Source of the DNA: an uncultured Prevotellaceae bacterium
GTDB lineage: Bacteria; Bacteroidota; Bacteroidia; Bacteroidales; Bacteroidaceae
Assembly: GCA_900316355.1 (NCBI GenBank)
Contig: ONCQ01000014.1
Coordinates: 1 to 56,944, forward strand
DNA: 56,944 nucleotides
Reading direction: 5' to 3'
Below, one piece after another: positions 1-56,944 of this stretch. How positions within the stretch are numbered: position 1 is the stretch's first letter; each line of letters starts with the position of its first letter. The translations under genes and the position numbers were made by a program. The notes beneath the pieces were generated by a model. The model was given only the letters and a program-made list of their open reading frames with translations, searched no databases and had not been told where the DNA came from.

Positions 1-38
1 GAACTCGCAAACGGTATTCTGTTGCTGCACGAAATCGC

Positions 39-650
39 TCATTTGCTAACAACCATAAAAGAGTGGATATATCGGTCTAAGGTGTTCCTGTCAACCTTAC
101 ATATTTTTGCTATTTTTCGCTTTGACACTTTGGCCGCAAGCAATTCGGCTATGAGTGTCTGTTTCCCGTAAAGTTTATACTTCTCTGGCGCACTCTTCTT
201 TCCCTTTGGCCTGCCCAATACTATACCCTCCGCTTTCTTTCTGGCTAATGCTTCTTTCGTCCGTTGGCTAATCAGGTTACGCTCAATCTCTGCTGAAAGT
301 CCAAATGCAAAAGCCAAGACTTTACTCTGTATGTCCTCACCAAGCCTATAGTTGTCTTTAATAGTCCAGACCTTACACTCTTTTGTCATGCAAATGTTCA
401 GTATCTCCATAATCATAAACAGATTGCGCCCCAGACGTGATAACTCAGCACAAATGATAATATCACCTTTCTGTATTCGTTTTAAAAGACTACCTAATTG
501 CCGTTTGTCGTATGCTTTAGTACCACTGATGGTCTCATCTATCCAACCATCAACTTTCATTTTCTCCTTTTCACAGAATTTGTTAATCTCAAACCGCTGG
601 TTCTCAACGGTCTGTTTGTCACTACTCACTCTAATATACCCGTAAATCAT
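39..650 (-). CDS. Serine recombinase (resolvase/invertase family)
   Basis: Small serine recombinase of 203 residues, the usual size for resolvases and DNA invertases, which cut and rejoin DNA through a serine-DNA link. The N-terminus carries the catalytic motif YIRVSSDKQ with the nucleophile at Ser9. It is followed by the conserved AELSRLGR segment, the EIERNLISQRTKEALARKKAEG long helix and a C-terminal helix-turn-helix (SKRKIAKICKVDRNTLDRYI). I place the start at the ATG at 650; an upstream TTG at 665 would add five residues (MCKKN). The gene diverges from the unknown gene at 720 and ends close to the window edge. Its target sites are not identifiable here, so resolvase versus invertase cannot be decided. 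The AT-rich composition unlike the core genes suggests acquired DNA. Confidence 0.93.
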   Translation of the reverse strand: MIYGYIRVSSDKQTVENQRFEINKFCEKEKMKVDGWIDETISGTKAYDKRQLGSLLKRIQKGDIIICAELSRLGRNLFMIMEILNICMTKECKVWTIKDNYRLGEDIQSKVLAFAFGLSAEIERNLISQRTKEALARKKAEGIVLGRPKGKKSAPEKYKLYGKQTLIAELLAAKVSKRKIAKICKVDRNTLDRYIHSFMVVSK

Positions 651-691
651 ATTTTTTTTGCACAAAATAATAAAAAGTCATTTATAATTAC

Positions 692-699
692 TACTTTTG
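692..699 (+). promoter_or_regulatory. Putative -7 box TACTTTTG
   Basis: TACTTTTG fits the Bacteroidetes -7 consensus TAnnTTTG and lies 20 bases before the ATG at 720. No clear TTTG -33 box is seen at the expected distance. Confidence 0.4.
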
Positions 700-719
700 T
701 AGCATAAAAAGAAGAATAT

Positions 720-1031
720 ATGTTTCGAAACAAAGATTATAGAATAGAGCAATGTCTAAACGACATTCAGAAATACGAGAAGTGGGGAAACCTGCTTGCA
801 GGACAGAGTTGGGTACATCTATTCAACTCCAATGCTTCCGTGAGTGCATCAGCCATTCATAACGGATTGGAATGTATCAAAGCCAAGATGAAATTGAGTG
901 TGCTTCAAGACACCTCCCATACTGATAAAGAAAAGGAAAAGCGTCTGAAGCAAATAGACATTGAAACGCATCAAATGGAAGAAATGATGAAGCATGACCT
1001 TGAATATAGAGGTTTATTAATGCATCCTTAA
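720..1031 (+). CDS. Hypothetical 103-residue protein
   Basis: I do not recognise this family. The 103-residue product has no signal peptide or membrane segment and is mostly charged and helical. The C-terminal third (TDKEKEKRLKQIDIETHQMEEMMKH) looks like an amphipathic or coiled-coil helix. The start is the ATG following a TACTTTTG box. It sits divergently beside the serine recombinase and upstream of the rhuM remnant in an AT-rich accessory segment, so it probably belongs to the same acquired region. No function is proposed. Confidence 0.6.
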   Translation: MFRNKDYRIEQCLNDIQKYEKWGNLLAGQSWVHLFNSNASVSASAIHNGLECIKAKMKLSVLQDTSHTDKEKEKRLKQIDIETHQMEEMMKHDLEYRGLLMHP

Positions 1032-1041
1032 GTTTTATTTA

Positions 1042-1049
1042 TACTTTTG
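1042..1049 (+). promoter_or_regulatory. Putative -7 box TACTTTTG before rhuM remnant
   Basis: The same TACTTTTG octamer as at 692, here 12 bases before the ATG at 1061. No -33 box is obvious. Confidence 0.35.
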
Positions 1050-1060
1050 TAAACGATAAT

Positions 1061-1303
1061 ATGATAGAAGACAAAGGACAAATACTATTATACCAGACTC
1101 CTGACGGCGAGACACGCATTGAGGTACGGCTGCAAGGCGAGACGGTGTGGCTGAACCTGGACCAGATGGCGGAGTTGTTTCAACGTAACAAATCCACCAT
1201 CTCAAGGCACATTAGGAATGCTTTTGAGCAGGGAGAATTGAAGCAGGAGTCAACTGTTGCTTTTTTTGCAACAGTTCAAAAAGAAGGAGGAATGACAGAA
1301 TAA
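1061..1303 (+). pseudogene. rhuM: Truncated RhuM-family (virulence RhuM) remnant
   Basis: The first 75 or so residues match the N-terminus of RhuM-family proteins: ILLYQTPDGETRIEVRLQ, then ETVWLNLDQMAELFQRNKSTISRHI (a winged/HTH-like segment) and the STVAFFATVQKEG motif. Intact family members are roughly 330 residues and continue with a YYNLD-type core. Here the reading frame ends after GGMTE at 1303 and no continuation is found downstream in any frame I checked, so the gene has lost about three quarters of its length. RhuM proteins are often found in accessory islands beside restriction or toxin genes; their biochemical role is not firmly known. The remnant may still be expressed as an 80-residue peptide. 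Confidence 0.85.
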
Positions 1304-1770
1304 TAGGACTTCTTCGTGGGATTTTCAACGAACATCTGTAGTCTCACTTCAGATTTTCTGCATTTATGTGGAGGGAGGACGCAAACGGCTGAGCAGGATT
1401 CTATGAATCAGATCTATGGGGAATGTATAAATCTAATTAGAAATTTTTGTGGGGATTGTCGTTTTTTGTAAAAATAATTTTGTGGGGATTGTTTCTTTTC
1501 TTGAACAATGAAGCCAGGATTCATCATATTGGCATGCGCCACTTTGATCCAGCGTCAGAGGATGACATGGACGACAACGGCATGAGTCGCTACATGGAAA
1601 GCAATGATGATGAGGGTTGGGAGTGAACGATGGATGATGGAAGAGTACGAGAAAAGGCTCATTTGAGAGTAGAAAGTAAATATATTTTATTGGAATGACA
1701 TAATTTTACGTCAAGATGATGGCAGAATGAAATAAAATGCTTTCCTTTGCAACGTTAAAACATTACAACT
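1304..1770 (+). other. Gene-poor accessory stretch with ORF debris
   Basis: 467 bases without a convincing gene. A 15-base direct repeat (TTTTGTGGGGATTGT) occurs at about 1445 and 1478, 33 bases apart. An open frame at 1501-1626 (starting TTG, ending EDDMDDNGMSRYMESNDDEGWE) looks like the C-terminal debris of a lost gene because it has no ATG until residue 12. The rest is AT-rich filler before the toxin-antitoxin pair. Confidence 0.5.
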
Positions 1771-2085
1771 ATGGCACAGGTATCTATGACGGTGAGGATG
1801 GACTCACAACTAAAACAGAGCTTTGATGCGCTCTGTGCACGTATGGGCATGAGCGTAAACACAGCAATGAATGTGTTTGCAAAGGCGGTAGTGACGTATC
1901 GGAAAATTCCTTTTGAAATCAAAGCAGACCCCGAATGGGAATCCATGGGCGATTTTGAGGCTTTCCGTGAATTTAGAAGGATGGCAGAGAGTGGGCTGCT
2001 GCCGGACTTAACACTCGACGAGATTAACGAAGAGATTAGATTAGCACGCGAAGAAAAGGCTGCAAGAGAAAAGGCAAAAGTATGA
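1771..2085 (+). CDS. RelB/DinJ-type antitoxin
   Basis: 104 residues. The N-terminal half (VSMTVRMDSQLKQSFDALCARMGMSVNTAMNVFAKAVV) is the ribbon-helix-helix DNA-binding motif of RelB/DinJ antitoxins, and the next residues (YRKIPFEI) match the usual DinJ transition to the toxin-binding tail. The charged C-terminus (INEEIRLAREEKAAREKAKV) is typical of a disordered toxin-neutralising tail. Its stop overlaps the start of the PIN gene by four bases (ATGA), so the two are translationally coupled. By family knowledge the antitoxin would bind its own promoter; a candidate operator was not identified by eye. DinJ antitoxins normally pair with YafQ/RelE toxins, so the PIN partner is unusual. Confidence 0.88.
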   Translation: MAQVSMTVRMDSQLKQSFDALCARMGMSVNTAMNVFAKAVVTYRKIPFEIKADPEWESMGDFEAFREFRRMAESGLLPDLTLDEINEEIRLAREEKAAREKAKV

Positions 2086-2495
2086 TGTACGCTGTTATTG
2101 ACACCAATGTTTTAGTAGCGGCTTTGTTGTCGCGCCACTCGGATTCTGCAACAGTACAAGTTGTAAGTGCTATTTCTGAAAAGGGGTTGCGGCCTTTGTA
2201 CAATCATGAAATTATAGCGGAATACAAGGAGGTGCTAAGCAGACCGAAATTTGAATTCCCATCTAAAGCCATTGCCTCTATTCTTAATAAGATTCAAATG
2301 TCAGGAATGGCTTCTTATCGTGTGCCTAGTTCAGAAGTGTTCCCAGATCCTAAGGATGTGGTGTTCTATGAGGTTGCCATGTCGAAGGATGATGCTTACC
2401 TTGTGACAGGTAACATAAGGCATTTCCCAAAGAACACCATTGTTGTTACCCCATCGGAGATGCTGGAAATACTGCAACGCGAAGGAATCCTGTAA
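2082..2495 (+). CDS. PIN-domain toxin (putative ribonuclease)
   Basis: 137 residues, a full-length PIN domain. The first acidic metal ligand is in AVIDTNVLVAALL. A second acidic position lies in NHEIIAEYKEVLSRP, and the C-terminal SKDDAYLVTGNIRHFP supplies the remaining Asp residues and the TGN/D-like motif of the 'putative toxin component, PIN family' group. PIN toxins are Mg-dependent ribonucleases that act on RNA in the cytoplasm and are held inactive by the antitoxin. The gene starts inside the last codons of the antitoxin gene, and ATG at 2082 or 2085 are both possible. All expected acidic residues are present, so it should be active. Confidence 0.88.
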   Translation: MMYAVIDTNVLVAALLSRHSDSATVQVVSAISEKGLRPLYNHEIIAEYKEVLSRPKFEFPSKAIASILNKIQMSGMASYRVPSSEVFPDPKDVVFYEVAMSKDDAYLVTGNIRHFPKNTIVVTPSEMLEILQREGIL

Positions 2496-2514
2496 AAGCG
2501 TAGAGACAGAATTA

Positions 2515-2633
2515 TTTTTGCGGAAAACCCTGTGAGGGTTACGCACGAGGGTTGGTGAATCGGCGTCGGCGAGTTGCAGGATTATGACGGAGGGAGGCGG
2601 TTTGCGTAGGGCTCATAGGGTTTTCGGCAAAAC
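2515..2633. repeat. 31-base imperfect inverted repeat with 57-base spacer
   Basis: Left arm 2515-2545 and right arm 2603-2633 are inverted copies matching at 25 of 31 positions; both contain GAAAACCCT and end in TACGCA. The arms enclose a GC-rich spacer without a reading frame. The pair starts 20 bases after the PIN stop and could be a small non-coding element. Confidence 0.7.
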
Positions 2634-2679
2634 TTTTTCTCGAGATGAACGGGTGCTTGGAAGAACTAAACCTTTCACG

Positions 2680-2699
2680 GTTTCCCACTAGTGGGAAAC
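2680..2699. repeat. Perfect 20-base palindrome
   Basis: GTTTCCCACTAGTGGGAAAC reads identically on both strands, centred on CTAG. It is not followed by a T tract, so it is not an obvious terminator. Confidence 0.9.
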
Positions 2700-2723
2700 G
2701 ATGGAAGAGCTAGGTGCGTTGAG

Positions 2724-2805
2724 TGGATCACCATGGTGGTCCAGTTGGAAGACCCAGGTCTTCAAGCTATAAGACCTAAGGGTTTCGGGCGAAAGTCTTA
2801 AGGGT
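2724..2805. repeat. Cluster of further short palindromes
   Basis: Three more inverted repeats follow in quick succession. At 2724-2743 there is a 20-base palindrome with one mismatched pair around CACCATGGTG. At 2748-2763 GAAGACC-CA-GGTCTTC has 7-base arms. Around 2772-2800 AAGAC and GTCTT flank a nested TTTCG-GG-CGAAA hairpin. The sequences differ from each other, so this is a set of distinct palindromes rather than one tandem repeat. Confidence 0.75.
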
Positions 2806-2902
2806 TACGATGGATGAGGGATGATGGATGAGGGTTTATGGTTCTTGAAGGGTCAAGCGTCCCGTTGGGCCGAGCGGAGGGAAGAGGGATGAGGGGAAAC
2901 AG

Positions 2903-2930
2903 TAATCCCCGCCGAGGGGGGCGGGGATTA
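2903..2930. repeat. Solo GC-rich hairpin (REP-like)
   Basis: Arms TAATCCCCGCC (2903-2913) and GGCGGGGATTA (2920-2930) are perfect complements around a 6-base loop, followed by a G-rich tail. The form resembles one end of the paired palindromic elements elsewhere in this window. It lies 14 bases past the STAS stop codon and could also end that transcript, though no T tract follows on the minus strand. Confidence 0.7.
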
Positions 2931-2944
2931 GGGGGTGTGTGGGA

Positions 2945-3247
2945 TTACTTCAGTTCAAAGAGGTTGATGAAGCCGGTCATGGTGAAGACGTTGCGGATGT
3001 CATTGTTCATGCCTGTGATATAGGTATGGCTTCCCTTGGCTTTTGCCATCTTCAACACACTGAGGAAAAGACGCAGACCGCTGGAAGAAATGTAGTCCAG
3101 GGATGTGCAGTCGAGGATGATGTCCTTGCCCTCACAGGCTTCCAAGCCCTGTAGGTCTTTTTCTGTCTGTACGGCAGCGGCTGTATCCAGTCTGCCTTCG
3201 AAAACGGCAACGAGTTGGCCGTCGCGTTCTTGAATCGTTGTTGTCAT
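2945..3247 (-). CDS. STAS-domain protein (anti-sigma factor antagonist type)
   Basis: 100 residues, a single STAS domain of the SpoIIAA/RsbV type. The family's phosphorylation loop is visible as LDCTSLDYISSSGLRLFLSVL, with the serines of YISSSG as candidate phosphosites. Such proteins bind a partner kinase/anti-sigma factor when unphosphorylated and release it when phosphorylated. The gene begins 12 bases after the stop of the SpoIIE/HATPase fusion gene, so both are almost certainly on one mRNA. The natural reading is that the upstream protein dephosphorylates (SpoIIE domain) and perhaps phosphorylates (HATPase domain) this STAS protein. The final target is not encoded nearby. Confidence 0.92.
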   Translation of the reverse strand: MTTTIQERDGQLVAVFEGRLDTAAAVQTEKDLQGLEACEGKDIILDCTSLDYISSSGLRLFLSVLKMAKAKGSHTYITGMNNDIRNVFTMTGFINLFELK

Positions 3248-3259
3248 GATTGTAATGGA

Positions 3260-5659
3260 TTATTGTTTATTGTTGATTTTTTTGCGTAGAGTAAGTACGT
3301 TATGACCATTATGACGCTCGTAGTTGATGGAGTCCATGATCTTTCTTACCAGATGGATGCCGAGTCCTCCGATGGGTCGTTCTTCGGCGGAGAGTGTCGT
3401 GTCCACCTCTTCCTTTGCGGTGGGGTCGAAGGGCACGCCACTGTCGGTGATAATGAACTTCAGGCGTTGGTCGTTGGCCTGTGCCTCGATGAGTATGTCT
3501 CCCTTGGTGCCATTGGGGTAGCCGTAGTTAATGACGTTGACGACGGCTTCCTCGAGGGCGAGGTTGAGTTGCATGGTTGTGGCCATGTCGAAACCCACGG
3601 CTTCGCAGGTCTGTTCTACGAATGTTGCCAAACGTTCTACCTCATTGAGGTCGTTGACTATGGAGAGCTCGTTGCTGTAGCGTACGGCAAGTTGTTGCTT
3701 GGTGTATTGTATGGCAAGCATCGTCAGGTCATCGCTTTGTTCAGCCTCGCCCACGAAGTCGCTGACAGCCGAACTCATGGCCTTGATGAGTGGGGTAGGC
3801 AGATTGGCGGTGTTGGCTACTTCACGGATGCGTTCCTCTCCGAACTGTTCGTGGTTGATGTTCTCCGCTTCCGTGAGACCGTCGGTATAGAGGAAAATGG
3901 TTGTGCCGGGTTCAATCTGTGTACCTTGCGCTGTAAATTTCCAATTGTTCATGACGCCCACGGGGATATTGGCATCCATCGGCAACATCTCTACGGAGTC
4001 CTTGATGAGTAACGGGGCATCATGACCTGCATTGCTATAGCGTAAGCGGCCGCTGGGCAGGTCGAGGGCTCCCACGAAGAGAGTGACAAACATGTTCGAC
4101 TCGTTGCCTTCTGTCAGGGTGTCGTTGATGACGGCGACAATGCGGTCGGGTGATGCTTCGTGGGCAGAGATGGTTCTGAAGAGTGAGCGCGTGACGGCCA
4201 TCACCAATGATGCGGGCACGCCTTTGCCGCTGACATCGCCGATGCAGAAGAAGAGTTTCTCGTCGCGGATATAGAAGTCGTAGAGGTCGCCGCCTACGGC
4301 CTTCGCAGGTGTCAGTGACCCGAAGATGTCTATATCATCGCGCTCGGGGTAGGGCGGGAAGAGCTTGGGAAGCATGGACATCTGTATGTCACTGGCTACC
4401 TTCAGTTCACTTTCGATGGAGGCTTTGGAGGCTGTGGTGACCTGTAACTCCTCGATGTAGCGTGAGAGTGAGGTGCGCATGTCCTCGAAGGAGTCACGCA
4501 AGCGTCGGATTTCATCGTGAGTGTGAATCTTAGGCAGTTCCTGGTCGAAGTCGCCGTTGGCGATATCGCGGGCTGCCACATCGAGGTCATTGAGCGGTCT
4601 CAGCTGTTTGCGAACGACGATGAAAAGCGCGATGGAGGTGATAATCAGCGTGATCACCAACATGGCTATCATGGCGTTGCCGATGGCTCGCGGGCCTTGC
4701 TGAATGAAGGATTCCGGAAGCGTATAACTCACAGACCATTGAATGCGGGGAATGGGCGCATAGAAGAAGAGGGTGGTCTCCGTCTTCTTGGGGTTTTTCT
4801 TGCTGTTGCTGCTGATGGCTGTGAAGTCTTTTGACAGGGTGTCCTTACCTTTCTGCCATGCCAGCATGCGGCTGACTAAATTCAGGAAGGATGTGTCCTG
4901 GATTTGCTGTGCATGTTCGTAGGCATTGATGGTCTGAATCCATGCGGGGTCCGGGTGACATACATATTGTGAGTCACGGCTGATGACCATCACGCGTGAT
5001 ACCTCGTAAGGCTTAGCTTCCTCAACAATGTCGCGTACCCAATCCAGAGCTACGTCAGCGCAGAGCACGGCATAGATGCTGTCGTTGTCATCGAAAAGGG
5101 GCACGGAATAGGTGACCATTGCGCGCTTCGTGGAGATGGAATCGGAGTAGGGCAGACACCAGTATCCTTCGCGCAGGACGTTAGTATAGATCCAGTTACT
5201 GTCTGTTTCGAGGTAACAGAAATCGGCTTCCGGTCCACCAATCTCGTCAGCTTCATACTCACCGTTAACAGGATTGTGCACTACCGTGGGGGCATAGTAG
5301 CGTCCCATGTCGGGGAAGAAGTTCTCGCGATAGAGCAGGGTGACAGCTGCGATATCCTCGTTCTTAGTGATCAGACGATAGAGGAGTTCGTAGCAGTCCG
5401 TCTTGTGCTGCGTGTCACGATCTGCAAAGGCTGCCGCCGTTTTCACGGCAGTCTCTACGTTGGCCACGCGGTTGTCAATATCTGCTACGACGCCATCCAT
5501 GGCGTGGCCGGCTTGACGAACCATCTCATCGGCAACACCCTCCTTGACTCGATTTATCTCATAGAAATTCATCGAGGCCATGAGAATCGTGATCAGAATA
5601 AACACCGATAGCGTAGTGCGCACAGCTACCGACTGACTTATAAGCTTCAGGATATTCAT
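3260..5659 (-). CDS. Membrane sensor with HAMP, SpoIIE phosphatase and RsbW-like HATPase domains
   Basis: 799 residues. Order: short N-terminus, TM helix about 13-32, an extracytoplasmic double-Cache-like sensor region (about 35-325), TM helix about 327-350, HAMP (about 352-405, with RPLNDLDVAARDIANGDFDQEL), a PP2C-type SpoIIE phosphatase (about 425-650; metal-binding AVGGDLYDF, GDVSGKGVPASL, FLYTDGLTEAEN) and a C-terminal HATPase (about 670-797; N-box LNLALEEAVVNVINYGYP, G-box IGGLGIHLVRKIMD). This is an RsbU-plus-RsbW fusion under a membrane sensor, expected to set the phosphorylation state of the STAS protein encoded 12 bases downstream. An array of eight 7-base repeats sits 14 bases upstream of the ATG. 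The Cache ligand cannot be predicted. Confidence 0.93.
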   Translation of the reverse strand: MNILKLISQSVAVRTTLSVFILITILMASMNFYEINRVKEGVADEMVRQAGHAMDGVVADIDNRVANVETAVKTAAAFADRDTQHKTDCYELLYRLITKNEDIAAVTLLYRENFFPDMGRYYAPTVVHNPVNGEYEADEIGGPEADFCYLETDSNWIYTNVLREGYWCLPYSDSISTKRAMVTYSVPLFDDNDSIYAVLCADVALDWVRDIVEEAKPYEVSRVMVISRDSQYVCHPDPAWIQTINAYEHAQQIQDTSFLNLVSRMLAWQKGKDTLSKDFTAISSNSKKNPKKTETTLFFYAPIPRIQWSVSYTLPESFIQQGPRAIGNAMIAMLVITLIITSIALFIVVRKQLRPLNDLDVAARDIANGDFDQELPKIHTHDEIRRLRDSFEDMRTSLSRYIEELQVTTASKASIESELKVASDIQMSMLPKLFPPYPERDDIDIFGSLTPAKAVGGDLYDFYIRDEKLFFCIGDVSGKGVPASLVMAVTRSLFRTISAHEASPDRIVAVINDTLTEGNESNMFVTLFVGALDLPSGRLRYSNAGHDAPLLIKDSVEMLPMDANIPVGVMNNWKFTAQGTQIEPGTTIFLYTDGLTEAENINHEQFGEERIREVANTANLPTPLIKAMSSAVSDFVGEAEQSDDLTMLAIQYTKQQLAVRYSNELSIVNDLNEVERLATFVEQTCEAVGFDMATTMQLNLALEEAVVNVINYGYPNGTKGDILIEAQANDQRLKFIITDSGVPFDPTAKEEVDTTLSAEERPIGGLGIHLVRKIMDSINYERHNGHNVLTLRKKINNKQ

Positions 5660-5672
5660 TGGTGATTTATTT

Positions 5673-5728
5673 GTTTCAAGTTTCAGGTTTCAAGTTTCAA
5701 GTTTCAAGTTTCAGGTTTCAGGTTTCAA
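5673..5728. repeat. Eight tandem 7-base repeats
   Basis: Eight exact-length units of GTTTCAA or GTTTCAG (order a, g, a, a, a, g, g, a by last base) run without gaps. On the minus strand, the coding sense, they read TTGAAAC and end 14 bases before the start codon of the SpoIIE-fusion gene. Copy-number change would alter the leader of that mRNA. Confidence 0.95.
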
Positions 5729-5762
5729 GAATCTCTGACCTCTAACCTTTAATCTTCACTTC

Positions 5763-7058
5763 TCAATTCTTAACCTTTAGGTCCGCATACGGCTGGCCTA
5801 CGAGCGTGGGTTCGTCGTTGGCGCCGCCATCGTGCAGAATCTCGACTTCCACGCCACGCTGGAAGATCATCACGACGTCCGAGCCGCCGAACTTGAAGTA
5901 GCCCATCTCGTCGCCCTTCTGCAGCTGCTGACCAATCTTCAGCTCCGGCAACCAGTTGACGCTGCAGATCTGGGACATGCCTACAGGGAGTATAGCGACG
6001 AGGCCGAATTCCTCGGTCTCGATGATGGCGCAGGCGCGTGTCTCCACCATCTGGAAACCCATGGGATTCTCGTATTGGTAGAGTTTCCGCTCTTCATTCC
6101 ACACCGTATAGCCACCGCCTGCCGAGACGCCTGGGATGCGACGCAGCTCGCGCAGCACGCCACTCACGGGAGCGTGGTAGCGATGGTAGCTGTTCACATC
6201 GAGGAAGGTATGTGTCAGCGTGCCGCCGGCGAAGGCTTCCTTATACTTGCTGTCCTTGCCGATGAGCCCTGCGATGTCGTCGATTTTCTTGGTCTTGATC
6301 TGAAGATCCTGTTCGGTGTATAGGAGCTTGTTATCATCATCGATGCTCCATGTCTGCTTGGGCCAGGAGTCAGCCGGGCATACGACATCGGCATCTGAGA
6401 TGGGGCGCATGTCGGGCGATGCCAACTTGCGGGCGAAGAACTCGTTGTAGGTCTTCCATTGGTTACCCTTGCCGTACCAACCTTTGTCCAGGCCCCAGTC
6501 GGGGTCGTCCTTCACCATATTATAATAGGTGTCGTTCCAGCTGGCTTCCGTGTCGAGCCAGGCGCCCCATGTGTTGCTGTAGGTGGAGAGCCATGTGGAG
6601 AAAGGCTCCACGAACTCCACGGTGGGGTAGAAGTAGCCGCGGCCCTCAAGCTCTTCCAATGGCTGATCGACGACGAACCAAAAGTAGCCAATGCCCTGGT
6701 CTGTTCGGCCGTAGAGCGAGCGCCCGTAGTCGTCGGGAGCCTGTTTAATCATCACATCCCACGGAAGCTGTCGCACGTTCCAATCCACGAAATCGTAGAA
6801 CTCCTCCAAGGTCTGCGCTGGGTTGTAGTCGCGGTCGGGGTTGATGCTGGCAGCCTGTGCGATGGCATGCGTGAGCAGCTGCTTCACCTCAGCATTGGTG
6901 TCACAGATCTTCATCAGCGCCGTGGTGGCTTCAGTGTGTACAGGCTCCTTTGGTGGCTCAATCGAGTTATCATCATCGCGACATGATGTAAGCAGGAGCG
7001 AGAAACAAGCAAAGATGAAAAGTGAGCGATAAAGATTTTGTTTCCAGTATTTCATCAT
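5763..7058 (-). CDS. Phosphatidylserine decarboxylase-like lipoprotein
   Basis: 431 residues. A signal peptide with lipobox LLTSC (Cys26) marks a lipoprotein. An unassigned N-terminal domain (about 40-215) precedes a phosphatidylserine-decarboxylase-like domain (about 220-425) with the family motif NSYHRYHAPVSG (His292, His295). A C-terminal FKFGGSDVVMIF has Ser393 in the position of the self-cleaving G-S-T motif that makes the pyruvoyl cofactor. In bacteria the classical enzyme converts phosphatidylserine to phosphatidylethanolamine at the inner membrane and is far shorter; a lipid-anchored, exported version is unusual. Asp follows the key Ser where Thr is usual, so processing is not assured. 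The gene ends a tight run with the YjbH-like, TorF-like and efflux genes. Confidence 0.82.
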   Translation of the reverse strand: MMKYWKQNLYRSLFIFACFSLLLTSCRDDDNSIEPPKEPVHTEATTALMKICDTNAEVKQLLTHAIAQAASINPDRDYNPAQTLEEFYDFVDWNVRQLPWDVMIKQAPDDYGRSLYGRTDQGIGYFWFVVDQPLEELEGRGYFYPTVEFVEPFSTWLSTYSNTWGAWLDTEASWNDTYYNMVKDDPDWGLDKGWYGKGNQWKTYNEFFARKLASPDMRPISDADVVCPADSWPKQTWSIDDDNKLLYTEQDLQIKTKKIDDIAGLIGKDSKYKEAFAGGTLTHTFLDVNSYHRYHAPVSGVLRELRRIPGVSAGGGYTVWNEERKLYQYENPMGFQMVETRACAIIETEEFGLVAILPVGMSQICSVNWLPELKIGQQLQKGDEMGYFKFGGSDVVMIFQRGVEVEILHDGGANDEPTLVGQPYADLKVKN

Positions 7059-7092
7059 GAGTAAAATTTTTTAGCAGTCTATAATTAGTAAA

Positions 7093-7860
7093 TTAGATAC
7101 CCACCGTGATACCTCCCACAAAGTAGAGCTTCTTCGCATTCGGGTTTGCTGTCACTTGTGCGAAGATGGGCAGCTTGAAGCGGCGTCCCAAGGGAATCTC
7201 CTTTGTGCAGCGCAGGCTGACGTTGGTCACAGCGAAAGCATCGGTGTCGTAGTACGATGTGGCGTAAGGCACGATGCCCAGTGAACCTGCCCAGTCACAT
7301 GTCCAGAGGTGAAAGGGCACATTCAGTTCGAAGTAGGATGAGTAGGCCCTGTTGTCGCTGTTGTTGAGACCGTCAGCGCCAGCGAAGATTGTCTGCCATG
7401 AGACATTCAGGAAACCGAAGTCATAGCCCACGAACGCTTCGAAGACATGCCCCGTGCTTTCAGGCTTGTAATGGAAATAGCGCTCATCGCCTTCGGTGTT
7501 CCAGTAGTCCGTGATACCCAATGAAAGGCCGGCGACACTATAGGAGAGAGTGAAGTCAATCTCATACGGGTCATCTCTATTCACAAACCCCACGCTGCCC
7601 CACGCTGACAGGCTCAGACCTTTCCAGCTCACGCTTGCGGTTGGTTGCAGGCTGGCGCTTCCCAGCATGAGACCACGCCAAATGTATTGGCTCACGATGT
7701 CGGTTCCCACGTACACTTCTACAGCCTTGGCCTTATGAGCCACACTGTCTTCAGCGGCTTCTTGCACTGAGGACGTTTCCTGCGCGATGGCCTCATTACT
7801 GATAGCTCCAATCAGTATGGTCATCAACGCGAGACGAATAGATTCCTTAATCATAGACAT
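7093..7860 (-). CDS. TorF-like putative outer-membrane porin
   Basis: 255 residues with an N-terminal signal sequence (cleavage near SNEAIAQ) and a short acidic linker. Alternating-hydrophobicity strands follow, beginning VYVGTDIVSQYIWRGLMLG, the hallmark opening of TorF-family barrels ('S.YvWRG'), with repeated aromatic belts and a C-terminal strand KKLYFVGGITVGI. It is predicted to be a small outer-membrane beta-barrel. It sits 27 bases after the YjbH-like gene and 34 bases before the decarboxylase-like lipoprotein, which suggests a common envelope operon. The substrate is unknown. Confidence 0.75.
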   Translation of the reverse strand: MSMIKESIRLALMTILIGAISNEAIAQETSSVQEAAEDSVAHKAKAVEVYVGTDIVSQYIWRGLMLGSASLQPTASVSWKGLSLSAWGSVGFVNRDDPYEIDFTLSYSVAGLSLGITDYWNTEGDERYFHYKPESTGHVFEAFVGYDFGFLNVSWQTIFAGADGLNNSDNRAYSSYFELNVPFHLWTCDWAGSLGIVPYATSYYDTDAFAVTNVSLRCTKEIPLGRRFKLPIFAQVTANPNAKKLYFVGGITVGI

Positions 7861-7887
7861 ATTCTTTTTAATCTGAATGTTCGTGAC

Positions 7888-8658
7888 TTAATATTTGATT
7901 GTATAATGATAGCTGAGTGCTCCCATGAAGCCGCTTCCATGAACCAGACATGCCTGTACGAACAGGTGTCGCCACAGCAGCACATCAGCGCCCACATTCA
8001 CGCCTGCGCCGTCCCATTCCACGACAAGGCGTGGCCGTTGCAGCCATGCACGAGGCCCTTGCAGCGACGCTCCAAGGCGTGGCGTATAGGTGATACCACC
8101 TGCCACGCCTCGTCGGTTGCTGTTCTTATTGTTACTGTAATAGCGATAGGCTATATGGGCTCCGATGCGGTGGCCGTAGATGTCGAAGTTCTTGGATACG
8201 ACAGCGTAGATGTTTTGGAATTTGTTATTTTGGCCTGTGCCAGTATTGATATTCTTGAAGCGGCCAACATCATCCATGCCTACGGCCACAGCGGGCCACC
8301 AACGTCCTTCTTTCAGAGGACGTAGCTTCACGTTGACGCGTCGGTCTTCATTGTAGAACCCCATCGGCTGGCTTTTCTTGGCATTTCTGTGCATCCACAG
8401 CATGGTGGCACAGTAGGAGACCTCCAACCAGTGGAATGCGGTGATGCCGACGCCATAGCCAAAGGAGTTGTGGTCTGGCATCAGATTGGGTAAGAACGCT
8501 CGGTCGTAATATGCGAAGCCTCCGTGGAAAGTTCCCACAGAATCAGTCTCTGCACTCGGCACGTGCAGAAGGCCGGTCGTGGCGTGATATTCCTGTCCCG
8601 AGACGTTCTGAATCAGGCATCCAACCAATATCAGTAATACAATCCTTTTTATGCTCAC
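7888..8658 (-). CDS. YjbH-like outer-membrane protein
   Basis: 256 residues with a signal peptide (cleavage near QNVSGQ) and the opening TTGLLHVPSAETDSVGTFHGG, which matches the 'G..NtPSA....G' start of YjbH-domain barrels. The rest is beta-rich and ends MGALSYHYTIKY. YjbH proteins of enterobacteria belong to an exopolysaccharide operon; in Bacteroidales the role is not established. The start codon is GTG with a purine-rich GAGAAG upstream. It begins 14 bases after the efflux lipoprotein gene, so the two are co-transcribed. Confidence 0.75.
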   Translation of the reverse strand: MSIKRIVLLILVGCLIQNVSGQEYHATTGLLHVPSAETDSVGTFHGGFAYYDRAFLPNLMPDHNSFGYGVGITAFHWLEVSYCATMLWMHRNAKKSQPMGFYNEDRRVNVKLRPLKEGRWWPAVAVGMDDVGRFKNINTGTGQNNKFQNIYAVVSKNFDIYGHRIGAHIAYRYYSNNKNSNRRGVAGGITYTPRLGASLQGPRAWLQRPRLVVEWDGAGVNVGADVLLWRHLFVQACLVHGSGFMGALSYHYTIKY

Positions 8659-8672
8659 TTCTCAGTTCTTAT

Positions 8673-10109
8673 TTATTGTGCTGTAGCTTCGGTGATGCTG
8701 CCGCCTCCGAGAGCCTGATAGAGATCGATGGTGGCCTGGACGGCTTCGAGGTCGTTGCCGATTTGTCCCATCTGAGCGTTCAGGAGGCCCGTCTGTGCTG
8801 TCAACACGTTGAGGTAGTTGACCTGGCGCGAGACGTTGTCCTTGTAGAGGGCTTGTGTGGCCTGTACGGCTTCGGTGAGGGCCGCCACTTGCTGGGTCAT
8901 GAAGCTCTTCTTGGCTTCTGCGGTCTGCAGTGATGCCAACGCGCTGTTGACTTCGTTGCCAGCCGCCACGAGGCTCTGCTGGAAGGCAATCTTGGCTTCC
9001 TCCTGTTTCAGCTTAGCCACCTTCTTCTGCGCACGCAGGCGTCCGTTCTGGAAGATGGGCTGCAGGAGTTGTCCCAGCGCATTCCAGATCCACTGGCCCG
9101 GAGAGAGTTCCAGTGCACCGCCATTGTTGGTGAAGCCCAGCGTGCCGCTGATGGTGAGCGAGGGGAAGAAGTTGGCCGTAGCGCTGTTGACTGCGTAGAA
9201 GGCACTGGCCAGCTGCAGCTCAGCTTGCTTCACATCGGGGCGGTTCTGCAGCAGCGCCAAGGGAATACCTGTCTCGATGACGGCCGGAGCCTGGAAGGAG
9301 GCGAGACTGGTGCGCTCGATGTGATGAGGTGCTTCGCCAAGGATGGTGCAGAGGGCGTTCTCTGTCTGGCGGATGGCATCCTCCAAATCCAGGACGCTGG
9401 CTTCAACACTCAGGCAGTTGGCTTCTGTCTGTGACACAGCAGCCTTGTTGGAGCGACCTGCTTCCATGAGTTTCTTCGTCATCTCTACGCTCTGTCTCCA
9501 GTTCTTAGCGGTCGATTGGCTGAGCGCCATCTGCGCATCGAGGGAACAAAGGGTGTAGTAAAGGTTGGCGATATTGGACACGAGGTTCTGCTGTACAGCC
9601 TGACGCACCGTCTTGCTCTGCTCCAAAGCCACCTGTGCAGACTTCTTGGCGTTGCGCAGGCTGCCAAGGCTTCCGATCTGCCAAGTGGCGGTGAGGGGCA
9701 CGGAATAAAACTTCAGCGGCTTGTTCCAGTCCATCGACGACAGCTGTCCCTGAGGTGCCAGTGAGAGTGACGGGATGTAAGCGAGCTTGGCGACCTTCAG
9801 ATAGGCCTGAGCCTCCTGAATCTGCAGATCGACCTGACGCATGTTAGCGTTCTGTGACAAACCACGCTCGATGAGGGCCTGCAGCGTCGGGTCGGTGAAG
9901 AACTCGCGCCACGCCTTGGCACCCAGGCTCTGCTCGGTGTTGCCCACCTGTGCCGAGCCATAGAGGCCGTCGGTGCGGAGGTCCTCGGGGCGCTCATAGT
10001 TCTTGTAGAGGCCGCAGCCCGTCAGAAGGAAGCAGGCTAATAGAAGACCCACCCCCAAGCCCCTCCCTTGTAGGGAGGGGAGTATATACTTATGCATTTT
10101 GAATGTCAT
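8673..10109 (-). CDS. RND efflux outer-membrane lipoprotein (OprM/NodT/TolC family)
   Basis: 478 residues. Lipobox LLTGC near residue 32, then two outer-membrane-efflux repeats rich in long helices (about 75-260 and 280-470), typical of the OprM branch of TolC channels. It forms the outer-membrane exit duct for the pump and adaptor encoded just upstream. The signal peptide contains PSLQGRGLGVG, which is not natural signal sequence. It is the translation of one end of the GC-rich palindromic element at 10044-10195, whose spacer also supplies the start codon. A second ATG at 10097 (MHKYIL) is an equally good start. The lipoprotein signal still has a hydrophobic core (LLLACFLL) after the insert, so export is probably kept. 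Confidence 0.93.
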   Translation of the reverse strand: MTFKMHKYILPSLQGRGLGVGLLLACFLLTGCGLYKNYERPEDLRTDGLYGSAQVGNTEQSLGAKAWREFFTDPTLQALIERGLSQNANMRQVDLQIQEAQAYLKVAKLAYIPSLSLAPQGQLSSMDWNKPLKFYSVPLTATWQIGSLGSLRNAKKSAQVALEQSKTVRQAVQQNLVSNIANLYYTLCSLDAQMALSQSTAKNWRQSVEMTKKLMEAGRSNKAAVSQTEANCLSVEASVLDLEDAIRQTENALCTILGEAPHHIERTSLASFQAPAVIETGIPLALLQNRPDVKQAELQLASAFYAVNSATANFFPSLTISGTLGFTNNGGALELSPGQWIWNALGQLLQPIFQNGRLRAQKKVAKLKQEEAKIAFQQSLVAAGNEVNSALASLQTAEAKKSFMTQQVAALTEAVQATQALYKDNVSRQVNYLNVLTAQTGLLNAQMGQIGNDLEAVQATIDLYQALGGGSITEATAQ

Positions 10110-10195
10110 AATATATTATAATGTAGATTGATTTTGATAACTATTCTTGAGTGTATTCACTCCCTCCCTACAAGGGAGGGTGAGGGGAGGGTCTT
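10044..10195. repeat. Paired palindromic element A
   Basis: 152 bp bounded by AAGACCC and GGGTCTT. Each end holds the hairpin CCCTCCCT-TGT-AGGGAGGG (in inverted orientation at the right end). The spacer is AT-rich and carries the 5' end of the efflux lipoprotein gene. The right end stops one base before the stop codon of the pump gene. Its right unit (10158-10194) matches element C's left unit (28542-28578) at 36 of 37 positions. Confidence 0.92.
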
Positions 10196-13100
10196 TTATT
10201 CTTCTGCTTCTGCGCGCTCCTGCTGGCTGTGGGCCTGTTCCTTGAGGAACTGCTGGTCGGCCTCCACCTTCATGGCGGGGCGAATCTTCTCCTGCAGGTA
10301 CTCGAAGAAGATGAAGAATACAGGCACGGTGAACAGGATGGCCAGCGTGCCGACAATCATACCGCCGATGACGCCCAAGCCGATGGTGCGGTTACCGTTG
10401 GCGCCAGCACCGGAGGCGAAGACGAGCGGCAACATACCGAGCACACAGGTGAGCACGGTCATCAGAATCGGGCGCAGACGGGCTTCGCAGGCTGCGTAGG
10501 CGGCTTCGACAATGCCCATGCCCTTGCGACGACGCTCCAGAGCGAACTCGGTAATCAGGATGGCGGTCTTAGCCAACAGACCAATAAGCATGATGACACC
10601 GGTCTGCAGGTAGATGTTGTTCTCAATCTGTCCGATGACATACATGTCCGCACCGGTGATGGCACGGCCGATGCCTACGGAGACCTGATTCCAGAGCCAT
10701 GCGAATCCGAAGGAACCCATCAGACCTGCAGGTACGGAAAGGATGACGGCGAAAGGCACGAGGAAGCTCTCGTAGAGGCAGGAGAGGATGAGGAAGATGA
10801 GGACCACGCAGATGGCGTAGATGAGGATGGTCTGGTTGGAGCCCATCTGCTCGTACTCCTCGCGTGAGATGCTGCCGTACTCGAAGGTGATGTGGCTGGG
10901 GAGCGTCTGATCATGCACTTCCTGAATGGCGCGCATGGCATCACTGGTGGTGTAGCCTTGTGCAGGCTGTACCATACAGGAGATCTCGGAGAAGAGGTTG
11001 AAGTGGGTATCGATTTCAGGACCGAGCACCGGCGTCAGCTTGACGAACTGAGAGATGGGGGCCATGCCCTTGCTCCCGCGCACGTACATATTTGATAAGT
11101 CGGCTTCAGAGGTGCGGTACTTGGGATCGGTCTGCATCATCACGCGATAGACCTTACCGAACTGGTTGAAGTTGGAGACGTAGCTGCCGCCCAGATAACC
11201 ACTCATGGCGCTGAGGACGGTGGCGGGGGAGATACCAGAAAGCTTGCACTGCGCAGCATCCACCTCGACTTGATATTGCGGATAGTTGCGGGCGTAGGTT
11301 GTCATAGCCATCTGAATCTCCGGGCGCTCGTTGAGGGCAGCGAGGAAGGCCTGCGTCTGCTCCAGGAAGACACCCTTGTCGCCGTCGCTGCGGTCTTGCA
11401 GGTGAAGATCGACATTGGAGCCCAAACCATAGCCGGGAATCATACCCGGTTCGAAGACGAAGATCTGGGCTTCGGGAATCTCCTGCATCATCTTCAGCAT
11501 CAACATCAGCTTCTTGATACTGGTGCTGTGCTGAATGCCGGGACGATCATCCCAGTGTTTCATTCGCAGGATGACCATACCATTGGCAGCACCCTGACCG
11601 GACATCATGCCATAACCGGAGACACGTGTGTAGTTCTTGATGTCTTCATCGCCCTCCAGAATCTTCTGCACCTTATCCAGTACGCCTTCGGTGTAGGCTA
11701 AGTTAGAACCGGGAGGACAGGTCACATTGACCATCATCACACCCTGATCTTCCTGAGGCACGAGTCCTTTGGGCAGTACACCCATGAAGAATACGAGGAG
11801 CAGGGCTGCAATGATGAAGGAGAGGGGGGCAAGCCAACGGCGGCCGATGACGGCGTGCAGCCATTTCGTGTACTTACCCATGATGGCGCCGAAGCTGGCT
11901 TCATAGGCGGCACGTGTGCGCTTGTTCAGTCCGATAAAGAATGCGTTGATGCTGTTGTCGGCAGTGCGGTTCTTCTTGGCCGGGCGCATCAGCATGGCGC
12001 AGAGGGCAGGGCAGACGACAAGGGCCGAGACGCAGGAGATACCTACGGCAGTGGCCAGCGTGACACCGAACTGGGTGAAGAACATACCCGTGGTACCACC
12101 CATCATGGCGACAGGAATAAACACGGCCATGAAGACGAAGGTACAGGAGAGCACAGCCATTGTCACATCAGACATGGCATCCTTGGTAGCCTGATAGCTG
12201 GATGTGTAGCCGGCATCGAACTTGGCCTGGACGGCTTCTACGACGACGATAGCATCATCCACCACCGTACCGATGGCCAGCACCAGTGCGAAGAGCGTCA
12301 GCAGGTTCAAGGTGAAGCCCGCCACCATCAGGGCGGCAAAGGTGCCGATGAGCGAAATGATGATGGAGATGGACGGGATGAGTGTCGCACGGAAGTCCTG
12401 CAGGAAGAAATACACCACGAGGATGACGAGGATGATGGCGATGACAAGCGTCTCTTCCACGTTCGCCATGGACTCAAGCAGGAAGTCATTGGTGGACATC
12501 ATCTGCTCGAAGTGGAGGCCTTTCGGCAGCGTCTTCTCCATCTCGTCTAACGCAGCACTGAGTCGGTCGTTGGTTTCCTTGGCATTGGCACCAGCGAGCT
12601 GGAAGGCCATGAAGGTGACGGAGGGCTTGCCGTTGAACTTACCGCTGTAGCCGTAGTCGGCCTGGCCCAATTCAAGATCTGCGACATCCTTCAGGCGAAG
12701 GAGTGAACCGTCGGGCTTGGCCTGTATGACGATGTTCTCAAATTCTGAGACTTCTTTCAGTCGGCCGGTGTAGCGCAGCGTGTACTGATAGACATTGTCA
12801 ACGCCCTCACCGTGGCCGCCTTCCATAGGCTTCTCGCCGAACTTACCCACGGCAGCTTCCAAGTTCTGCTCGGCCAGACATGCTGTGATGTCGCTGGGGT
12901 TCAACCCATATTGTGCCATCACCTCGGGCTTAAGCCAGATGCGGAGAGAGTAGGCGGCAGACAGGGCCATCACCTCGCCGACGCCTTGCACGCGCTTGAG
13001 CTGCGGCGTTACGTTGATAGCCATGTAGTTGCCCATAAAGTTTGCGTCGTAGTCGGGGTTGTCGCTGACCATGACGTTGATCTGCAGCATGGAGGTCTGG

Positions 13101-13498
13101 CGCTTGAAGGTGGTCACACCAATCATGGTGACTTCCTGTGGCAGGAGACCTTGTGCCATGGAGACACGGTTCTGCACGTTGACGGCAGCCATATCGGGGT
13201 TAGAACCCTGCTTGAAATAGACGGTAATCGTTCCCGTTCCGGAGTTGGTGGCTGTGGAGGTCATGTAGGTCATGTTTTCCACACCGTTGATGCTCTCTTC
13301 AAGGGGTTGAATCACCGCTTTTGTTACGGTTTCAGCCGAGGCACCGGGGTAGGTGGCATTGACGACCACCGTAGGAGGTGCGATATCGGGGAACTGCTCG
13401 ACAGCCAGATTGAAGTAGCTGACGGCTCCCAACAGCACGATGACAATGGCGATAGACATCGCCATCACCGGCCTTTTGATAAATATATTTCCTTTCAT
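10196..13498 (-). CDS. RND multidrug efflux pump, HAE1 (AcrB/MexB) family
   Basis: 1100 residues, normal to slightly long for HAE1 pumps. The N-terminus (FIKRPVMAMSIAIVIVLLG) and first TM helix are standard. The TM4 proton-relay motif is present as GTVVDDAIVVVEA with the paired acidic residues, and the second half repeats the fold, ending with ILFTVPVFFIFFEYLQEKIRP. It is an inner-membrane proton-drug antiporter working with the adaptor (upstream) and outer-membrane duct (downstream). The gap to the adaptor gene is 147 bases and filled by an inverted pair of repeat arrays; the gap to the duct gene is occupied by palindromic element A. The substrate range cannot be read from sequence. Confidence 0.96.
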   Translation of the reverse strand: MKGNIFIKRPVMAMSIAIVIVLLGAVSYFNLAVEQFPDIAPPTVVVNATYPGASAETVTKAVIQPLEESINGVENMTYMTSTATNSGTGTITVYFKQGSNPDMAAVNVQNRVSMAQGLLPQEVTMIGVTTFKRQTSMLQINVMVSDNPDYDANFMGNYMAINVTPQLKRVQGVGEVMALSAAYSLRIWLKPEVMAQYGLNPSDITACLAEQNLEAAVGKFGEKPMEGGHGEGVDNVYQYTLRYTGRLKEVSEFENIVIQAKPDGSLLRLKDVADLELGQADYGYSGKFNGKPSVTFMAFQLAGANAKETNDRLSAALDEMEKTLPKGLHFEQMMSTNDFLLESMANVEETLVIAIILVILVVYFFLQDFRATLIPSISIIISLIGTFAALMVAGFTLNLLTLFALVLAIGTVVDDAIVVVEAVQAKFDAGYTSSYQATKDAMSDVTMAVLSCTFVFMAVFIPVAMMGGTTGMFFTQFGVTLATAVGISCVSALVVCPALCAMLMRPAKKNRTADNSINAFFIGLNKRTRAAYEASFGAIMGKYTKWLHAVIGRRWLAPLSFIIAALLLVFFMGVLPKGLVPQEDQGVMMVNVTCPPGSNLAYTEGVLDKVQKILEGDEDIKNYTRVSGYGMMSGQGAANGMVILRMKHWDDRPGIQHSTSIKKLMLMLKMMQEIPEAQIFVFEPGMIPGYGLGSNVDLHLQDRSDGDKGVFLEQTQAFLAALNERPEIQMAMTTYARNYPQYQVEVDAAQCKLSGISPATVLSAMSGYLGGSYVSNFNQFGKVYRVMMQTDPKYRTSEADLSNMYVRGSKGMAPISQFVKLTPVLGPEIDTHFNLFSEISCMVQPAQGYTTSDAMRAIQEVHDQTLPSHITFEYGSISREEYEQMGSNQTILIYAICVVLIFLILSCLYESFLVPFAVILSVPAGLMGSFGFAWLWNQVSVGIGRAITGADMYVIGQIENNIYLQTGVIMLIGLLAKTAILITEFALERRRKGMGIVEAAYAACEARLRPILMTVLTCVLGMLPLVFASGAGANGNRTIGLGVIGGMIVGTLAILFTVPVFFIFFEYLQEKIRPAMKVEADQQFLKEQAHSQQERAEAEE

Positions 13499-13645
13499 TC
13501 TTTTATTCGCAGCAAAGCCGCAGTTTAATGTTTAAAGTTTAATGTTTAAGGAAATGGGCTCTGCCCATAATGTTTAATGTTTATTCGTTTGCCGGAGGTC
13601 GTTAAACATTAAACATTAAACCTTAAACTTCGCGTAAGCGAGATC
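13499..13645. repeat. Inverted pair of 7-base repeat arrays between pump genes
   Basis: 13523-13551 is a run of GTTTAAT/GTTTAAA/GTTTAAG-type heptamers, and 13602-13629 is the inverse (TTAAACA-type) run, so the intergenic RNA can fold into a long AT-rich hairpin. A smaller GGGC-TCT-GCCC hairpin lies between the arms and TCGC-GTAA-GCGA follows. The 13-mer AGCCGCAGTTTAA at 13516 recurs at 50444. Confidence 0.85.
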
Positions 13646-14767
13646 TTATTTCACAAGTGCTCCTTCCTTGACCATGCCGGCACCTTCAGCGATGATCTCG
13701 TCACCGACTTTCAAGCCCTTGGTGATGATAAACTCCTTGCCGGTGTTGTAGGGGGCAACCTCCACATCAGTACCAACAGCCGTGCGCTGTCCGTCCTTGC
13801 TGACGACCTTGAAGACCTGATAAACTGTCTGCAGCTTCTTGGTTCCAGCAGCAGGCACGATGATGCCATTGACGGTGACGGGAATGATGACATTACCCGT
13901 GGAACCGGAATGCAGGATGCCCTTGGGGTTGTTGAACACGGCGCGGAGCTGCACGCTGCCAGTGGAGGAGTCCACTACGCCGCTGGCGGTTTCTACGGTA
14001 CCTGTTTCCTCGTACTCTGAACCGTCAACCAGCTGTAAGCGCACAGGAGGCAATGCTTTGACAGCAGCATCTGCGCTGCCAGCCTCACGAATCTTTTGCA
14101 ACAGCTGATTCTCGCTCATGGAGAAATAGACATACATCTGATGGTTGTCAGAAACGGTTGTCAGGGGAGTGGGGATGGTGGGACCCACGAGGGCACCGAC
14201 ACGGTAGGGCAGTGTGCCCACAACGCCGTCGGCAGGACTGGTGACGACCGTGTAGGAGAGAGAATTCTTAGCATTCACGACAGCGGCCGTGGCCTGTGCT
14301 ACCGTAGCCTTCGCCTGTGCATAGGCGTTGGTGGCCGTCTGCAGGTCGAAGTCGCTGACCACCTGCTGAGCGTGCAGGTTCTGTGTGCTTTCCATAGAGA
14401 GCTTTGCCGTTGCCTCGGCTGCCTTCGCGGCTTCGAGGTTGGCTGTTGCTGTGTTCAATGCTGCCTGATAGGGAACCTGGTCAATGATGAACAGGGTCTG
14501 GCCCTTGCGCACATGCTGACCTTCAGTGACGCATAGCTGGCGCAGCTGGCCGCTGACCTGCGGCAGGACCTGAATATCCTGACGGCCGCGAATGGTGGCA
14601 CTGTACTTTGTGTCGATGATGCGGTCTTCAGCCTTCACCTTCACGGTCTTGTAGGCGATAGGTGCGGATGTCGGACTTTGCTGTTGCTTCTTGCCTCCGC
14701 AAGATGTAATCAACGTCATACTAACAGCCATTACGAAAATGGTCGTCAGCTTCATTTCTTTCTTCAT
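13646..14767 (-). CDS. RND efflux periplasmic adaptor lipoprotein (AcrA/MexA family)
   Basis: 373 residues. Signal peptide with lipobox LITSC (Cys23). The biotinyl-lipoyl half-motifs are seen in VLPQVSGQLRQLCVTEGQHVRKGQTLFIID and later NSLSYTVVTSPADGVVGTLPY, flanking a helical hairpin rich in Ala and Gln (about 105-170). A beta-barrel and membrane-proximal domain complete the usual membrane-fusion-protein fold. It bridges the pump and the outer-membrane duct encoded downstream on the same strand. The order adaptor, pump, duct is the classical one. Confidence 0.95.
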   Translation of the reverse strand: MKKEMKLTTIFVMAVSMTLITSCGGKKQQQSPTSAPIAYKTVKVKAEDRIIDTKYSATIRGRQDIQVLPQVSGQLRQLCVTEGQHVRKGQTLFIIDQVPYQAALNTATANLEAAKAAEATAKLSMESTQNLHAQQVVSDFDLQTATNAYAQAKATVAQATAAVVNAKNSLSYTVVTSPADGVVGTLPYRVGALVGPTIPTPLTTVSDNHQMYVYFSMSENQLLQKIREAGSADAAVKALPPVRLQLVDGSEYEETGTVETASGVVDSSTGSVQLRAVFNNPKGILHSGSTGNVIIPVTVNGIIVPAAGTKKLQTVYQVFKVVSKDGQRTAVGTDVEVAPYNTGKEFIITKGLKVGDEIIAEGAGMVKEGALVK

Positions 14768-14813
14768 GTTCTTTTTACCTTATTAATAAATGATATGTTT
14801 TTTTGTATGATGA

Positions 14814-17800
14814 TTATCTCACGATGATCTTCTGGTGGTTGACGATATAGAGTCCCTTGCGAGCGGGGATGGTGGCTTGCTTGAGCACGAAGCCCTGCCA
14901 GATGACAGCGCCGTTGAGTGCTACCACCACGACTTCCTGCGGCTCGCTGACAGCGATGCGGATAGTGCCGAGACCTCCAAAGGCCTGCAGCGTGGGTTCT
15001 GCATTCACTTCCTCGGTGACGCCTTCGATGGCATCGTAAATCTCACCAGGTTCCAGCTCATGCATCTCAGTAGAGTAGAGCGCGAATTGTGAGATGGTAT
15101 GGCATTTCTGTCCGCTTTGGTTGCTGACAATGCCGATGCTCACTTCAGTGGGTTCATTGAGGATGAAGACGCAGTTCTTGTCGCATCGTGCATATCCCAA
15201 GGCTTCAGCTGCGAGGTCGCCATAGTCGGGAAGCCCCTTGCCCGCAGCCACGGCGAGGTAGTTGGGACCATAGTTCTTTTCATAGCTGCCACTGATGCTG
15301 TTCAGCTCATAGGCGCCGGCAGGCAATGTGACCACCTGATAGAGCTTGAGGTTCTTCACAGCGTTTGCAAAGCCGTCCCATGTGGTAGAGAGTGTCAGGT
15401 TGCTACCCTTGTTCGTGTCAACATGGAACTCTGTTGTGACATTGCCGTTGACAACGCTGTTCTCCTGAATCCACGGTGAACCGAGTTTCTTGAAACGCGA
15501 TGACGCGGTCGGGTTGACAGTGCCTGAACCCGTTGTGAAGGGCGCTTGGTAGTTCTTCAGATAGGTGGACGTGACATTGGTCTTGTTGCTGGTGAAATCG
15601 AGGAAGAAGATACCGCGTGAGTTGCTCCATGCATCGCCGTCAGGACCGAAGTTGGAGCGCACGCCGGTGTAGCCGTTCTTGGAGTGGTCAACGACATCAC
15701 CGCTGGACTGGTTGAAGTCGTAGTAGAGCATGAGATATGCCGTGTTCTCAGGATCCTCAATGGGCTCATTGGCTATCTGGCGTATCTTGCTGGCTGTGAG
15801 CGCGGTGCTCCACATGCGCAGCTCATCTACAATCGCATTCATGGGAGCCTCGGAGCCACCCATGCGGAATTGCGACCATTTGGTGGAGTTGCTGCCAGGA
15901 GTGATGCTTGAGCCAAACTGTACGCCATCTCGGAAGAAGGTGACAGCACCAGAGCTATATACAACGGCATAGTGGTGCCATTCATTGGGGATGACATACT
16001 CGACAGCCGATTTCTTGACGGAGTTTCTCACATAGACGTTCATGCTGCCGTCAGCGTTGACATTCAAGAGGAAGGTGCTTGCGGCATCGCCCATCTGGCA
16101 ACCCTTCTCCAGCAGTGTGCCAGGATACATCCACCACTCAATGGAGAAGTTGCCTATCTGGCGTGCAGGCATTGGCGACGGTGCTACAAGCTCATCATCC
16201 TCAGCGTCGAACTTAAGACCTGTCTGGCCGTCAGCATTGCAGACCGTGATGGCATTCGAGCGTGTGAGGCTGTTTTGTCCCACTTCGTTGGCGGCTGTAA
16301 GGGTGACGTCGTAGATACCAGGACGGTCTATGACAACGCTGCCGCTCTGGCACTTGGCGATATACGATACTTGGGCGTTGTAGATGGTCCAGTTCCAGGA
16401 TGCCGGGTCAAACTTGGAGGCATCGATAAGATTGATCTTCTCGCCCTTGATGGCCACATAGTTCTGGATGGTGAACGCGCACTGTGGAGCCACCTTCACC
16501 ACCTGAATCTGTTTCTCAGTAGTGTTGCTGCCAGCTGCTGTCGTTGCCGTCAGACGAACGGTGTAGGTGCCGGATGCCTTGTAGGTGGCCGTAGCGTTGA
16601 TGCCCTTGACCGTCTGCTGGTCAGCACCCTCCAGGGTCCATTCGTAGGTGGCTTCCTGCAGCGGGGTAGAGGTGTTGATGAAAGTGACATGTTCGCCGGC
16701 TGCAATTCTGTCAACAGGCAGGCGGAAGTCTGCTGTCGGAGCCTGAATAGCCTGTACGTTGACCTGCGTGCTCAGTTCGTGCGTTTCGCCGGTGATATTG
16801 GTCGTATTCAGGGTAATGGTTTGTTCGCCGGGTGTGTTAAAGACGAAGATGGGCTCCTGTGCAGTTGAGGAACCTTGCTCAGCACCTGTTGCCGTCCAGT
16901 TCCACTTGGTGGTGCTGGGTGAGCTCAGATCCTTCACTTTCACGGGTACGCCGACATATACAGCGTCGCTCTCCAACTGGAATTTGGAAACAGCTGATGG
17001 CGTCAGAGGGTTCACACGGTTTCCGATAGGCAGGTCATAGGGTGTGAAGGTTCCCGTTGATGCCGTGAGGTTGATATGATGTTGTCCCTTGGCATCCACC
17101 ATGAATGTGTTGTCTCCCTCCTCCCTCAGGTCCATCTTGTAGTAATGTGTGAGATGGCTGTAGAGCATGGGGTAGGCGTAAGAATCCTTGTAGGCGCTTG
17201 AGATCTCATTGGCAGAACGTGCGTAATCCCAAATACGGAGCTCGTCGAAATAACCATTGAAGGGTGCATTCACACGTTGCTTGTTATTGGTCGTCGTGCC
17301 TTCAGTGACACCTACCAACAAATCATTGGCACCACCGAGGCCGCTGTTGTTGTAGCGGCTGTTCCAGTTCACTTTTCGTGAGCCATTGATGTATAGCTGC
17401 ATATTGCTGCCGTTGACGACGATGGCAATATGATAGTTGGTATTCGTGGACACGCCAGGGCCTGTCGTGTAGTCACCGCCGTCAAAGCCTAATTCAGGTG
17501 TTTTGTTGCCATTGATCTTAAAGAAGAACTTTCCGTTGGAAGCCTTCAGGCCAAAGCCGCCGGTAGAGGGTATGGTGGTGGGGCGGATGCAGAACTCGAT
17601 GGTGTAGGCATTGGTCGTTCCCTTGGTAAAGGCGGGGACTGTGAAGACGGCATTTGTCAGCGAAAGAACGTTGTTATTTCCTCCTGTTGTCTCTGCCGGG
17701 ACGACAGCTGCCGCAGACATCTCGCTCTCGCAGTCAGTGCCATTAACGTCATAGACTGCGCTGACTTTATAGGTGCCGACAGGGTCAATGTCTGCGCTGA

Positions 17801-19442
17801 GGCCGGAGGCTCCGACTTCCTTCTGCAGGATGTTATCCTGATAGATGCGGTATCCTTTGATGGGATAGGGGGCTGACAGGGGTTCGTTCCATGAGAGCGT
17901 GGTCCCTGAGATAGCCAGGTTGTAGGGGGTAGGAATCTTCTCGTAGCGGGCATTCGTGGTAATGGTGGTCTTCGCGCCTGCATTGGCGATGACCTTGCCT
18001 TCTTCTTCAATATCGAACGGAATCTCTATGCCCTCGCGGTCGGTGGTGTAGTCGATGATGCTGGCATTGTAGATTCTTCCGCTTCCCTGTGCCCAGGCGC
18101 GTGTCTCCACGCGGAAGAAGTACTTCAGCGGCTGCCCGTCATCCATGCCATCCACGAGGTCTGTGAGGTCATAGCCGAACTCCATCGGTTCCGTATGCAG
18201 GTCTCCGTCGGCCCATTTGCCAAGCATCGGCACGGCGGGGTCGGGTTCTGTGGCACTGGGCACGACTCCCTTTCCGAGTCCACGGTAGGAGAAGTGGCGC
18301 AGATAGGTCTCCTTCTCCGGCGCTGTAGCGTTGAGGTTCTTGGCAACACCAATATAAAGAGCAATTTCTGAACGGTGGTCGTAGTCCATCTTCACCTTCA
18401 GCGTGCGAAGCGGACGATAGTCGCGGCGCACTGTGTAGTATTCCGGCGTCCAGTAACCTGTCGCCGTTGCTGTGGGACGTGCCTCGGCGTAAGGACAGTA
18501 GATGAAACCTTTGTTGCACCAGTTGCCCCATGAGTTCACGATGATCCATGCGCCAACCTCATTCTGTCCCTTCGAGTTATTGGCTTCACCTTTCGTGCCG
18601 TTGTTGTCGAGGTCGAATTCAATGCGGTCGTCATAGCCCACGATGGTGAGAGCGTGATCAACGCTCGTGCCCCAGTTCTGTACGTAATACATTCCCGTGA
18701 CGCCGATTTCATCGTTGGTGCTGGTCTTGGGTATGGTCTTCCAGTTGCCGCCTGACGCCACGCCGACACCTACGATGCCACCTGCTGAGAAGCTGTCATC
18801 GCCACAGTGGTTCCACAAATAGTTCTTCACCAGTTCGCTGCCTTCCTCAGTATTCACTGCGGGGAAGTTGGCTGTGCCTGAGATGCGGTTGTTCATGGCG
18901 TGCAGCCATTTGTCATAGCCTTGCATCCAGCCATAGTTGCTGTCCTTGGTGTCGCAGTCCTGGTTGCCGAAGAGGTCGCTGTAGGTCTTGCCGCCATACA
19001 CCACGCTGTTGGGGATGCCATTGTGCTGTGCCATGATTTCCTTGGAGCACATGCCGTTGTCAGGCCATGTCATCAGCCATGTGAAATGGGTCGGATAGAT
19101 ATTCTCTGGCTTGGAGCCGTCAGCCCAGCGGGAAGCGTTCATCTCGTGGGTGAACATATAATAGATGCGCGATGCCGAGCCGCAGGAGCCGCCATCCTGG
19201 TTGATGACGGGCGGGAAGGCATTGGTGAGGGCATTGTTCCAGTGGTCGGGGCGTTGCTGCCCTGCTACACGGCGAGCCTTCACGCGTTTCGTCATGCGTG
19301 ACTGTTCTATCTGGTTGAAGTGGGGCGTGGGGTCGTAATCGGGATATTTGTCGCGATCCCAAGCGATGTCTTGTGCCTGAAGGGTTCCGAAGCCTGCTGC
19401 GAGTAGAACCGTGGCGAGGAGAGATTTGCAGTTCTTCATCAT
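14814..19442 (-). CDS. Papain-like (C1) T9SS-secreted cysteine protease with LamG and PKD domains
   Basis: 1542 residues. Signal peptide (about 1-24, ending LQAQ), then a papain-type catalytic domain (about 60-330): PPVINQDGGSCGSAS with Cys87 and the oxyanion Gln82, VDHALTIVGYDD with His263, and VNSWGNWCNKGFIYCPY with Asn303. Downstream are a linker with an FN3-like segment, a LamG/concanavalin-type domain (about 590-780), two or three PKD-like domains (about 800-1080), a second LamG-type domain (about 1085-1260) and a C-terminal region ending GLYIVNHQKIIVR, which fits a T9SS type A sorting tail. The product should be exported and displayed or released at the cell surface, with the LamG/PKD parts binding glycans or protein. 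It follows the dsbD-type gene by 34 bases, a plausible link for a Cys-containing exported enzyme. Confidence 0.88.
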   Translation of the reverse strand: MMKNCKSLLATVLLAAGFGTLQAQDIAWDRDKYPDYDPTPHFNQIEQSRMTKRVKARRVAGQQRPDHWNNALTNAFPPVINQDGGSCGSASRIYYMFTHEMNASRWADGSKPENIYPTHFTWLMTWPDNGMCSKEIMAQHNGIPNSVVYGGKTYSDLFGNQDCDTKDSNYGWMQGYDKWLHAMNNRISGTANFPAVNTEEGSELVKNYLWNHCGDDSFSAGGIVGVGVASGGNWKTIPKTSTNDEIGVTGMYYVQNWGTSVDHALTIVGYDDRIEFDLDNNGTKGEANNSKGQNEVGAWIIVNSWGNWCNKGFIYCPYAEARPTATATGYWTPEYYTVRRDYRPLRTLKVKMDYDHRSEIALYIGVAKNLNATAPEKETYLRHFSYRGLGKGVVPSATEPDPAVPMLGKWADGDLHTEPMEFGYDLTDLVDGMDDGQPLKYFFRVETRAWAQGSGRIYNASIIDYTTDREGIEIPFDIEEEGKVIANAGAKTTITTNARYEKIPTPYNLAISGTTLSWNEPLSAPYPIKGYRIYQDNILQKEVGASGLSADIDPVGTYKVSAVYDVNGTDCESEMSAAAVVPAETTGGNNNVLSLTNAVFTVPAFTKGTTNAYTIEFCIRPTTIPSTGGFGLKASNGKFFFKINGNKTPELGFDGGDYTTGPGVSTNTNYHIAIVVNGSNMQLYINGSRKVNWNSRYNNSGLGGANDLLVGVTEGTTTNNKQRVNAPFNGYFDELRIWDYARSANEISSAYKDSYAYPMLYSHLTHYYKMDLREEGDNTFMVDAKGQHHINLTASTGTFTPYDLPIGNRVNPLTPSAVSKFQLESDAVYVGVPVKVKDLSSPSTTKWNWTATGAEQGSSTAQEPIFVFNTPGEQTITLNTTNITGETHELSTQVNVQAIQAPTADFRLPVDRIAAGEHVTFINTSTPLQEATYEWTLEGADQQTVKGINATATYKASGTYTVRLTATTAAGSNTTEKQIQVVKVAPQCAFTIQNYVAIKGEKINLIDASKFDPASWNWTIYNAQVSYIAKCQSGSVVIDRPGIYDVTLTAANEVGQNSLTRSNAITVCNADGQTGLKFDAEDDELVAPSPMPARQIGNFSIEWWMYPGTLLEKGCQMGDAASTFLLNVNADGSMNVYVRNSVKKSAVEYVIPNEWHHYAVVYSSGAVTFFRDGVQFGSSITPGSNSTKWSQFRMGGSEAPMNAIVDELRMWSTALTASKIRQIANEPIEDPENTAYLMLYYDFNQSSGDVVDHSKNGYTGVRSNFGPDGDAWSNSRGIFFLDFTSNKTNVTSTYLKNYQAPFTTGSGTVNPTASSRFKKLGSPWIQENSVVNGNVTTEFHVDTNKGSNLTLSTTWDGFANAVKNLKLYQVVTLPAGAYELNSISGSYEKNYGPNYLAVAAGKGLPDYGDLAAEALGYARCDKNCVFILNEPTEVSIGIVSNQSGQKCHTISQFALYSTEMHELEPGEIYDAIEGVTEEVNAEPTLQAFGGLGTIRIAVSEPQEVVVVALNGAVIWQGFVLKQATIPARKGLYIVNHQKIIVR

Positions 19443-19476
19443 AAAGTGTGGTTAGTTGAGTTCATAGATGGGGGGC

Positions 19477-21561
19477 TCAGCGCGTCTTGAATTCCTCCAA
19501 ACCGCGTTGTAGCCATTGAATGTATTGGTTGATATTTTCATCATAGCTGTAAGACCCGGCCATGGGACGGGCATCATGATCCACAAGGACATAGAACGGC
19601 TGTGTCTGGGCGCCGAACTTGTAGCGTTGCAGGTAGCTCCATTTATCGCCTATGGTGCGCAGCTTGCTGGTGGAACCGTCGGTTTCCGTGACTTTAATGT
19701 TCTCCGGAAGCGGCGTTTTGTCATCCACATAGAGGCTGATGAGCACATAGTCTTCTGTCATCAGCTGGCGCACTTTGGCATCGGGCCACACGGCAGCTTC
19801 CATCTTGCGGCAGTTGACGCATCCGAAGCCCGTGAAGTCCAGCATCGCAGGCTTTCCGGCCTTTCGTGCAGCAGCCATGCCCTCTTCATAGTCGGTATAG
19901 ACCGCTTCCACGGTGTTCGCATTGAGGTTGAAGTCCTGTGTCCACATGGGTGGTGCGAAGGCACTGACAGCCTTGCAGGGAGCCCCCCACAGGCCTGGCA
20001 CCATGTACAGCGCGAAGGCCAGCACGCAGAGGGCCGAGAGGAAGCGCGTCACACCAATCTTCGGACGGACCACGACATTGCCCTCCTCATCATATTCATC
20101 TTCGTCATGCGGCAGGCGAATCCAACCTAACAGGTAGAACCCCATGAGGGCGAAGATAAGAATCCATAGGCACAGGAATGTCTCACGATCCAGCAGACGC
20201 CAGCCGTAGGCCAGGTCGGCCACACTTAGGAACTTCAGCGCAAAGGCCAGCTCCACCAGTCCGAGAACCACCTTGATGACATTCATCCAGTTGCCGCTCT
20301 TGGGCGCAGACTTCAGCCACGTGGGGAACATCGCAAAGAGCGTGAAGGGAGCTGCCAGGGCAAGGGCGAAGCCCAACATGCCTATTGTCGGGGCCACAAC
20401 GGAGCCGCTGGTGACCATATCCACGAGCAACAGTCCGATGATAGGACCCGTGCAGGAAAAACTCACAACCACCAGTGTCAGCGCCATGAAGAAGATGCTC
20501 AGCAGTCCCGTGGTGGAACTCGCTTTCTCATCCATCTTCGTGCTCCACGAAGAAGGCAGTGTCATCTCGAAGCCGCCAAGGAAGGAGGCAGCAAAGACCA
20601 CCAGCAGGGCGAAGAGAAAGAGGTTGAAGATGGCGTTGGTGCTCAGGGCGTTCAAGGATGACGGGCCCCAGATGAGTGTCACCAGCAAGCCTAAGCCCAC
20701 ATAGATGACCACGATGGAGAGACCATAGAGTATCGCATCACTGATACCTTTCTGCTTATCATCTTTCGCCCGCTTCAGGAAAAAAGAGACGGTCATCGGG
20801 ATGATGGGCCACACACAAGGGGTCAAGAGGGCTATCAGACCGCCGATGATGCCAAGGAAAAAGATGCCCCAAAGGGAGCGTGACTGAGTATCGCTGGCGG
20901 CATCAAAAGCTTTCAGCTCATCGACGACAGGAGTCCAAAGGCCCCCTCCCTGTCCCCCCTCAAGGGGGAGGACGTTTTGCGCTTGAGCGGTAGCGTCTGT
21001 TCTTTCTTGTTCAATGTCAGCCTGTTCTCCAGTCTTGTCAGGTGACAACTCCTCCCGTTGAGGGGAGGCGGGGGAGGGGTCTGTGGCTGAGTCCGCAGCC
21101 TTTCTCTCTCCCTTAAACCCAAACTCCACATTTGTGGGCGGCATACATTCCTCGTCGTTGCAGGCGCCATAGCGGAGGTAACCCACTGCTTTCCAGGCAC
21201 CGCCAGTGAGGCGCAGGCGTTGCGTGGCTTTGGCTGAACGCTCTACATACGTGACCTCGCACTCAAACACAGGGTCTTCAATGCGGGTGGGAGTGGGAGA
21301 GAGCTTCAGCGCCCCAGAGGGTTGAGCGCCCTCCAGCGTTTCCATCGTGATGGTCATGGGGGTGGGGCCGCCACTGTTGTCGGGGCCATAGACATGCCAC
21401 CCTTCATCTATGGCAAAGGTGAAGATGATATCTATGAGGTCATCGTGGCCGCTCACGGCTTTCTGTTCCACTTGGACCTTGACGGGGCGCGACGGGCCTC
21501 CCTGTGCGTACGCTATCGCGCACGCGAGAAAAATAAATAAAAGGGAAAAGAGCCTTTTCAT
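19477..21561 (-). CDS. dsbD: DsbD-type thiol:disulfide interchange protein
   Basis: 694 residues from the ATG at 21561 (MKRLFSLLFIFLACAIAYAQ is a clean signal peptide; a longer upstream reading has no such start). An N-terminal DsbC-like domain (about 22-150) is followed by a linker, a CcdA-type membrane domain with about eight TM helices carrying the redox cysteines in LLTPCVWPIIP and VVSFSCTGPIIG, and a C-terminal thioredoxin-like domain with GFGCVNCRKMEAAVWPD (CVNC). It carries electrons from cytoplasmic thioredoxin to periplasmic partners. The linker (about residues 160-207: ASPQREELSP...VLPLEGGQGGGLW) is encoded by palindromic element B, inserted in frame between two domains. A TATCTTTG promoter element lies 24 bases upstream. 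Confidence 0.94.
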   Translation of the reverse strand: MKRLFSLLFIFLACAIAYAQGGPSRPVKVQVEQKAVSGHDDLIDIIFTFAIDEGWHVYGPDNSGGPTPMTITMETLEGAQPSGALKLSPTPTRIEDPVFECEVTYVERSAKATQRLRLTGGAWKAVGYLRYGACNDEECMPPTNVEFGFKGERKAADSATDPSPASPQREELSPDKTGEQADIEQERTDATAQAQNVLPLEGGQGGGLWTPVVDELKAFDAASDTQSRSLWGIFFLGIIGGLIALLTPCVWPIIPMTVSFFLKRAKDDKQKGISDAILYGLSIVVIYVGLGLLVTLIWGPSSLNALSTNAIFNLFLFALLVVFAASFLGGFEMTLPSSWSTKMDEKASSTTGLLSIFFMALTLVVVSFSCTGPIIGLLLVDMVTSGSVVAPTIGMLGFALALAAPFTLFAMFPTWLKSAPKSGNWMNVIKVVLGLVELAFALKFLSVADLAYGWRLLDRETFLCLWILIFALMGFYLLGWIRLPHDEDEYDEEGNVVVRPKIGVTRFLSALCVLAFALYMVPGLWGAPCKAVSAFAPPMWTQDFNLNANTVEAVYTDYEEGMAAARKAGKPAMLDFTGFGCVNCRKMEAAVWPDAKVRQLMTEDYVLISLYVDDKTPLPENIKVTETDGSTSKLRTIGDKWSYLQRYKFGAQTQPFYVLVDHDARPMAGSYSYDENINQYIQWLQRGLEEFKTR
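20939..21082. repeat. Paired palindromic element B (in frame in dsbD)
   Basis: About 144 bp. The left end has CCCCCCTCAAGGGGG within a C-rich then G-rich run; the right end has CTCCCGTTGAGGGGAG, with outer flanks GGCCCCCTCCC and GGGAGGGGTCT inverted relative to each other. The spacer differs from the other elements. It keeps the dsbD frame open and adds about 48 residues of linker. Confidence 0.8.
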
Positions 21562-21584
21562 GTGTGGTGCTTGTATTTCGGGTG

Positions 21585-21592
21585 CAAAGATA
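21585..21592 (-). promoter_or_regulatory. -7 box TATCTTTG for dsbD
   Basis: TATCTTTG on the minus strand, 24 bases before the dsbD ATG. It fixes the short start and makes the longer upstream reading unlikely. A -33 box is not clear. Confidence 0.6.
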
Positions 21593-21699
21593 GTAAAAAT
21601 ATTTGGCATAGTCGAATTTTTTGCACATTTTATCATTTGGCGCCCCTGCTTTTTATGTTTCTTATCAATTTTTTTGCGTGGCCGTATCGTATAATGTCG

Positions 21700-21707
21700 T
21701 ATCTTTG
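21700..21707 (+). promoter_or_regulatory. -7 box TATCTTTG for the outer-membrane barrel gene
   Basis: TATCTTTG lies 13 bases before the ATG at 21721. TTTG at 21673-21676 is a possible -33 box, although the 23-base spacing is slightly long. Confidence 0.55.
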
Positions 21708-21720
21708 CCCCGACTTTACC

Positions 21721-24258
21721 ATGATTGTGAGTTATCATCATATTCCGAAGTGCCTTTTGACGCTGCTGTACTTGCTGCTGGCAGATACGGCCTGCGCTGT
21801 CTGTATGCGGGATACGCTCAAGGTGGAGGCGGACACGATACTGATGCGCGAGCTCACCGTAACAGGTGCTCTGCATCCTGTTGCCATGCACGGTGACACT
21901 TTGGTCTATGATGTCACGGCATTCTCTCTGCCTGTCGGTTCGCGGCTGAGGGAACTGCTAAGCCGCCTTCCGGGCGTTGAGGTGTCGTCTGATGGCACGA
22001 TAAAAGCCCAGGGGTTGAATATTAGTTGCCTGTTACTGAACGGCCGCGACTTTTTCTCCGGTAATCGCACCATCGTCCTCGATAATCTGCCTGCAGACGT
22101 TCTGATGGATATCCGCATATACGAACGTGTGCAGAAGGATGAGGAAGGCACCGGACTACATTCGCTCACGGAACGTGTCATGGATTTGACCACGACACCC
22201 AATAATAACCGTGGTTGGTTTGTCGATGTCACTGGGGCTGGCGGTTATGACCGTCGCTATTCGGGCAATGCCAGTGCCAGTCGCTTTGATGAGAAATATC
22301 AGCACATGCTTACAGTCTCTCTGGATAATCTCCCTGAAGCGTTCGGACTTGGAGATTCCTTCTACGATAAAATGGAGAAAAACACGCAGACCAGCGATCC
22401 GCATCATCGCAATGTGAGTGCTGTCTTGGGAAAGAAAACAGAGCGATGGGATGTGTCAGGATCGGTGTCATACTCCAACACGAAAGCAACCCAAAAGGCT
22501 GAAAGTCTGACGGAGCAGATCCTCACTTCAGGGCATCTTTTTTCCCGTGCTTCTAATCAAAGTGACGAACGGACCCATTCCATCGCTGCAACGGGCCACG
22601 TGGAATGTAGCGATTCCATGATGACAATCTCGTTGGACCCGCAGCTTTCTTGGACTCGCCTGAACGATGAAAATAACTTCCTCACAGTTGCCTCAAACCG
22701 TGCTTTGAACGATGTGCTGGAATGGGCCGATATCACTTCAACTTCTCCTTTCTTGTTAAATAGACAAACATCTGAGAACTATGAGACTATAAAGTCATGG
22801 GATGCGGCTCTTACGGCACGCCTTCGCCGTCGTTTGAGCGCTCGAGGACGAGCCCTGACAGTCACCGCCTCATGGTCGCTCACGGATCTGAATTCGTCCA
22901 TTTCATCGTTGTCTGTGACGCGGTACTTCAAGACCCATCAGGAAACTCGTCAGTTGCGCACCTCCAACCGTCCTGACCGCGACCATCAAGCTCGTTTGCG
23001 TGTGGCATGGATAGAGCCGCTCGGAAAATATATCAAGCTCAAGGGTGAGTACAGCATTTCCTATCGTACAGAACAAATCCGAGAATCAGTTTATGCCGAT
23101 TCCATCTATTCCGAACAGCGTTCCCGTGATGCTAATTACCGCTATTTGAATCAGGTGGCTCGCCTCTTGATGCAGTGGTCTCCATCGGAAAAGCTCTTCT
23201 TAGCGGTGGGTGGGCATTATAATCCTGTTCGTTCTTCTATTCGTTACTTGTGGCAAGGCAGCTATCTCAGCCGAACCAACGTCGTGGACCAGTTCGCTCC
23301 GGAGATGAACTTCTATTACCGCTCTCCCAGTGGCTGGAATATCACTGCACAATACACGGGCAGTAGCCGACAGCCTGCCATGTTGAACCTCCTTCCCATC
23401 GTGGATGACACAGACCCCCTTCGTATTCAGGTCGGTAACCCATTGCTGAAACCCTCCTTCCTGCATCAGGCTTCCGCTACTTTCTTTTGGTTTGATCAGC
23501 CGACCCAGACTCAGCTGAATCTGCAGGCGCAAGGACAATGGGAGCAGAGGGCGATGACCGATGTCATCGAGATAGACCGTACACAGGGCGTCCGCCGTAC
23601 TTCAGTGGGCAATGTGGATGGTTGCCGTCAGTTTGGCGGGATATGGTCGGTTTCATCCGACTTTTCGCCCACATCACATTGGACCATAGACTTCCAGGGA
23701 GACATCCTGCATGCCCGTCGCGTAGGCTTGCAGGAACAGCGTGTTCCGCATGAGGGAGACGCCCCTTCGGCCATTGCCATTGAGGAGACGTCTTTTGTGA
23801 CCCACCATACTGTATGGCGACAGTTCTTGTCGCTGCAGTGGCACCCTGGCATTTTCTCGGTGAAACCTTATGCTTTTTCCTCTTACAACGGTCTGCACAC
23901 GGACAAGATCTCTCAGGCATCCTCCAACCTTTGGCTTTGGGGCGTCGGTCTCATCGGGCGTTTAGAGACCGCCAATGGGTGGAGTGCAGCCGTAGATGCC
24001 TCGCGCCAGAGTCGCCGCGGCTATACGGATGCTGTGGATAACGATGATGAGTGGCTCGTGGATTTCGAGGTCGCCTACTCCTTCCTCAAAGGACGCGCTG
24101 CGGAGGTCCGCCTGCAAGTCTGCGACCTCCTGCGCCAGCGCAGCATGGCACGTACGATGACCACCGTCTCCGAGCGCATGGAATCGACCTATCCTCACAG
24201 CGTCACCAGCTACATCCTCCTCAGCTTCACCTATCGTTTTTCGCTCATGGGGAAATAA
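21721..24258 (+). CDS. Outer-membrane beta-barrel protein (TonB-receptor-like)
   Basis: 845 residues from the ATG at 21721, which follows a TATCTTTG box; upstream in-frame ATGs precede that box. A hydrophobic leader (LLTLLYLLLADTACAV) is followed by a plug-like segment: LRELLSRLPGVEVSSDGTIKAQG and NGRDFFSGNRTIVLDNLPADVLMDIRIYER. This matches the plug region of the Bacteroidetes 'outer membrane beta-barrel' family related to TonB-dependent receptors. The remaining 600 residues alternate in beta-barrel fashion and end YILLSFTYRFSLMGK with an aromatic near the C-terminus. There is no carboxypeptidase-regulatory domain and no clear TonB box, so energy coupling is doubtful. It diverges from dsbD and has no SusD partner; the substrate is unknown. 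Confidence 0.82.
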   Translation: MIVSYHHIPKCLLTLLYLLLADTACAVCMRDTLKVEADTILMRELTVTGALHPVAMHGDTLVYDVTAFSLPVGSRLRELLSRLPGVEVSSDGTIKAQGLNISCLLLNGRDFFSGNRTIVLDNLPADVLMDIRIYERVQKDEEGTGLHSLTERVMDLTTTPNNNRGWFVDVTGAGGYDRRYSGNASASRFDEKYQHMLTVSLDNLPEAFGLGDSFYDKMEKNTQTSDPHHRNVSAVLGKKTERWDVSGSVSYSNTKATQKAESLTEQILTSGHLFSRASNQSDERTHSIAATGHVECSDSMMTISLDPQLSWTRLNDENNFLTVASNRALNDVLEWADITSTSPFLLNRQTSENYETIKSWDAALTARLRRRLSARGRALTVTASWSLTDLNSSISSLSVTRYFKTHQETRQLRTSNRPDRDHQARLRVAWIEPLGKYIKLKGEYSISYRTEQIRESVYADSIYSEQRSRDANYRYLNQVARLLMQWSPSEKLFLAVGGHYNPVRSSIRYLWQGSYLSRTNVVDQFAPEMNFYYRSPSGWNITAQYTGSSRQPAMLNLLPIVDDTDPLRIQVGNPLLKPSFLHQASATFFWFDQPTQTQLNLQAQGQWEQRAMTDVIEIDRTQGVRRTSVGNVDGCRQFGGIWSVSSDFSPTSHWTIDFQGDILHARRVGLQEQRVPHEGDAPSAIAIEETSFVTHHTVWRQFLSLQWHPGIFSVKPYAFSSYNGLHTDKISQASSNLWLWGVGLIGRLETANGWSAAVDASRQSRRGYTDAVDNDDEWLVDFEVAYSFLKGRAAEVRLQVCDLLRQRSMARTMTTVSERMESTYPHSVTSYILLSFTYRFSLMGK

Positions 24259-24497
24259 TCTACGCAGCTGCTGCAGCTTCTTCTCTTTCTTTTTAATCTT
24301 TCTCTTAGGGAAGAGAAGGGTTTGGGAAGAGGAACTTTTCTCTTTCTGTTGTTTCTTTCTCTTCTGCCCGTTATTTCACTATTGGCATCTACCCGTTTTA
24401 CCCGTTTCGATTAACATCATTTAATGGTTGTGGAAACTTTAACTAATCAGTGTGTTAACGTGAAAATGAGGAGTCGTTTCTTAAAAATCTTTGATTT
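24259..24497 (+). other. Intergenic stretch, pyrimidine-rich
   Basis: The 338-base gap before pfp starts with a GCAGCTGC palindrome, then a long C/T-rich run (TTCTCTTTC-type) and its purine-rich counterpart, which could pair and end the barrel transcript. ACCCGTTTTACCCGTTT is a small direct repeat near 24392. No reading frame of note. Confidence 0.5.
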
Positions 24498-24530
24498 TTT
24501 TGGAACATCGCGAAATTGTCCGTACCTTTG
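24498..24530 (+). promoter_or_regulatory. Promoter of pfp (TTTTG, 20 bases, TACCTTTG)
   Basis: -33 box TTTTG at 24498-24502 and -7 box TACCTTTG at 24523-24530, spaced 20 bases: a full match to the Bacteroidetes housekeeping promoter. It predicts an mRNA leader of about 60 bases. Confidence 0.8.
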
Positions 24531-24596
24531 TCCGGTTTTTTGAGGGCAATAGACAAAAAGAATCTTTATAATAACATATTAACAGTATCATTCACA

Positions 24597-26231
24597 ATGA
24601 CAAAAAGCGCATTGCAAATCGCAAGGGCTGCCTACCAGCCCAAACTCCCTAAGGCCCTGCAGGGTCCTGTGAAAGCTAAGGAAGGTGCCGCCACGCAGAG
24701 TGTCGGCGACCAGGCTAAGATTAAGGAATTGTTCCCCAACACCTACGGACTCCCCGTCATCGAGTTCGAGGCTGGCGAGGCACAGCAACTGCCTGCCATC
24801 AACGTGGGCGTCATCCTCAGCGGCGGTCAGGCTCCTGGCGGTCACAACGTCATCAGCGGCCTCTTCGACGGTGTCAAGAGCATCAACCCCGCCTCCAAAC
24901 TCTACGGCTTCATCCTCGGCCCCGGCGGCCTCGTGGATCATAAGTACATGGAGCTCACTGCCGACATCATCGACGAATACCGCAACACCGGTGGCTTCGA
25001 CATCATCGGCTCCGGCCGCACGAAGCTGGAGAAGGTGGAGCAGTTCGAGAAGGGTATCGAGATCCTGCGCAAGCTGGACATCAAGGCACTCGTCATCATC
25101 GGTGGCGACGACAGCAACACCAACGCCTGCGTCCTCGCTGAGTACTATGCCGCCAAGAAGTATGGCGTGCAGGTCATCGGCTGCCCCAAGACCATCGACG
25201 GCGACCTGAAGAACGAGCAGATCGAGACCAGCTTCGGCTTCGACACCGCTTGCAAGACCTACAGCGAGCTCATCGGTAACATCCAGCGCGACTGCAACAG
25301 CGCCCGCAAGTACTGGCACTTCATCAAGCTCATGGGCCGCAGCGCCAGCCACATCGCACTGGAGTGCGCCCTGCAGACTCAGCCCAACATCTGCCTCGTC
25401 AGTGAGGAGGTGGAGGCCAAGGAGATGAGCCTGGATGACGTGGTGAACTACATCGCCGACATCGTTGCCGCCCGCGCTGAGCAGGGCAACCACTTTGGCA
25501 CTGTGCTCATCCCCGAGGGCCTCATCGAGTTCATCCCCGCCATCAAGAAGCTCATCAAGGAGCTCAACGAGGTGCTGACAGATCCCGCTACCGGCGAGCC
25601 TCGCGAGTTTGATAGCGCCGACGCCCAAATCGCCTTCGTGAAGAATAGCATCGCCAAGGACAACCTCGCCGTGCTGGAGAGCCTGCCCGAGGATGTGGCC
25701 CGTCAGCTCTGCCTCGACCGCGACCCCCACGGCAACGTGCAGGTCAGCCTCATCGAGACCGAGAAGCTGCTGAGCCGTATGGTGGCCAAGCGCCTGAAGG
25801 AAACAGGCCGCGCACCCAAGTTCAGCGCCCAGCACCACTTCTTCGGCTACGAAGGCCGCTGCGCTGCTCCCAGCAACTACGATGCCGACTACTGCTACAG
25901 CCTCGGCTTCAACGCCAGCCGCCTCATTGCCAATGGCAAGACGGGCTACATGAGCATCATCAAGAACACCACAGCGCCTGCTGCTGAGTGGATTGCCGGT
26001 GGTGTGCCCATCACGATGATGATGAACATCGAGCGTCGCAACGGTGCCGACAAGCCCGTTATCCGCAAGGCCCTCGTAGAGCTGGACGGTGCTCCCTTCA
26101 AGTTCTTCGCCGCTCATCGCGATGAGTGGGCTAAGAATACCTGCTATGTCTATCCTGGTCCCATCCAGTACTTCGGTCCGTCCGAGGTCTGCGACCAGAG
26201 CACAAAGACCTTACAGCTTGAACAAGCGTAA
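24597..26231 (+). CDS. pfp: Pyrophosphate--fructose-6-phosphate 1-phosphotransferase
   Basis: 544 residues from the ATG at 24597; upstream codons lie in the predicted leader. This is the long PPi-type phosphofructokinase common in Bacteroidales. [12 protein letters not shown] forms the phosphate-binding start. GGDDSNTNA (169-177) has Asp in the second position that excludes ATP, and [11 protein letters not shown] (196-206) holds the PPi-binding Lys and catalytic Asp. The enzyme reversibly phosphorylates fructose 6-phosphate with PPi in glycolysis. Codon use is strongly biased to C-ending codons, which fits a highly expressed gene and creates a spurious 509-residue open frame on the opposite strand. 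Confidence 0.97.
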
Positions 26232-26253
26232 GTCCGATACATCACATCAACGC

Positions 26254-27126
26254 GTGGCTTTGACCTCTGTTAAACAGAGCGCCAAGCCACGCGCTTCCCA
26301 TTCTAAGCGTCGCACGAGCCGCTCGTCGCGCAAGAACTCATTCTTCCGTCGTTACAGATGGTGGATGGTCTTCGGCGGGGCGGCTTTGGCGATTGCTCTT
26401 TACATCTTCATCTTCGTGCGCGTCTTCGTGGATCCGTTCTCCTTCCGGTGGAATGCCATCTATGGCGAGGGCGTGGAGCCCGATGGCTTTGAGGTGCGTG
26501 GTATAGACATCAGTCATTATCAGGAGCGAATAGACTGGTCGCGTGTGCGCAACGCTCAGATTAAAGGACAGCCCTTGCGCTTCGTCATCATCAAGGCTAC
26601 GGAGGGCGTCAGCATCATCGATGAGAACTTCATCGATAACTTCTACCAGGCTCGGCAGAACGACCTCGTGCGCGGAGCCTATCATTTCTTCACTCCCGAT
26701 GTGGATGCTGCCCGCCAGGCACGCTTCTTCATCAAGCAGGTGAAGCTGGAGGCGGGCGACCTGCCACCCGTCCTCGACGTAGAGAAGGCAGGGGACCTGT
26801 CAACCAAACAACTGCGAAAAGCGGTGCATACGTGGCTCGACATCGTCAGCAAGCACTATGGCATCGCACCCATTATCTACACGGGCTACCGCTTCAAGCT
26901 TGACTATCTCAACGACGGCACCTTTGATGAGTATCCCTATTGGATTGCCCATTACTACGTCGAGCAGTTGCAATACAAGGGTAAGTGGGCCTTCTGGCAA
27001 TATACCGACATGGGGCAAATCGATGGCATTAAAGGCCGTGTCGATTGCAACATCTTCAACGGCGATTTGCCTCAACTGCAAGCCCTGACGATGAAACCTG
27101 AAGAAATCGATGAGGTGGGCCTCTGA
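26254..27126 (+). CDS. GH25-family lysozyme-like membrane-anchored protein
   Basis: A basic cytoplasmic tail, one TM helix (WWMVFGGAALAIALYIFIFVRVFV) and a GH25 muramidase domain: GIDISHYQ (first catalytic Asp), FVIIKATEG, LPPVLDVEKAG, and PYWIAHY...FWQYTDMG. The enzyme should cleave the glycan strand of peptidoglycan from the outer face of the inner membrane. The start is uncertain because no ATG lies between the pfp stop and the TM helix. I chose GTG at 26254 (290 residues). TTG at 26218 overlapping pfp, or ATGs inside pfp (26089, 26122), would extend it, and ATG at 26365 would remove the basic tail. The gene follows pfp by about 20 bases and is probably co-transcribed. Confidence 0.85.
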   Translation: MALTSVKQSAKPRASHSKRRTSRSSRKNSFFRRYRWWMVFGGAALAIALYIFIFVRVFVDPFSFRWNAIYGEGVEPDGFEVRGIDISHYQERIDWSRVRNAQIKGQPLRFVIIKATEGVSIIDENFIDNFYQARQNDLVRGAYHFFTPDVDAARQARFFIKQVKLEAGDLPPVLDVEKAGDLSTKQLRKAVHTWLDIVSKHYGIAPIIYTGYRFKLDYLNDGTFDEYPYWIAHYYVEQLQYKGKWAFWQYTDMGQIDGIKGRVDCNIFNGDLPQLQALTMKPEEIDEVGL

Positions 27127-27164
27127 CACTGGTTCACCCAATACATAGAACATTTAATCATACA

Positions 27165-28112
27165 ATGAAACGCATATCTTTCTTTTTCCTGTTTGCTGCC
27201 GCTGCCACATTCACTTCGGCACAGACGCAGCTTAAGTATTCTAACTTTGACACATGGGTCACCCGCAGTGTCAAGGAAAGCGCTATCATAGGTGGAAAAA
27301 CCAAGACCATCCAGGAGATAGGTCCCGAGTTGACATGGGACGGCAAGAAACCCTATGTCAATGCAGGCGGTTCGCCGTGGGCTACCAGTAATATCATGGC
27401 AAAGGTGGCAGGCGTCGTGAAGACCAATGCCAGCGTCTTTCGCGAGGCGCGTGGCCGCGGAAGTTGTGCCAAGCTGATGACCCACGTCGTCGGCGTGAAG
27501 GTGTTGGGTCTTATCAATATCCATGTCCTGGCAGCTGGTTCTGTTTATCTTGGCGATATGGTGGAGCCCATCACCAGCTCTTCCAACCCTATGCGCTGGC
27601 TCAACTACGGCATCCCCTTCACCGAGAAGCCCAAGGCTGTGCAGTTTGATTACAAGGTGCAGCTCTCCGGCAAACCCGACCGCATCCGCCAGACGGGTTT
27701 CAGCGCCGTTAAGACTGTTGCGGGCGCTGACATGCCGAATGTCATCTGCCTCCTGCAGAAACGGTGGGAGGACGAGAAGGGCAACATCTACGCCCGTCGC
27801 ATCGGCACCGCCATCCAACGCTTCTCTCAAAACAGCGACTGGGTCAACGGCAAGCAGCTGGAGATTCATTATGGCAATATCACTGCGGAGCCCTTCTACA
27901 AGCCTTACATGAATCTATTCAATGGCGGCGATGACCAAAAGTACGCCAAGAACAGCAAGGGCAAGATGGTGCCCGTGCAGGAAGTGGAGTGGGGGACGGC
28001 CGACGAAACACCCACCCATCTCTGCCTGCAGTTCGCCAGCAGCTTCGGTGGCGCCTACATCGGCGCTGTTGGCACTACGCTATGGGTGGACAATGTAAAA
28101 CTGATTTATTAG
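27165..28112 (+). CDS. PCMD-domain (putative carbohydrate metabolism) secreted protein
   Basis: 315 residues with a clear signal peptide (MKRISFFFLFAAAATFTSAQ). The mature part reads as a PCMD-type beta-sandwich: KYSNFDTWVTR at the start, NPMRWLNYGIPFTEKPKAVQFDYKVQL in the middle, and a C-terminal ASSFGGAYIGAVGTTLWVDNVKLIY ending in the 'DNVkL.Y' strand common to Bacteroidetes glycan-associated modules. Function is unproven; the family sits in surface carbohydrate loci. It follows the GH25 gene by 38 bases on the same strand. Confidence 0.8.
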   Translation: MKRISFFFLFAAAATFTSAQTQLKYSNFDTWVTRSVKESAIIGGKTKTIQEIGPELTWDGKKPYVNAGGSPWATSNIMAKVAGVVKTNASVFREARGRGSCAKLMTHVVGVKVLGLINIHVLAAGSVYLGDMVEPITSSSNPMRWLNYGIPFTEKPKAVQFDYKVQLSGKPDRIRQTGFSAVKTVAGADMPNVICLLQKRWEDEKGNIYARRIGTAIQRFSQNSDWVNGKQLEIHYGNITAEPFYKPYMNLFNGGDDQKYAKNSKGKMVPVQEVEWGTADETPTHLCLQFASSFGGAYIGAVGTTLWVDNVKLIY

Positions 28113-28221
28113 CAAATGGCTTAACTACTGTCCGAAGGACGAGCGAAGTGATAACTTCTTAACTCCTTAACTCCTCAAAAGTTGAGCAAATGTGAAACTT
28201 GAATAATTTACAATTTGTTCC

Positions 28222-29634
28222 TTGCAAACGCCTTATTATCTTGTTGAAGAAGAGAAGCTGCGTCGCAACCTTGCATTAATCAAGGATGTCGCTGACCGCA
28301 GTGGTGCCGAGATTATCTTGGCATTCAAAGCCTTTGCCCTGTGGAAGACCTTTCCCATCTTCCGCGAATATATCAGCCACACCACAGCCTCGTCGCCCGA
28401 TGAAGCACGCCTGGCTTTCGAGGAGTTCGGCAGCCCGGCTCACACCTATAGCCCTGCCTACACGGAGCATGATTTCCCTGAGATCCTTCGCTGCTCCTCG
28501 CACATCACCTTCAACAGCCTCTCGCAGTTCCATCGCTTTGCAGACCCACCCCTCACCCTCCCTTGTAGGGAGGGAGTGGTCACCTGTCAAGACGAGAAAG
28601 ATCTCTCTAAATCTCCTAGTCAGGGGAGACTTGCCGGCGCAGAGACTGCAGATGGGAACAAAGCGGACGCCTGCTCAGAACATTCCTCTCCCTCCCTCAT
28701 AGGGAGGGCGGGGGGTGGGTCTGCTCCTTCCTTCGGCCTGCGTGTGAATCCAGAGTACAGTGAGATAGAGACAGAGCTGTATAACCCCTGTGCTCCCGGT
28801 TCCCGCTTCGGCGTCCTGGCCGAGGACCTCCCGTCGCCCTGCGATTTCCCCGAAACCATCGAAGGTTTTCATATCCATTGCCATTGTGAGAGTGGTGCCG
28901 ACGCTTTCGCGCGCACGCTCGTACATATTATAGATAAGTTCTCGCCATGGTTCCCAAAGCTCAAGTGGATTAACTTCGGTGGCGGACATCTCATGACCCG
29001 CGAGGGCTATGATGTGGAGTTGCTCGTCCGCACACTCCGTGACTTCCATGCCCGTTGGCCCCACTTGAAAATGATCCTTGAACCAGGCTCTGCCTTTGCC
29101 TGGCAGACAGGTCCGCTGGTGTCATCTGTTGTGGATATCGTTGAGAACCACGGCATCAGGACTGCCATCCTTGATGTCAGCTTCACCTGCCACATGCCGG
29201 ACTGTTTGGAGATGCCGTATCATCCAAGCATTAAAGTAAAGTATAAGCCCCTCTCTAACTCCCCCCGTGGGGGGGAGGACTCCGTTACTGCGGAGGAGCA
29301 GGGTGCATACTTTGGGGCAGAACCACTTCCCGTAGAACTAATAACAACTGGTACTGACGCCCTCCCCCCCACGGGGGGAGTCGGAGAGGGGCTTTCTTAC
29401 CGCCTCGGCGGTAACTCTTGCCTTTCAGGCGATTTCATGGGCACATGGCGATTCCCGCATGAACTAAAGGTTGGTGATGAAATCATCTTCGAGGATATGA
29501 TTCACTACACGACAGTAAAGACCACAACGTTCAACGGCGTTCACCATCCCTCCATCGCCATCCGTAGGCTCAACGGCGCTGTTGAACTGCTGCGCGAGTA
29601 CACTTATGAGGATTATCGCGACCGGATGGACTGA
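28222..29634 (+). CDS. nspC: Carboxynorspermidine decarboxylase with two in-frame repeat insertions
   Basis: 470 residues, about 90 longer than usual for NspC (about 380). PLP-binding Lys36 lies in IILAFKAFALW. HIHCHCESGAD, WINFGGGHLMTREGYD, LEPGSAFAWQTG and NSCLSGDFMGTW (catalytic Cys400) complete a fold-type III decarboxylase of the ornithine/carboxynorspermidine group, which makes norspermidine or spermidine. The extra length comes from two palindromic elements: residues about 107-168 (TLPCREG...PSLIGRAGGG) and about 342-391 (SNSPRGGED...LPPTGGVGEG). Both fall in surface loops between conserved blocks, and all catalytic motifs remain. The start is TTG at 28222; no in-frame ATG exists before the conserved region, and a stop lies 15 bases upstream. 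TTAACTCC is repeated twice at 28159. Confidence 0.92.
   Translation: MQTPYYLVEEEKLRRNLALIKDVADRSGAEIILAFKAFALWKTFPIFREYISHTTASSPDEARLAFEEFGSPAHTYSPAYTEHDFPEILRCSSHITFNSLSQFHRFADPPLTLPCREGVVTCQDEKDLSKSPSQGRLAGAETADGNKADACSEHSSPSLIGRAGGGSAPSFGLRVNPEYSEIETELYNPCAPGSRFGVLAEDLPSPCDFPETIEGFHIHCHCESGADAFARTLVHIIDKFSPWFPKLKWINFGGGHLMTREGYDVELLVRTLRDFHARWPHLKMILEPGSAFAWQTGPLVSSVVDIVENHGIRTAILDVSFTCHMPDCLEMPYHPSIKVKYKPLSNSPRGGEDSVTAEEQGAYFGAEPLPVELITTGTDALPPTGGVGEGLSYRLGGNSCLSGDFMGTWRFPHELKVGDEIIFEDMIHYTTVKTTTFNGVHHPSIAIRRLNGAVELLREYTYEDYRDRMD
28540..28724. repeat. Paired palindromic element C (in frame in nspC)
   Basis: 185 bp bounded by GCAGACCCACCC and GGGTGGGTCTGC. The left hairpin is CCCTCCCT-TGT-AGGGAGGG, the right CCCTCCCT-CAT-AGGGAGGG. 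The left unit is a 36/37 match to the right unit of element A, 18 kb away. It is translated in frame as about 62 residues. Confidence 0.93.
29245..29394. repeat. Paired palindromic element D (in frame in nspC)
   Basis: 150 bp with 34-base terminal inverted repeats (29245-29278 and 29361-29394) matching at 32 of 34 positions; they begin AAGCCCCTCTC and contain CCCCCC-GT-GGGGGGG hairpins. The spacer is unrelated to those of elements A-C. It is translated in frame as about 50 residues. Confidence 0.93.
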
Positions 29635-29750
29635 AGCAAAGATGCTTCTCACCTTGCATTTTTTTGAGCAGATTCAACCCATAAAGCGAATTTTTTTGTG
29701 TCTAAACGAAAAAAATCGTAAGAATCCCTTGCCAGTTCAAGAAAAAGCAG

Positions 29751-29758
29751 TACCTTTG
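29751..29758 (+). promoter_or_regulatory. -7 box TACCTTTG for the tRNA cluster
   Basis: TACCTTTG lies 65 bases before tRNA-Gly; a weak CTTG at 29728-29731 is at the right distance for a -33 box. It probably drives all three tRNAs up to the terminator at 30164. Confidence 0.6.
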
Positions 29759-29822
29759 CACCCGCAATCAGAGGATTGCCTATGACTTTGACATGATGAA
29801 CAGCTGGTTGGAACATAATTTT

Positions 29823-29898
<76 letters not shown>

Positions 29899-29935
29899 AC
29901 CCTTGAGCAAATAACGACAACGTCGTACAGAGCCT

Positions 29936-30016
29936 GCCCAGGTGGCGGAATGGTAGACGCGCTCGTTTCAGGTGCGAGTGTTGAGAGACGTGCAGGTTCG
30001 AGTCCTGTTCTGGGCA
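29936..30016 (+). tRNA. tRNA-Leu (anticodon CAG)
   Basis: Acceptor GCCCAGG pairs with TCTGGGC (one G-U), anticodon stem CTCGT/GCGAG with loop TTCAGGT (CAG), a long class II variable arm, and T loop TTCGAGT. CCA is not encoded. Confidence 0.95.
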
Positions 30017-30052
30017 CTGATTCCTGCGATGTTGGTTGTAAAGCTCATTATT

Positions 30053-30136
30053 GGAGAGGTGGCGGAATTGGTAGACGCGCTACTTTGAGGGGGTAGTGTC
30101 GATTATGACGTGGGAGTTCGAGTCTCCTCCTCTTCA
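30053..30136 (+). tRNA. tRNA-Leu (anticodon GAG)
   Basis: Acceptor GGAGAGG pairs with CCTCTTC, anticodon stem CTACT/GGTAG with loop TTGAGGG (GAG), class II variable arm and T loop TTCGAGT. CCA is not encoded. Confidence 0.95.
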
Positions 30137-30163
30137 CTACAGCTGTTCAATGTCAGAACAATG

Positions 30164-30197
30164 CAGATGGCCGCCGTTTGGTGGCCATCTGTTGTTT
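30164..30197 (+). terminator. Intrinsic terminator after tRNA cluster
   Basis: Perfect 9-base stem CAGATGGCC / GGCCATCTG with a 10-base loop, followed by TTGTTT. Confidence 0.8.
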
Positions 30198-30276
30198 ACC
30201 GCCTTCGCCCATCCATCCCTTATCGTTGCTCGCTATTCATCATCATTCATTCTTAAATACATTATTCATTCCATAA

Positions 30277-31485
30277 ATGACAGCTCAACCCATTCCCGTA
30301 CTATTGCTCACCGGCTATCTCGGCAGTGGCAAAACAACACTCCTCAATCGCATCCTCAACAACCGTCGCGGCATTCGCTTTGCGGTGATTGTCAATGATA
30401 TCGGTGAGGTAAACATTGATGCCGACCTTATTGAGAAGGGCGGCGTTGTTGCGCAAAAGGATGATAGCCTTGTGGCCCTGCAGAACGGCTGCATCTGCTG
30501 CACGCTGAAGATGGACCTTGTGGAACAGTTGCGTGACATCACGCGCCAGCAACGCTTCGACTACATCGTCATTGAAGCCAGCGGCATCTGTGAACCGGCA
30601 CCCATCGCACAGACCATTTGCTCGATTCCAACGATGGGTATGGAATACATGCGTGACGGCATCCCCGTGGTCGATTGCATCGCCACGGTTGTAGATGCCC
30701 TTCGCATGCGCGATGAATTCGGCAGCGGCAAGGATCTCCTGCGCCCCAATCTGGATGAGGACGATATCGAGAACCTTGTCATCCAGCAGATAGAATTCTG
30801 TAATCTCATTCTGCTGAACAAAGCCTCTGAGGTGACGCCCCATGAGCTCGGACGCATCCGTGAAATCATCCGTGCGCTGCAGCCCAAGGCTGAAATCATC
30901 GAGTGCGACTACTGCGATGTAGATTTCGATAAGCTCCTCAACACCCACGCCTTCGATTTTGACAAGGTGGCCACCTCGGCCGCTTGGATTGATGAGATTG
31001 AAAATCACCATGGTGATGAGGAGGAAGAAGATGATGATGATGATGACGATGACCACGATCATCACCATCACCATCATCACCACGACCACGACCACGACGA
31101 AGGCGAGGCTGAGGAATATGGTATCGGCACGTTTGTCTATTACCGTCGCGAGCCCCTGAACTTAGGTCTTTTCGATGAATTCGTGGCTCGCCATTGGCCC
31201 GCGTCTATCATTCGTGCCAAGGGCATCTGCTGGTTCTACGGTGAACCCGACACGTGTTATGTCTTTGAGCAAGCTGGCAAACAGGTCACTCTTCGCAATG
31301 CTGGTCAGTGGTATGCCACGATGCCAGCCGATGAATTGGCTGAATTTAAGGCTCAGAATCCCGACTTGCGTCGCGACTGGGATGAACGCTATGGAGACCG
31401 CATGCAAAAACTCGTCTTTATCGGTCAGCATCTCGATCGCGAAGCTATCACGCTCGCCCTCGATATGTGTCTCGCCAAGTCATGA
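30277..31485 (+). CDS. COG0523 (CobW-type) GTPase / metallochaperone with Asp/His-rich insert
   Basis: 402 residues. Walker A GYLGSGKTT (13-21), the family's metal-binding CxCC motif as GCICC (Cys72, 74, 75), a Walker B-like YIVIEASG and a C-terminal CobW domain with FVYYRREPLNLGLFDEFV. The G4 motif is NKAS (180-183) instead of NKxD, which may loosen guanine specificity. Between the domains (about 246-279) lies an acidic run followed by a His-rich stretch (residues 259-272 nearly all His and Asp), a likely Zn, Ni or Co store. COG0523 proteins insert or traffic metals, often under zinc limitation. No Zur-like site was recognised upstream. The stop codon TGA is the first three bases of the octamer repeat array. 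Confidence 0.92.
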   Translation: MTAQPIPVLLLTGYLGSGKTTLLNRILNNRRGIRFAVIVNDIGEVNIDADLIEKGGVVAQKDDSLVALQNGCICCTLKMDLVEQLRDITRQQRFDYIVIEASGICEPAPIAQTICSIPTMGMEYMRDGIPVVDCIATVVDALRMRDEFGSGKDLLRPNLDEDDIENLVIQQIEFCNLILLNKASEVTPHELGRIREIIRALQPKAEIIECDYCDVDFDKLLNTHAFDFDKVATSAAWIDEIENHHGDEEEEDDDDDDDDHDHHHHHHHHDHDHDEGEAEEYGIGTFVYYRREPLNLGLFDEFVARHWPASIIRAKGICWFYGEPDTCYVFEQAGKQVTLRNAGQWYATMPADELAEFKAQNPDLRRDWDERYGDRMQKLVFIGQHLDREAITLALDMCLAKS

Positions 31486-31594
31486 ACTCTTGAACTCTTG
31501 AACTTTTGAACTCTTGAACTTTTGAACTCTTGAACTTTTGAACTCTTGAACTTTTGAACTCTTGAACCCCTTGAACTCTTGAACTCTTGAACCC
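31483..31594. repeat. Fourteen tandem 8-base repeats
   Basis: About 14 units of TGAACTCT alternating with TGAACTTT (one 9-base unit TGAACCCCT near the end; the last unit is TGAACCCA). The array starts exactly at the stop codon of the GTPase gene and ends 10 bases before the ATG of the M6 protease gene, filling the whole intergenic region. Confidence 0.95.
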
Positions 31595-31604
31595 ATTTCT
31601 CTCG

Positions 31605-33857
31605 ATGAAACGACTCTTTTTTCTTGCGTTGTCCCTCCTTGTGACAACTACCATCCTCTGGGCTGTCCCAGCCCGTCGCGGACAATGGAAAATGCTCAAG
31701 CTCGCTGATGGCAGCGAGGTGCGGGCGGAGTTACGCGGTGATGCTTTCTGCCATTTCTATCAGGACATCAACGGCGTACGCTACGCCCAGATACCTAATT
31801 CCTCCTGTTATCAAGTGATTACCCCTTCACAACTCACCACGGTCCGTGCCTCAGCGCGCCGCAAGGCCCCCCGTCGCATCACCATCGGTCAGGAACGTGA
31901 ACCGCTGAGGGGCACTCACAGGGAACTTGTCATCCTCGTCAATTTCTCCAACTTGCAGTTTCAGGATGGCAATACCCTTGAACTCTTCAACCGTATGCTC
32001 AACGAGGAGAACTTCGCCGACATGTCACTCGGCATGACCGACGGCTCTGCGCGCGACTATTTCTCTGCGCAGAGTGGTGGCCAGTTCACCATGCAGTTCG
32101 ATGTGGTGGGGCCTGTGACCCTTCCTCATCCCTACAGCTATTACGGCGATAACTATGATGACATACAGGCACAGGATGTGGCTCCTGAGCAGATGGTCGT
32201 AGATGCCGTGAATCTGGTGAAGAGCCAGCATACCGAGATTGATTTCTCCAACTATGACAACGATGGCGACGGCAAAGTTGATCAGGTGTTCATCCTCTAT
32301 GCAGGCAAGAATGAGAGCGCCGGTGGTGATGCCAACACCATCTGGCCACATAAGTACAGCCTCTCGCAGGCGTTGCTGACGCCCGTTTCCGCTAACGGCG
32401 TGAAGGTAGATGATTATGCCTGCACGTCTGAGCTCTCTCCGTTATATACGGAATCCGGCACGGCCTTCGTCCTCGCAGGCATCGGCACCTTCTGCCATGA
32501 GTTCAGCCATTGCCTCGGTCTGCCCGATGTCTATGATGTGGCCGGCGTCAACTATGGCATGAACACATGGAGCATCATGGACCAGGGTGAGTGGAATGGC
32601 TTCAATGTCGCCGGCTACACGCCTGCCGGCTATACCGCATACGAACGTATGTACTGTGGCTGGCTGCAGCCCATCGAGCTGACAGAAGATACACAGATTC
32701 GTGGCATGAAACCCCTCTCGCAGGGCGGGCAGTCGTACATCATCTACAACCAGGCCAACCGCAATGAGTATTACCTTCTGGAGAATCGTCAGATGGTGGG
32801 GTGGGACCGCTGCCTCGACGGCACGGAAGAGCATTCACTGTTGGGACTCCTTGTGACCCATGTCGATTTCGACGCCGAATTATGGAGCCGCAATCTCGTC
32901 AACTGCACAGACCCCACCAGACTCTCCTATGAGGAAGTCAGCAACGACCACCAGCGTCTGCATGTTGTGGCAGCTGACAACAGCTATCAGACCTACAAGG
33001 TGGACCCCGTCTATAACTTTGAATGGTACGACTATGCTGATGTCATGGGCGATTGCTATCCCTACGGCCAACTCGACAGCCTCACCAACACCTCCAATCC
33101 GCGTGCCACGCTGTACAATAAGAACAACGACGGCCGCAAACTCCTCAATGCGGCCATCACCAATGTCAAGCAGAATGCCGATGGAACCATCGACTTTGAC
33201 TTCCGCATCGACAATGTGACGGGCGACGATGAGGCCGGGTATGTCTATTTCTATGAGTCCTTCAACGATTGCGCCGGCACGGGTGGCAACGACGGCAAAT
33301 GGGGTGGGGCGGCTAACATCGGCAGCGCTGCTTTCAAGGCTGACAATGCGGGTTGGTTTGCCACCAATGACAAAGGCGGCGCTAACGCCTGCGCTAAGTT
33401 CGGCAACAGCCGTACAGCCTCGATAGTCACAACACCCGAGTTCGCCATCAACGGCTCTGCCTCGTTCTCGTTCCTGGCAGCGCCCTGGACGGGTGAGGGG
33501 AACAAGCTGACGCTGTCGCTCTACAGCGATGACAGCAATCTCGCCGACTTCACCATCTCCGAGACGACTTTTGAGTTGCAGCCTGGACAGTGGACAGAAT
33601 GCAAGACCACCATCACCGGCTATGGCAAGCTCCATGTCCGCTTCACGCCTACGGAACCTCTCCATCGTTTCTTCCTCGATGAGGTCCGCTGCGAAAGCAA
33701 TGGCTCCTCAACAGGTGTCGCCCAGCTGCCCATAGAGCCGTCTAATTCTGCAAACGACTCATCTGTGCGATATTATGACCTCTCTGGCCGTCGCGTTTCT
33801 CCCAATGCGCTCAAACATGGCATTTACATTGTAAATGGGAAGAAAATAGCGCGCTAA
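31605..33857 (+). CDS. M6-family metalloprotease, T9SS-secreted
   Basis: 750 residues from ATG 31605 (signal peptide MKRLFFLALSLLVTTTILWA). An alternative TTG at 31587 lies in the repeat array and is less likely. The catalytic domain (about 100-430) carries HEFSHCLGLPD (298-308), the HExxHxxGxxD zinc motif, and NTWSIMDQGEW, the Met-turn region of M6/immune-inhibitor-A-like peptidases. YDNDGDGKVDQVFI resembles a Ca-binding loop. A beta-sandwich (about 535-690) with AGYVYFYESFND and FFLDEVRC follows, then a tail ending DLSGRRVSPNALKHGIYIVNGKKIAR, a T9SS type A sorting signal. It is expected to be a surface or extracellular protease. It heads a run of four secreted-protein genes. Confidence 0.92.
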   Translation: MKRLFFLALSLLVTTTILWAVPARRGQWKMLKLADGSEVRAELRGDAFCHFYQDINGVRYAQIPNSSCYQVITPSQLTTVRASARRKAPRRITIGQEREPLRGTHRELVILVNFSNLQFQDGNTLELFNRMLNEENFADMSLGMTDGSARDYFSAQSGGQFTMQFDVVGPVTLPHPYSYYGDNYDDIQAQDVAPEQMVVDAVNLVKSQHTEIDFSNYDNDGDGKVDQVFILYAGKNESAGGDANTIWPHKYSLSQALLTPVSANGVKVDDYACTSELSPLYTESGTAFVLAGIGTFCHEFSHCLGLPDVYDVAGVNYGMNTWSIMDQGEWNGFNVAGYTPAGYTAYERMYCGWLQPIELTEDTQIRGMKPLSQGGQSYIIYNQANRNEYYLLENRQMVGWDRCLDGTEEHSLLGLLVTHVDFDAELWSRNLVNCTDPTRLSYEEVSNDHQRLHVVAADNSYQTYKVDPVYNFEWYDYADVMGDCYPYGQLDSLTNTSNPRATLYNKNNDGRKLLNAAITNVKQNADGTIDFDFRIDNVTGDDEAGYVYFYESFNDCAGTGGNDGKWGGAANIGSAAFKADNAGWFATNDKGGANACAKFGNSRTASIVTTPEFAINGSASFSFLAAPWTGEGNKLTLSLYSDDSNLADFTISETTFELQPGQWTECKTTITGYGKLHVRFTPTEPLHRFFLDEVRCESNGSSTGVAQLPIEPSNSANDSSVRYYDLSGRRVSPNALKHGIYIVNGKKIAR

Positions 33858-33886
33858 GGACTACTTATTGTTACTTTTCATTGATA

Positions 33887-33924
33887 AAAAGTGCGGATTT
33901 GTCATAAATCTGCACTTTTTTCTT
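33887..33924 (+). terminator. Intrinsic terminator after the M6 protease gene
   Basis: Stem AAAAGTGCGGATTT / AAATCTGCACTTTT (13 of 14 pairs), 5-base loop, then a T-rich tail. Confidence 0.88.
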
Positions 33925-33953
33925 TGCCGAATGAATATGTTTTAATAATTTTG
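33923..33953 (+). promoter_or_regulatory. Promoter (TTTG, 19 bases, TAATTTTG)
   Basis: TTTG at 33923-33926 and TAATTTTG at 33946-33953 with 19-base spacing, 49 bases before the ATG at 34003. It overlaps the tail of the terminator above. Confidence 0.7.
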
Positions 33954-34002
33954 CGCCGTTTTTGTAAGAACGTTTGCCAAAAAGTTCATTCAATTTTATA
34001 TT

Positions 34003-36447
34003 ATGATAAAGAAAATTCTTTACATGGTAGCGTTTGCTGCTACACTTGGTGCAGTGACTGCACCGGCCTCAGCTCAGGATGTACAGTTCCACGGGAATGT
34101 CATCAACGGCCATTGGTATCAGAACAATGACACCCGTGAGTGGACGACCTATCTGGTTGGTATGTATCATTTCACCAACCAGAAGACCACTTGGGCTTAT
34201 GACATCACTCGTGAGTACGATTCCTCCACGAGCACGATGACCTTCTCATCTGCCAACATTGAGACCCTCAACCCCGCTCTGTATGGCGGTCAGGGCGCTG
34301 TTCGCGTGGGTGATTTCTTCTACACGTTCTACGGTCGTGAGGCTGAGAACGAGAACGACCCCGGCAACATCGGTGGTGAGTACGGTTCCGAGACCATGGA
34401 AGTGGTGGCCCGCAAGTGGAACATCAACACATGGGAGAAGGTAGATGAGCAGGTGTTCAGCGTCAACCGCGGCCTGAACTTCACCGACCTTACCTATGAT
34501 CCCCTCACCGACGAAGTCTATTGCATCTATAGCGACATCTCCGGCTCCGGTCAGGATGCCCTCAACAACTATTACCTCGGCACGCTGGACCTCGAGACGA
34601 TGACTGTCACACGCATCAGCAAGCGCTCACCCGACTGCGACTTCCGTGCACTGGCAGCTCACCCCAACGGCAATCTATATGCGCTGGCATACGGTGGCCG
34701 TCAGGTTGGTGACACCAGCTTCCCCGCATCACTCTACATCATCGACAAGAACACTGGCGAATACACCAAGGTCGGCGACCTCGGTCATGGCATCCCACGA
34801 ACCAAGCTCCAGTCCATGGTGGCTGACTTCCGCACAGGCAAGCTCTACCACGCTGGTAACATGTACAACAGCGATGTTGAGAAGAGTACCAGCAGCAAGA
34901 GCACCAAGGACACAGGTCTCTATGAAATAGACATCACCACCGGTCAGGCAACCCTTCTCTCCAAGTTCCCCTACAAGGAGAGCATCGTGGGCCTCTGGAT
35001 TGAGGGTGACATCGTCAAGAAGAACTATGACCTGAATGTGAAGATGCAAGCTCCTGCACAGTTCACGGCCAACACTCCGGGCACCGTCTTTGCTAAGGTC
35101 AAGAACCTCGGTGTCAACGAAGCTACAGGCTATACCGTCAACCTCTATGTCAATGGCCGTGTGGCTGCGTCTGTCGAGGGCAACGCCCTGGCAGCAGGTG
35201 CCGCACAGACCTACATGCTTGATTACACTGCCACTGCCGGCGACGGTTCTTCCGTGAATATCTATGTCACTGTGGACTATGCTGCTGATGAGAACATCAT
35301 CAACAACACTTCTGCAGCCGCTGACGTTCGTGTCTCCAACCTCGCTCTGCCTACTGTCAGCCTGATGGGTATGCTGATGAGTGGCACCACAGCCCTGGCT
35401 TGGGAAGCTCCCCAGCTTGGCACTCCCGTCAAGGAGGACTTCGAGAGCTATGCACCCTTCATCATCAGCGGCATCGGCGGGTGGACCACCCAGCAGCTTG
35501 GTGGTAAGGAAGCCACAGCCGTTATCAACTCACCCCTGTATGGTCAGCTGACATACCCCAACGCAGGCGCACCCTTTGCCTATCAGGTCTTCAATCCTGC
35601 CGAGTCAGGTCTGGATTCCTATTACTATGAAGAGGAGGACTGCTCTTTCTACTGCCAGTCCGGTTCTCAGATGCTGCTGTCGATGGTCGGCGCTAAGCGT
35701 GCCAACAATACCGAAGGCCACGAGAATGTCATCAGCAACGACTGGCTGATCTCCCCTGAACTCTCAGGCAAGGCACAGACCATCTCCTTCTACGCAAAGT
35801 GCTGGACCTCGCAGGTCGCCTATCAGGGCATGTATCGTCACTATGTCGAGCTCTTCAATGTCCTCTATTCCACGACAGACACCAACCCCGAAAGCTTCAT
35901 CCAGCTGGGCGAGACCAATCGCGCTGCCATGTGGTTCTCTGACGGCGCTTTCGTCTTCGACCTCCCCGAAGGTGCCAAGTACTTCGCCATCCAGTGCGTC
36001 AGCGACCCCAACGGCACCACTCCCGTGCCTACTGACGAGACCGAGTATGACTTCATGAACAACGACAACGAAGGCTGGATGTTCTTCGTTGATGATATCA
36101 CCTACACTCCTGCCAGCCCACACCTCCTTGGCTACAATGTCTATAAGAATGGCGTGAAGATGAACACCGAGCTCCTCACCGATGTGGAGTACTTCGATGC
36201 CGAAGGCCAGGGCTATTATAATAATGTCTATGGTGTCAGCGCTGTCTATGAGGAAGGTGAGAGTCCTGTCTCCAACCTCTACACCGTCATCGGCACAGGC
36301 ATCAATGGCATCGATGCCGCCCGTACTGCTCAGCCCGGGGGCTTCTACACCCTCACGGGTAAGTATGTGGGTCGTGTGAAACCCGCTAAGAGCGGTGTCT
36401 ATGTCGTGCGCAAGTCTGGTTCGTCGCAAAAAGTTATCATCAAATAA
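34003..36447 (+). CDS. T9SS-secreted adhesin-like protein with propeller-like, CARDB and cleaved-adhesin domains
   Basis: 814 residues with signal peptide (ends TAPASAQ). Residues about 30-345 show repeated short strand blocks (FTDLTYDPLTDEVYCIYSD, FRALAAHPNGNLYALAYGG, LYHAGNMYNSD) suggestive of a beta-propeller. About 345-450 is a CARDB-like Ig domain (FAKVKNLGVNEATGYTVNLYVNG). About 465-700 is a cleaved-adhesin / choice-of-anchor J module (FESYAPFIISGIGGWTTQQ ... NDWLISPEL ... WMFFVDDITY). The C-terminus ends FYTLTGKYVGRVKPAKSGVYVVRKSG..KVIIK, a T9SS sorting tail. It is probably a surface adhesin or binding protein; the ligand is unknown. Confidence 0.82.
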   Translation: MIKKILYMVAFAATLGAVTAPASAQDVQFHGNVINGHWYQNNDTREWTTYLVGMYHFTNQKTTWAYDITREYDSSTSTMTFSSANIETLNPALYGGQGAVRVGDFFYTFYGREAENENDPGNIGGEYGSETMEVVARKWNINTWEKVDEQVFSVNRGLNFTDLTYDPLTDEVYCIYSDISGSGQDALNNYYLGTLDLETMTVTRISKRSPDCDFRALAAHPNGNLYALAYGGRQVGDTSFPASLYIIDKNTGEYTKVGDLGHGIPRTKLQSMVADFRTGKLYHAGNMYNSDVEKSTSSKSTKDTGLYEIDITTGQATLLSKFPYKESIVGLWIEGDIVKKNYDLNVKMQAPAQFTANTPGTVFAKVKNLGVNEATGYTVNLYVNGRVAASVEGNALAAGAAQTYMLDYTATAGDGSSVNIYVTVDYAADENIINNTSAAADVRVSNLALPTVSLMGMLMSGTTALAWEAPQLGTPVKEDFESYAPFIISGIGGWTTQQLGGKEATAVINSPLYGQLTYPNAGAPFAYQVFNPAESGLDSYYYEEEDCSFYCQSGSQMLLSMVGAKRANNTEGHENVISNDWLISPELSGKAQTISFYAKCWTSQVAYQGMYRHYVELFNVLYSTTDTNPESFIQLGETNRAAMWFSDGAFVFDLPEGAKYFAIQCVSDPNGTTPVPTDETEYDFMNNDNEGWMFFVDDITYTPASPHLLGYNVYKNGVKMNTELLTDVEYFDAEGQGYYNNVYGVSAVYEEGESPVSNLYTVIGTGINGIDAARTAQPGGFYTLTGKYVGRVKPAKSGVYVVRKSGSSQKVIIK

Positions 36448-36459
36448 CAGCCATCCCTC

Positions 36460-36478
36460 TTCCCCCTTTGGGGGTGAA
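36460..36478. repeat. Solo C/G-rich hairpin (REP-like)
   Basis: TTCCCCCTTTGGGGGTGAA, a short palindrome of the same look as single ends of the paired elements (CCCTC-rich left flank, loop TTT). Confidence 0.65.
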
Positions 36479-36490
36479 TCCCTACCGCAG

Positions 36491-36531
36491 AGAAAGACAC
36501 CGTTCCTCCGTCCTGAGGCGCGTGTCTTTCT
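36491..36531 (+). terminator. Terminator-like hairpin
   Basis: Perfect 10-base arms AGAAAGACAC (36491-36500) and GTGTCTTTCT (36522-36531) with a nested CCTC/GAGG pair in the loop. It lies 44 bases after the stop at 36447. The tail is only moderately T-rich. Confidence 0.65.
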
Positions 36532-36554
36532 TCGGCGTTTAACAGAAAACATCA

Positions 36555-36595
36555 CTACATATTTTTCACTTTTCACTTTACACTTTTCATTCTCA
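36555..36595. repeat. Short TTTTCACT-type tandem run before a start codon
   Basis: Degenerate units related to TTTTCACT (CTTTTCACTTTACACTTTTC) end five bases before the ATG at 36596. It resembles in position and unit size the arrays at 5673, 31483 and 50451. Confidence 0.6.
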
Positions 36596-38404
36596 ATGAA
36601 ATATCTCTACACACTTCTTGTTTGTTCCGTCCTCTCCGTCGCTCTGCACGCACAGGCCACGCTGAATGTCGGCTATGTCGCCGATGATGATCCCCTAATG
36701 GTTATCAATGGCCAGCCCCAGGGCGTCTGCACCCTCATCGGGACGGACCTCATACAGAAATATGCCGGCTCCGATATCGTCGGTATGCGATTCTCTATGG
36801 CATCCATTGATGTGGATGCCTTGCGCTTTTTCATCTCTGCCGACCCCAATCCCAACACTCCCTCACAGGACCTTGCTTCGGCCACCCTTACGGATGTGGA
36901 AGAGGGATGGAATCAGGTGACCTTCACCACCCCCTATACCATCAAGGGCACCGAGACGGAGCTTTATATGGGCTACTATGTGGAGTATTCCACTTCCCAG
37001 TCGCACCCCGTCATGGTGAGTTCAGCCGTCCGTAACTATGGCCTGCTGGCCTATACCGACGACACCTATGGCCTCGGCTGGTATGACTATTCCTCGACCG
37101 GCACCCTCGCCGTGCAGCTTGTCATCAGCGGTGGCAACCTGCCCGACTACGACCCTGCCGTCGTGAACTTCTCCACCGACACGCACTACTACAAGTCCGA
37201 TGAGACCGAGATGCATATCCGCTTCACCATCGAGAACCACGGCCTCAAGGCCATCCCTGGTGTCACCCTCGAACTCTCCTGCGACGGCACTCCCGTTGGA
37301 CAGCTCGTCGTTGACGAAGCGGTTACCAGCTCCAGCGTCGTCAACCAGCAGCTCTCCCTCAAGGACCTCGGCCTCGCTGCCGGCCAGCACACCTTCAGCG
37401 TTCGCATCGTATCCCTGAAGGATGCCACCATCAGCCCCGACACCGATGCTGATGACCAGGCTACCACCTCCTTCCACATCTACGACAATGCCAGCACCCG
37501 CACGGGTCAGCTCATGGAGGTGTATGTCAATCAGTATAACAACGCTATTCCTACGCTGCAGAACGCTGTCGCTACGCTCATGACCTCGCAGCCTAAGCTC
37601 ATCCCCGTCTTCATCCATACAGATGTTTATGGCAGCGACCGCCACGATGTCCTCGCCATTCCCGAGGCTACAGCTCTCGGTCAGCGCTTCGGCTTGAATG
37701 ATGTGCCTGCGATGACCTACAACCGCATCGTGCTTGGCGGCTACAGCGACATGCTGATGACGCCCAACACAGGCGACAATGCTGCCGCCTATCTCGAAGG
37801 CCTCCTCAACTATGTGGATGCCAGCACACCCGCCTTCGCCACTGTCAGCTTCAAGTCCGTGAGCTACAACGAAGAGACGAAGGAACTCGTCATCACCGTC
37901 AATGGCACACGTGGTGGTGACTATCTCAATATCTTCGGCAACGGAGCCCTCACCCTTTATCTCACCGAGGACCGTGTCATGGCCGACCAGACCAATACCG
38001 ACGGTTCAGTCTCCTCCTTCTCCCATGACCATGTCCTCCGCCACATCGCCACCGCCACCCTTGGCGACCCTGTGGAGTGGAGCCCCGTCATCCGTTTCAC
38101 GAAAGAATACACCGTGAAGGTGGATCCCAGCTGGAACCTTGGCAATATGCACGCCATCGCTTTCCTCGGCAAGAGCATCACCGATGAAACGCTGTTGGAC
38201 AACTGCGATGTCACCAATGCCGCCACGTTCCCCATCGCCTCCATCCTTCCCGATGGAATCGCCTCTTTGGCTGCTCCCGCTCCCATCGCCACCCCCTGGT
38301 ATGACCTCAGCGGCCGCCAAATTGTAAATGGTAAATCGTCCAATGGTCAGTTACCACGTGGCATTTACATCTGCAATGGCAAGAAAGTGATGATGAAGAA
38401 ATAA
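36596..38404 (+). CDS. T9SS-secreted Omp28-like protein
   Basis: 602 residues from ATG 36596, which starts a good signal peptide (MKYLYTLLVCSVLSVALHAQ); upstream in-frame codons overlap a hairpin and are not coding. Regions: an N-terminal beta domain (about 20-190), an Ig/CARDB-like domain (about 200-330; MHIRFTIENHGLKAIPGVTLELS), then an Omp28-like part (about 350-570; LIPVFIHTDVYGSD, VPAMTYNRIVLGG, HVLRHIATATLGD). The tail ends DLSGRQIV...LPRGIYICNGKKVMMKK, a T9SS sorting signal. The Cys-pair motif found at the start of many Omp28 proteins is not seen here. Function unknown, surface location expected. Confidence 0.8.
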   Translation: MKYLYTLLVCSVLSVALHAQATLNVGYVADDDPLMVINGQPQGVCTLIGTDLIQKYAGSDIVGMRFSMASIDVDALRFFISADPNPNTPSQDLASATLTDVEEGWNQVTFTTPYTIKGTETELYMGYYVEYSTSQSHPVMVSSAVRNYGLLAYTDDTYGLGWYDYSSTGTLAVQLVISGGNLPDYDPAVVNFSTDTHYYKSDETEMHIRFTIENHGLKAIPGVTLELSCDGTPVGQLVVDEAVTSSSVVNQQLSLKDLGLAAGQHTFSVRIVSLKDATISPDTDADDQATTSFHIYDNASTRTGQLMEVYVNQYNNAIPTLQNAVATLMTSQPKLIPVFIHTDVYGSDRHDVLAIPEATALGQRFGLNDVPAMTYNRIVLGGYSDMLMTPNTGDNAAAYLEGLLNYVDASTPAFATVSFKSVSYNEETKELVITVNGTRGGDYLNIFGNGALTLYLTEDRVMADQTNTDGSVSSFSHDHVLRHIATATLGDPVEWSPVIRFTKEYTVKVDPSWNLGNMHAIAFLGKSITDETLLDNCDVTNAATFPIASILPDGIASLAAPAPIATPWYDLSGRQIVNGKSSNGQLPRGIYICNGKKVMMKK

Positions 38405-38441
38405 TCAAATAAACACAATAATAAACAAAATCAAAAAACTT

Positions 38442-41400
38442 ATGAAACACTTTTTTAGTTTTAGAAAAGCTAAGCTCCTGCTCGCAGCTTTAATGCTGCT
38501 GGTGACAGGAGGAGTGAGCCCGGCATGGGCACAGGTGACTGAATCGTTCGAGGAGGTCACATTGGTTGATGCTGACACATGGGGACAGGCTGGAGAACTC
38601 TCCAATGGTTGGATTTGCACTAACGCAAGTGGTACAAAATATTCAACCGGCATTGGTCCTTCTGATGAATACAAATATTGGATAGCAACAAGAGCTAACA
38701 CTGGTGACAAGTCATTAGGAAGTATTTCTAGTAATAGTAATAGCTATTACATGGTAATACCTGTTTTGATGTCTGGCGATATCACTTTCCATATGTGTAC
38801 CAATTCTACATCATCATACACCTATGGCTATGTAAAAATCCATAAAGTTACAGATAATGGTGATGGAACATACACGATAAATCCTTCGGCATTTAGCACT
38901 CAAACGAAAAGTGGTAGTAGTAGTTACACATGGGCTGAGAAAACAGTTTCTCTTGGTGACGAAGAAACGATGATAGCAATATGCGCTTATCGTGCTTTTA
39001 TTGATGATTTCACCTATACGCCATATGTTGAAACGGGCACCAAAAAGCCAAAGAATCCTACCATTTCTGATATTACAACCGAATCTGCCACCCTCAGTTG
39101 GACTAAGGGTGATGAAGCAGATGCTGCTTGGCAAATTGTTTACTCAACAGTAGAGAGTTTCGACAAGGATGCTGCTACGCCTATTGACGTTAATACCACA
39201 TCTTACTCATTCTCCGGACTTGAATCCAGCACAACATATTATGCAGCTGTTCGCACTTACGCTGGTGCTGGCGATGGAGAACAGAGTGCTTGGGTTACTA
39301 CAAGTTTCAAAACCCTCCGGGCTCCCATTACGTCATTCCCGTGGTCAGAAGATTTCACAGGCCTAACTTCTGGTAATATTCCTGATGGTTGGGACAATAC
39401 AGACGGAACGACGACTTCGGCATCTTATAAGTGGACATATTATAGCAGTGGAAATACAGCTTCTCCTTGTCTGAGGTTTAATTCCTATAACAACTCTAAT
39501 AATAACACGAATTTCTTGAAGACTCCTACCATGTCTTATGCACAGAATGCAAACATGCAGTTGAAGTTCTGGTATAAGAATCCAAAGGGTGGTGATTTCT
39601 CTGTTTATATTTCTAATGATGGCGGAGCTACTTATACTGAAGAGCTGGCTTCTGGTCTGACTAACGCTTCTTCATGGACAGAAAAGGTAATAGACCTTCC
39701 CACAGATGAATATTACGATAATGTTGTTATCGTGTTTAAGGGAACATCTAACTATGGCAGTGGTGATGCTTATATCTATCTTGACGATATTCTTGTCAAA
39801 GAGAATGCCAGCTATGCCATGAGCATTAGCGGTGAAGATGTTGTAAGCAATGCTATAACTTTTGGAGAGGTTAAGAACACTTCTACTACCAAAACATTTA
39901 CCATCAGCAATGATGGCGCAAACAATTTAACGGGAGTGTCCGTTGTTAGCAGCGATGCAGAAGTATTTACAGTTTCTGACACAGGTTTTGACATTGCAGC
40001 AGGTGAGACCAAAGACATCACGGTAACATTTGTGAAGGGCGTTGTTGGCAATTACGAAGAAACAATTACCGTAAGCCAAGCAAACGTGGCCTCACCAATT
40101 GTTCTGGCTGTAACAGGTTCTTACGCTACTCCTACTGCTGCCGTCATGGCTGTGAAAGTAGGTGAAGAGGCAGTAGGCGAAACGGTTGCTTTTGGTTCTG
40201 TTGGCAAGGCTAAGACATTGTCAATTACGGTATCCAACACTGGTGAGGCTGATCTCGTTATCAGCAGCATTACATCAAGCAATACTACCGACTTTACCGT
40301 ATCACCTTCTACATTGACAGTACAGGGCGGAAGCAGTAAGACTTTTGATATTACCTTTGTTTACGATGCAGAGGTGCTGGATGCAGAGAAGACGGCTACC
40401 ATTACGGTTACTCCGAGCAACGATGGTCTTGCCCCCGTTGCGTTCACAGTGACCGGTACCCGCATCGAGCAGTGGAGTGAGGACTTCAGCGGTAATGCTC
40501 TGCCTGACGGATGGGAAAATGACAACACGTCTGGTTGGACTTTTGCTGATGGCGTGGCTAAAGGACACTATGCATATGGTTCTGGATATTATTTAACCAC
40601 TCCTTCACTTAAAGTCGAAGACCCAAGTGATGAGCTTACCTTTGATTATGCAGCTACTGCAAATTATGTTTCTGTTACAATTCAAAAATCAAAGAATGGT
40701 GGCGCATGGGAAACTTGCAGCACTGCTACTCCCATTGGAACGTTAAACAACGGTAATGCTGGTACTGCAACTATTACAGGTCTTGAAGCTGGCAACTATA
40801 AGTTCCGTTTCAAGAACGATGATTATAACCTTGACAACTTCCAGGGCTTCAAGCGTAATATGAACGACCCGAAGATGGGTATTTATAGCGATGAGGAGTG
40901 CACGGTTGCTGTAGCTACCAGCGTAACGAACGACTTCGGTTTTGCTACGACTGACCAGACAACCACCTATTATATTAAGAATGATGGTACAGGCACAATG
41001 ACCCTCTCCAAGGGTGATAATCCTGAAGGCTTCACCGCTACGCTTGATAAGACATCTGTTGCTGCTGGTGAGCACGCTACGCTGACTATCACCATGCCTG
41101 CTGCTGATAACGCTGGCTACCATAGCGGTAACATCGTTGTAACTGCTACTGATCTTGGAACCTTTACCGTTGCTGCAAGCGGTGTAGTTGTCGATGAAAA
41201 CAAACTTTATCTTGATTTCTCTTCAGACAACATTCCTGCAACATGGACAGCTAATAACTGGTCTAAGAATGGTGCTGGATATCTTGAACAGACATCTTAT
41301 ACCAAATATGGTCTGGAGACTGCATGGCTTAATGCAGAAGCCGATGAAGAGTTGGTCATTGAAGCACAAAACACATCAACAAGTTCTTATTACACCTTTG

Positions 41401-44400
41401 CTGTTAATTACAAAAAAGAGGGTGATGAAGAGTGGACTAACCTGATTGCTGAAGGCAACATTGGTAACACCTGGAATTTGCTTCGCGCTACTCTTCCTAC
41501 TGCTGGAAAGTACCAGTTGCAGTTCATCGGCAACTACGCACGTATCAGAAAGATCTATGGTCTTACAGAGCCCAGCGAGCCTGTGATGGTGGTCTATGAC
41601 AATGAGGTCTTAGCCGCTAACTCTTACGACTTTGGCAATGTTTCTAATGAAGCAGATGCCACATGGACGCTGACTGTTAAGAATGAGGGTAAGGCTGCTT
41701 TGACAGGTCTCGCTGCAGCACTGAGTGGCACAAATGCTAGCCACTACAGCGTACAGGTTTCTGCAACTGAACTGGCTGCCAATGCTACTGCTACCATCAC
41801 CATCAAGCAGTTGAAGGACAACCTCGGTGCACATAGTGCAACGTTGACCATCTCTGCCAATGACCTCGATAGCAAGGAGATTGCTCTAAGCGGTATGACC
41901 TACGACCATACTAGGATGTTCATTGATTTTGAAGATGGAAATCTGCCAGCAGGATGGACGAAAGGTGCTAACTGGAGCGTCGGTACACAGGCTGGTGGAA
42001 ATCATGCTCTGAGCACATATTCGTCAACGGCTACGACCGTATTGACAAGTCCGTTGACTGTTGAGTCTGATGAAATCTTGTTGTTTGACGCTACTCGCTA
42101 CTATTCAAGCTATGTTCCCACTCTTAAGGTTCGCTATACTATTGATGCTGGCAACACTTGGAGTGATTATGTAGATTATTCATCACAGATTACTAATAGC
42201 TACTCTGGCACAGACTATCTTACATTATCTCTGACAGATGTTCCCGCAGGAACAGTTATGGTTGAGTTTACTGGAGCTTATGTCCGTCTGGATAACATCA
42301 TTGGCTTCGCTCCCACAACAGCACCTGTACTTTCTCTCACCGAGAGTGCTGTGGCTGTAGCAAGTGGCAGCACGAAGGAGTTTGGCAACCTGACGGAGGC
42401 CGGCACCGCTACTTACACGCTGAGCAACACGGGTACTGCTAATCTCGTTTCCACCGTTGCCACAACAGGCATAGCTACCGCAGCTATCTCCGGCGAAGGC
42501 GAGGGCGTGACCATCTCAGAGAATACAGTAACGCTGGAGCCGGGCAAGAGCGCTACCATCACGCTGACTCTGCCATTCGTGGCTCCTTACGGCGACAAGG
42601 CTGGTGCCATGACCATCAGCTCTGAGGGCTGGGTTGGTGACATGGTTGTCAACTACACAGCAACAACTATCGACCCGACAGCGCTCTATGTTGACTTCAA
42701 TGACAACACGAAGCCTGCTGGTTGGTATCAGCAGACAAGCGGCTGGACGATTAGTGCTGGCAGAGCACATGTCTATACAGGCGTAGCTAAGGCATTGGTG
42801 ACAGAGCAGTATGCTGCAGAGGATGGCAAGAATGTCCTTCGCTTCGATGCCAAGAAACAGAGCAATTATGCAGACGGTGAGCTGAAGGTTTACACATCTA
42901 CCGACCGCAACACATGGATGCTGGCCAAGACCGTGACTTTGACCGAGGAGGATCAGGCTGTCGCTCTCGATGCGCTTGAAGATGGCAACTATTATGTGAA
43001 GTTCGAGAGCTTGAATGCTTCTATCGACAACCTCACAGGTCTGAAGAGGATTCTGCCCGCTCCCGAGCATGACCTCTTCGTGACGACTGCCACCTTCCCC
43101 ACAACGACTCTTGTTCCTGGGACTGTCGCTGGTGTGAATGTTACGGCTACCGTCGCCAGCTTGCGCGCTAACGAGACCGGCGTTTATGCTAAGCTGTTCT
43201 TCGATGAAGATGTAATAGGTACCGCAGAGCCTAAGACCATCAATCTTTCGTCTGAGGCTACCTTCACCATCACTTGCAATGTTCCTGCTACCGAGAAGAC
43301 TTACGATGCCAAGGTTGTGGTGTACTACAGCAATGACGAAGTTGCCTTCGAGACCGCTACCACCGATGTGGAGGTAGCTCACACGCGTACATTAAATATT
43401 GCTTCCTTCACACGCACCGATGGCGATGGCGCTCTGGATGCTGACGGTAACAACCAGATTAGCCCGGCGTTCAGCGTAACCGTTGAGAACACTGGTTCTA
43501 CGGCAGGCACACCGACCGTGAAGATCTATCAGAATGGCAATGTTGTGGCTACCGCTACTGCTGCAGCAGCCGTTGCCGCTGGTGCAACATCTGAGCCTAT
43601 CGCCCTGACCGCTACGAACATGTCTGCCGGTGAAGGTGGTGAGCTCGCATTCACCGCTAAGGCATTCTGGGATGCTGAGGATCTGGAGGCTAAGGCTACG
43701 TCTGCTTCCGATGTCATCATTACTGTCAATGCTGCTGCTCCGATGTTTGCCCTCTATCAGGACGCTACGCCTGTCAACAATGGCGACGACGTGGACTTCG
43801 GCCTCGTGAAGGGTACTACGAAGACATTCAGCTACACCATCAAGAACGAAGGCAACGCTGACCTCGTTCTGAAGAGCATCGTGGCTCCCGCAGGCTTCAC
43901 AGCTACCGAGGTGACAGACGGGAACAAGACCATTGCTCCTGCCGGCACGCTCGACATCGACGTGACGCTCAATGCTGAGCAGGGTATAGTTGCAGGCAAT
44001 CTCGTCATCACTTACAGAGTTGACGAATCCACCGACAATACCTTCACGCTGGCTCTGAGCGGTCGCTCTGTTAGTGCGGCTACTTGGACAGAGGACTTCG
44101 AGGGTGGTGTGATTCCAGCAAACTGGAACAACAGCAACGCTTGGACCGTTGGTGAAATCGATGATAACCACTATGCGACCCTCACTGGTTGGGATCCCAA
44201 GAGCATCGTTACTCCGCGTCTGGCTGCCAAGGCTGGCGATATCCTGACCTTCGACGTACTCTCCGTGGGTAACAGCTTCAGTTTTGCTTACTCTACTGAC
44301 CAGGTGAACTGGAGTGATGAAATGTATATATATGGCGAGGGTCAGCAGACATTCGTTGCTTATGGCGATGGTAACTACTATCTACGCTTCACAACCCGCA

Positions 44401-45092
44401 ACGGACATCTTGACAACCTCGTCGGCTTCGAGCTGAATCCCTCGAACTACACCCTGTCGGATGCTTCTGCCGATGCTATCGTAGCTGGTTATTATGACAA
44501 TGTCACGCTGAACCGTTCCTTCGCTAACGCCAGCTGGAATAGCGTCTGCTTGCCGTTCGCTGTTGATAATGTCGAGGAGTTCTTTGGTGCTGGTGCCTTC
44601 GCTTATGCATTTACCGGTTATGATGCTGATGCTCTTAACTTCGAAACAGTGACCTCTCTCGTTGCCGGTCAGCCCTATGTGGTTTATGTCGCTACAGGCT
44701 TCGCTTCGAAGGAGCTGACGAATGTCGCTCTGGTTGCTGAGGCTGGTATGGCTGAGGATGACGAGGACAATGTCAAGTTCCGCGGCACCTTTGCTCCTAT
44801 TGTTGCCGGCGGCTTCACCGCTGATGGTCTGGCTTACGGTTTGACGCCTAAGGCAAGAATTGCCAAGCTGGGCGATGGCGCTTCTTCTAAGGGCTTCCGT
44901 GCTTACTTCGACATTCCTGCCGGTGCTCCCGTGAAGGCGCTCGTCTTCGATGGCGGCATCGCTACGGGCGTTCGCACCATCCGCATGACAGCTGATGAGG
45001 CTCACGACATCTTCGACCTCAGTGGTCGCAAACTGAGCGAGACGCGCAAGGGTGTGAATATCATCAACGGCAAGAAGGTATTGGTAAAGTAA
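38442..45092 (+). CDS. Giant modular T9SS-secreted protein (2216 residues)
   Basis: 2216 residues. Signal peptide (1-30, ending SPAWA), an N-terminal module (about 31-200), FN3 (about 203-293: PKNPTISDITTESATLSWTK), a cleaved-adhesin module (about 297-465), then alternating 'choice-of-anchor D' Ig-like domains and MAM/cleaved-adhesin-like modules. Module starts are recognisable as WSEDFSGNALPDGW, LYLDFSSDNIPATW, MFIDFEDGNLPAGW, LYVDFNDNTKPAGW and WTEDFEGGVIPANW; the Ig-like domains share F-G-x-V...T-x-T...N-x-G. A CARDB-like segment lies near residue 1640, and the C-terminal T9SS tail ends DLSGRKLSETRKGVNIINGKKVLVK. No enzyme motif is seen. A surface-spanning adhesin or scaffold is likely. 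Base composition shifts along the gene: AT-richer in the first 3.5 kb, GC-richer after about 42300. Confidence 0.88.
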   Translation: MKHFFSFRKAKLLLAALMLLVTGGVSPAWAQVTESFEEVTLVDADTWGQAGELSNGWICTNASGTKYSTGIGPSDEYKYWIATRANTGDKSLGSISSNSNSYYMVIPVLMSGDITFHMCTNSTSSYTYGYVKIHKVTDNGDGTYTINPSAFSTQTKSGSSSYTWAEKTVSLGDEETMIAICAYRAFIDDFTYTPYVETGTKKPKNPTISDITTESATLSWTKGDEADAAWQIVYSTVESFDKDAATPIDVNTTSYSFSGLESSTTYYAAVRTYAGAGDGEQSAWVTTSFKTLRAPITSFPWSEDFTGLTSGNIPDGWDNTDGTTTSASYKWTYYSSGNTASPCLRFNSYNNSNNNTNFLKTPTMSYAQNANMQLKFWYKNPKGGDFSVYISNDGGATYTEELASGLTNASSWTEKVIDLPTDEYYDNVVIVFKGTSNYGSGDAYIYLDDILVKENASYAMSISGEDVVSNAITFGEVKNTSTTKTFTISNDGANNLTGVSVVSSDAEVFTVSDTGFDIAAGETKDITVTFVKGVVGNYEETITVSQANVASPIVLAVTGSYATPTAAVMAVKVGEEAVGETVAFGSVGKAKTLSITVSNTGEADLVISSITSSNTTDFTVSPSTLTVQGGSSKTFDITFVYDAEVLDAEKTATITVTPSNDGLAPVAFTVTGTRIEQWSEDFSGNALPDGWENDNTSGWTFADGVAKGHYAYGSGYYLTTPSLKVEDPSDELTFDYAATANYVSVTIQKSKNGGAWETCSTATPIGTLNNGNAGTATITGLEAGNYKFRFKNDDYNLDNFQGFKRNMNDPKMGIYSDEECTVAVATSVTNDFGFATTDQTTTYYIKNDGTGTMTLSKGDNPEGFTATLDKTSVAAGEHATLTITMPAADNAGYHSGNIVVTATDLGTFTVAASGVVVDENKLYLDFSSDNIPATWTANNWSKNGAGYLEQTSYTKYGLETAWLNAEADEELVIEAQNTSTSSYYTFAVNYKKEGDEEWTNLIAEGNIGNTWNLLRATLPTAGKYQLQFIGNYARIRKIYGLTEPSEPVMVVYDNEVLAANSYDFGNVSNEADATWTLTVKNEGKAALTGLAAALSGTNASHYSVQVSATELAANATATITIKQLKDNLGAHSATLTISANDLDSKEIALSGMTYDHTRMFIDFEDGNLPAGWTKGANWSVGTQAGGNHALSTYSSTATTVLTSPLTVESDEILLFDATRYYSSYVPTLKVRYTIDAGNTWSDYVDYSSQITNSYSGTDYLTLSLTDVPAGTVMVEFTGAYVRLDNIIGFAPTTAPVLSLTESAVAVASGSTKEFGNLTEAGTATYTLSNTGTANLVSTVATTGIATAAISGEGEGVTISENTVTLEPGKSATITLTLPFVAPYGDKAGAMTISSEGWVGDMVVNYTATTIDPTALYVDFNDNTKPAGWYQQTSGWTISAGRAHVYTGVAKALVTEQYAAEDGKNVLRFDAKKQSNYADGELKVYTSTDRNTWMLAKTVTLTEEDQAVALDALEDGNYYVKFESLNASIDNLTGLKRILPAPEHDLFVTTATFPTTTLVPGTVAGVNVTATVASLRANETGVYAKLFFDEDVIGTAEPKTINLSSEATFTITCNVPATEKTYDAKVVVYYSNDEVAFETATTDVEVAHTRTLNIASFTRTDGDGALDADGNNQISPAFSVTVENTGSTAGTPTVKIYQNGNVVATATAAAAVAAGATSEPIALTATNMSAGEGGELAFTAKAFWDAEDLEAKATSASDVIITVNAAAPMFALYQDATPVNNGDDVDFGLVKGTTKTFSYTIKNEGNADLVLKSIVAPAGFTATEVTDGNKTIAPAGTLDIDVTLNAEQGIVAGNLVITYRVDESTDNTFTLALSGRSVSAATWTEDFEGGVIPANWNNSNAWTVGEIDDNHYATLTGWDPKSIVTPRLAAKAGDILTFDVLSVGNSFSFAYSTDQVNWSDEMYIYGEGQQTFVAYGDGNYYLRFTTRNGHLDNLVGFELNPSNYTLSDASADAIVAGYYDNVTLNRSFANASWNSVCLPFAVDNVEEFFGAGAFAYAFTGYDADALNFETVTSLVAGQPYVVYVATGFASKELTNVALVAEAGMAEDDEDNVKFRGTFAPIVAGGFTADGLAYGLTPKARIAKLGDGASSKGFRAYFDIPAGAPVKALVFDGGIATGVRTIRMTADEAHDIFDLSGRKLSETRKGVNIINGKKVLVK

Positions 45093-45111
45093 TAGATTCA
45101 TTCCACAGACA

Positions 45112-45159
45112 CTCTCCCTCATCCCCTCTCTCACAAAGAGTGGGGGGTGAGAAGGAGAG
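45112..45159. repeat. Solo C/G-rich imperfect hairpin
   Basis: CTCTCCCTCATCCCCTCTCT and an inverted G/A-rich partner around a CACAA loop. It is similar in base composition to single ends of the paired elements and may also attenuate read-through from the giant gene. Confidence 0.6.
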
Positions 45160-45183
45160 GAAACAAGAATAAGTATATTAGCA

Positions 45184-45360
45184 ATGAAAAAGAACTATAT
45201 TATACCTCAGACTGCTGTAAAGAATGTCGAGGCCCATCATATCTTGGCCGCCAGCAGGTTCCAGAGTCCGGGCGATTCGCAGTCAATCACCACGACAGAT
45301 GAAGAGTACAATGGTGAGGTTAGCACAAAGGGTAACTTCTTTGACTCTTCTATCTGGTAA
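45184..45360 (+). CDS. 58-residue small protein of the 'MKKNYIIPQ' type
   Basis: A 58-codon frame from ATG 45184 to TAA 45360: MKKNYIIPQTAVKNVEAHHI, a middle LAASRFQSPGD, an acidic-polar DEEYNGEVSTKG and the end FFDSSIW. There is no hydrophobic signal sequence. I recall similar very short genes with a Met-Lys-Lys-x-Tyr-Ile-x-Pro start in Bacteroidales, often uncharacterised; that memory is not verified here. It lies 91 bases after the giant T9SS gene on the same strand and before a strong terminator, so it is probably co-transcribed. Function unknown; a leader-peptide or small partner role is only a guess. Confidence 0.7.
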   Translation: MKKNYIIPQTAVKNVEAHHILAASRFQSPGDSQSITTTDEEYNGEVSTKGNFFDSSIW

Positions 45361-45414
45361 TCATCCTGGATCGTTAATACTTAATCGCACATAGCAACCA
45401 ACGTTGCATTATGA

Positions 45415-45450
45415 AACAGCCCGCTGCACAGAATGTTGCAGCGGGCTGTT
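45415..45450. terminator. Strong bidirectional terminator hairpin
   Basis: Perfect 14-base stem AACAGCCCGCTGCA / TGCAGCGGGCTGTT with an 8-base loop, placed between the convergent small-protein gene and the GSIII gene. T-rich bases follow on the plus strand (AGTATTTGTT). Confidence 0.88.
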
Positions 45451-45507
45451 AGTATTTGTTCGCGAGGCGATGTCGGGCAGCTCGCGAGTGTGGTTGGCGG
45501 AAGCGTT

Positions 45508-47697
45508 TTAGCGGATGAAGAGGATCTCGCGGTACTTGGGCAGAGGCCAGAGTTCGTCGTCCACGATGAGTTCCAGCTTATCGACATGATAACGTATGCT
45601 GTCGAGCAGCGGCGCTACGGTGTCGTGATAGGCAATGGCCTTCTCGCGCTCGCTCTCGATGCGGTTGGCCACGCGGCGGGCTTCGATGAGTTTGCTCACG
45701 TGGGCTGTGATGTAGCTGGCGTGCTCGGAGATCTGCTTGATGAGCGATACGTTGTCGCCGGAGAGGCTGGCGGCCTCATCGCTGGGGAAGATCTCATGGA
45801 CCTTGTGCACGTTGTCGATGAGCTGGCTCTGATAACGTGTGGCCACAGGGATGATGTGGTTGAGGCAGAGGTCGCCGAAGATGCGGGCCTCAATCTGTAT
45901 TTTTTTGGTGTAGGTCTCCCATTTGATTTCGTTGCGGGCTGCCAGCTCGGAGCGCGTGAAGACATGTGTCTTGGCAAACATCTCCACACTGGCCTCGTCC
46001 AGATAGCGGTCGATGACGAGGGGACATGAGGCCTCCACATCAAGGCCGCGGCGCGCAGCCTCTTGCTTCCATTCTTCGCTGTAGCCGTTACCGTCGAAGT
46101 GGATGGGCTTGCAGGTCTTGATGTCCTCGCGCACCACCTTCAGCACGGCCTTCAGCGGCTCCATGCCTTCAGCGATGAGGGCATCCACGCGAGCCTTGAA
46201 GTCGATGAGGGCTTCGGCCATGGCGGCATTGAGGGCTATCATGGCGCTGGCGCAGTTCGCCTCGGCACCCACAGCGCGGAACTCAAAGCGGTTACCGGTG
46301 AAGGCGAAGGGCGACGTGCGGTTGCGGTCGGTGTTGTCGATGAGAATCTCTGGAATCTGCGGCACGCCGAGGTTGAATTCCTGCTTGCTGGCAAAAGGTA
46401 TCTTGTCGTCGGTGGCCTGCTCCATGTGCTCCAGCACATCGGTGAGCTGCTTGCCCAGGAAGCTGGAGATGATAGCGGGTGGTGCCTCATTGGCGCCGAG
46501 GCGATGAGCGTTGTTGGCGCTGACGATGCTGGCCTTCAGCAGTCCGTTGTGGCGCCATACGGCCATGAGCGTCTCCACGATAAAGGTGATGAAGCGCAGG
46601 TTGTCCAGTGGCGTCTTGCCGGGGCTGTGGAGCAGGATGCCAGTGTCGGTGGAGAGGCTCCAGTTGTTATGCTTACCCGAACCATTGATGCCGGCGAAGG
46701 GCTTCTCATGGAGGAGGCAGCGGAAGCCGTGCTTGCGTGCCACACGCTTCATGAGCATCATCAGCAGCATGTTATGGTCTATGGCCAGGTTGGTTTCTTC
46801 GAAGATGGGTGCCAGTTCAAACTGGTTCGGTGCCGCCTCGTTGTGGCGCGTCTTGCAAGGGATGCCCAGCTCCAGCGCCTGTATCTCCAAGTCGCGCATG
46901 AACGCCACGACGCGCTCGGGGATGGAGCCGAAGTAGTGGTCGTCCATCTGCTGGTTCTTGGCAGACTGGTGCCCCATGAGCGTGCGACCCGTCATGAGCA
47001 GGTCGGGACGGGCGGCATAGAGGTCCTCGTCCACGAGGAAGTACTCCTGTTCCCATCCGAGGTTGGAGACCACCTTTTTTACATCAGGGTAGAAGTAGTG
47101 TGCCACATCCGTGGCGGCTTTGCCGACAGCGTGGATAGCCTTCTTCAGCGGTGCCTTGTAGTCGAGGGCCTCACCTGTGTAGGCGATGAACACGGTGGGA
47201 ATCATTAGCGTGTCGCCCAGTACGAAGACGGGGCTTGCAGGGTCCCATGCCGAGTAGCCGCGCGCCTCGAAGGTGGAGCGTATGCCGCCGCTGGGGAATG
47301 AGCTGGCATCAGGCTCCTGCTGAACGAGTTGCTTACCCGAGAATTCCTCGACCATGCCTCCGTTGCCGTCATGCTCCACGAAGCCGTCGTGCTTCTCGGC
47401 GGTACCTTCGGTGAGCGGCTGGAACCAGTGGGTGATATGCGTGGCGCCAAGGCTCATGGCCCATTCCTTCATGCCTTTAGCTACCGCATCGGCGGTGTGC
47501 ATGTCCAGCATGGTGCCGTTCTCCATGACATCCACCATCTTGGTGTAGATGTCAGCGGGCAGGTACTCCTGCATCTTGGCGCGTGTGAACACGTATTTGG
47601 CAAAGAACTCAGAGGGGCGCTCCTTGGGTGTCGCCACCTCCACGGGGCGCTTCTTGAACGCCTCGCCGACTACTTGGAATCGTAATGCTGAACTCAT
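45508..47697 (-). CDS. glnN: Glutamine synthetase type III
   Basis: 729 residues from ATG 47697 (MSSALRFQVVGEAFKKRP), the normal GSIII size and start; a longer upstream reading is not supported. Family motifs include THITHWFQPLTEGTAEKHDGF, GWEQEYFLVDEDL (metal-binding Glu), KTRHNEAAPNQFELAPIFEE, NGSGKHNNWS and NRTSPFAFTGNRFEFRAVG. It makes glutamine from glutamate, ammonia and ATP in the cytoplasm as a large dodecamer; GSIII is the typical enzyme of Bacteroidales. It follows mltG by 39 bases, possibly with its own promoter in the gap, where a 10-base palindrome ATTGTACAAT is seen. Confidence 0.97.
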   Translation of the reverse strand: MSSALRFQVVGEAFKKRPVEVATPKERPSEFFAKYVFTRAKMQEYLPADIYTKMVDVMENGTMLDMHTADAVAKGMKEWAMSLGATHITHWFQPLTEGTAEKHDGFVEHDGNGGMVEEFSGKQLVQQEPDASSFPSGGIRSTFEARGYSAWDPASPVFVLGDTLMIPTVFIAYTGEALDYKAPLKKAIHAVGKAATDVAHYFYPDVKKVVSNLGWEQEYFLVDEDLYAARPDLLMTGRTLMGHQSAKNQQMDDHYFGSIPERVVAFMRDLEIQALELGIPCKTRHNEAAPNQFELAPIFEETNLAIDHNMLLMMLMKRVARKHGFRCLLHEKPFAGINGSGKHNNWSLSTDTGILLHSPGKTPLDNLRFITFIVETLMAVWRHNGLLKASIVSANNAHRLGANEAPPAIISSFLGKQLTDVLEHMEQATDDKIPFASKQEFNLGVPQIPEILIDNTDRNRTSPFAFTGNRFEFRAVGAEANCASAMIALNAAMAEALIDFKARVDALIAEGMEPLKAVLKVVREDIKTCKPIHFDGNGYSEEWKQEAARRGLDVEASCPLVIDRYLDEASVEMFAKTHVFTRSELAARNEIKWETYTKKIQIEARIFGDLCLNHIIPVATRYQSQLIDNVHKVHEIFPSDEAASLSGDNVSLIKQISEHASYITAHVSKLIEARRVANRIESEREKAIAYHDTVAPLLDSIRYHVDKLELIVDDELWPLPKYREILFIR

Positions 47698-47736
47698 ATA
47701 TTGATTGAACGATTGTACAATTCTATAAACTATCAA

Positions 47737-48771
47737 CTACCTAATCCCCTTCGCATTCAGCGCGCGCTGATAGCGTCGTGCGTTCTGCTGGTGCTCGGCA
47801 AAGGTGGCGGCGAAGTTATGGGTGCCGCTGAAGTCCTCCTTGGCACACATATAGAGGAAGTTGTGTTGCTCCATGTGCAGCACCGCGTCGATGCCGGCGA
47901 TGGAGGGTATGCGGATGGGGCCTGGGGGCAGACCCTTGTTGGCGTATGTGTTGTAGGGACTCTCTGTGCGTAGGTGCTCGCCGCGGATGCGGCGCAGGGT
48001 GACGTCGCCGACGGCGAACTTCACGGTGGGGTCAGCCTGCAGGGGAATGCCCTTGCGCAGGCGGTTCATGTAGAGTCCCGCGATGCGCGCTTTCTCACCA
48101 TTGTTGGCCGTCTCCTCATCCACGATGCTGGCCAGCGTCAGCACCTCCTCGTGGGTGAAGCCCAGCGCCTCGGCAGCCTCGTGGCGATGCTGCTGTTGCC
48201 AGAAACGCTCGTTCTCGCGCTGCATGCGCTGCATGAACTTCGGCAGGGGGGTATCCCAATAGACCTCGTAGGTGTTGGGGATGAAGAGAGCGGGTAGGGT
48301 AGTGGTGGCGTAACCATAGGATGCCGCGAAAGCGGAGTCTGCGAACAGCGTGGCCACCTCGGCGGAGTCCAGCATCAGGTGATGGCTGAGGAAGCCCGCC
48401 AGGCGGTCCATTGTGCGCACAGAGGGGATGGTGAGCTTTACGGGCGACTGGTGGCCGCGTAGCAAGTTGCGATAGGTGGTGAGAAATGATTGCCCGGGCT
48501 CCACGGCATAGCGCCCAGTGCGCACTTCATAGGGGCGCACGGTGCCAATCATCTTCCAGTAAGTGGTGACATAACCTCCGCTGAGCGCTTTCAGCTGGCC
48601 GAGCACATCCTCGGGGGTGTCGGTGGGGCGGACATAGATATATTCCGTGTCGCCGCCCTCGCGCAGCGGAGCAGTGAGTCCACGCCAGAATCCGTATCCC
48701 AGAATCAGGGCTATCACCATCAAACCGCCTACGAACCATAGGACATAGAAAAGAAGCGAATGAGTCTTCAT
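47737..48771 (-). CDS. mltG: Endolytic transglycosylase MltG (YceG-like)
   Basis: 344 residues from ATG 48771 (MKTHSLLFYVLWFVGG starts a TM anchor, about 5-28). A LysM-like stretch (about 40-105) precedes the YceG/MltG catalytic domain. LTLASIVDEETANNGEKARIAGLYMNRL contains the catalytic Glu region (E219/E220), followed by LQADPTVKFAVGD, SPYNTYANKGLPPGPI and a C-terminal AHVE-like FAATFAEHQQ. The protein cuts nascent peptidoglycan strands at the inner membrane. The longer possible start overlaps the tRNA-Thr terminator and is rejected. Confidence 0.95.
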   Translation of the reverse strand: MKTHSLLFYVLWFVGGLMVIALILGYGFWRGLTAPLREGGDTEYIYVRPTDTPEDVLGQLKALSGGYVTTYWKMIGTVRPYEVRTGRYAVEPGQSFLTTYRNLLRGHQSPVKLTIPSVRTMDRLAGFLSHHLMLDSAEVATLFADSAFAASYGYATTTLPALFIPNTYEVYWDTPLPKFMQRMQRENERFWQQQHRHEAAEALGFTHEEVLTLASIVDEETANNGEKARIAGLYMNRLRKGIPLQADPTVKFAVGDVTLRRIRGEHLRTESPYNTYANKGLPPGPIRIPSIAGIDAVLHMEQHNFLYMCAKEDFSGTHNFAATFAEHQQNARRYQRALNAKGIR

Positions 48772-48795
48772 AGAGAGATGCGCATGCCTTCTGAA

Positions 48796-48834
48796 AACAA
48801 CAATCGCAGACACTTGTTCGCTAAGCATCTGCGA
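48796..48834 (-). terminator. Intrinsic terminator after tRNA-Thr
   Basis: On the minus strand TCGCAGA (48834-48828) and TCTGCGA (48810-48804) form a 7-base stem followed by TTGTTGTTTT. Confidence 0.78.
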
Positions 48835-48847
48835 GAGGTTTCATCGT

Positions 48848-48923
<76 letters not shown>

Positions 48924-48947
48924 AGGTCTGTCTTTCAAAACCGAGTG

Positions 48948-48955
48948 CAAAGGTA
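48948..48955 (-). promoter_or_regulatory. -7 box TACCTTTG for tRNA-Thr
   Basis: TACCTTTG on the minus strand, 24 bases before the tRNA 5' end. Confidence 0.65.
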
Positions 48956-49080
48956 GTGCTTTTTCACGAACTGACCAACAATATGCTGTATTTTTTCTTC
49001 GTGTGTGTCTTTTTTCTGTGTCTTTCGTGTTCATTTCTCTCTTTTTTCTCTTTTCTCTTTTCGTTTTTAATTCTTTTCTC

Positions 49081-49088
49081 TATCTTTG
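49081..49088 (+). promoter_or_regulatory. -7 box TATCTTTG for the esterase gene
   Basis: TATCTTTG lies 31 bases before the ATG at 49120. The -33 region is a T-rich run without a clean TTTG. Confidence 0.6.
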
Positions 49089-49119
49089 TACGCCAAAATC
49101 ATCAATACATCTCCCGATT

Positions 49120-50436
49120 ATGAATCGTCACCTATCATTCTCGCGTTCCGCATTCTTCATGTTGCTCTCTTCGTTGGTGCTCAGCGCCACCGCGCAGTCT
49201 TTCGATTTCTCGTTTGCTCCGCTCAAGGGGACCAAGCACAGCACGGCCATTCAGGTGAGTCCCGCTGACCGCTACGGCGAAGCGAAAGAATACGGCTTTG
49301 ACTTCATCGCCTCACCCGAGCGTCTGGATGCTCAGACCCCGTTCTATTTCAGCGTCCGCGTGCCCGATGGCAACTATCGTGTCACCGTCACTCTTGGTTC
49401 GCGCAAGCGCGCTGCCGTCACCACCGTGCGCGCTGAGAGCCGCCGTCTGTTCGTGGAGAACGTGGCTACGAAGAAGGGTGAGCAGAAGGTGGTGTCCTTC
49501 GTCGTACACAAGCATTCCCCGCAGATTGATGAGAAACGCTCGATGCGTCTGAAGAAGCGCGAGCTGACGAAGCTCAACTTCGACGACCGCCTCACACTTG
49601 AGATCAACGGTGACGCTCCCGCCTGTGCTGCCGTCAGCATCGAGCGTGACGACAGCGTGCCCACGCTCTTCCTGTGCGGCAACAGCACCGTCGTGGATCA
49701 GGACAGCGAGCCCTGGGCCTCGTGGGGACAGATGATCACGCGGTGGTTCGGTCCCGAGGTGGCCATCGCCAACTTTGCCGAGAGCGGCGAGACTGCCAGC
49801 ACCTTCATTGCTGCCAACCGCCTGGCCAAGGCGCTGTCGATGATGAAGGCCGGCGACTACCTCATCGTCGAGTTTGGACACAACGACCAGAAGCAGCGCG
49901 GACCCGGCATGGGTGCCTACTATAACTTCGCCACGGCGCTGAAGACCTTTATAGATGAAACGCGCGCGCGAGGAGCCACCCCCATCTTCGTGACACCCAC
50001 GCAGCGCCGCTCCTTCAAGGACGGCCGCATTCAGGAGACACATGCCGACTACCCCGAGGCCATGGAGTGGGTGGCCCGTCGCGAGAACGTGCCCCTCATC
50101 GACCTGCACTCCATGACGCGTGACTTCTACGAGGCGTTGGGCGAGGAACAGAGCAAGCGCGCCTTCGTGCACTATCCCGCCGGCAGCTTCCCGGGACAGA
50201 CCGCCGACTTCAAGGACAACACGCATTTCAATCCTTACGGCGCCTACGAACTGGCCAAGTGCATCATCGAAGGCATGCGTCAGTTGAACCTGCCGATTCT
50301 CAGCGCCCTGCGTCCCGAGTATATGGAGCGCTATCCCGCCGCTGCACCCTTCAATCCCTCTCAACCCGACGCCCTCTCAGACTTCCATTGGAACGACTCC
50401 CCCTTCTTTGAGGCCGAGAAGCCAGACGGAAATTAG
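49120..50436 (+). CDS. SGNH/GDSL hydrolase, CE12-like (rhamnogalacturonan acetylesterase type)
   Basis: 438 residues from ATG 49120 (signal peptide about 1-26, ending SATAQ). The N-terminal half (about 27-175) is a beta-sandwich opening FDFSFAPLKG, as in Bacteroidetes CE12 enzymes. The SGNH domain has block I FLCGNSTVVDQ (Ser189; GNST replaces GDSL), block III GHNDQ (253-257) and block V DNTHFN (Asp366, His369). The expected reaction is removal of acetyl groups from pectin-type rhamnogalacturonan outside the cytoplasm. There is no neighbouring pectin locus, so the substrate is inferred from family only. A longer upstream frame crosses the promoter and is rejected. Confidence 0.93.
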   Translation: MNRHLSFSRSAFFMLLSSLVLSATAQSFDFSFAPLKGTKHSTAIQVSPADRYGEAKEYGFDFIASPERLDAQTPFYFSVRVPDGNYRVTVTLGSRKRAAVTTVRAESRRLFVENVATKKGEQKVVSFVVHKHSPQIDEKRSMRLKKRELTKLNFDDRLTLEINGDAPACAAVSIERDDSVPTLFLCGNSTVVDQDSEPWASWGQMITRWFGPEVAIANFAESGETASTFIAANRLAKALSMMKAGDYLIVEFGHNDQKQRGPGMGAYYNFATALKTFIDETRARGATPIFVTPTQRRSFKDGRIQETHADYPEAMEWVARRENVPLIDLHSMTRDFYEALGEEQSKRAFVHYPAGSFPGQTADFKDNTHFNPYGAYELAKCIIEGMRQLNLPILSALRPEYMERYPAAAPFNPSQPDALSDFHWNDSPFFEAEKPDGN

Positions 50437-50450
50437 GCGGCGGAGCCGCA

Positions 50451-50510
50451 GTTTAAGGTTTAAGGTTTAAAGTTTAAGGTTGGTTAAGGTTATCGTTAAG
50501 GTTAAGGTTT
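50451..50510. repeat. Tandem GTTTAAG-type repeats before a start codon
   Basis: Units GTTTAAG/GTTTAAA (about four), then degenerate GGTTAAG units, run right up to the ATG at 50511. The array is preceded by AGCCGCAGTTTAA (50444-50456), identical over 13 bases to 13516-13528 between the efflux genes. Confidence 0.88.
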
Positions 50511-51131
50511 ATGATTCGAAATATAGCATTTGATTTTGGTGGCGTGCTCTTCGATTTGGACTACGAAGGCGCCATAGAAACGTTTAAGAAGATAGGCCTT
50601 GCAGATGCGGAGCAGCGGTTGGACCGCTATCACCAGCGCGGCGTCTTCGAGTTGTTGGAGAGTGGCTGCATCACGCCCGATGCGTTCCGCGAGGAACTTG
50701 GTAAGATGTGCGGACGTGCGCTGACGCATGACGAGGTGATGAGTGCTTGGCTCGGCTATGTTGGGGCACCCGTGGACGAGGCGAAGCTGGCGATGCTCGA
50801 TGCGTTGCGCGCCGAAGGCTACCGCACCTTCCTGCTCTCAAACACAAACCCCTTCGTGCAGGCGTGGGCCGAGAGCCCTCAGTTCAGTAAGGCGGGGCGC
50901 CCGCTGAGCGACTATCTGGAAAAATGCTACTGCTCGTATGAGGTGGGCATCATGAAGCCCGACCCCGCCATCTTCGAGTATATGCTCAAAGATGCCGCCA
51001 TCGCGCCCACAGAGACGTTGTTCTTAGACGACAGTCCTGCCAACATCGCTGCTGCCAGCGACCTCGGCATACAAACACTCTTAGTGGAGAAAAACGGCGA
51101 TTGGCGAGCTGCGGTGCGCCAGCGCTTATAG
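50511..51131 (+). CDS. HAD-superfamily hydrolase
   Basis: 206 residues. Motif I is AFDFGGVLFDLD with Asp8 as nucleophile, followed by an alpha-helical cap (about 18-90), motif II FLLSNTN, motif III KPDP (EVGIMKPDPAIFE) and motif IV FLDDSPANI. This matches the epoxide-hydrolase-like/YihX group of small-molecule phosphatases. The substrate is unknown. The last six bases overlap the convergent nadE gene. Confidence 0.93.
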   Translation: MIRNIAFDFGGVLFDLDYEGAIETFKKIGLADAEQRLDRYHQRGVFELLESGCITPDAFREELGKMCGRALTHDEVMSAWLGYVGAPVDEAKLAMLDALRAEGYRTFLLSNTNPFVQAWAESPQFSKAGRPLSDYLEKCYCSYEVGIMKPDPAIFEYMLKDAAIAPTETLFLDDSPANIAAASDLGIQTLLVEKNGDWRAAVRQRL

Positions 51132-53057
51132 TGCCTCGCACTCTGCCAGCCAGGCATCGCGACAGGCGTCAGATGGCATGCGCCAGTCGCCGCGTGGCGA
51201 GAGGCTGATGGAGCCCACCTTGGGGCCGTCGGGCATGCACGAACGCTTGAACTGATGGCCGAAGAAGCGGCGGTAGAAGTTGGTGAGCCACTGCTTGAGG
51301 ATGTTCACGGGGTAGGCGTTGCCGAAGGCGGCTTGCGCCAGGAATAGCACTTTCGCCGGGCGGAAGCCGAAGCGGAGGGCGTAGTACAGGAAGAAATCAT
51401 GTAGTTCATAGGGACCCACGAGATCCTCGGTCTTCTGGGCGATATCACCGTTGTCATCGGCTGGCAGTAGCTCGGGGCTGATGGGCGTATCGACGATGTC
51501 GAGGAGCACGTCCTTGGCGGCTGCGTCGTGGTTGGCAACCCATCTGACGAGGTGCTGCACGAGGGTCTTTGGCACACCCGCATTCACGCCGTACATGGAC
51601 ATGTGGTCGCCGTTGTAGGTGCACCATCCGAGTGCGAGCTCTGAGAGGTCGCCGGTGCCGATGACGAGGCCGTTCTCCTTGTTGGCGACATCCATGAGGA
51701 TTTGCGTGCGCTCGCGCGCCTGTGAATTTTCATAGGTGACGTCATGCACCGTCGGGTCTTGTCCGATGTCCTGGAAGTGCTGGAGCACGGAGCGCGAGAT
51801 GTTGATCTCGCGGGCGCTGACGCCCAGTACCTGCATTAGTTTCACGGCATTATCGTGGGTGCGGTCGGTGGTGCCGAAGCCCGGCATGGTGATGCCTATA
51901 ATGCCTGCGCGGTCGAGGTGCAGGAGATCGAAGGCGCGCACGGCGACGAGCAGCGCCAGCGTGGAGTCGAGACCTCCAGAGATGCCGATGACGGCCTTCG
52001 TGGCACCGATGTGATGGAGTCGCTGTGCGAGGCCCTCCGCCTGTATGGAAATCACCTCCTGGCAGCGCTCATCGAGGTCGGTGCCCGTGGGCACGAAGGG
52101 ATGTGCGTTGACAGGGCGCGTCAGGTCGAGGTCGCGTGGTGAGAGCAGTGTCGTGTCGATATGCAGGAAGGCACCACTTTGTGCCAGTGTGTTGTTGACA
52201 GCACAGGCCGAGAAGGTGGTGTTGCGGCGGCGCTCTGTGCGCAGGCGCTCCACGTCGATTTCGCTGATGAGCATCTGCGCCTGCAGGCTGTGCGGCGTGC
52301 CCTCAGCCAGCATGGTGCCGTTCTCGTAGATGAATGCTTTGCTGCTATAGACCACATCCTGTGTGCTCTCGCCGAAACCGGCCGAGGCATAGACATAGCC
52401 GCAGAGCGAGCGTGCACTCTGCTGGCGCAGCAGGCGCTGCAGATAGTCCTGCTTGCCCACGACATCGTTGCTGGCGCTGAGGTTGAAGATAATCTCGGCA
52501 CCCTGCATCGTTAGCAGGCTGCTCGGGGGTATGGGCGCCCACAGGTCCTCGCACAGCTCGATGCCGAAGGTGCACGTGCTGGTGTGGAAGAGCATGCGCG
52601 AGCTGATGGATACCTGCTGACCGCAGAGCCACACGCTGGCGTCGGGGTTGATGTCGTTGCCGCTGGAGAACCAGCGCTGCTCGTAGAATTCGTTGTAGTT
52701 GGGCAGGTATGTCTTGGGCACGATGCCCAGAATCTTTCCCTTCTGGATGACGGCGGCGCAGTTTAGGAGCGAACCCTTGTAGGCCACGGGGGTGCCCACG
52801 ATGGTGATGATGTCCAGTGAGCGGCTGAAGTTCATCAGCTGGATGAGCGCCATCTCAGCCTCGTCCAGCAACAACTGCTGCGAGAACAGGTCGCCGCATG
52901 AGTAGCCCGTGATGCACAGCTCCGGGAAGGTGATGATTTCCACGCCGCGCCCCTCGGCTTGGATGACGAGGTTCTCGATGCCCTGAAGATTGTATTTGGG
53001 ATTCGCCACTTGCACCTCCGGCACGGCGGCTGCTATTTTTATAAAACCGTAGTTCAT
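51126..53057 (-). CDS. nadE: Glutamine-dependent NAD+ synthase
   Basis: 643 residues. The N-terminal nitrilase-type glutaminase domain (about 1-290) has the Glu in ITFPELCITGYSCGD and the nucleophile Cys in FGIELCEDLWAPIPPS. The C-terminal synthetase domain has the ATP P-loop SGGLDSTLALLVA (around residue 360), then GTGDLSELALGWCTYNGDHMSMYG. It converts deamido-NAD to NAD using glutamine as the nitrogen donor. A TACCTTTG box lies upstream on the minus strand. It is convergent with the HAD gene, with a 6-base stop-to-stop overlap. Confidence 0.97.
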   Translation of the reverse strand: MNYGFIKIAAAVPEVQVANPKYNLQGIENLVIQAEGRGVEIITFPELCITGYSCGDLFSQQLLLDEAEMALIQLMNFSRSLDIITIVGTPVAYKGSLLNCAAVIQKGKILGIVPKTYLPNYNEFYEQRWFSSGNDINPDASVWLCGQQVSISSRMLFHTSTCTFGIELCEDLWAPIPPSSLLTMQGAEIIFNLSASNDVVGKQDYLQRLLRQQSARSLCGYVYASAGFGESTQDVVYSSKAFIYENGTMLAEGTPHSLQAQMLISEIDVERLRTERRRNTTFSACAVNNTLAQSGAFLHIDTTLLSPRDLDLTRPVNAHPFVPTGTDLDERCQEVISIQAEGLAQRLHHIGATKAVIGISGGLDSTLALLVAVRAFDLLHLDRAGIIGITMPGFGTTDRTHDNAVKLMQVLGVSAREINISRSVLQHFQDIGQDPTVHDVTYENSQARERTQILMDVANKENGLVIGTGDLSELALGWCTYNGDHMSMYGVNAGVPKTLVQHLVRWVANHDAAAKDVLLDIVDTPISPELLPADDNGDIAQKTEDLVGPYELHDFFLYYALRFGFRPAKVLFLAQAAFGNAYPVNILKQWLTNFYRRFFGHQFKRSCMPDGPKVGSISLSPRGDWRMPSDACRDAWLAECEAL

Positions 53058-53094
53058 GGTAAAAACAAATTGATGATTTTACGTGTTCTGGGCG

Positions 53095-53102
53095 CAAAGG
53101 TA
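53095..53102 (-). promoter_or_regulatory. -7 box TACCTTTG for nadE
   Basis: TACCTTTG on the minus strand, 37 bases before the nadE start. A -33 box is not clear. Confidence 0.6.
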
Positions 53103-53173
53103 GGAATAATTGTTGAGAACACATACGTTACGAGCCCGTTTTCACGAGAAAACAGAACTTTTCTTGCCATAAA

Positions 53174-53206
53174 TTTGGATGAAACGAGAAAATAAGACTA
53201 TCTTTG
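53174..53206 (+). promoter_or_regulatory. Promoter of rubrerythrin (TTTG, 21 bases, TATCTTTG)
   Basis: TTTG at 53174-53177 and TATCTTTG at 53199-53206, 45 bases before the ATG. Confidence 0.75.
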
Positions 53207-53251
53207 CACTCAAACATCACTTTATATTAACCTAACCAAATCTTAAAAACA

Positions 53252-53797
53252 ATGATTAAGAAATTTGTTTGCACCGTTTGTGGTTACATCCACGAAGGTA
53301 CTGAAGCCCCCGAGCGTTGCCCCCAGTGTAAAGCCCCCGCCAGCAAGTTCAAGGAACTCACCGACGAAGGCCTTTCGTTTGTCACCGAGCATGAAATCGG
53401 CGTTGCCAAGGGTTGCGACCCCGAGATATGGGAAGGACTGAAGGCTAACTTCGAAGGTGAATGCACCGAGGTCGGCATGTATCTTGCCATGTCTCGCCAG
53501 GCCGACCGCGAGGGTTACCCCGAGATTGCTGAGGCCTTCAAGCGCTACGCCTTCGAAGAGGCCGACCACGCCAGCCGCTTTGCAGAGCTCATCGGCGAAT
53601 GCGTGTGGGACACCAAGACCAACCTGAAGAAGCGCATGGAAGCTGAGGCTGGTGCCTGCGCAGGCAAGATGGAGATTGCCAAGAAGGCCAAGGCCCTCAA
53701 CTACGACGCCATCCACGACACCGTCCACGAGATGGCCAAGGATGAGGCACGTCACGGCAAGGGTTTCGAGGGACTCTACAAACGCTACTTTGGCTAA
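53252..53797 (+). CDS. Reverse rubrerythrin
   Basis: 181 residues in the reversed domain order. An N-terminal rubredoxin-like iron site ([12 protein letters not shown] ... CPQCKAP, two CxxC pairs) precedes a ferritin-like four-helix domain with the diiron ligands in [35 protein letters not shown] and [12 protein letters not shown]. Such proteins reduce hydrogen peroxide in anaerobes using rubredoxin/NADH electrons. The gene has its own promoter and is monocistronic. Confidence 0.95.
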
Positions 53798-53877
53798 AGA
53801 TTAAGTGTATTCTCGATATCCAATGAGCCATTGAAGGTAAGAAAAAGGTGGTTTTTGGGCAAAAAAGGCAGTTAAAA

Positions 53878-53909
53878 TTTTGAACCTATCACAAAAAGAA
53901 CTACCTTTG
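53878..53909 (+). promoter_or_regulatory. Promoter of galE (TTTTG, 19 bases, TACCTTTG)
   Basis: TTTTG at 53878-53882 and TACCTTTG at 53902-53909, 49 bases before the ATG. Confidence 0.8.
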
Positions 53910-53958
53910 CGCCGCTAATCGAGAAAAACCGATACAAGCACTCATAAAAATAATAATA

Positions 53959-54993
53959 ATGAAAGAAACCATTCTCGTCACTGGTGGTACTGGCTTCATT
54001 GGCTCACATACCACAGTCGAACTGCAGAACGCCGGCTACGACGTGGTCATCGTGGACAACCTCTCCAACTCCCGTGAAGATGTCATCGATGGCATCGAGA
54101 AGATTACCGGCATCCGTCCTGCTTTCGAGAAGGTAGATCTCCGCGACTTCGACGCCACGGAGGCCGTCTTCAAGAAATATCCCAAGATTAGCGGCATCAT
54201 CCACTTCGCTGCCAGCAAGGCTGTCGGCGAGAGCGTCGAGAAGCCGTTGCTCTACTACCGCAACAACATCGTCTCGCTGATCAACCTCCTGGAGCTCATG
54301 CCCAAGTACAACGTCAAGGGCATCATCTTCTCCAGCAGCTGCACTGTCTATGGCCAGCCCGACCAGCTCCCCGCTACTGAGGAGACACCCATCAAGAAGG
54401 CCGAGAGCCCCTATGGCAACACCAAGCAGATCAACGAGGAAATCATTCAGGACACCGTGGCCAGCGGTTCGCCCATCAAGGCCATCCTGCTGCGCTACTT
54501 CAACCCCATCGGTTCGCATCCCACCGCTATCATCGGCGAGATGCCCAATGGCGTTCCCCAGAACCTCATCCCGTACCTCACCCAGACAGCTATCGGCATC
54601 CGTGAGAAGCTCAGTGTCTTCGGTGATGACTACGACACGCCCGACGGCTCTTGCATCCGCGACTACATCTATGTCGTCGATCTTGCCAAGGCTCACGTCT
54701 GTGCCATGACCCGCATCATGGAAGATAAGACCACCGAGCCCGTGGAAGTCTATAACATCGGTACCGGTAAGGGCACCAGTGTCCTGGAACTCATCCACGG
54801 CTTCGAGAAAGCCACGGGTGTCAAGCTCAACTACCAGATCGTAGGCCGCCGCGCCGGCGACATCGAGAAGGTGTGGGGCAATGTCGATAAAGCCAATAAG
54901 GTGCTCGGCTGGAAGGCTGACACCCCGCTGGAAGACGTCCTCGCCAGCGCATGGAAGTGGCAGTGTGCCCTCCGTGAGCGAGGCATCATGTGA
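53959..54993 (+). CDS. galE: UDP-glucose 4-epimerase
   Basis: 344 residues, the normal GalE length. NAD-binding TGGTGFIGSH at the N-terminus, the catalytic triad in SSSCTVYG and SPYGNTKQINEE (Tyr and Lys of YxxxK), and RYFNPIGSHPTAIIGE and GTGKGTSVLELI typical of the family. It interconverts UDP-glucose and UDP-galactose for Leloir metabolism and glycan precursors. It has its own promoter. A structured region with a terminator follows the stop. Confidence 0.97.
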   Translation: MKETILVTGGTGFIGSHTTVELQNAGYDVVIVDNLSNSREDVIDGIEKITGIRPAFEKVDLRDFDATEAVFKKYPKISGIIHFAASKAVGESVEKPLLYYRNNIVSLINLLELMPKYNVKGIIFSSSCTVYGQPDQLPATEETPIKKAESPYGNTKQINEEIIQDTVASGSPIKAILLRYFNPIGSHPTAIIGEMPNGVPQNLIPYLTQTAIGIREKLSVFGDDYDTPDGSCIRDYIYVVDLAKAHVCAMTRIMEDKTTEPVEVYNIGTGKGTSVLELIHGFEKATGVKLNYQIVGRRAGDIEKVWGNVDKANKVLGWKADTPLEDVLASAWKWQCALRERGIM

Positions 54994-55016
54994 TAACCAT
55001 CAAATAGTTCGTGTAT

Positions 55017-55196
55017 CAGACTACCCCGTTGAGTAGCAGACAGGGCACCGCGCGTGAGCATCGTACCTGCGTCACTCTCAACACACTATTTCCCTTCACT
55101 GTTTTGGGGTAGTTTCTGCTCTGCACATTGTCGTGTTTTATTTTGTGTTTGTGTTGTGACTGTCCTCCGACGTGAGTTAGGGGACAGTCTTTTTTG
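55017..55196 (+). ncRNA. Candidate structured RNA / 3' UTR element after galE
   Basis: Nested complementary segments are visible. Outer CAGACTACCCC (55017-55027) pairs with GGGGTAGTTTCTG (55106-55118) with a 2-base bulge. Inner GTTGAG (55028-55033) pairs with CTCAAC (55077-55082) and CAGG (55041) with CCTG (55066). A 23-base unpaired strand lies between helices on the 3' side. A terminator ends the region at 55196. No promoter of the TAnnTTTG type is seen just upstream, so it may be the processed end of the galE mRNA. I cannot assign it to a known RNA family. Confidence 0.4.
55158..55196 (+). terminator. Intrinsic terminator
   Basis: GACTGTCC and GGACAGTC form an 8-base stem followed by seven T residues. 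Confidence 0.85.
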
Positions 55197-55346
55197 TGCG
55201 CTGCCGAGCTGGCGAACCGATATCTTTGGGTGAGTGGAGGGTGGGGGACCGCGAGGAATAAAGGGGCATGAAAAGGGAGGATAAGGGGGTGAAACGGCAG
55301 CCGGCGCATAAAAATCAGGTGTGTAGAACACTTTTTGCGGATTTTC

Positions 55347-55379
55347 TTTTGATGGTATTTAAATAATGTGTTACCTTTG
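55347..55379 (+). promoter_or_regulatory. Promoter of tRNA-Asp (TTTTG, 20 bases, TACCTTTG)
   Basis: TTTTG at 55347-55351 and TACCTTTG at 55372-55379, 52 bases before the tRNA. Confidence 0.75.
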
Positions 55380-55430
55380 CACCCGCAGAACTGAGATATA
55401 CGTCTCACGAGCATGCTGCTCAACGACAAA

Positions 55431-55505
55431 GGTGCGTTAGTTCAGTCTGGTTAGAATACATGCCTGTCACGCATGGGGTCACGGGTTCGAGCCCCAAACG
55501 GATCA
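55431..55505 (+). tRNA. Divergent tRNA-Asp (anticodon GTC), possibly defective
   Basis: Anticodon stem CATGC/GCATG with loop CTGTCAC (GTC) is intact and a promoter and terminator flank it. The acceptor GGTGCGT against ACGGATC has a G-G mismatch at the fourth pair, and the T stem (ACGGG against CCCAA) has lost two pairs. The D loop has an extra base. A tyrosine recombinase gene starts about 350 bases downstream, so the altered 3' half may mark an attachment site. Confidence 0.7.
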
Positions 55506-55591
55506 CTTCAAACTGCTGAAGACTTCTTTGCTCATGAGTTTTTGACAGGACGAAAGTCACTGCAAACAGAGAGCAAATAAGCAGAAGATTC

Positions 55592-55620
55592 AAGAGAGGA
55601 TACATAAGTCCTCTCTTTGA
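55592..55620 (+). terminator. Terminator after tRNA-Asp
   Basis: Perfect 9-base stem AAGAGAGGA / TCCTCTCTT with an 8-base loop, then TGATTTT. Confidence 0.8.
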
Positions 55621-55853
55621 TTTTCAACAGAAAATCAGCGAGTTAGCCACATTTCAAAGCGGCAAAAAAAACTCCAAATAATCATTGTTATCTGACTCTT
55701 TCTTCCTGGTTCGTGAGAAACTTCACAAGTTCAACCTTTTGGACTGAGAAGGACTACAACGGACTGAAATCTGCATTTTGGTGCTACTTTTGGTGCTACC
55801 CACAATTTCCGTGGTGCTACCAATTTCAGGCGAGTTCGTTCGAGTACCTTTAA
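55621..55853 (+). other. Gap between tRNA-Asp terminator and integrase, with TGGTGCTAC repeats
   Basis: AT-rich sequence without an ATG-led gene. TGGTGCTAC occurs at 55779, 55791 and 55812 (and again at 55949 inside the integrase). The last third (from about 55825) codes, in another frame, for the apparent true N-terminus of the integrase. Confidence 0.6.
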
Positions 55854-56944
55854 GGCCCAAACCTTAAAAAGAAACCAACGAAAGACGGCCTTGTGACCGT
55901 AGAGATTCAGCTCTGTGTATCAAGAGATTGTAGGAAGTACATTTCCCTTGGTGCTACTCGTGCTACCACCCCAGAGGAGCGTGCTACCTATACTGCGAGG
56001 GAGGACGTTCAAGAGCATTTACAAAAGTATGTCAATGTGCTGGAAGCTATGCACATGCTCGGTGAAGAAATGACGACAGCCAACCTTAATGCACATCTTG
56101 GTATAACACCAAAGGAACATCTGACAAAGAAAGAAACGGCTATCCCGTTTAATGGTAATTTCATTGATTTTATGCATGATTCCATTATGTCTGAACGTAT
56201 TGAGGAAAGCACCCGGAAAGTCAGGATTGTCACTTTAGATTCTCTCGTTGAGTTTGGGAAAATTAGGAAATTCCAAGATTTGACAGCTGAAAATATCCGT
56301 GCTTATGATGCCTGGCTACGAGAAGATGGTACACGTTGTGATGTCACCATTGCTGGCTATCATAAAAGGGTGCGCCATTATGTTGCAGAAGTTTATGAGA
56401 GAGGATGGATAGATCGTAATCCGTACAATCTTTTTACTTATCCCCACGGACATCATCGTGAGCGCAAACCATTGACTGAGAAAGAATTGAAGAAAATGCA
56501 ATCCTTGGACTTGCCATCAAAGGAAGCCAAGGCCCGCGACCTTTTCATTTTCTCTGCTTATACAGGGCTTGCATACTGTGATGCTCAGAATTTTGACTTT
56601 GAGACAATGACAGAACAGATGGGGGATATGTATTACATTGATGGCAGCAGAATCAAGACCGGCAGCAATTTCTTTACCCCCATCTTTCCGCCAGCAATGG
56701 AAGTTTTGAAACGGTACAATTATCATCTTCCGAGATTGAGCAATCAGAAAATGAACGATTATCTACACCTCATTGAGAGCCGTTTGAAACTAAACAAGAA
56801 TCTGACTTCTCACATTGCCCGTCATTCATTTGCAACTATTGTTTTGGCACATGACGTTCCTATTGAGAATGTGGCAAGGATGCTTGGACACAAGAATATC
56901 CAAACCACTCAGATATATGCAAAGATCCTGAAATCAACAATTGT
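55854..56944 (+). CDS. Tyrosine recombinase (integrase), N-terminus frameshifted, 3' end off the window
   Basis: An open frame from 55854 runs past the window end (at least 363 codons). It has an Arm/SAM-like N-terminal domain (KKKPTKDGLVTVEIQL...; NFIDFMHDSIM) and a catalytic domain with FSAYTGLAYCDAQ, IKTGSNFFTPI, HIARHSFAT (HxxR), LGHKNIQTTQIYAKI (second His and nucleophile Tyr). The first catalytic Arg is replaced by Ala in TGLAYCD, as in many Bacteroidetes mobile-element integrases. No ATG precedes the conserved start; the frame opens after a TAA at 55851. The residues expected before KKKPTKDG (RVRSSTFKAQTL) are encoded one frame away at 55831-55866, so a -1 shift near the A-run at 55866-55870 would be needed. 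It could be a pseudogene, an assembly error or programmed shifting. It probably belongs to an element integrated at the tRNA-Asp. Confidence 0.85.

Follow-up and report, generated by a model that had tools for sequence, protein, structure and literature searches.

The closest described counterparts of the element presented here are Rickettsia palindromic elements (RPE), which, according to the accessible parts of two reports, are dispersed palindromes of ~100–150 bp found both in frame within unrelated conserved genes and in intergenic DNA, and whose insertion was tolerated in an assayed case (PMC2229807, PMC10969869). ERIC, YPAL and the Neisseria 107-bp MITEs are given, in the portion of the text at hand, as short inverted-repeat elements able to fuse in frame to genes (PMC2229807). 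As for the RAYT (TnpA_REP) transposases, there are TnpA_REP classes with members from Bacteroidetes, as stated in an excerpt of the source (PMC6006769). In turn, the mitochondria of Nematomorpha carry long inverted repeats in coding sequence, which the available passages report as gained and lost between species (PMC6649704). For Prevotella/Bacteroidales no description of such elements was found, most subscription journals being outside the scope of our literature search.

Here we analyze a palindromic element (element C) in the carboxynorspermidine decarboxylase gene (nspC) of an uncultured Prevotellaceae bacterium; the window referred to below is the whole stretch of DNA that was analyzed, 56,944 nucleotides long. 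Element C is very probably one copy of a dispersed GC-rich palindromic family of a Prevotellaceae-type genus, which lies in frame and is expected to be translated as a disordered loop on the surface of a functional NspC. Short GC-rich palindromic repeats would have colonized this genus of gut-type bacterium, and the copies inside genes would persist where they are in frame and stop-free.

The nspC gene carries two palindromic inserts

The nspC ORF occupies positions 28222..29634 of the plus strand and encodes 470 amino acids from a TTG start. It scores 465.2 bits against TIGR01047 (cut-off 409.05), with the match broken into three stretches that flank two in-frame palindromic inserts. The solved NspC-type chains matching the product (36gy, 9eaf, 3n29, 3mt1) also align in three stretches each, and in the two solved-chain alignments that were inspected the gaps coincide with the inserts. 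This bears out the preliminary description of an element carried in frame; the conserved NspC blocks are untouched. By their titles, the relatives of nspC fall in Prevotellaceae/Bacteroidaceae/Prevotella.

Element C, the first insert, belongs to family 1 and spans 28540..28724 on the plus strand (185 bp; approximately residues 107–168 of NspC). Its left arm (28540..28579, plus strand) contains a hairpin of its own, CCTCCCTTGTAGGGAGG, at 28557–28573, and its right arm (28685..28724, minus strand) another at 28691–28707. The arms, of 40 nt each, are 85% complementary and separated by 105 nt; the inverted unit with a hairpin at each end reported earlier was thus recovered, and terminal inverted repeats, a MITE criterion, are present. 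The spacer contains a hairpin of a third family (CTCTAAATCTCC..GGGGAGACTT; 28600..28633, plus strand) that also has copies elsewhere, with near copies in loci L185 and L195 and partial ones in L207, L213, L218 and L222. At least two families thus make up element C. RNA of the region 28530–28734 has a predicted folding energy of -105.3 kcal/mol (z = -6.85), and none of 200 shuffled sequences was equally stable.

The second insert (29245..29394, plus strand) consists of inverted copies of a family-2 unit (AAGCCCCTCTCTAACTCCCCCCGTGGGGGGGAGG), the arms being 34 nt long and 94% complementary. The family-2 hairpin has 24 matches genome-wide at ≤2 mismatches, against 0 for the control.

Since element C is in frame and stop-free, it should be translated as part of NspC. 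The AlphaFold model of NspC, built on a 59-row alignment (A1; 59/108 usable sequences), has a mean pLDDT of 77.6 and retains the fold of NspC (the Foldseek TM, normalized by target length, is 0.86 to 9eaf and 0.83 to 3n29), while residues 114–165 have a pLDDT below 50. The insert would form a disordered surface loop and NspC would keep working; element C is presumably translated and harmless.

Several other features were observed in the window. Genes for tRNA-Gly(gcc), tRNA-Leu(cag) and tRNA-Leu(gag) are located downstream of nspC (29823–30137), an 8-bp tandem repeat (AACTCTTG/AACTTTTG) with 13 register copies lies at a gene end (31461–31600), and AT-rich inverted repeats (GTTTAATGTTTAAAG) are common to two distant sites (13509–13632 and 50437–50479).

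Variation of the NspC loops and age of element C

We compared the nspC locus with 80 named loci retained from 592 relatives found; at least three of the 80 (L061, L062, L063) repeat same-genus loci. The loop that harbors element C (loop 1) is 65 aa long in the window, vs. 9–24 aa across the named loci. Element C is present in 0 of the 80, L062 (same sequence as genome G010) having a short arm-like piece there (19 aa). The orthologue comparison, which the preliminary description had named as a possible refuter, therefore favors its reading. Of its size estimate, the stretch of ~62 residues (107–168) holds, whereas a net gain of 62 does not, since loop 1 is longer by 41–56 residues relative to the 80 named loci.

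Within the same genus, an NspC match was found in 125 of 139 genomes and 30 loci were fetched, including the truncated L157 and L169. Here loop 1 ranges from 7 to 76 aa with mostly unrelated contents, and element C occurs in one other genome alone, G132. The other fillings include tandem repeats (G035 = L146, G023 = L147), minisatellite-like peptides (G094, G108), the short arm-like piece (G010) and short native-like loops. Element C is not ancestral in nspC, given the length of its loop and its sharing with G132 only, and loop 1 has the appearance of a hot spot for insertions in general. In L146, L147, L159, L161 and L163 it was seen to contain tandem repeats or minisatellite-like peptides. 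Loop 2, the site of the family-2 insert, is variable among same-genus loci like loop 1; it holds a related family-2 unit in G088 (identical at 84% of the DNA positions that align) and a family-1-like unit in G138.

The unit is identical between the window and G132 at 191/195 bases, vs. 81–83% for the flanking gene, and is therefore younger than its flanks in these two genomes; its arrival, or its exchange, postdates the divergence of the host genes. Codon comparison gives the same contrast, with 4/65 codons differing in element C and 162/348 in the flanking nspC (Fisher p = 3.6e-11). The insert shows few changes and no synonymous bias: the ratio of synonymous to non-synonymous changes is 1:3 in the loop and 135:27 in the flanks (p = 0.019). 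G094 is closer to the window than G132 in two of the three flanking segments (89 and 87% vs. 83 and 81%; the last 80 vs. 81%), and its loop 1 is 22 aa long and of other content. Window–G132 identity is also high in the two 30-bp steps immediately upstream of element C (28/30 and 29/30; 57/60), and falls directly after the insert. The near-identity of element C at one site in these genomes could reflect short-tract recombination instead of transposition.

All sequences compared are MAGs, and the genome under study is in 69 contigs and 91% complete, which leaves room for an assembly or binning artefact. We regard this as extremely improbable, as the nspC gene of G132 also contains element C, and pairs at uvrA, sdh and two junctions of locus L192 recur in other genomes.

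Copy number and dispersal

The hairpin pattern has 8 matches in the window at ≤3 mismatches (4 sites, on both strands each), compared with 0.02 expected from shuffles. In the 3.16-Mb genome, the core hairpin CCTCCCTNNNAGGGAGG has 72 exact copies and 125 with ≤1 mismatch, per strand, while the reversed-pattern control has 0; the dispersed mobile-like character ascribed to the element was thereby supported. A BLAST search of element C against its own genome gave at least 100 matches. Across the genus, 89 of 139 genomes contain at least one exact core hairpin, the number per genome ranging from 0 to 170. The element family presumably spreads as a selfish element. Spread by phages was considered with one exact family-1 pattern, which had 0 matches in viral_contigs, and was set aside.

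Element A (10045..10194, minus strand) is a family-1 pair, one arm of which adjoins the stop of the upstream gene, while the other is readable in frame downstream. This second arm can be read as part of the N-terminus of the next gene, which lies on the minus strand and starts with ATG at 10109: MTFKMHKY[ILPSLQGRGLGVG]LLLACFLLTGC. As claimed earlier, the left arm of element C matches element A in inverted orientation at 36/37 bases (28542–28578 vs. 10158–10194; 97%). The 37-mer, whose uniqueness had been named as a further refuter, recurs in the genome.

Paired arms inside genes and at gene junctions

The arrangement of arms was surveyed by profile search in 309 kb of the 3.16 Mb, fetched around the matches listed, with genes called by a simple in-house caller. 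An arm score of ≥14 gave 42 pairs and of ≥18 gave 40; at the latter threshold, the 309 kb contain 119 non-overlapping arms. Neighboring arms ≤400 bp apart are ordered as (+,-) in 40 cases and (-,-) in 1, with 0 in other orders. The inner distance of the pairs is 37–166 bp and their span ~100–240 bp.

Fourteen of the 40 pairs in the 309 kb are contained in called genes, whose frame stays open through them. As this class is defined by the open frame, it is by itself no demonstration of selection, and the informative test is whether the remaining pairs split genes. By eye, at the termini of the flanking genes, no gene split by a junction pair was noticed; besides, each of ten junction-flanking proteins scanned matched a different family from its neighbor (SdhB/SdhA/SdhC, EtfA/EtfB, TrpS/MutL, GcvH/GcvPA, and IlvN alone; EtfB over 178/260 model positions). 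Frame-breaking insertions are presumably removed by selection, and frame-broken copies may lie outside the 309 kb read. Ten host proteins were scanned against NCBIfam. They include UvrA (TIGR00630 above cut-off), CTP synthase and histidyl-tRNA synthetase (single arm), while two beta-galactosidase types and M16-peptidase-like, RapZ-like and mutarotase-like hosts fall below the cut-offs; the mutarotase-like host also matches sodium/solute symporter above cut-off. The hosts in L195 and L199 have no NCBIfam match at 1e-10, L195 matching DPP-IV-type chains.

Family-1 arms are open in both orientations and several frames, with five orientation-by-frame combinations seen in 46 arms (score ≥25, exact TCCCT...AGGGA, lax start rule). 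The thing shared is therefore the DNA and not one peptide. This bears on the notion that the insert is skipped, by RNA-level removal or byps-like ribosome bypassing, so that NspC would be of normal length. The very strong RNA stem (-105 kcal/mol) would suit such skipping, and a precedent in yeast mitochondria is mentioned in the accessible part of one source (PMC6649704). However, skipping would not require open frames, and yet the 14 intragenic pairs are open and no split junction gene was noticed; the five orientation-by-frame combinations of the arms also speak against it, and we consider it very improbable. Translation of the insert remains our preferred reading.

The other 26 pairs are located at gene junctions, and 21 of them have an in-frame start between the two arms; the arm on the side of the downstream gene is then readable as N-terminal residues of that gene. 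The arm may follow a signal-peptide-like stretch (MKKFSVIVSTFLIAATLMAQ[VTTPLPADREGLGES]PDPVV) or only a few codons (MSTPSQKL[STPLPTREGQGGGS]AFKYFPHTEED); predicted arm-encoded N-terminal tails include TPLPTREGQGGGS. The true start is uncertain at a few junctions, e.g., L175 and L196. Five junction pairs have no in-frame start (L173 first pair, L174 twice, L177 and L210). Among the 25 junction pairs with a co-directional upstream gene, the upstream stop lies ≤10 nt from the other arm in 15.

Such placement could reflect domestication of the paired arms as an mRNA device, in which the stem encloses the downstream start by the upstream stop and serves translational coupling. The in-frame starts at 21/26 junctions, the stops near the other arm at 15/25 and the co-directionality of 25/26 junctions all agree with this. 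Yet, 106 of 135 element-free junctions in the same loci are already co-directional (p = 0.05), and we did not retain the bias as a distinguishing feature. Moreover, 14 pairs are wholly intragenic and presence varies between close relatives; overall, an mRNA device appears improbable.

Arms of the same pair resemble each other in family 1 (35 pairs; similarity 0.665 vs. 0.52 for shuffled pairs, 0/5000), while the five family-2 pairs show the opposite direction (5000/5000). Template-switch copying of one arm was rejected, because it would also give (-,+) pairs, of which none were seen, and family 2 opposes it.

Native and non-native interiors of the pairs

The interiors of 12 pairs were compared with relatives or solved homologues. 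In five of them (UvrA twice, CTP synthase and two L192 junctions) the DNA or protein between the arms is native. At UvrA site A, the segment GIWRIEDY...LLIDRLSV between the arms has counterparts in armless relatives, and the arms sit at two turns ~40 codons apart, whereas at site B they flank SHTLQWLLG (30 genomes, by eye, for both sites). In CTP synthase, the arms flank GTMRLGAYEC, and those in the GH2 enzyme of L212 probably bracket native sequence likewise. Some genomes have a single arm at UvrA site A, e.g., G132 the left and G114 the right one (by eye); single arms are thus also lost or gained separately.

The first L192 junction, whose upstream gene we take to be GuaB-like, has both arms in the own genome and G094 but none in G077, G108, G060, G010, G035 and G088; around the start codon, the inter-arm DNA of G094 agrees with the empty site of G010. 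The second junction carries a complete pair in the own genome and in G094, a single arm in G108 and in G010, and degenerate remains in G077 and G060; G035 and G088 have none, and its start region resembles that of G088. In the G094 orthologue of this second junction (L290, orthologous to L192 6498–6660), the left arm occurs in ~4 tandem copies. As for mutL-trpS, the pair is complete in the own genome, G094 and G035, while G108, G010, G060, G077 and G088 have neither arm; its interior was classed neither as native nor as non-native.

In turn, the interior is non-native in another five of the 12 pairs: both nspC inserts, L195 and two sdh junctions. The sdhA-sdhB site is 5 nt long where empty (G077), filled in G094, G088, G060 and G138, and occupied by a diverged pair in G082 and by other long sequence in G092 and G114. 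The sdhC-sdhA copy has G132 as its sole carrier among 11 relatives read. The two sdh copies share a 75-bp spacer at ~93%, which indicates that arm-spacer-arm moved as one unit there. A spacer conserved across the family was rejected, since the sdhA-sdhB spacer fully matched only itself and the sdhC-sdhA copy, the others being short pieces.

With native interior in some pairs and an own spacer in others, two modes seem to coexist, i.e., spacer-carrying units and arm pairs around native DNA. In the bracketing mode, inverted arms would co-insert 37–166 bp apart around native DNA and then be translated, an account we hold tentatively and at somewhat less than even chances. The arms would be placed after a stop and after the start or signal peptide of the next gene, or in two loops of one protein. 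Filled and empty junctions show no clear target-site duplication (by eye; the sites have diverged). To our knowledge, no mechanism for bracketing insertion has been described, and bracketing, should it prove real, would point to an undescribed way of inserting repeats.

A candidate transposase

The arrangement could also be that of a REPIN mobilized by a genome-encoded RAYT (TnpA_REP) transposase. The inverted hairpin pairs fit this, as does the arm-spacer-arm unit of the sdh copies, and the own genome has two weak Y1_Tnp ORFs with what we take to be DHVH and Y..NPRR motifs. At ~0.8 kb from one of these ORFs, the neighboring gene contains a family-2-like arm (18.3 bits). Across the genus, the hairpin median is 8 in the 62 genomes with a PF01797 match vs. 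2 in the 77 without (p = 0.015), and ≥20 copies occur in 26/62 vs. 12/77, both comparisons being uncorrected, the former for relatedness and completeness. However, no strong family-1 or family-2 arm was found in 13 kb around either ORF, a profile check giving one weak family-1 match (12.9 bits) 3–4 kb from the other ORF, and one of the ORFs has its own, different AT-rich palindromes upstream. G010, G011, G022, G023 and G030 have 43–75 hairpins and no PF01797 match (incomplete MAGs), while G043, G055 and G120 have 2–4 PF01797 matches but lack an exact hairpin. Apart from the sdh copies, the spacers are unrelated to each other, and those of five pairs are native. With two ORFs found, a weak correlation and no strong adjoining arm, we did not adopt RAYT as the mobilizer and regard it as unlikely.

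The Y1-transposase-like ORFs themselves (L171 and L172; G000:C34:62343-62498 and C44:7851-8000) encode 444 and 396 aa, with long low-complexity tandem-repeat expansions in the middle of the protein. The AT-rich palindromes upstream of the first are of the type TTTTGCCAC..TGGCAAA. The ORF beside the second, presumably MutS2-like (L172, + frame 0, from codon 788), carries an in-frame palindromic element, PPSPLPREGEG...TPLPHGRGQGVG, which is the 18.3-bit match to the family-2 profile (L255 7564–7601).

Comparison with known systems

Filled and empty sites in related genomes make the absorption of selfish DNA by proteins testable. When these bacteria are annotated, such inserts can also reduce the scores of family matches and displace the called starts.

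Like REP/REPIN-BIME, the family forms inverted pairs of short dispersed hairpin units (40 (+,-) vs. 1 (-,-)). Unlike them, it is often not extragenic, with 14/40 pairs intragenic and 21 more having an arm readable as N-terminal residues, and its spacers are mostly unrelated and some native. The REPIN-like architecture suggested initially thus stands in its geometry of two inverted hairpin units, while membership fails on extragenic location. With ERIC, YPAL and the Neisseria 107-bp MITEs the family shares a short inverted-repeat element fused in frame, though no clear target-site duplication was seen here (diverged sites, by eye), nor a parent insertion sequence in a transposase search that covered Y1_Tnp. 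Nematomorpha coding palindromes are similar in that inverted repeats lie within coding sequence and their presence varies between relatives, but they are described, in the part of the source at hand, as perfect and mitochondrial (PMC6649704), whereas here they are copies of a dispersed GC-rich family. Wolbachia coding palindromes offer a further comparison, as far as the title of a report cited in the RPE sources goes.

Resemblance to RPE concerns a dispersed palindrome of the ~100–150 bp class (pairs here ~100–240 bp) in many copies, in frame and stop-free in unrelated conserved genes, as seen for 14/40 pairs and in the NspC and UvrA orthologue alignments. The differences are that the family described here belongs to another phylum, has GC-rich arms with hairpins of their own that are read in several frames and both orientations, and forms some pairs that bracket native DNA or a downstream start. 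We suggest that the element family works like RPE, by which we mean a likeness of behavior and claim no membership; this would add, beyond Rickettsia and Wolbachia, a genus with palindromic repeats recurring in the core genes UvrA, CTP synthase and NspC.
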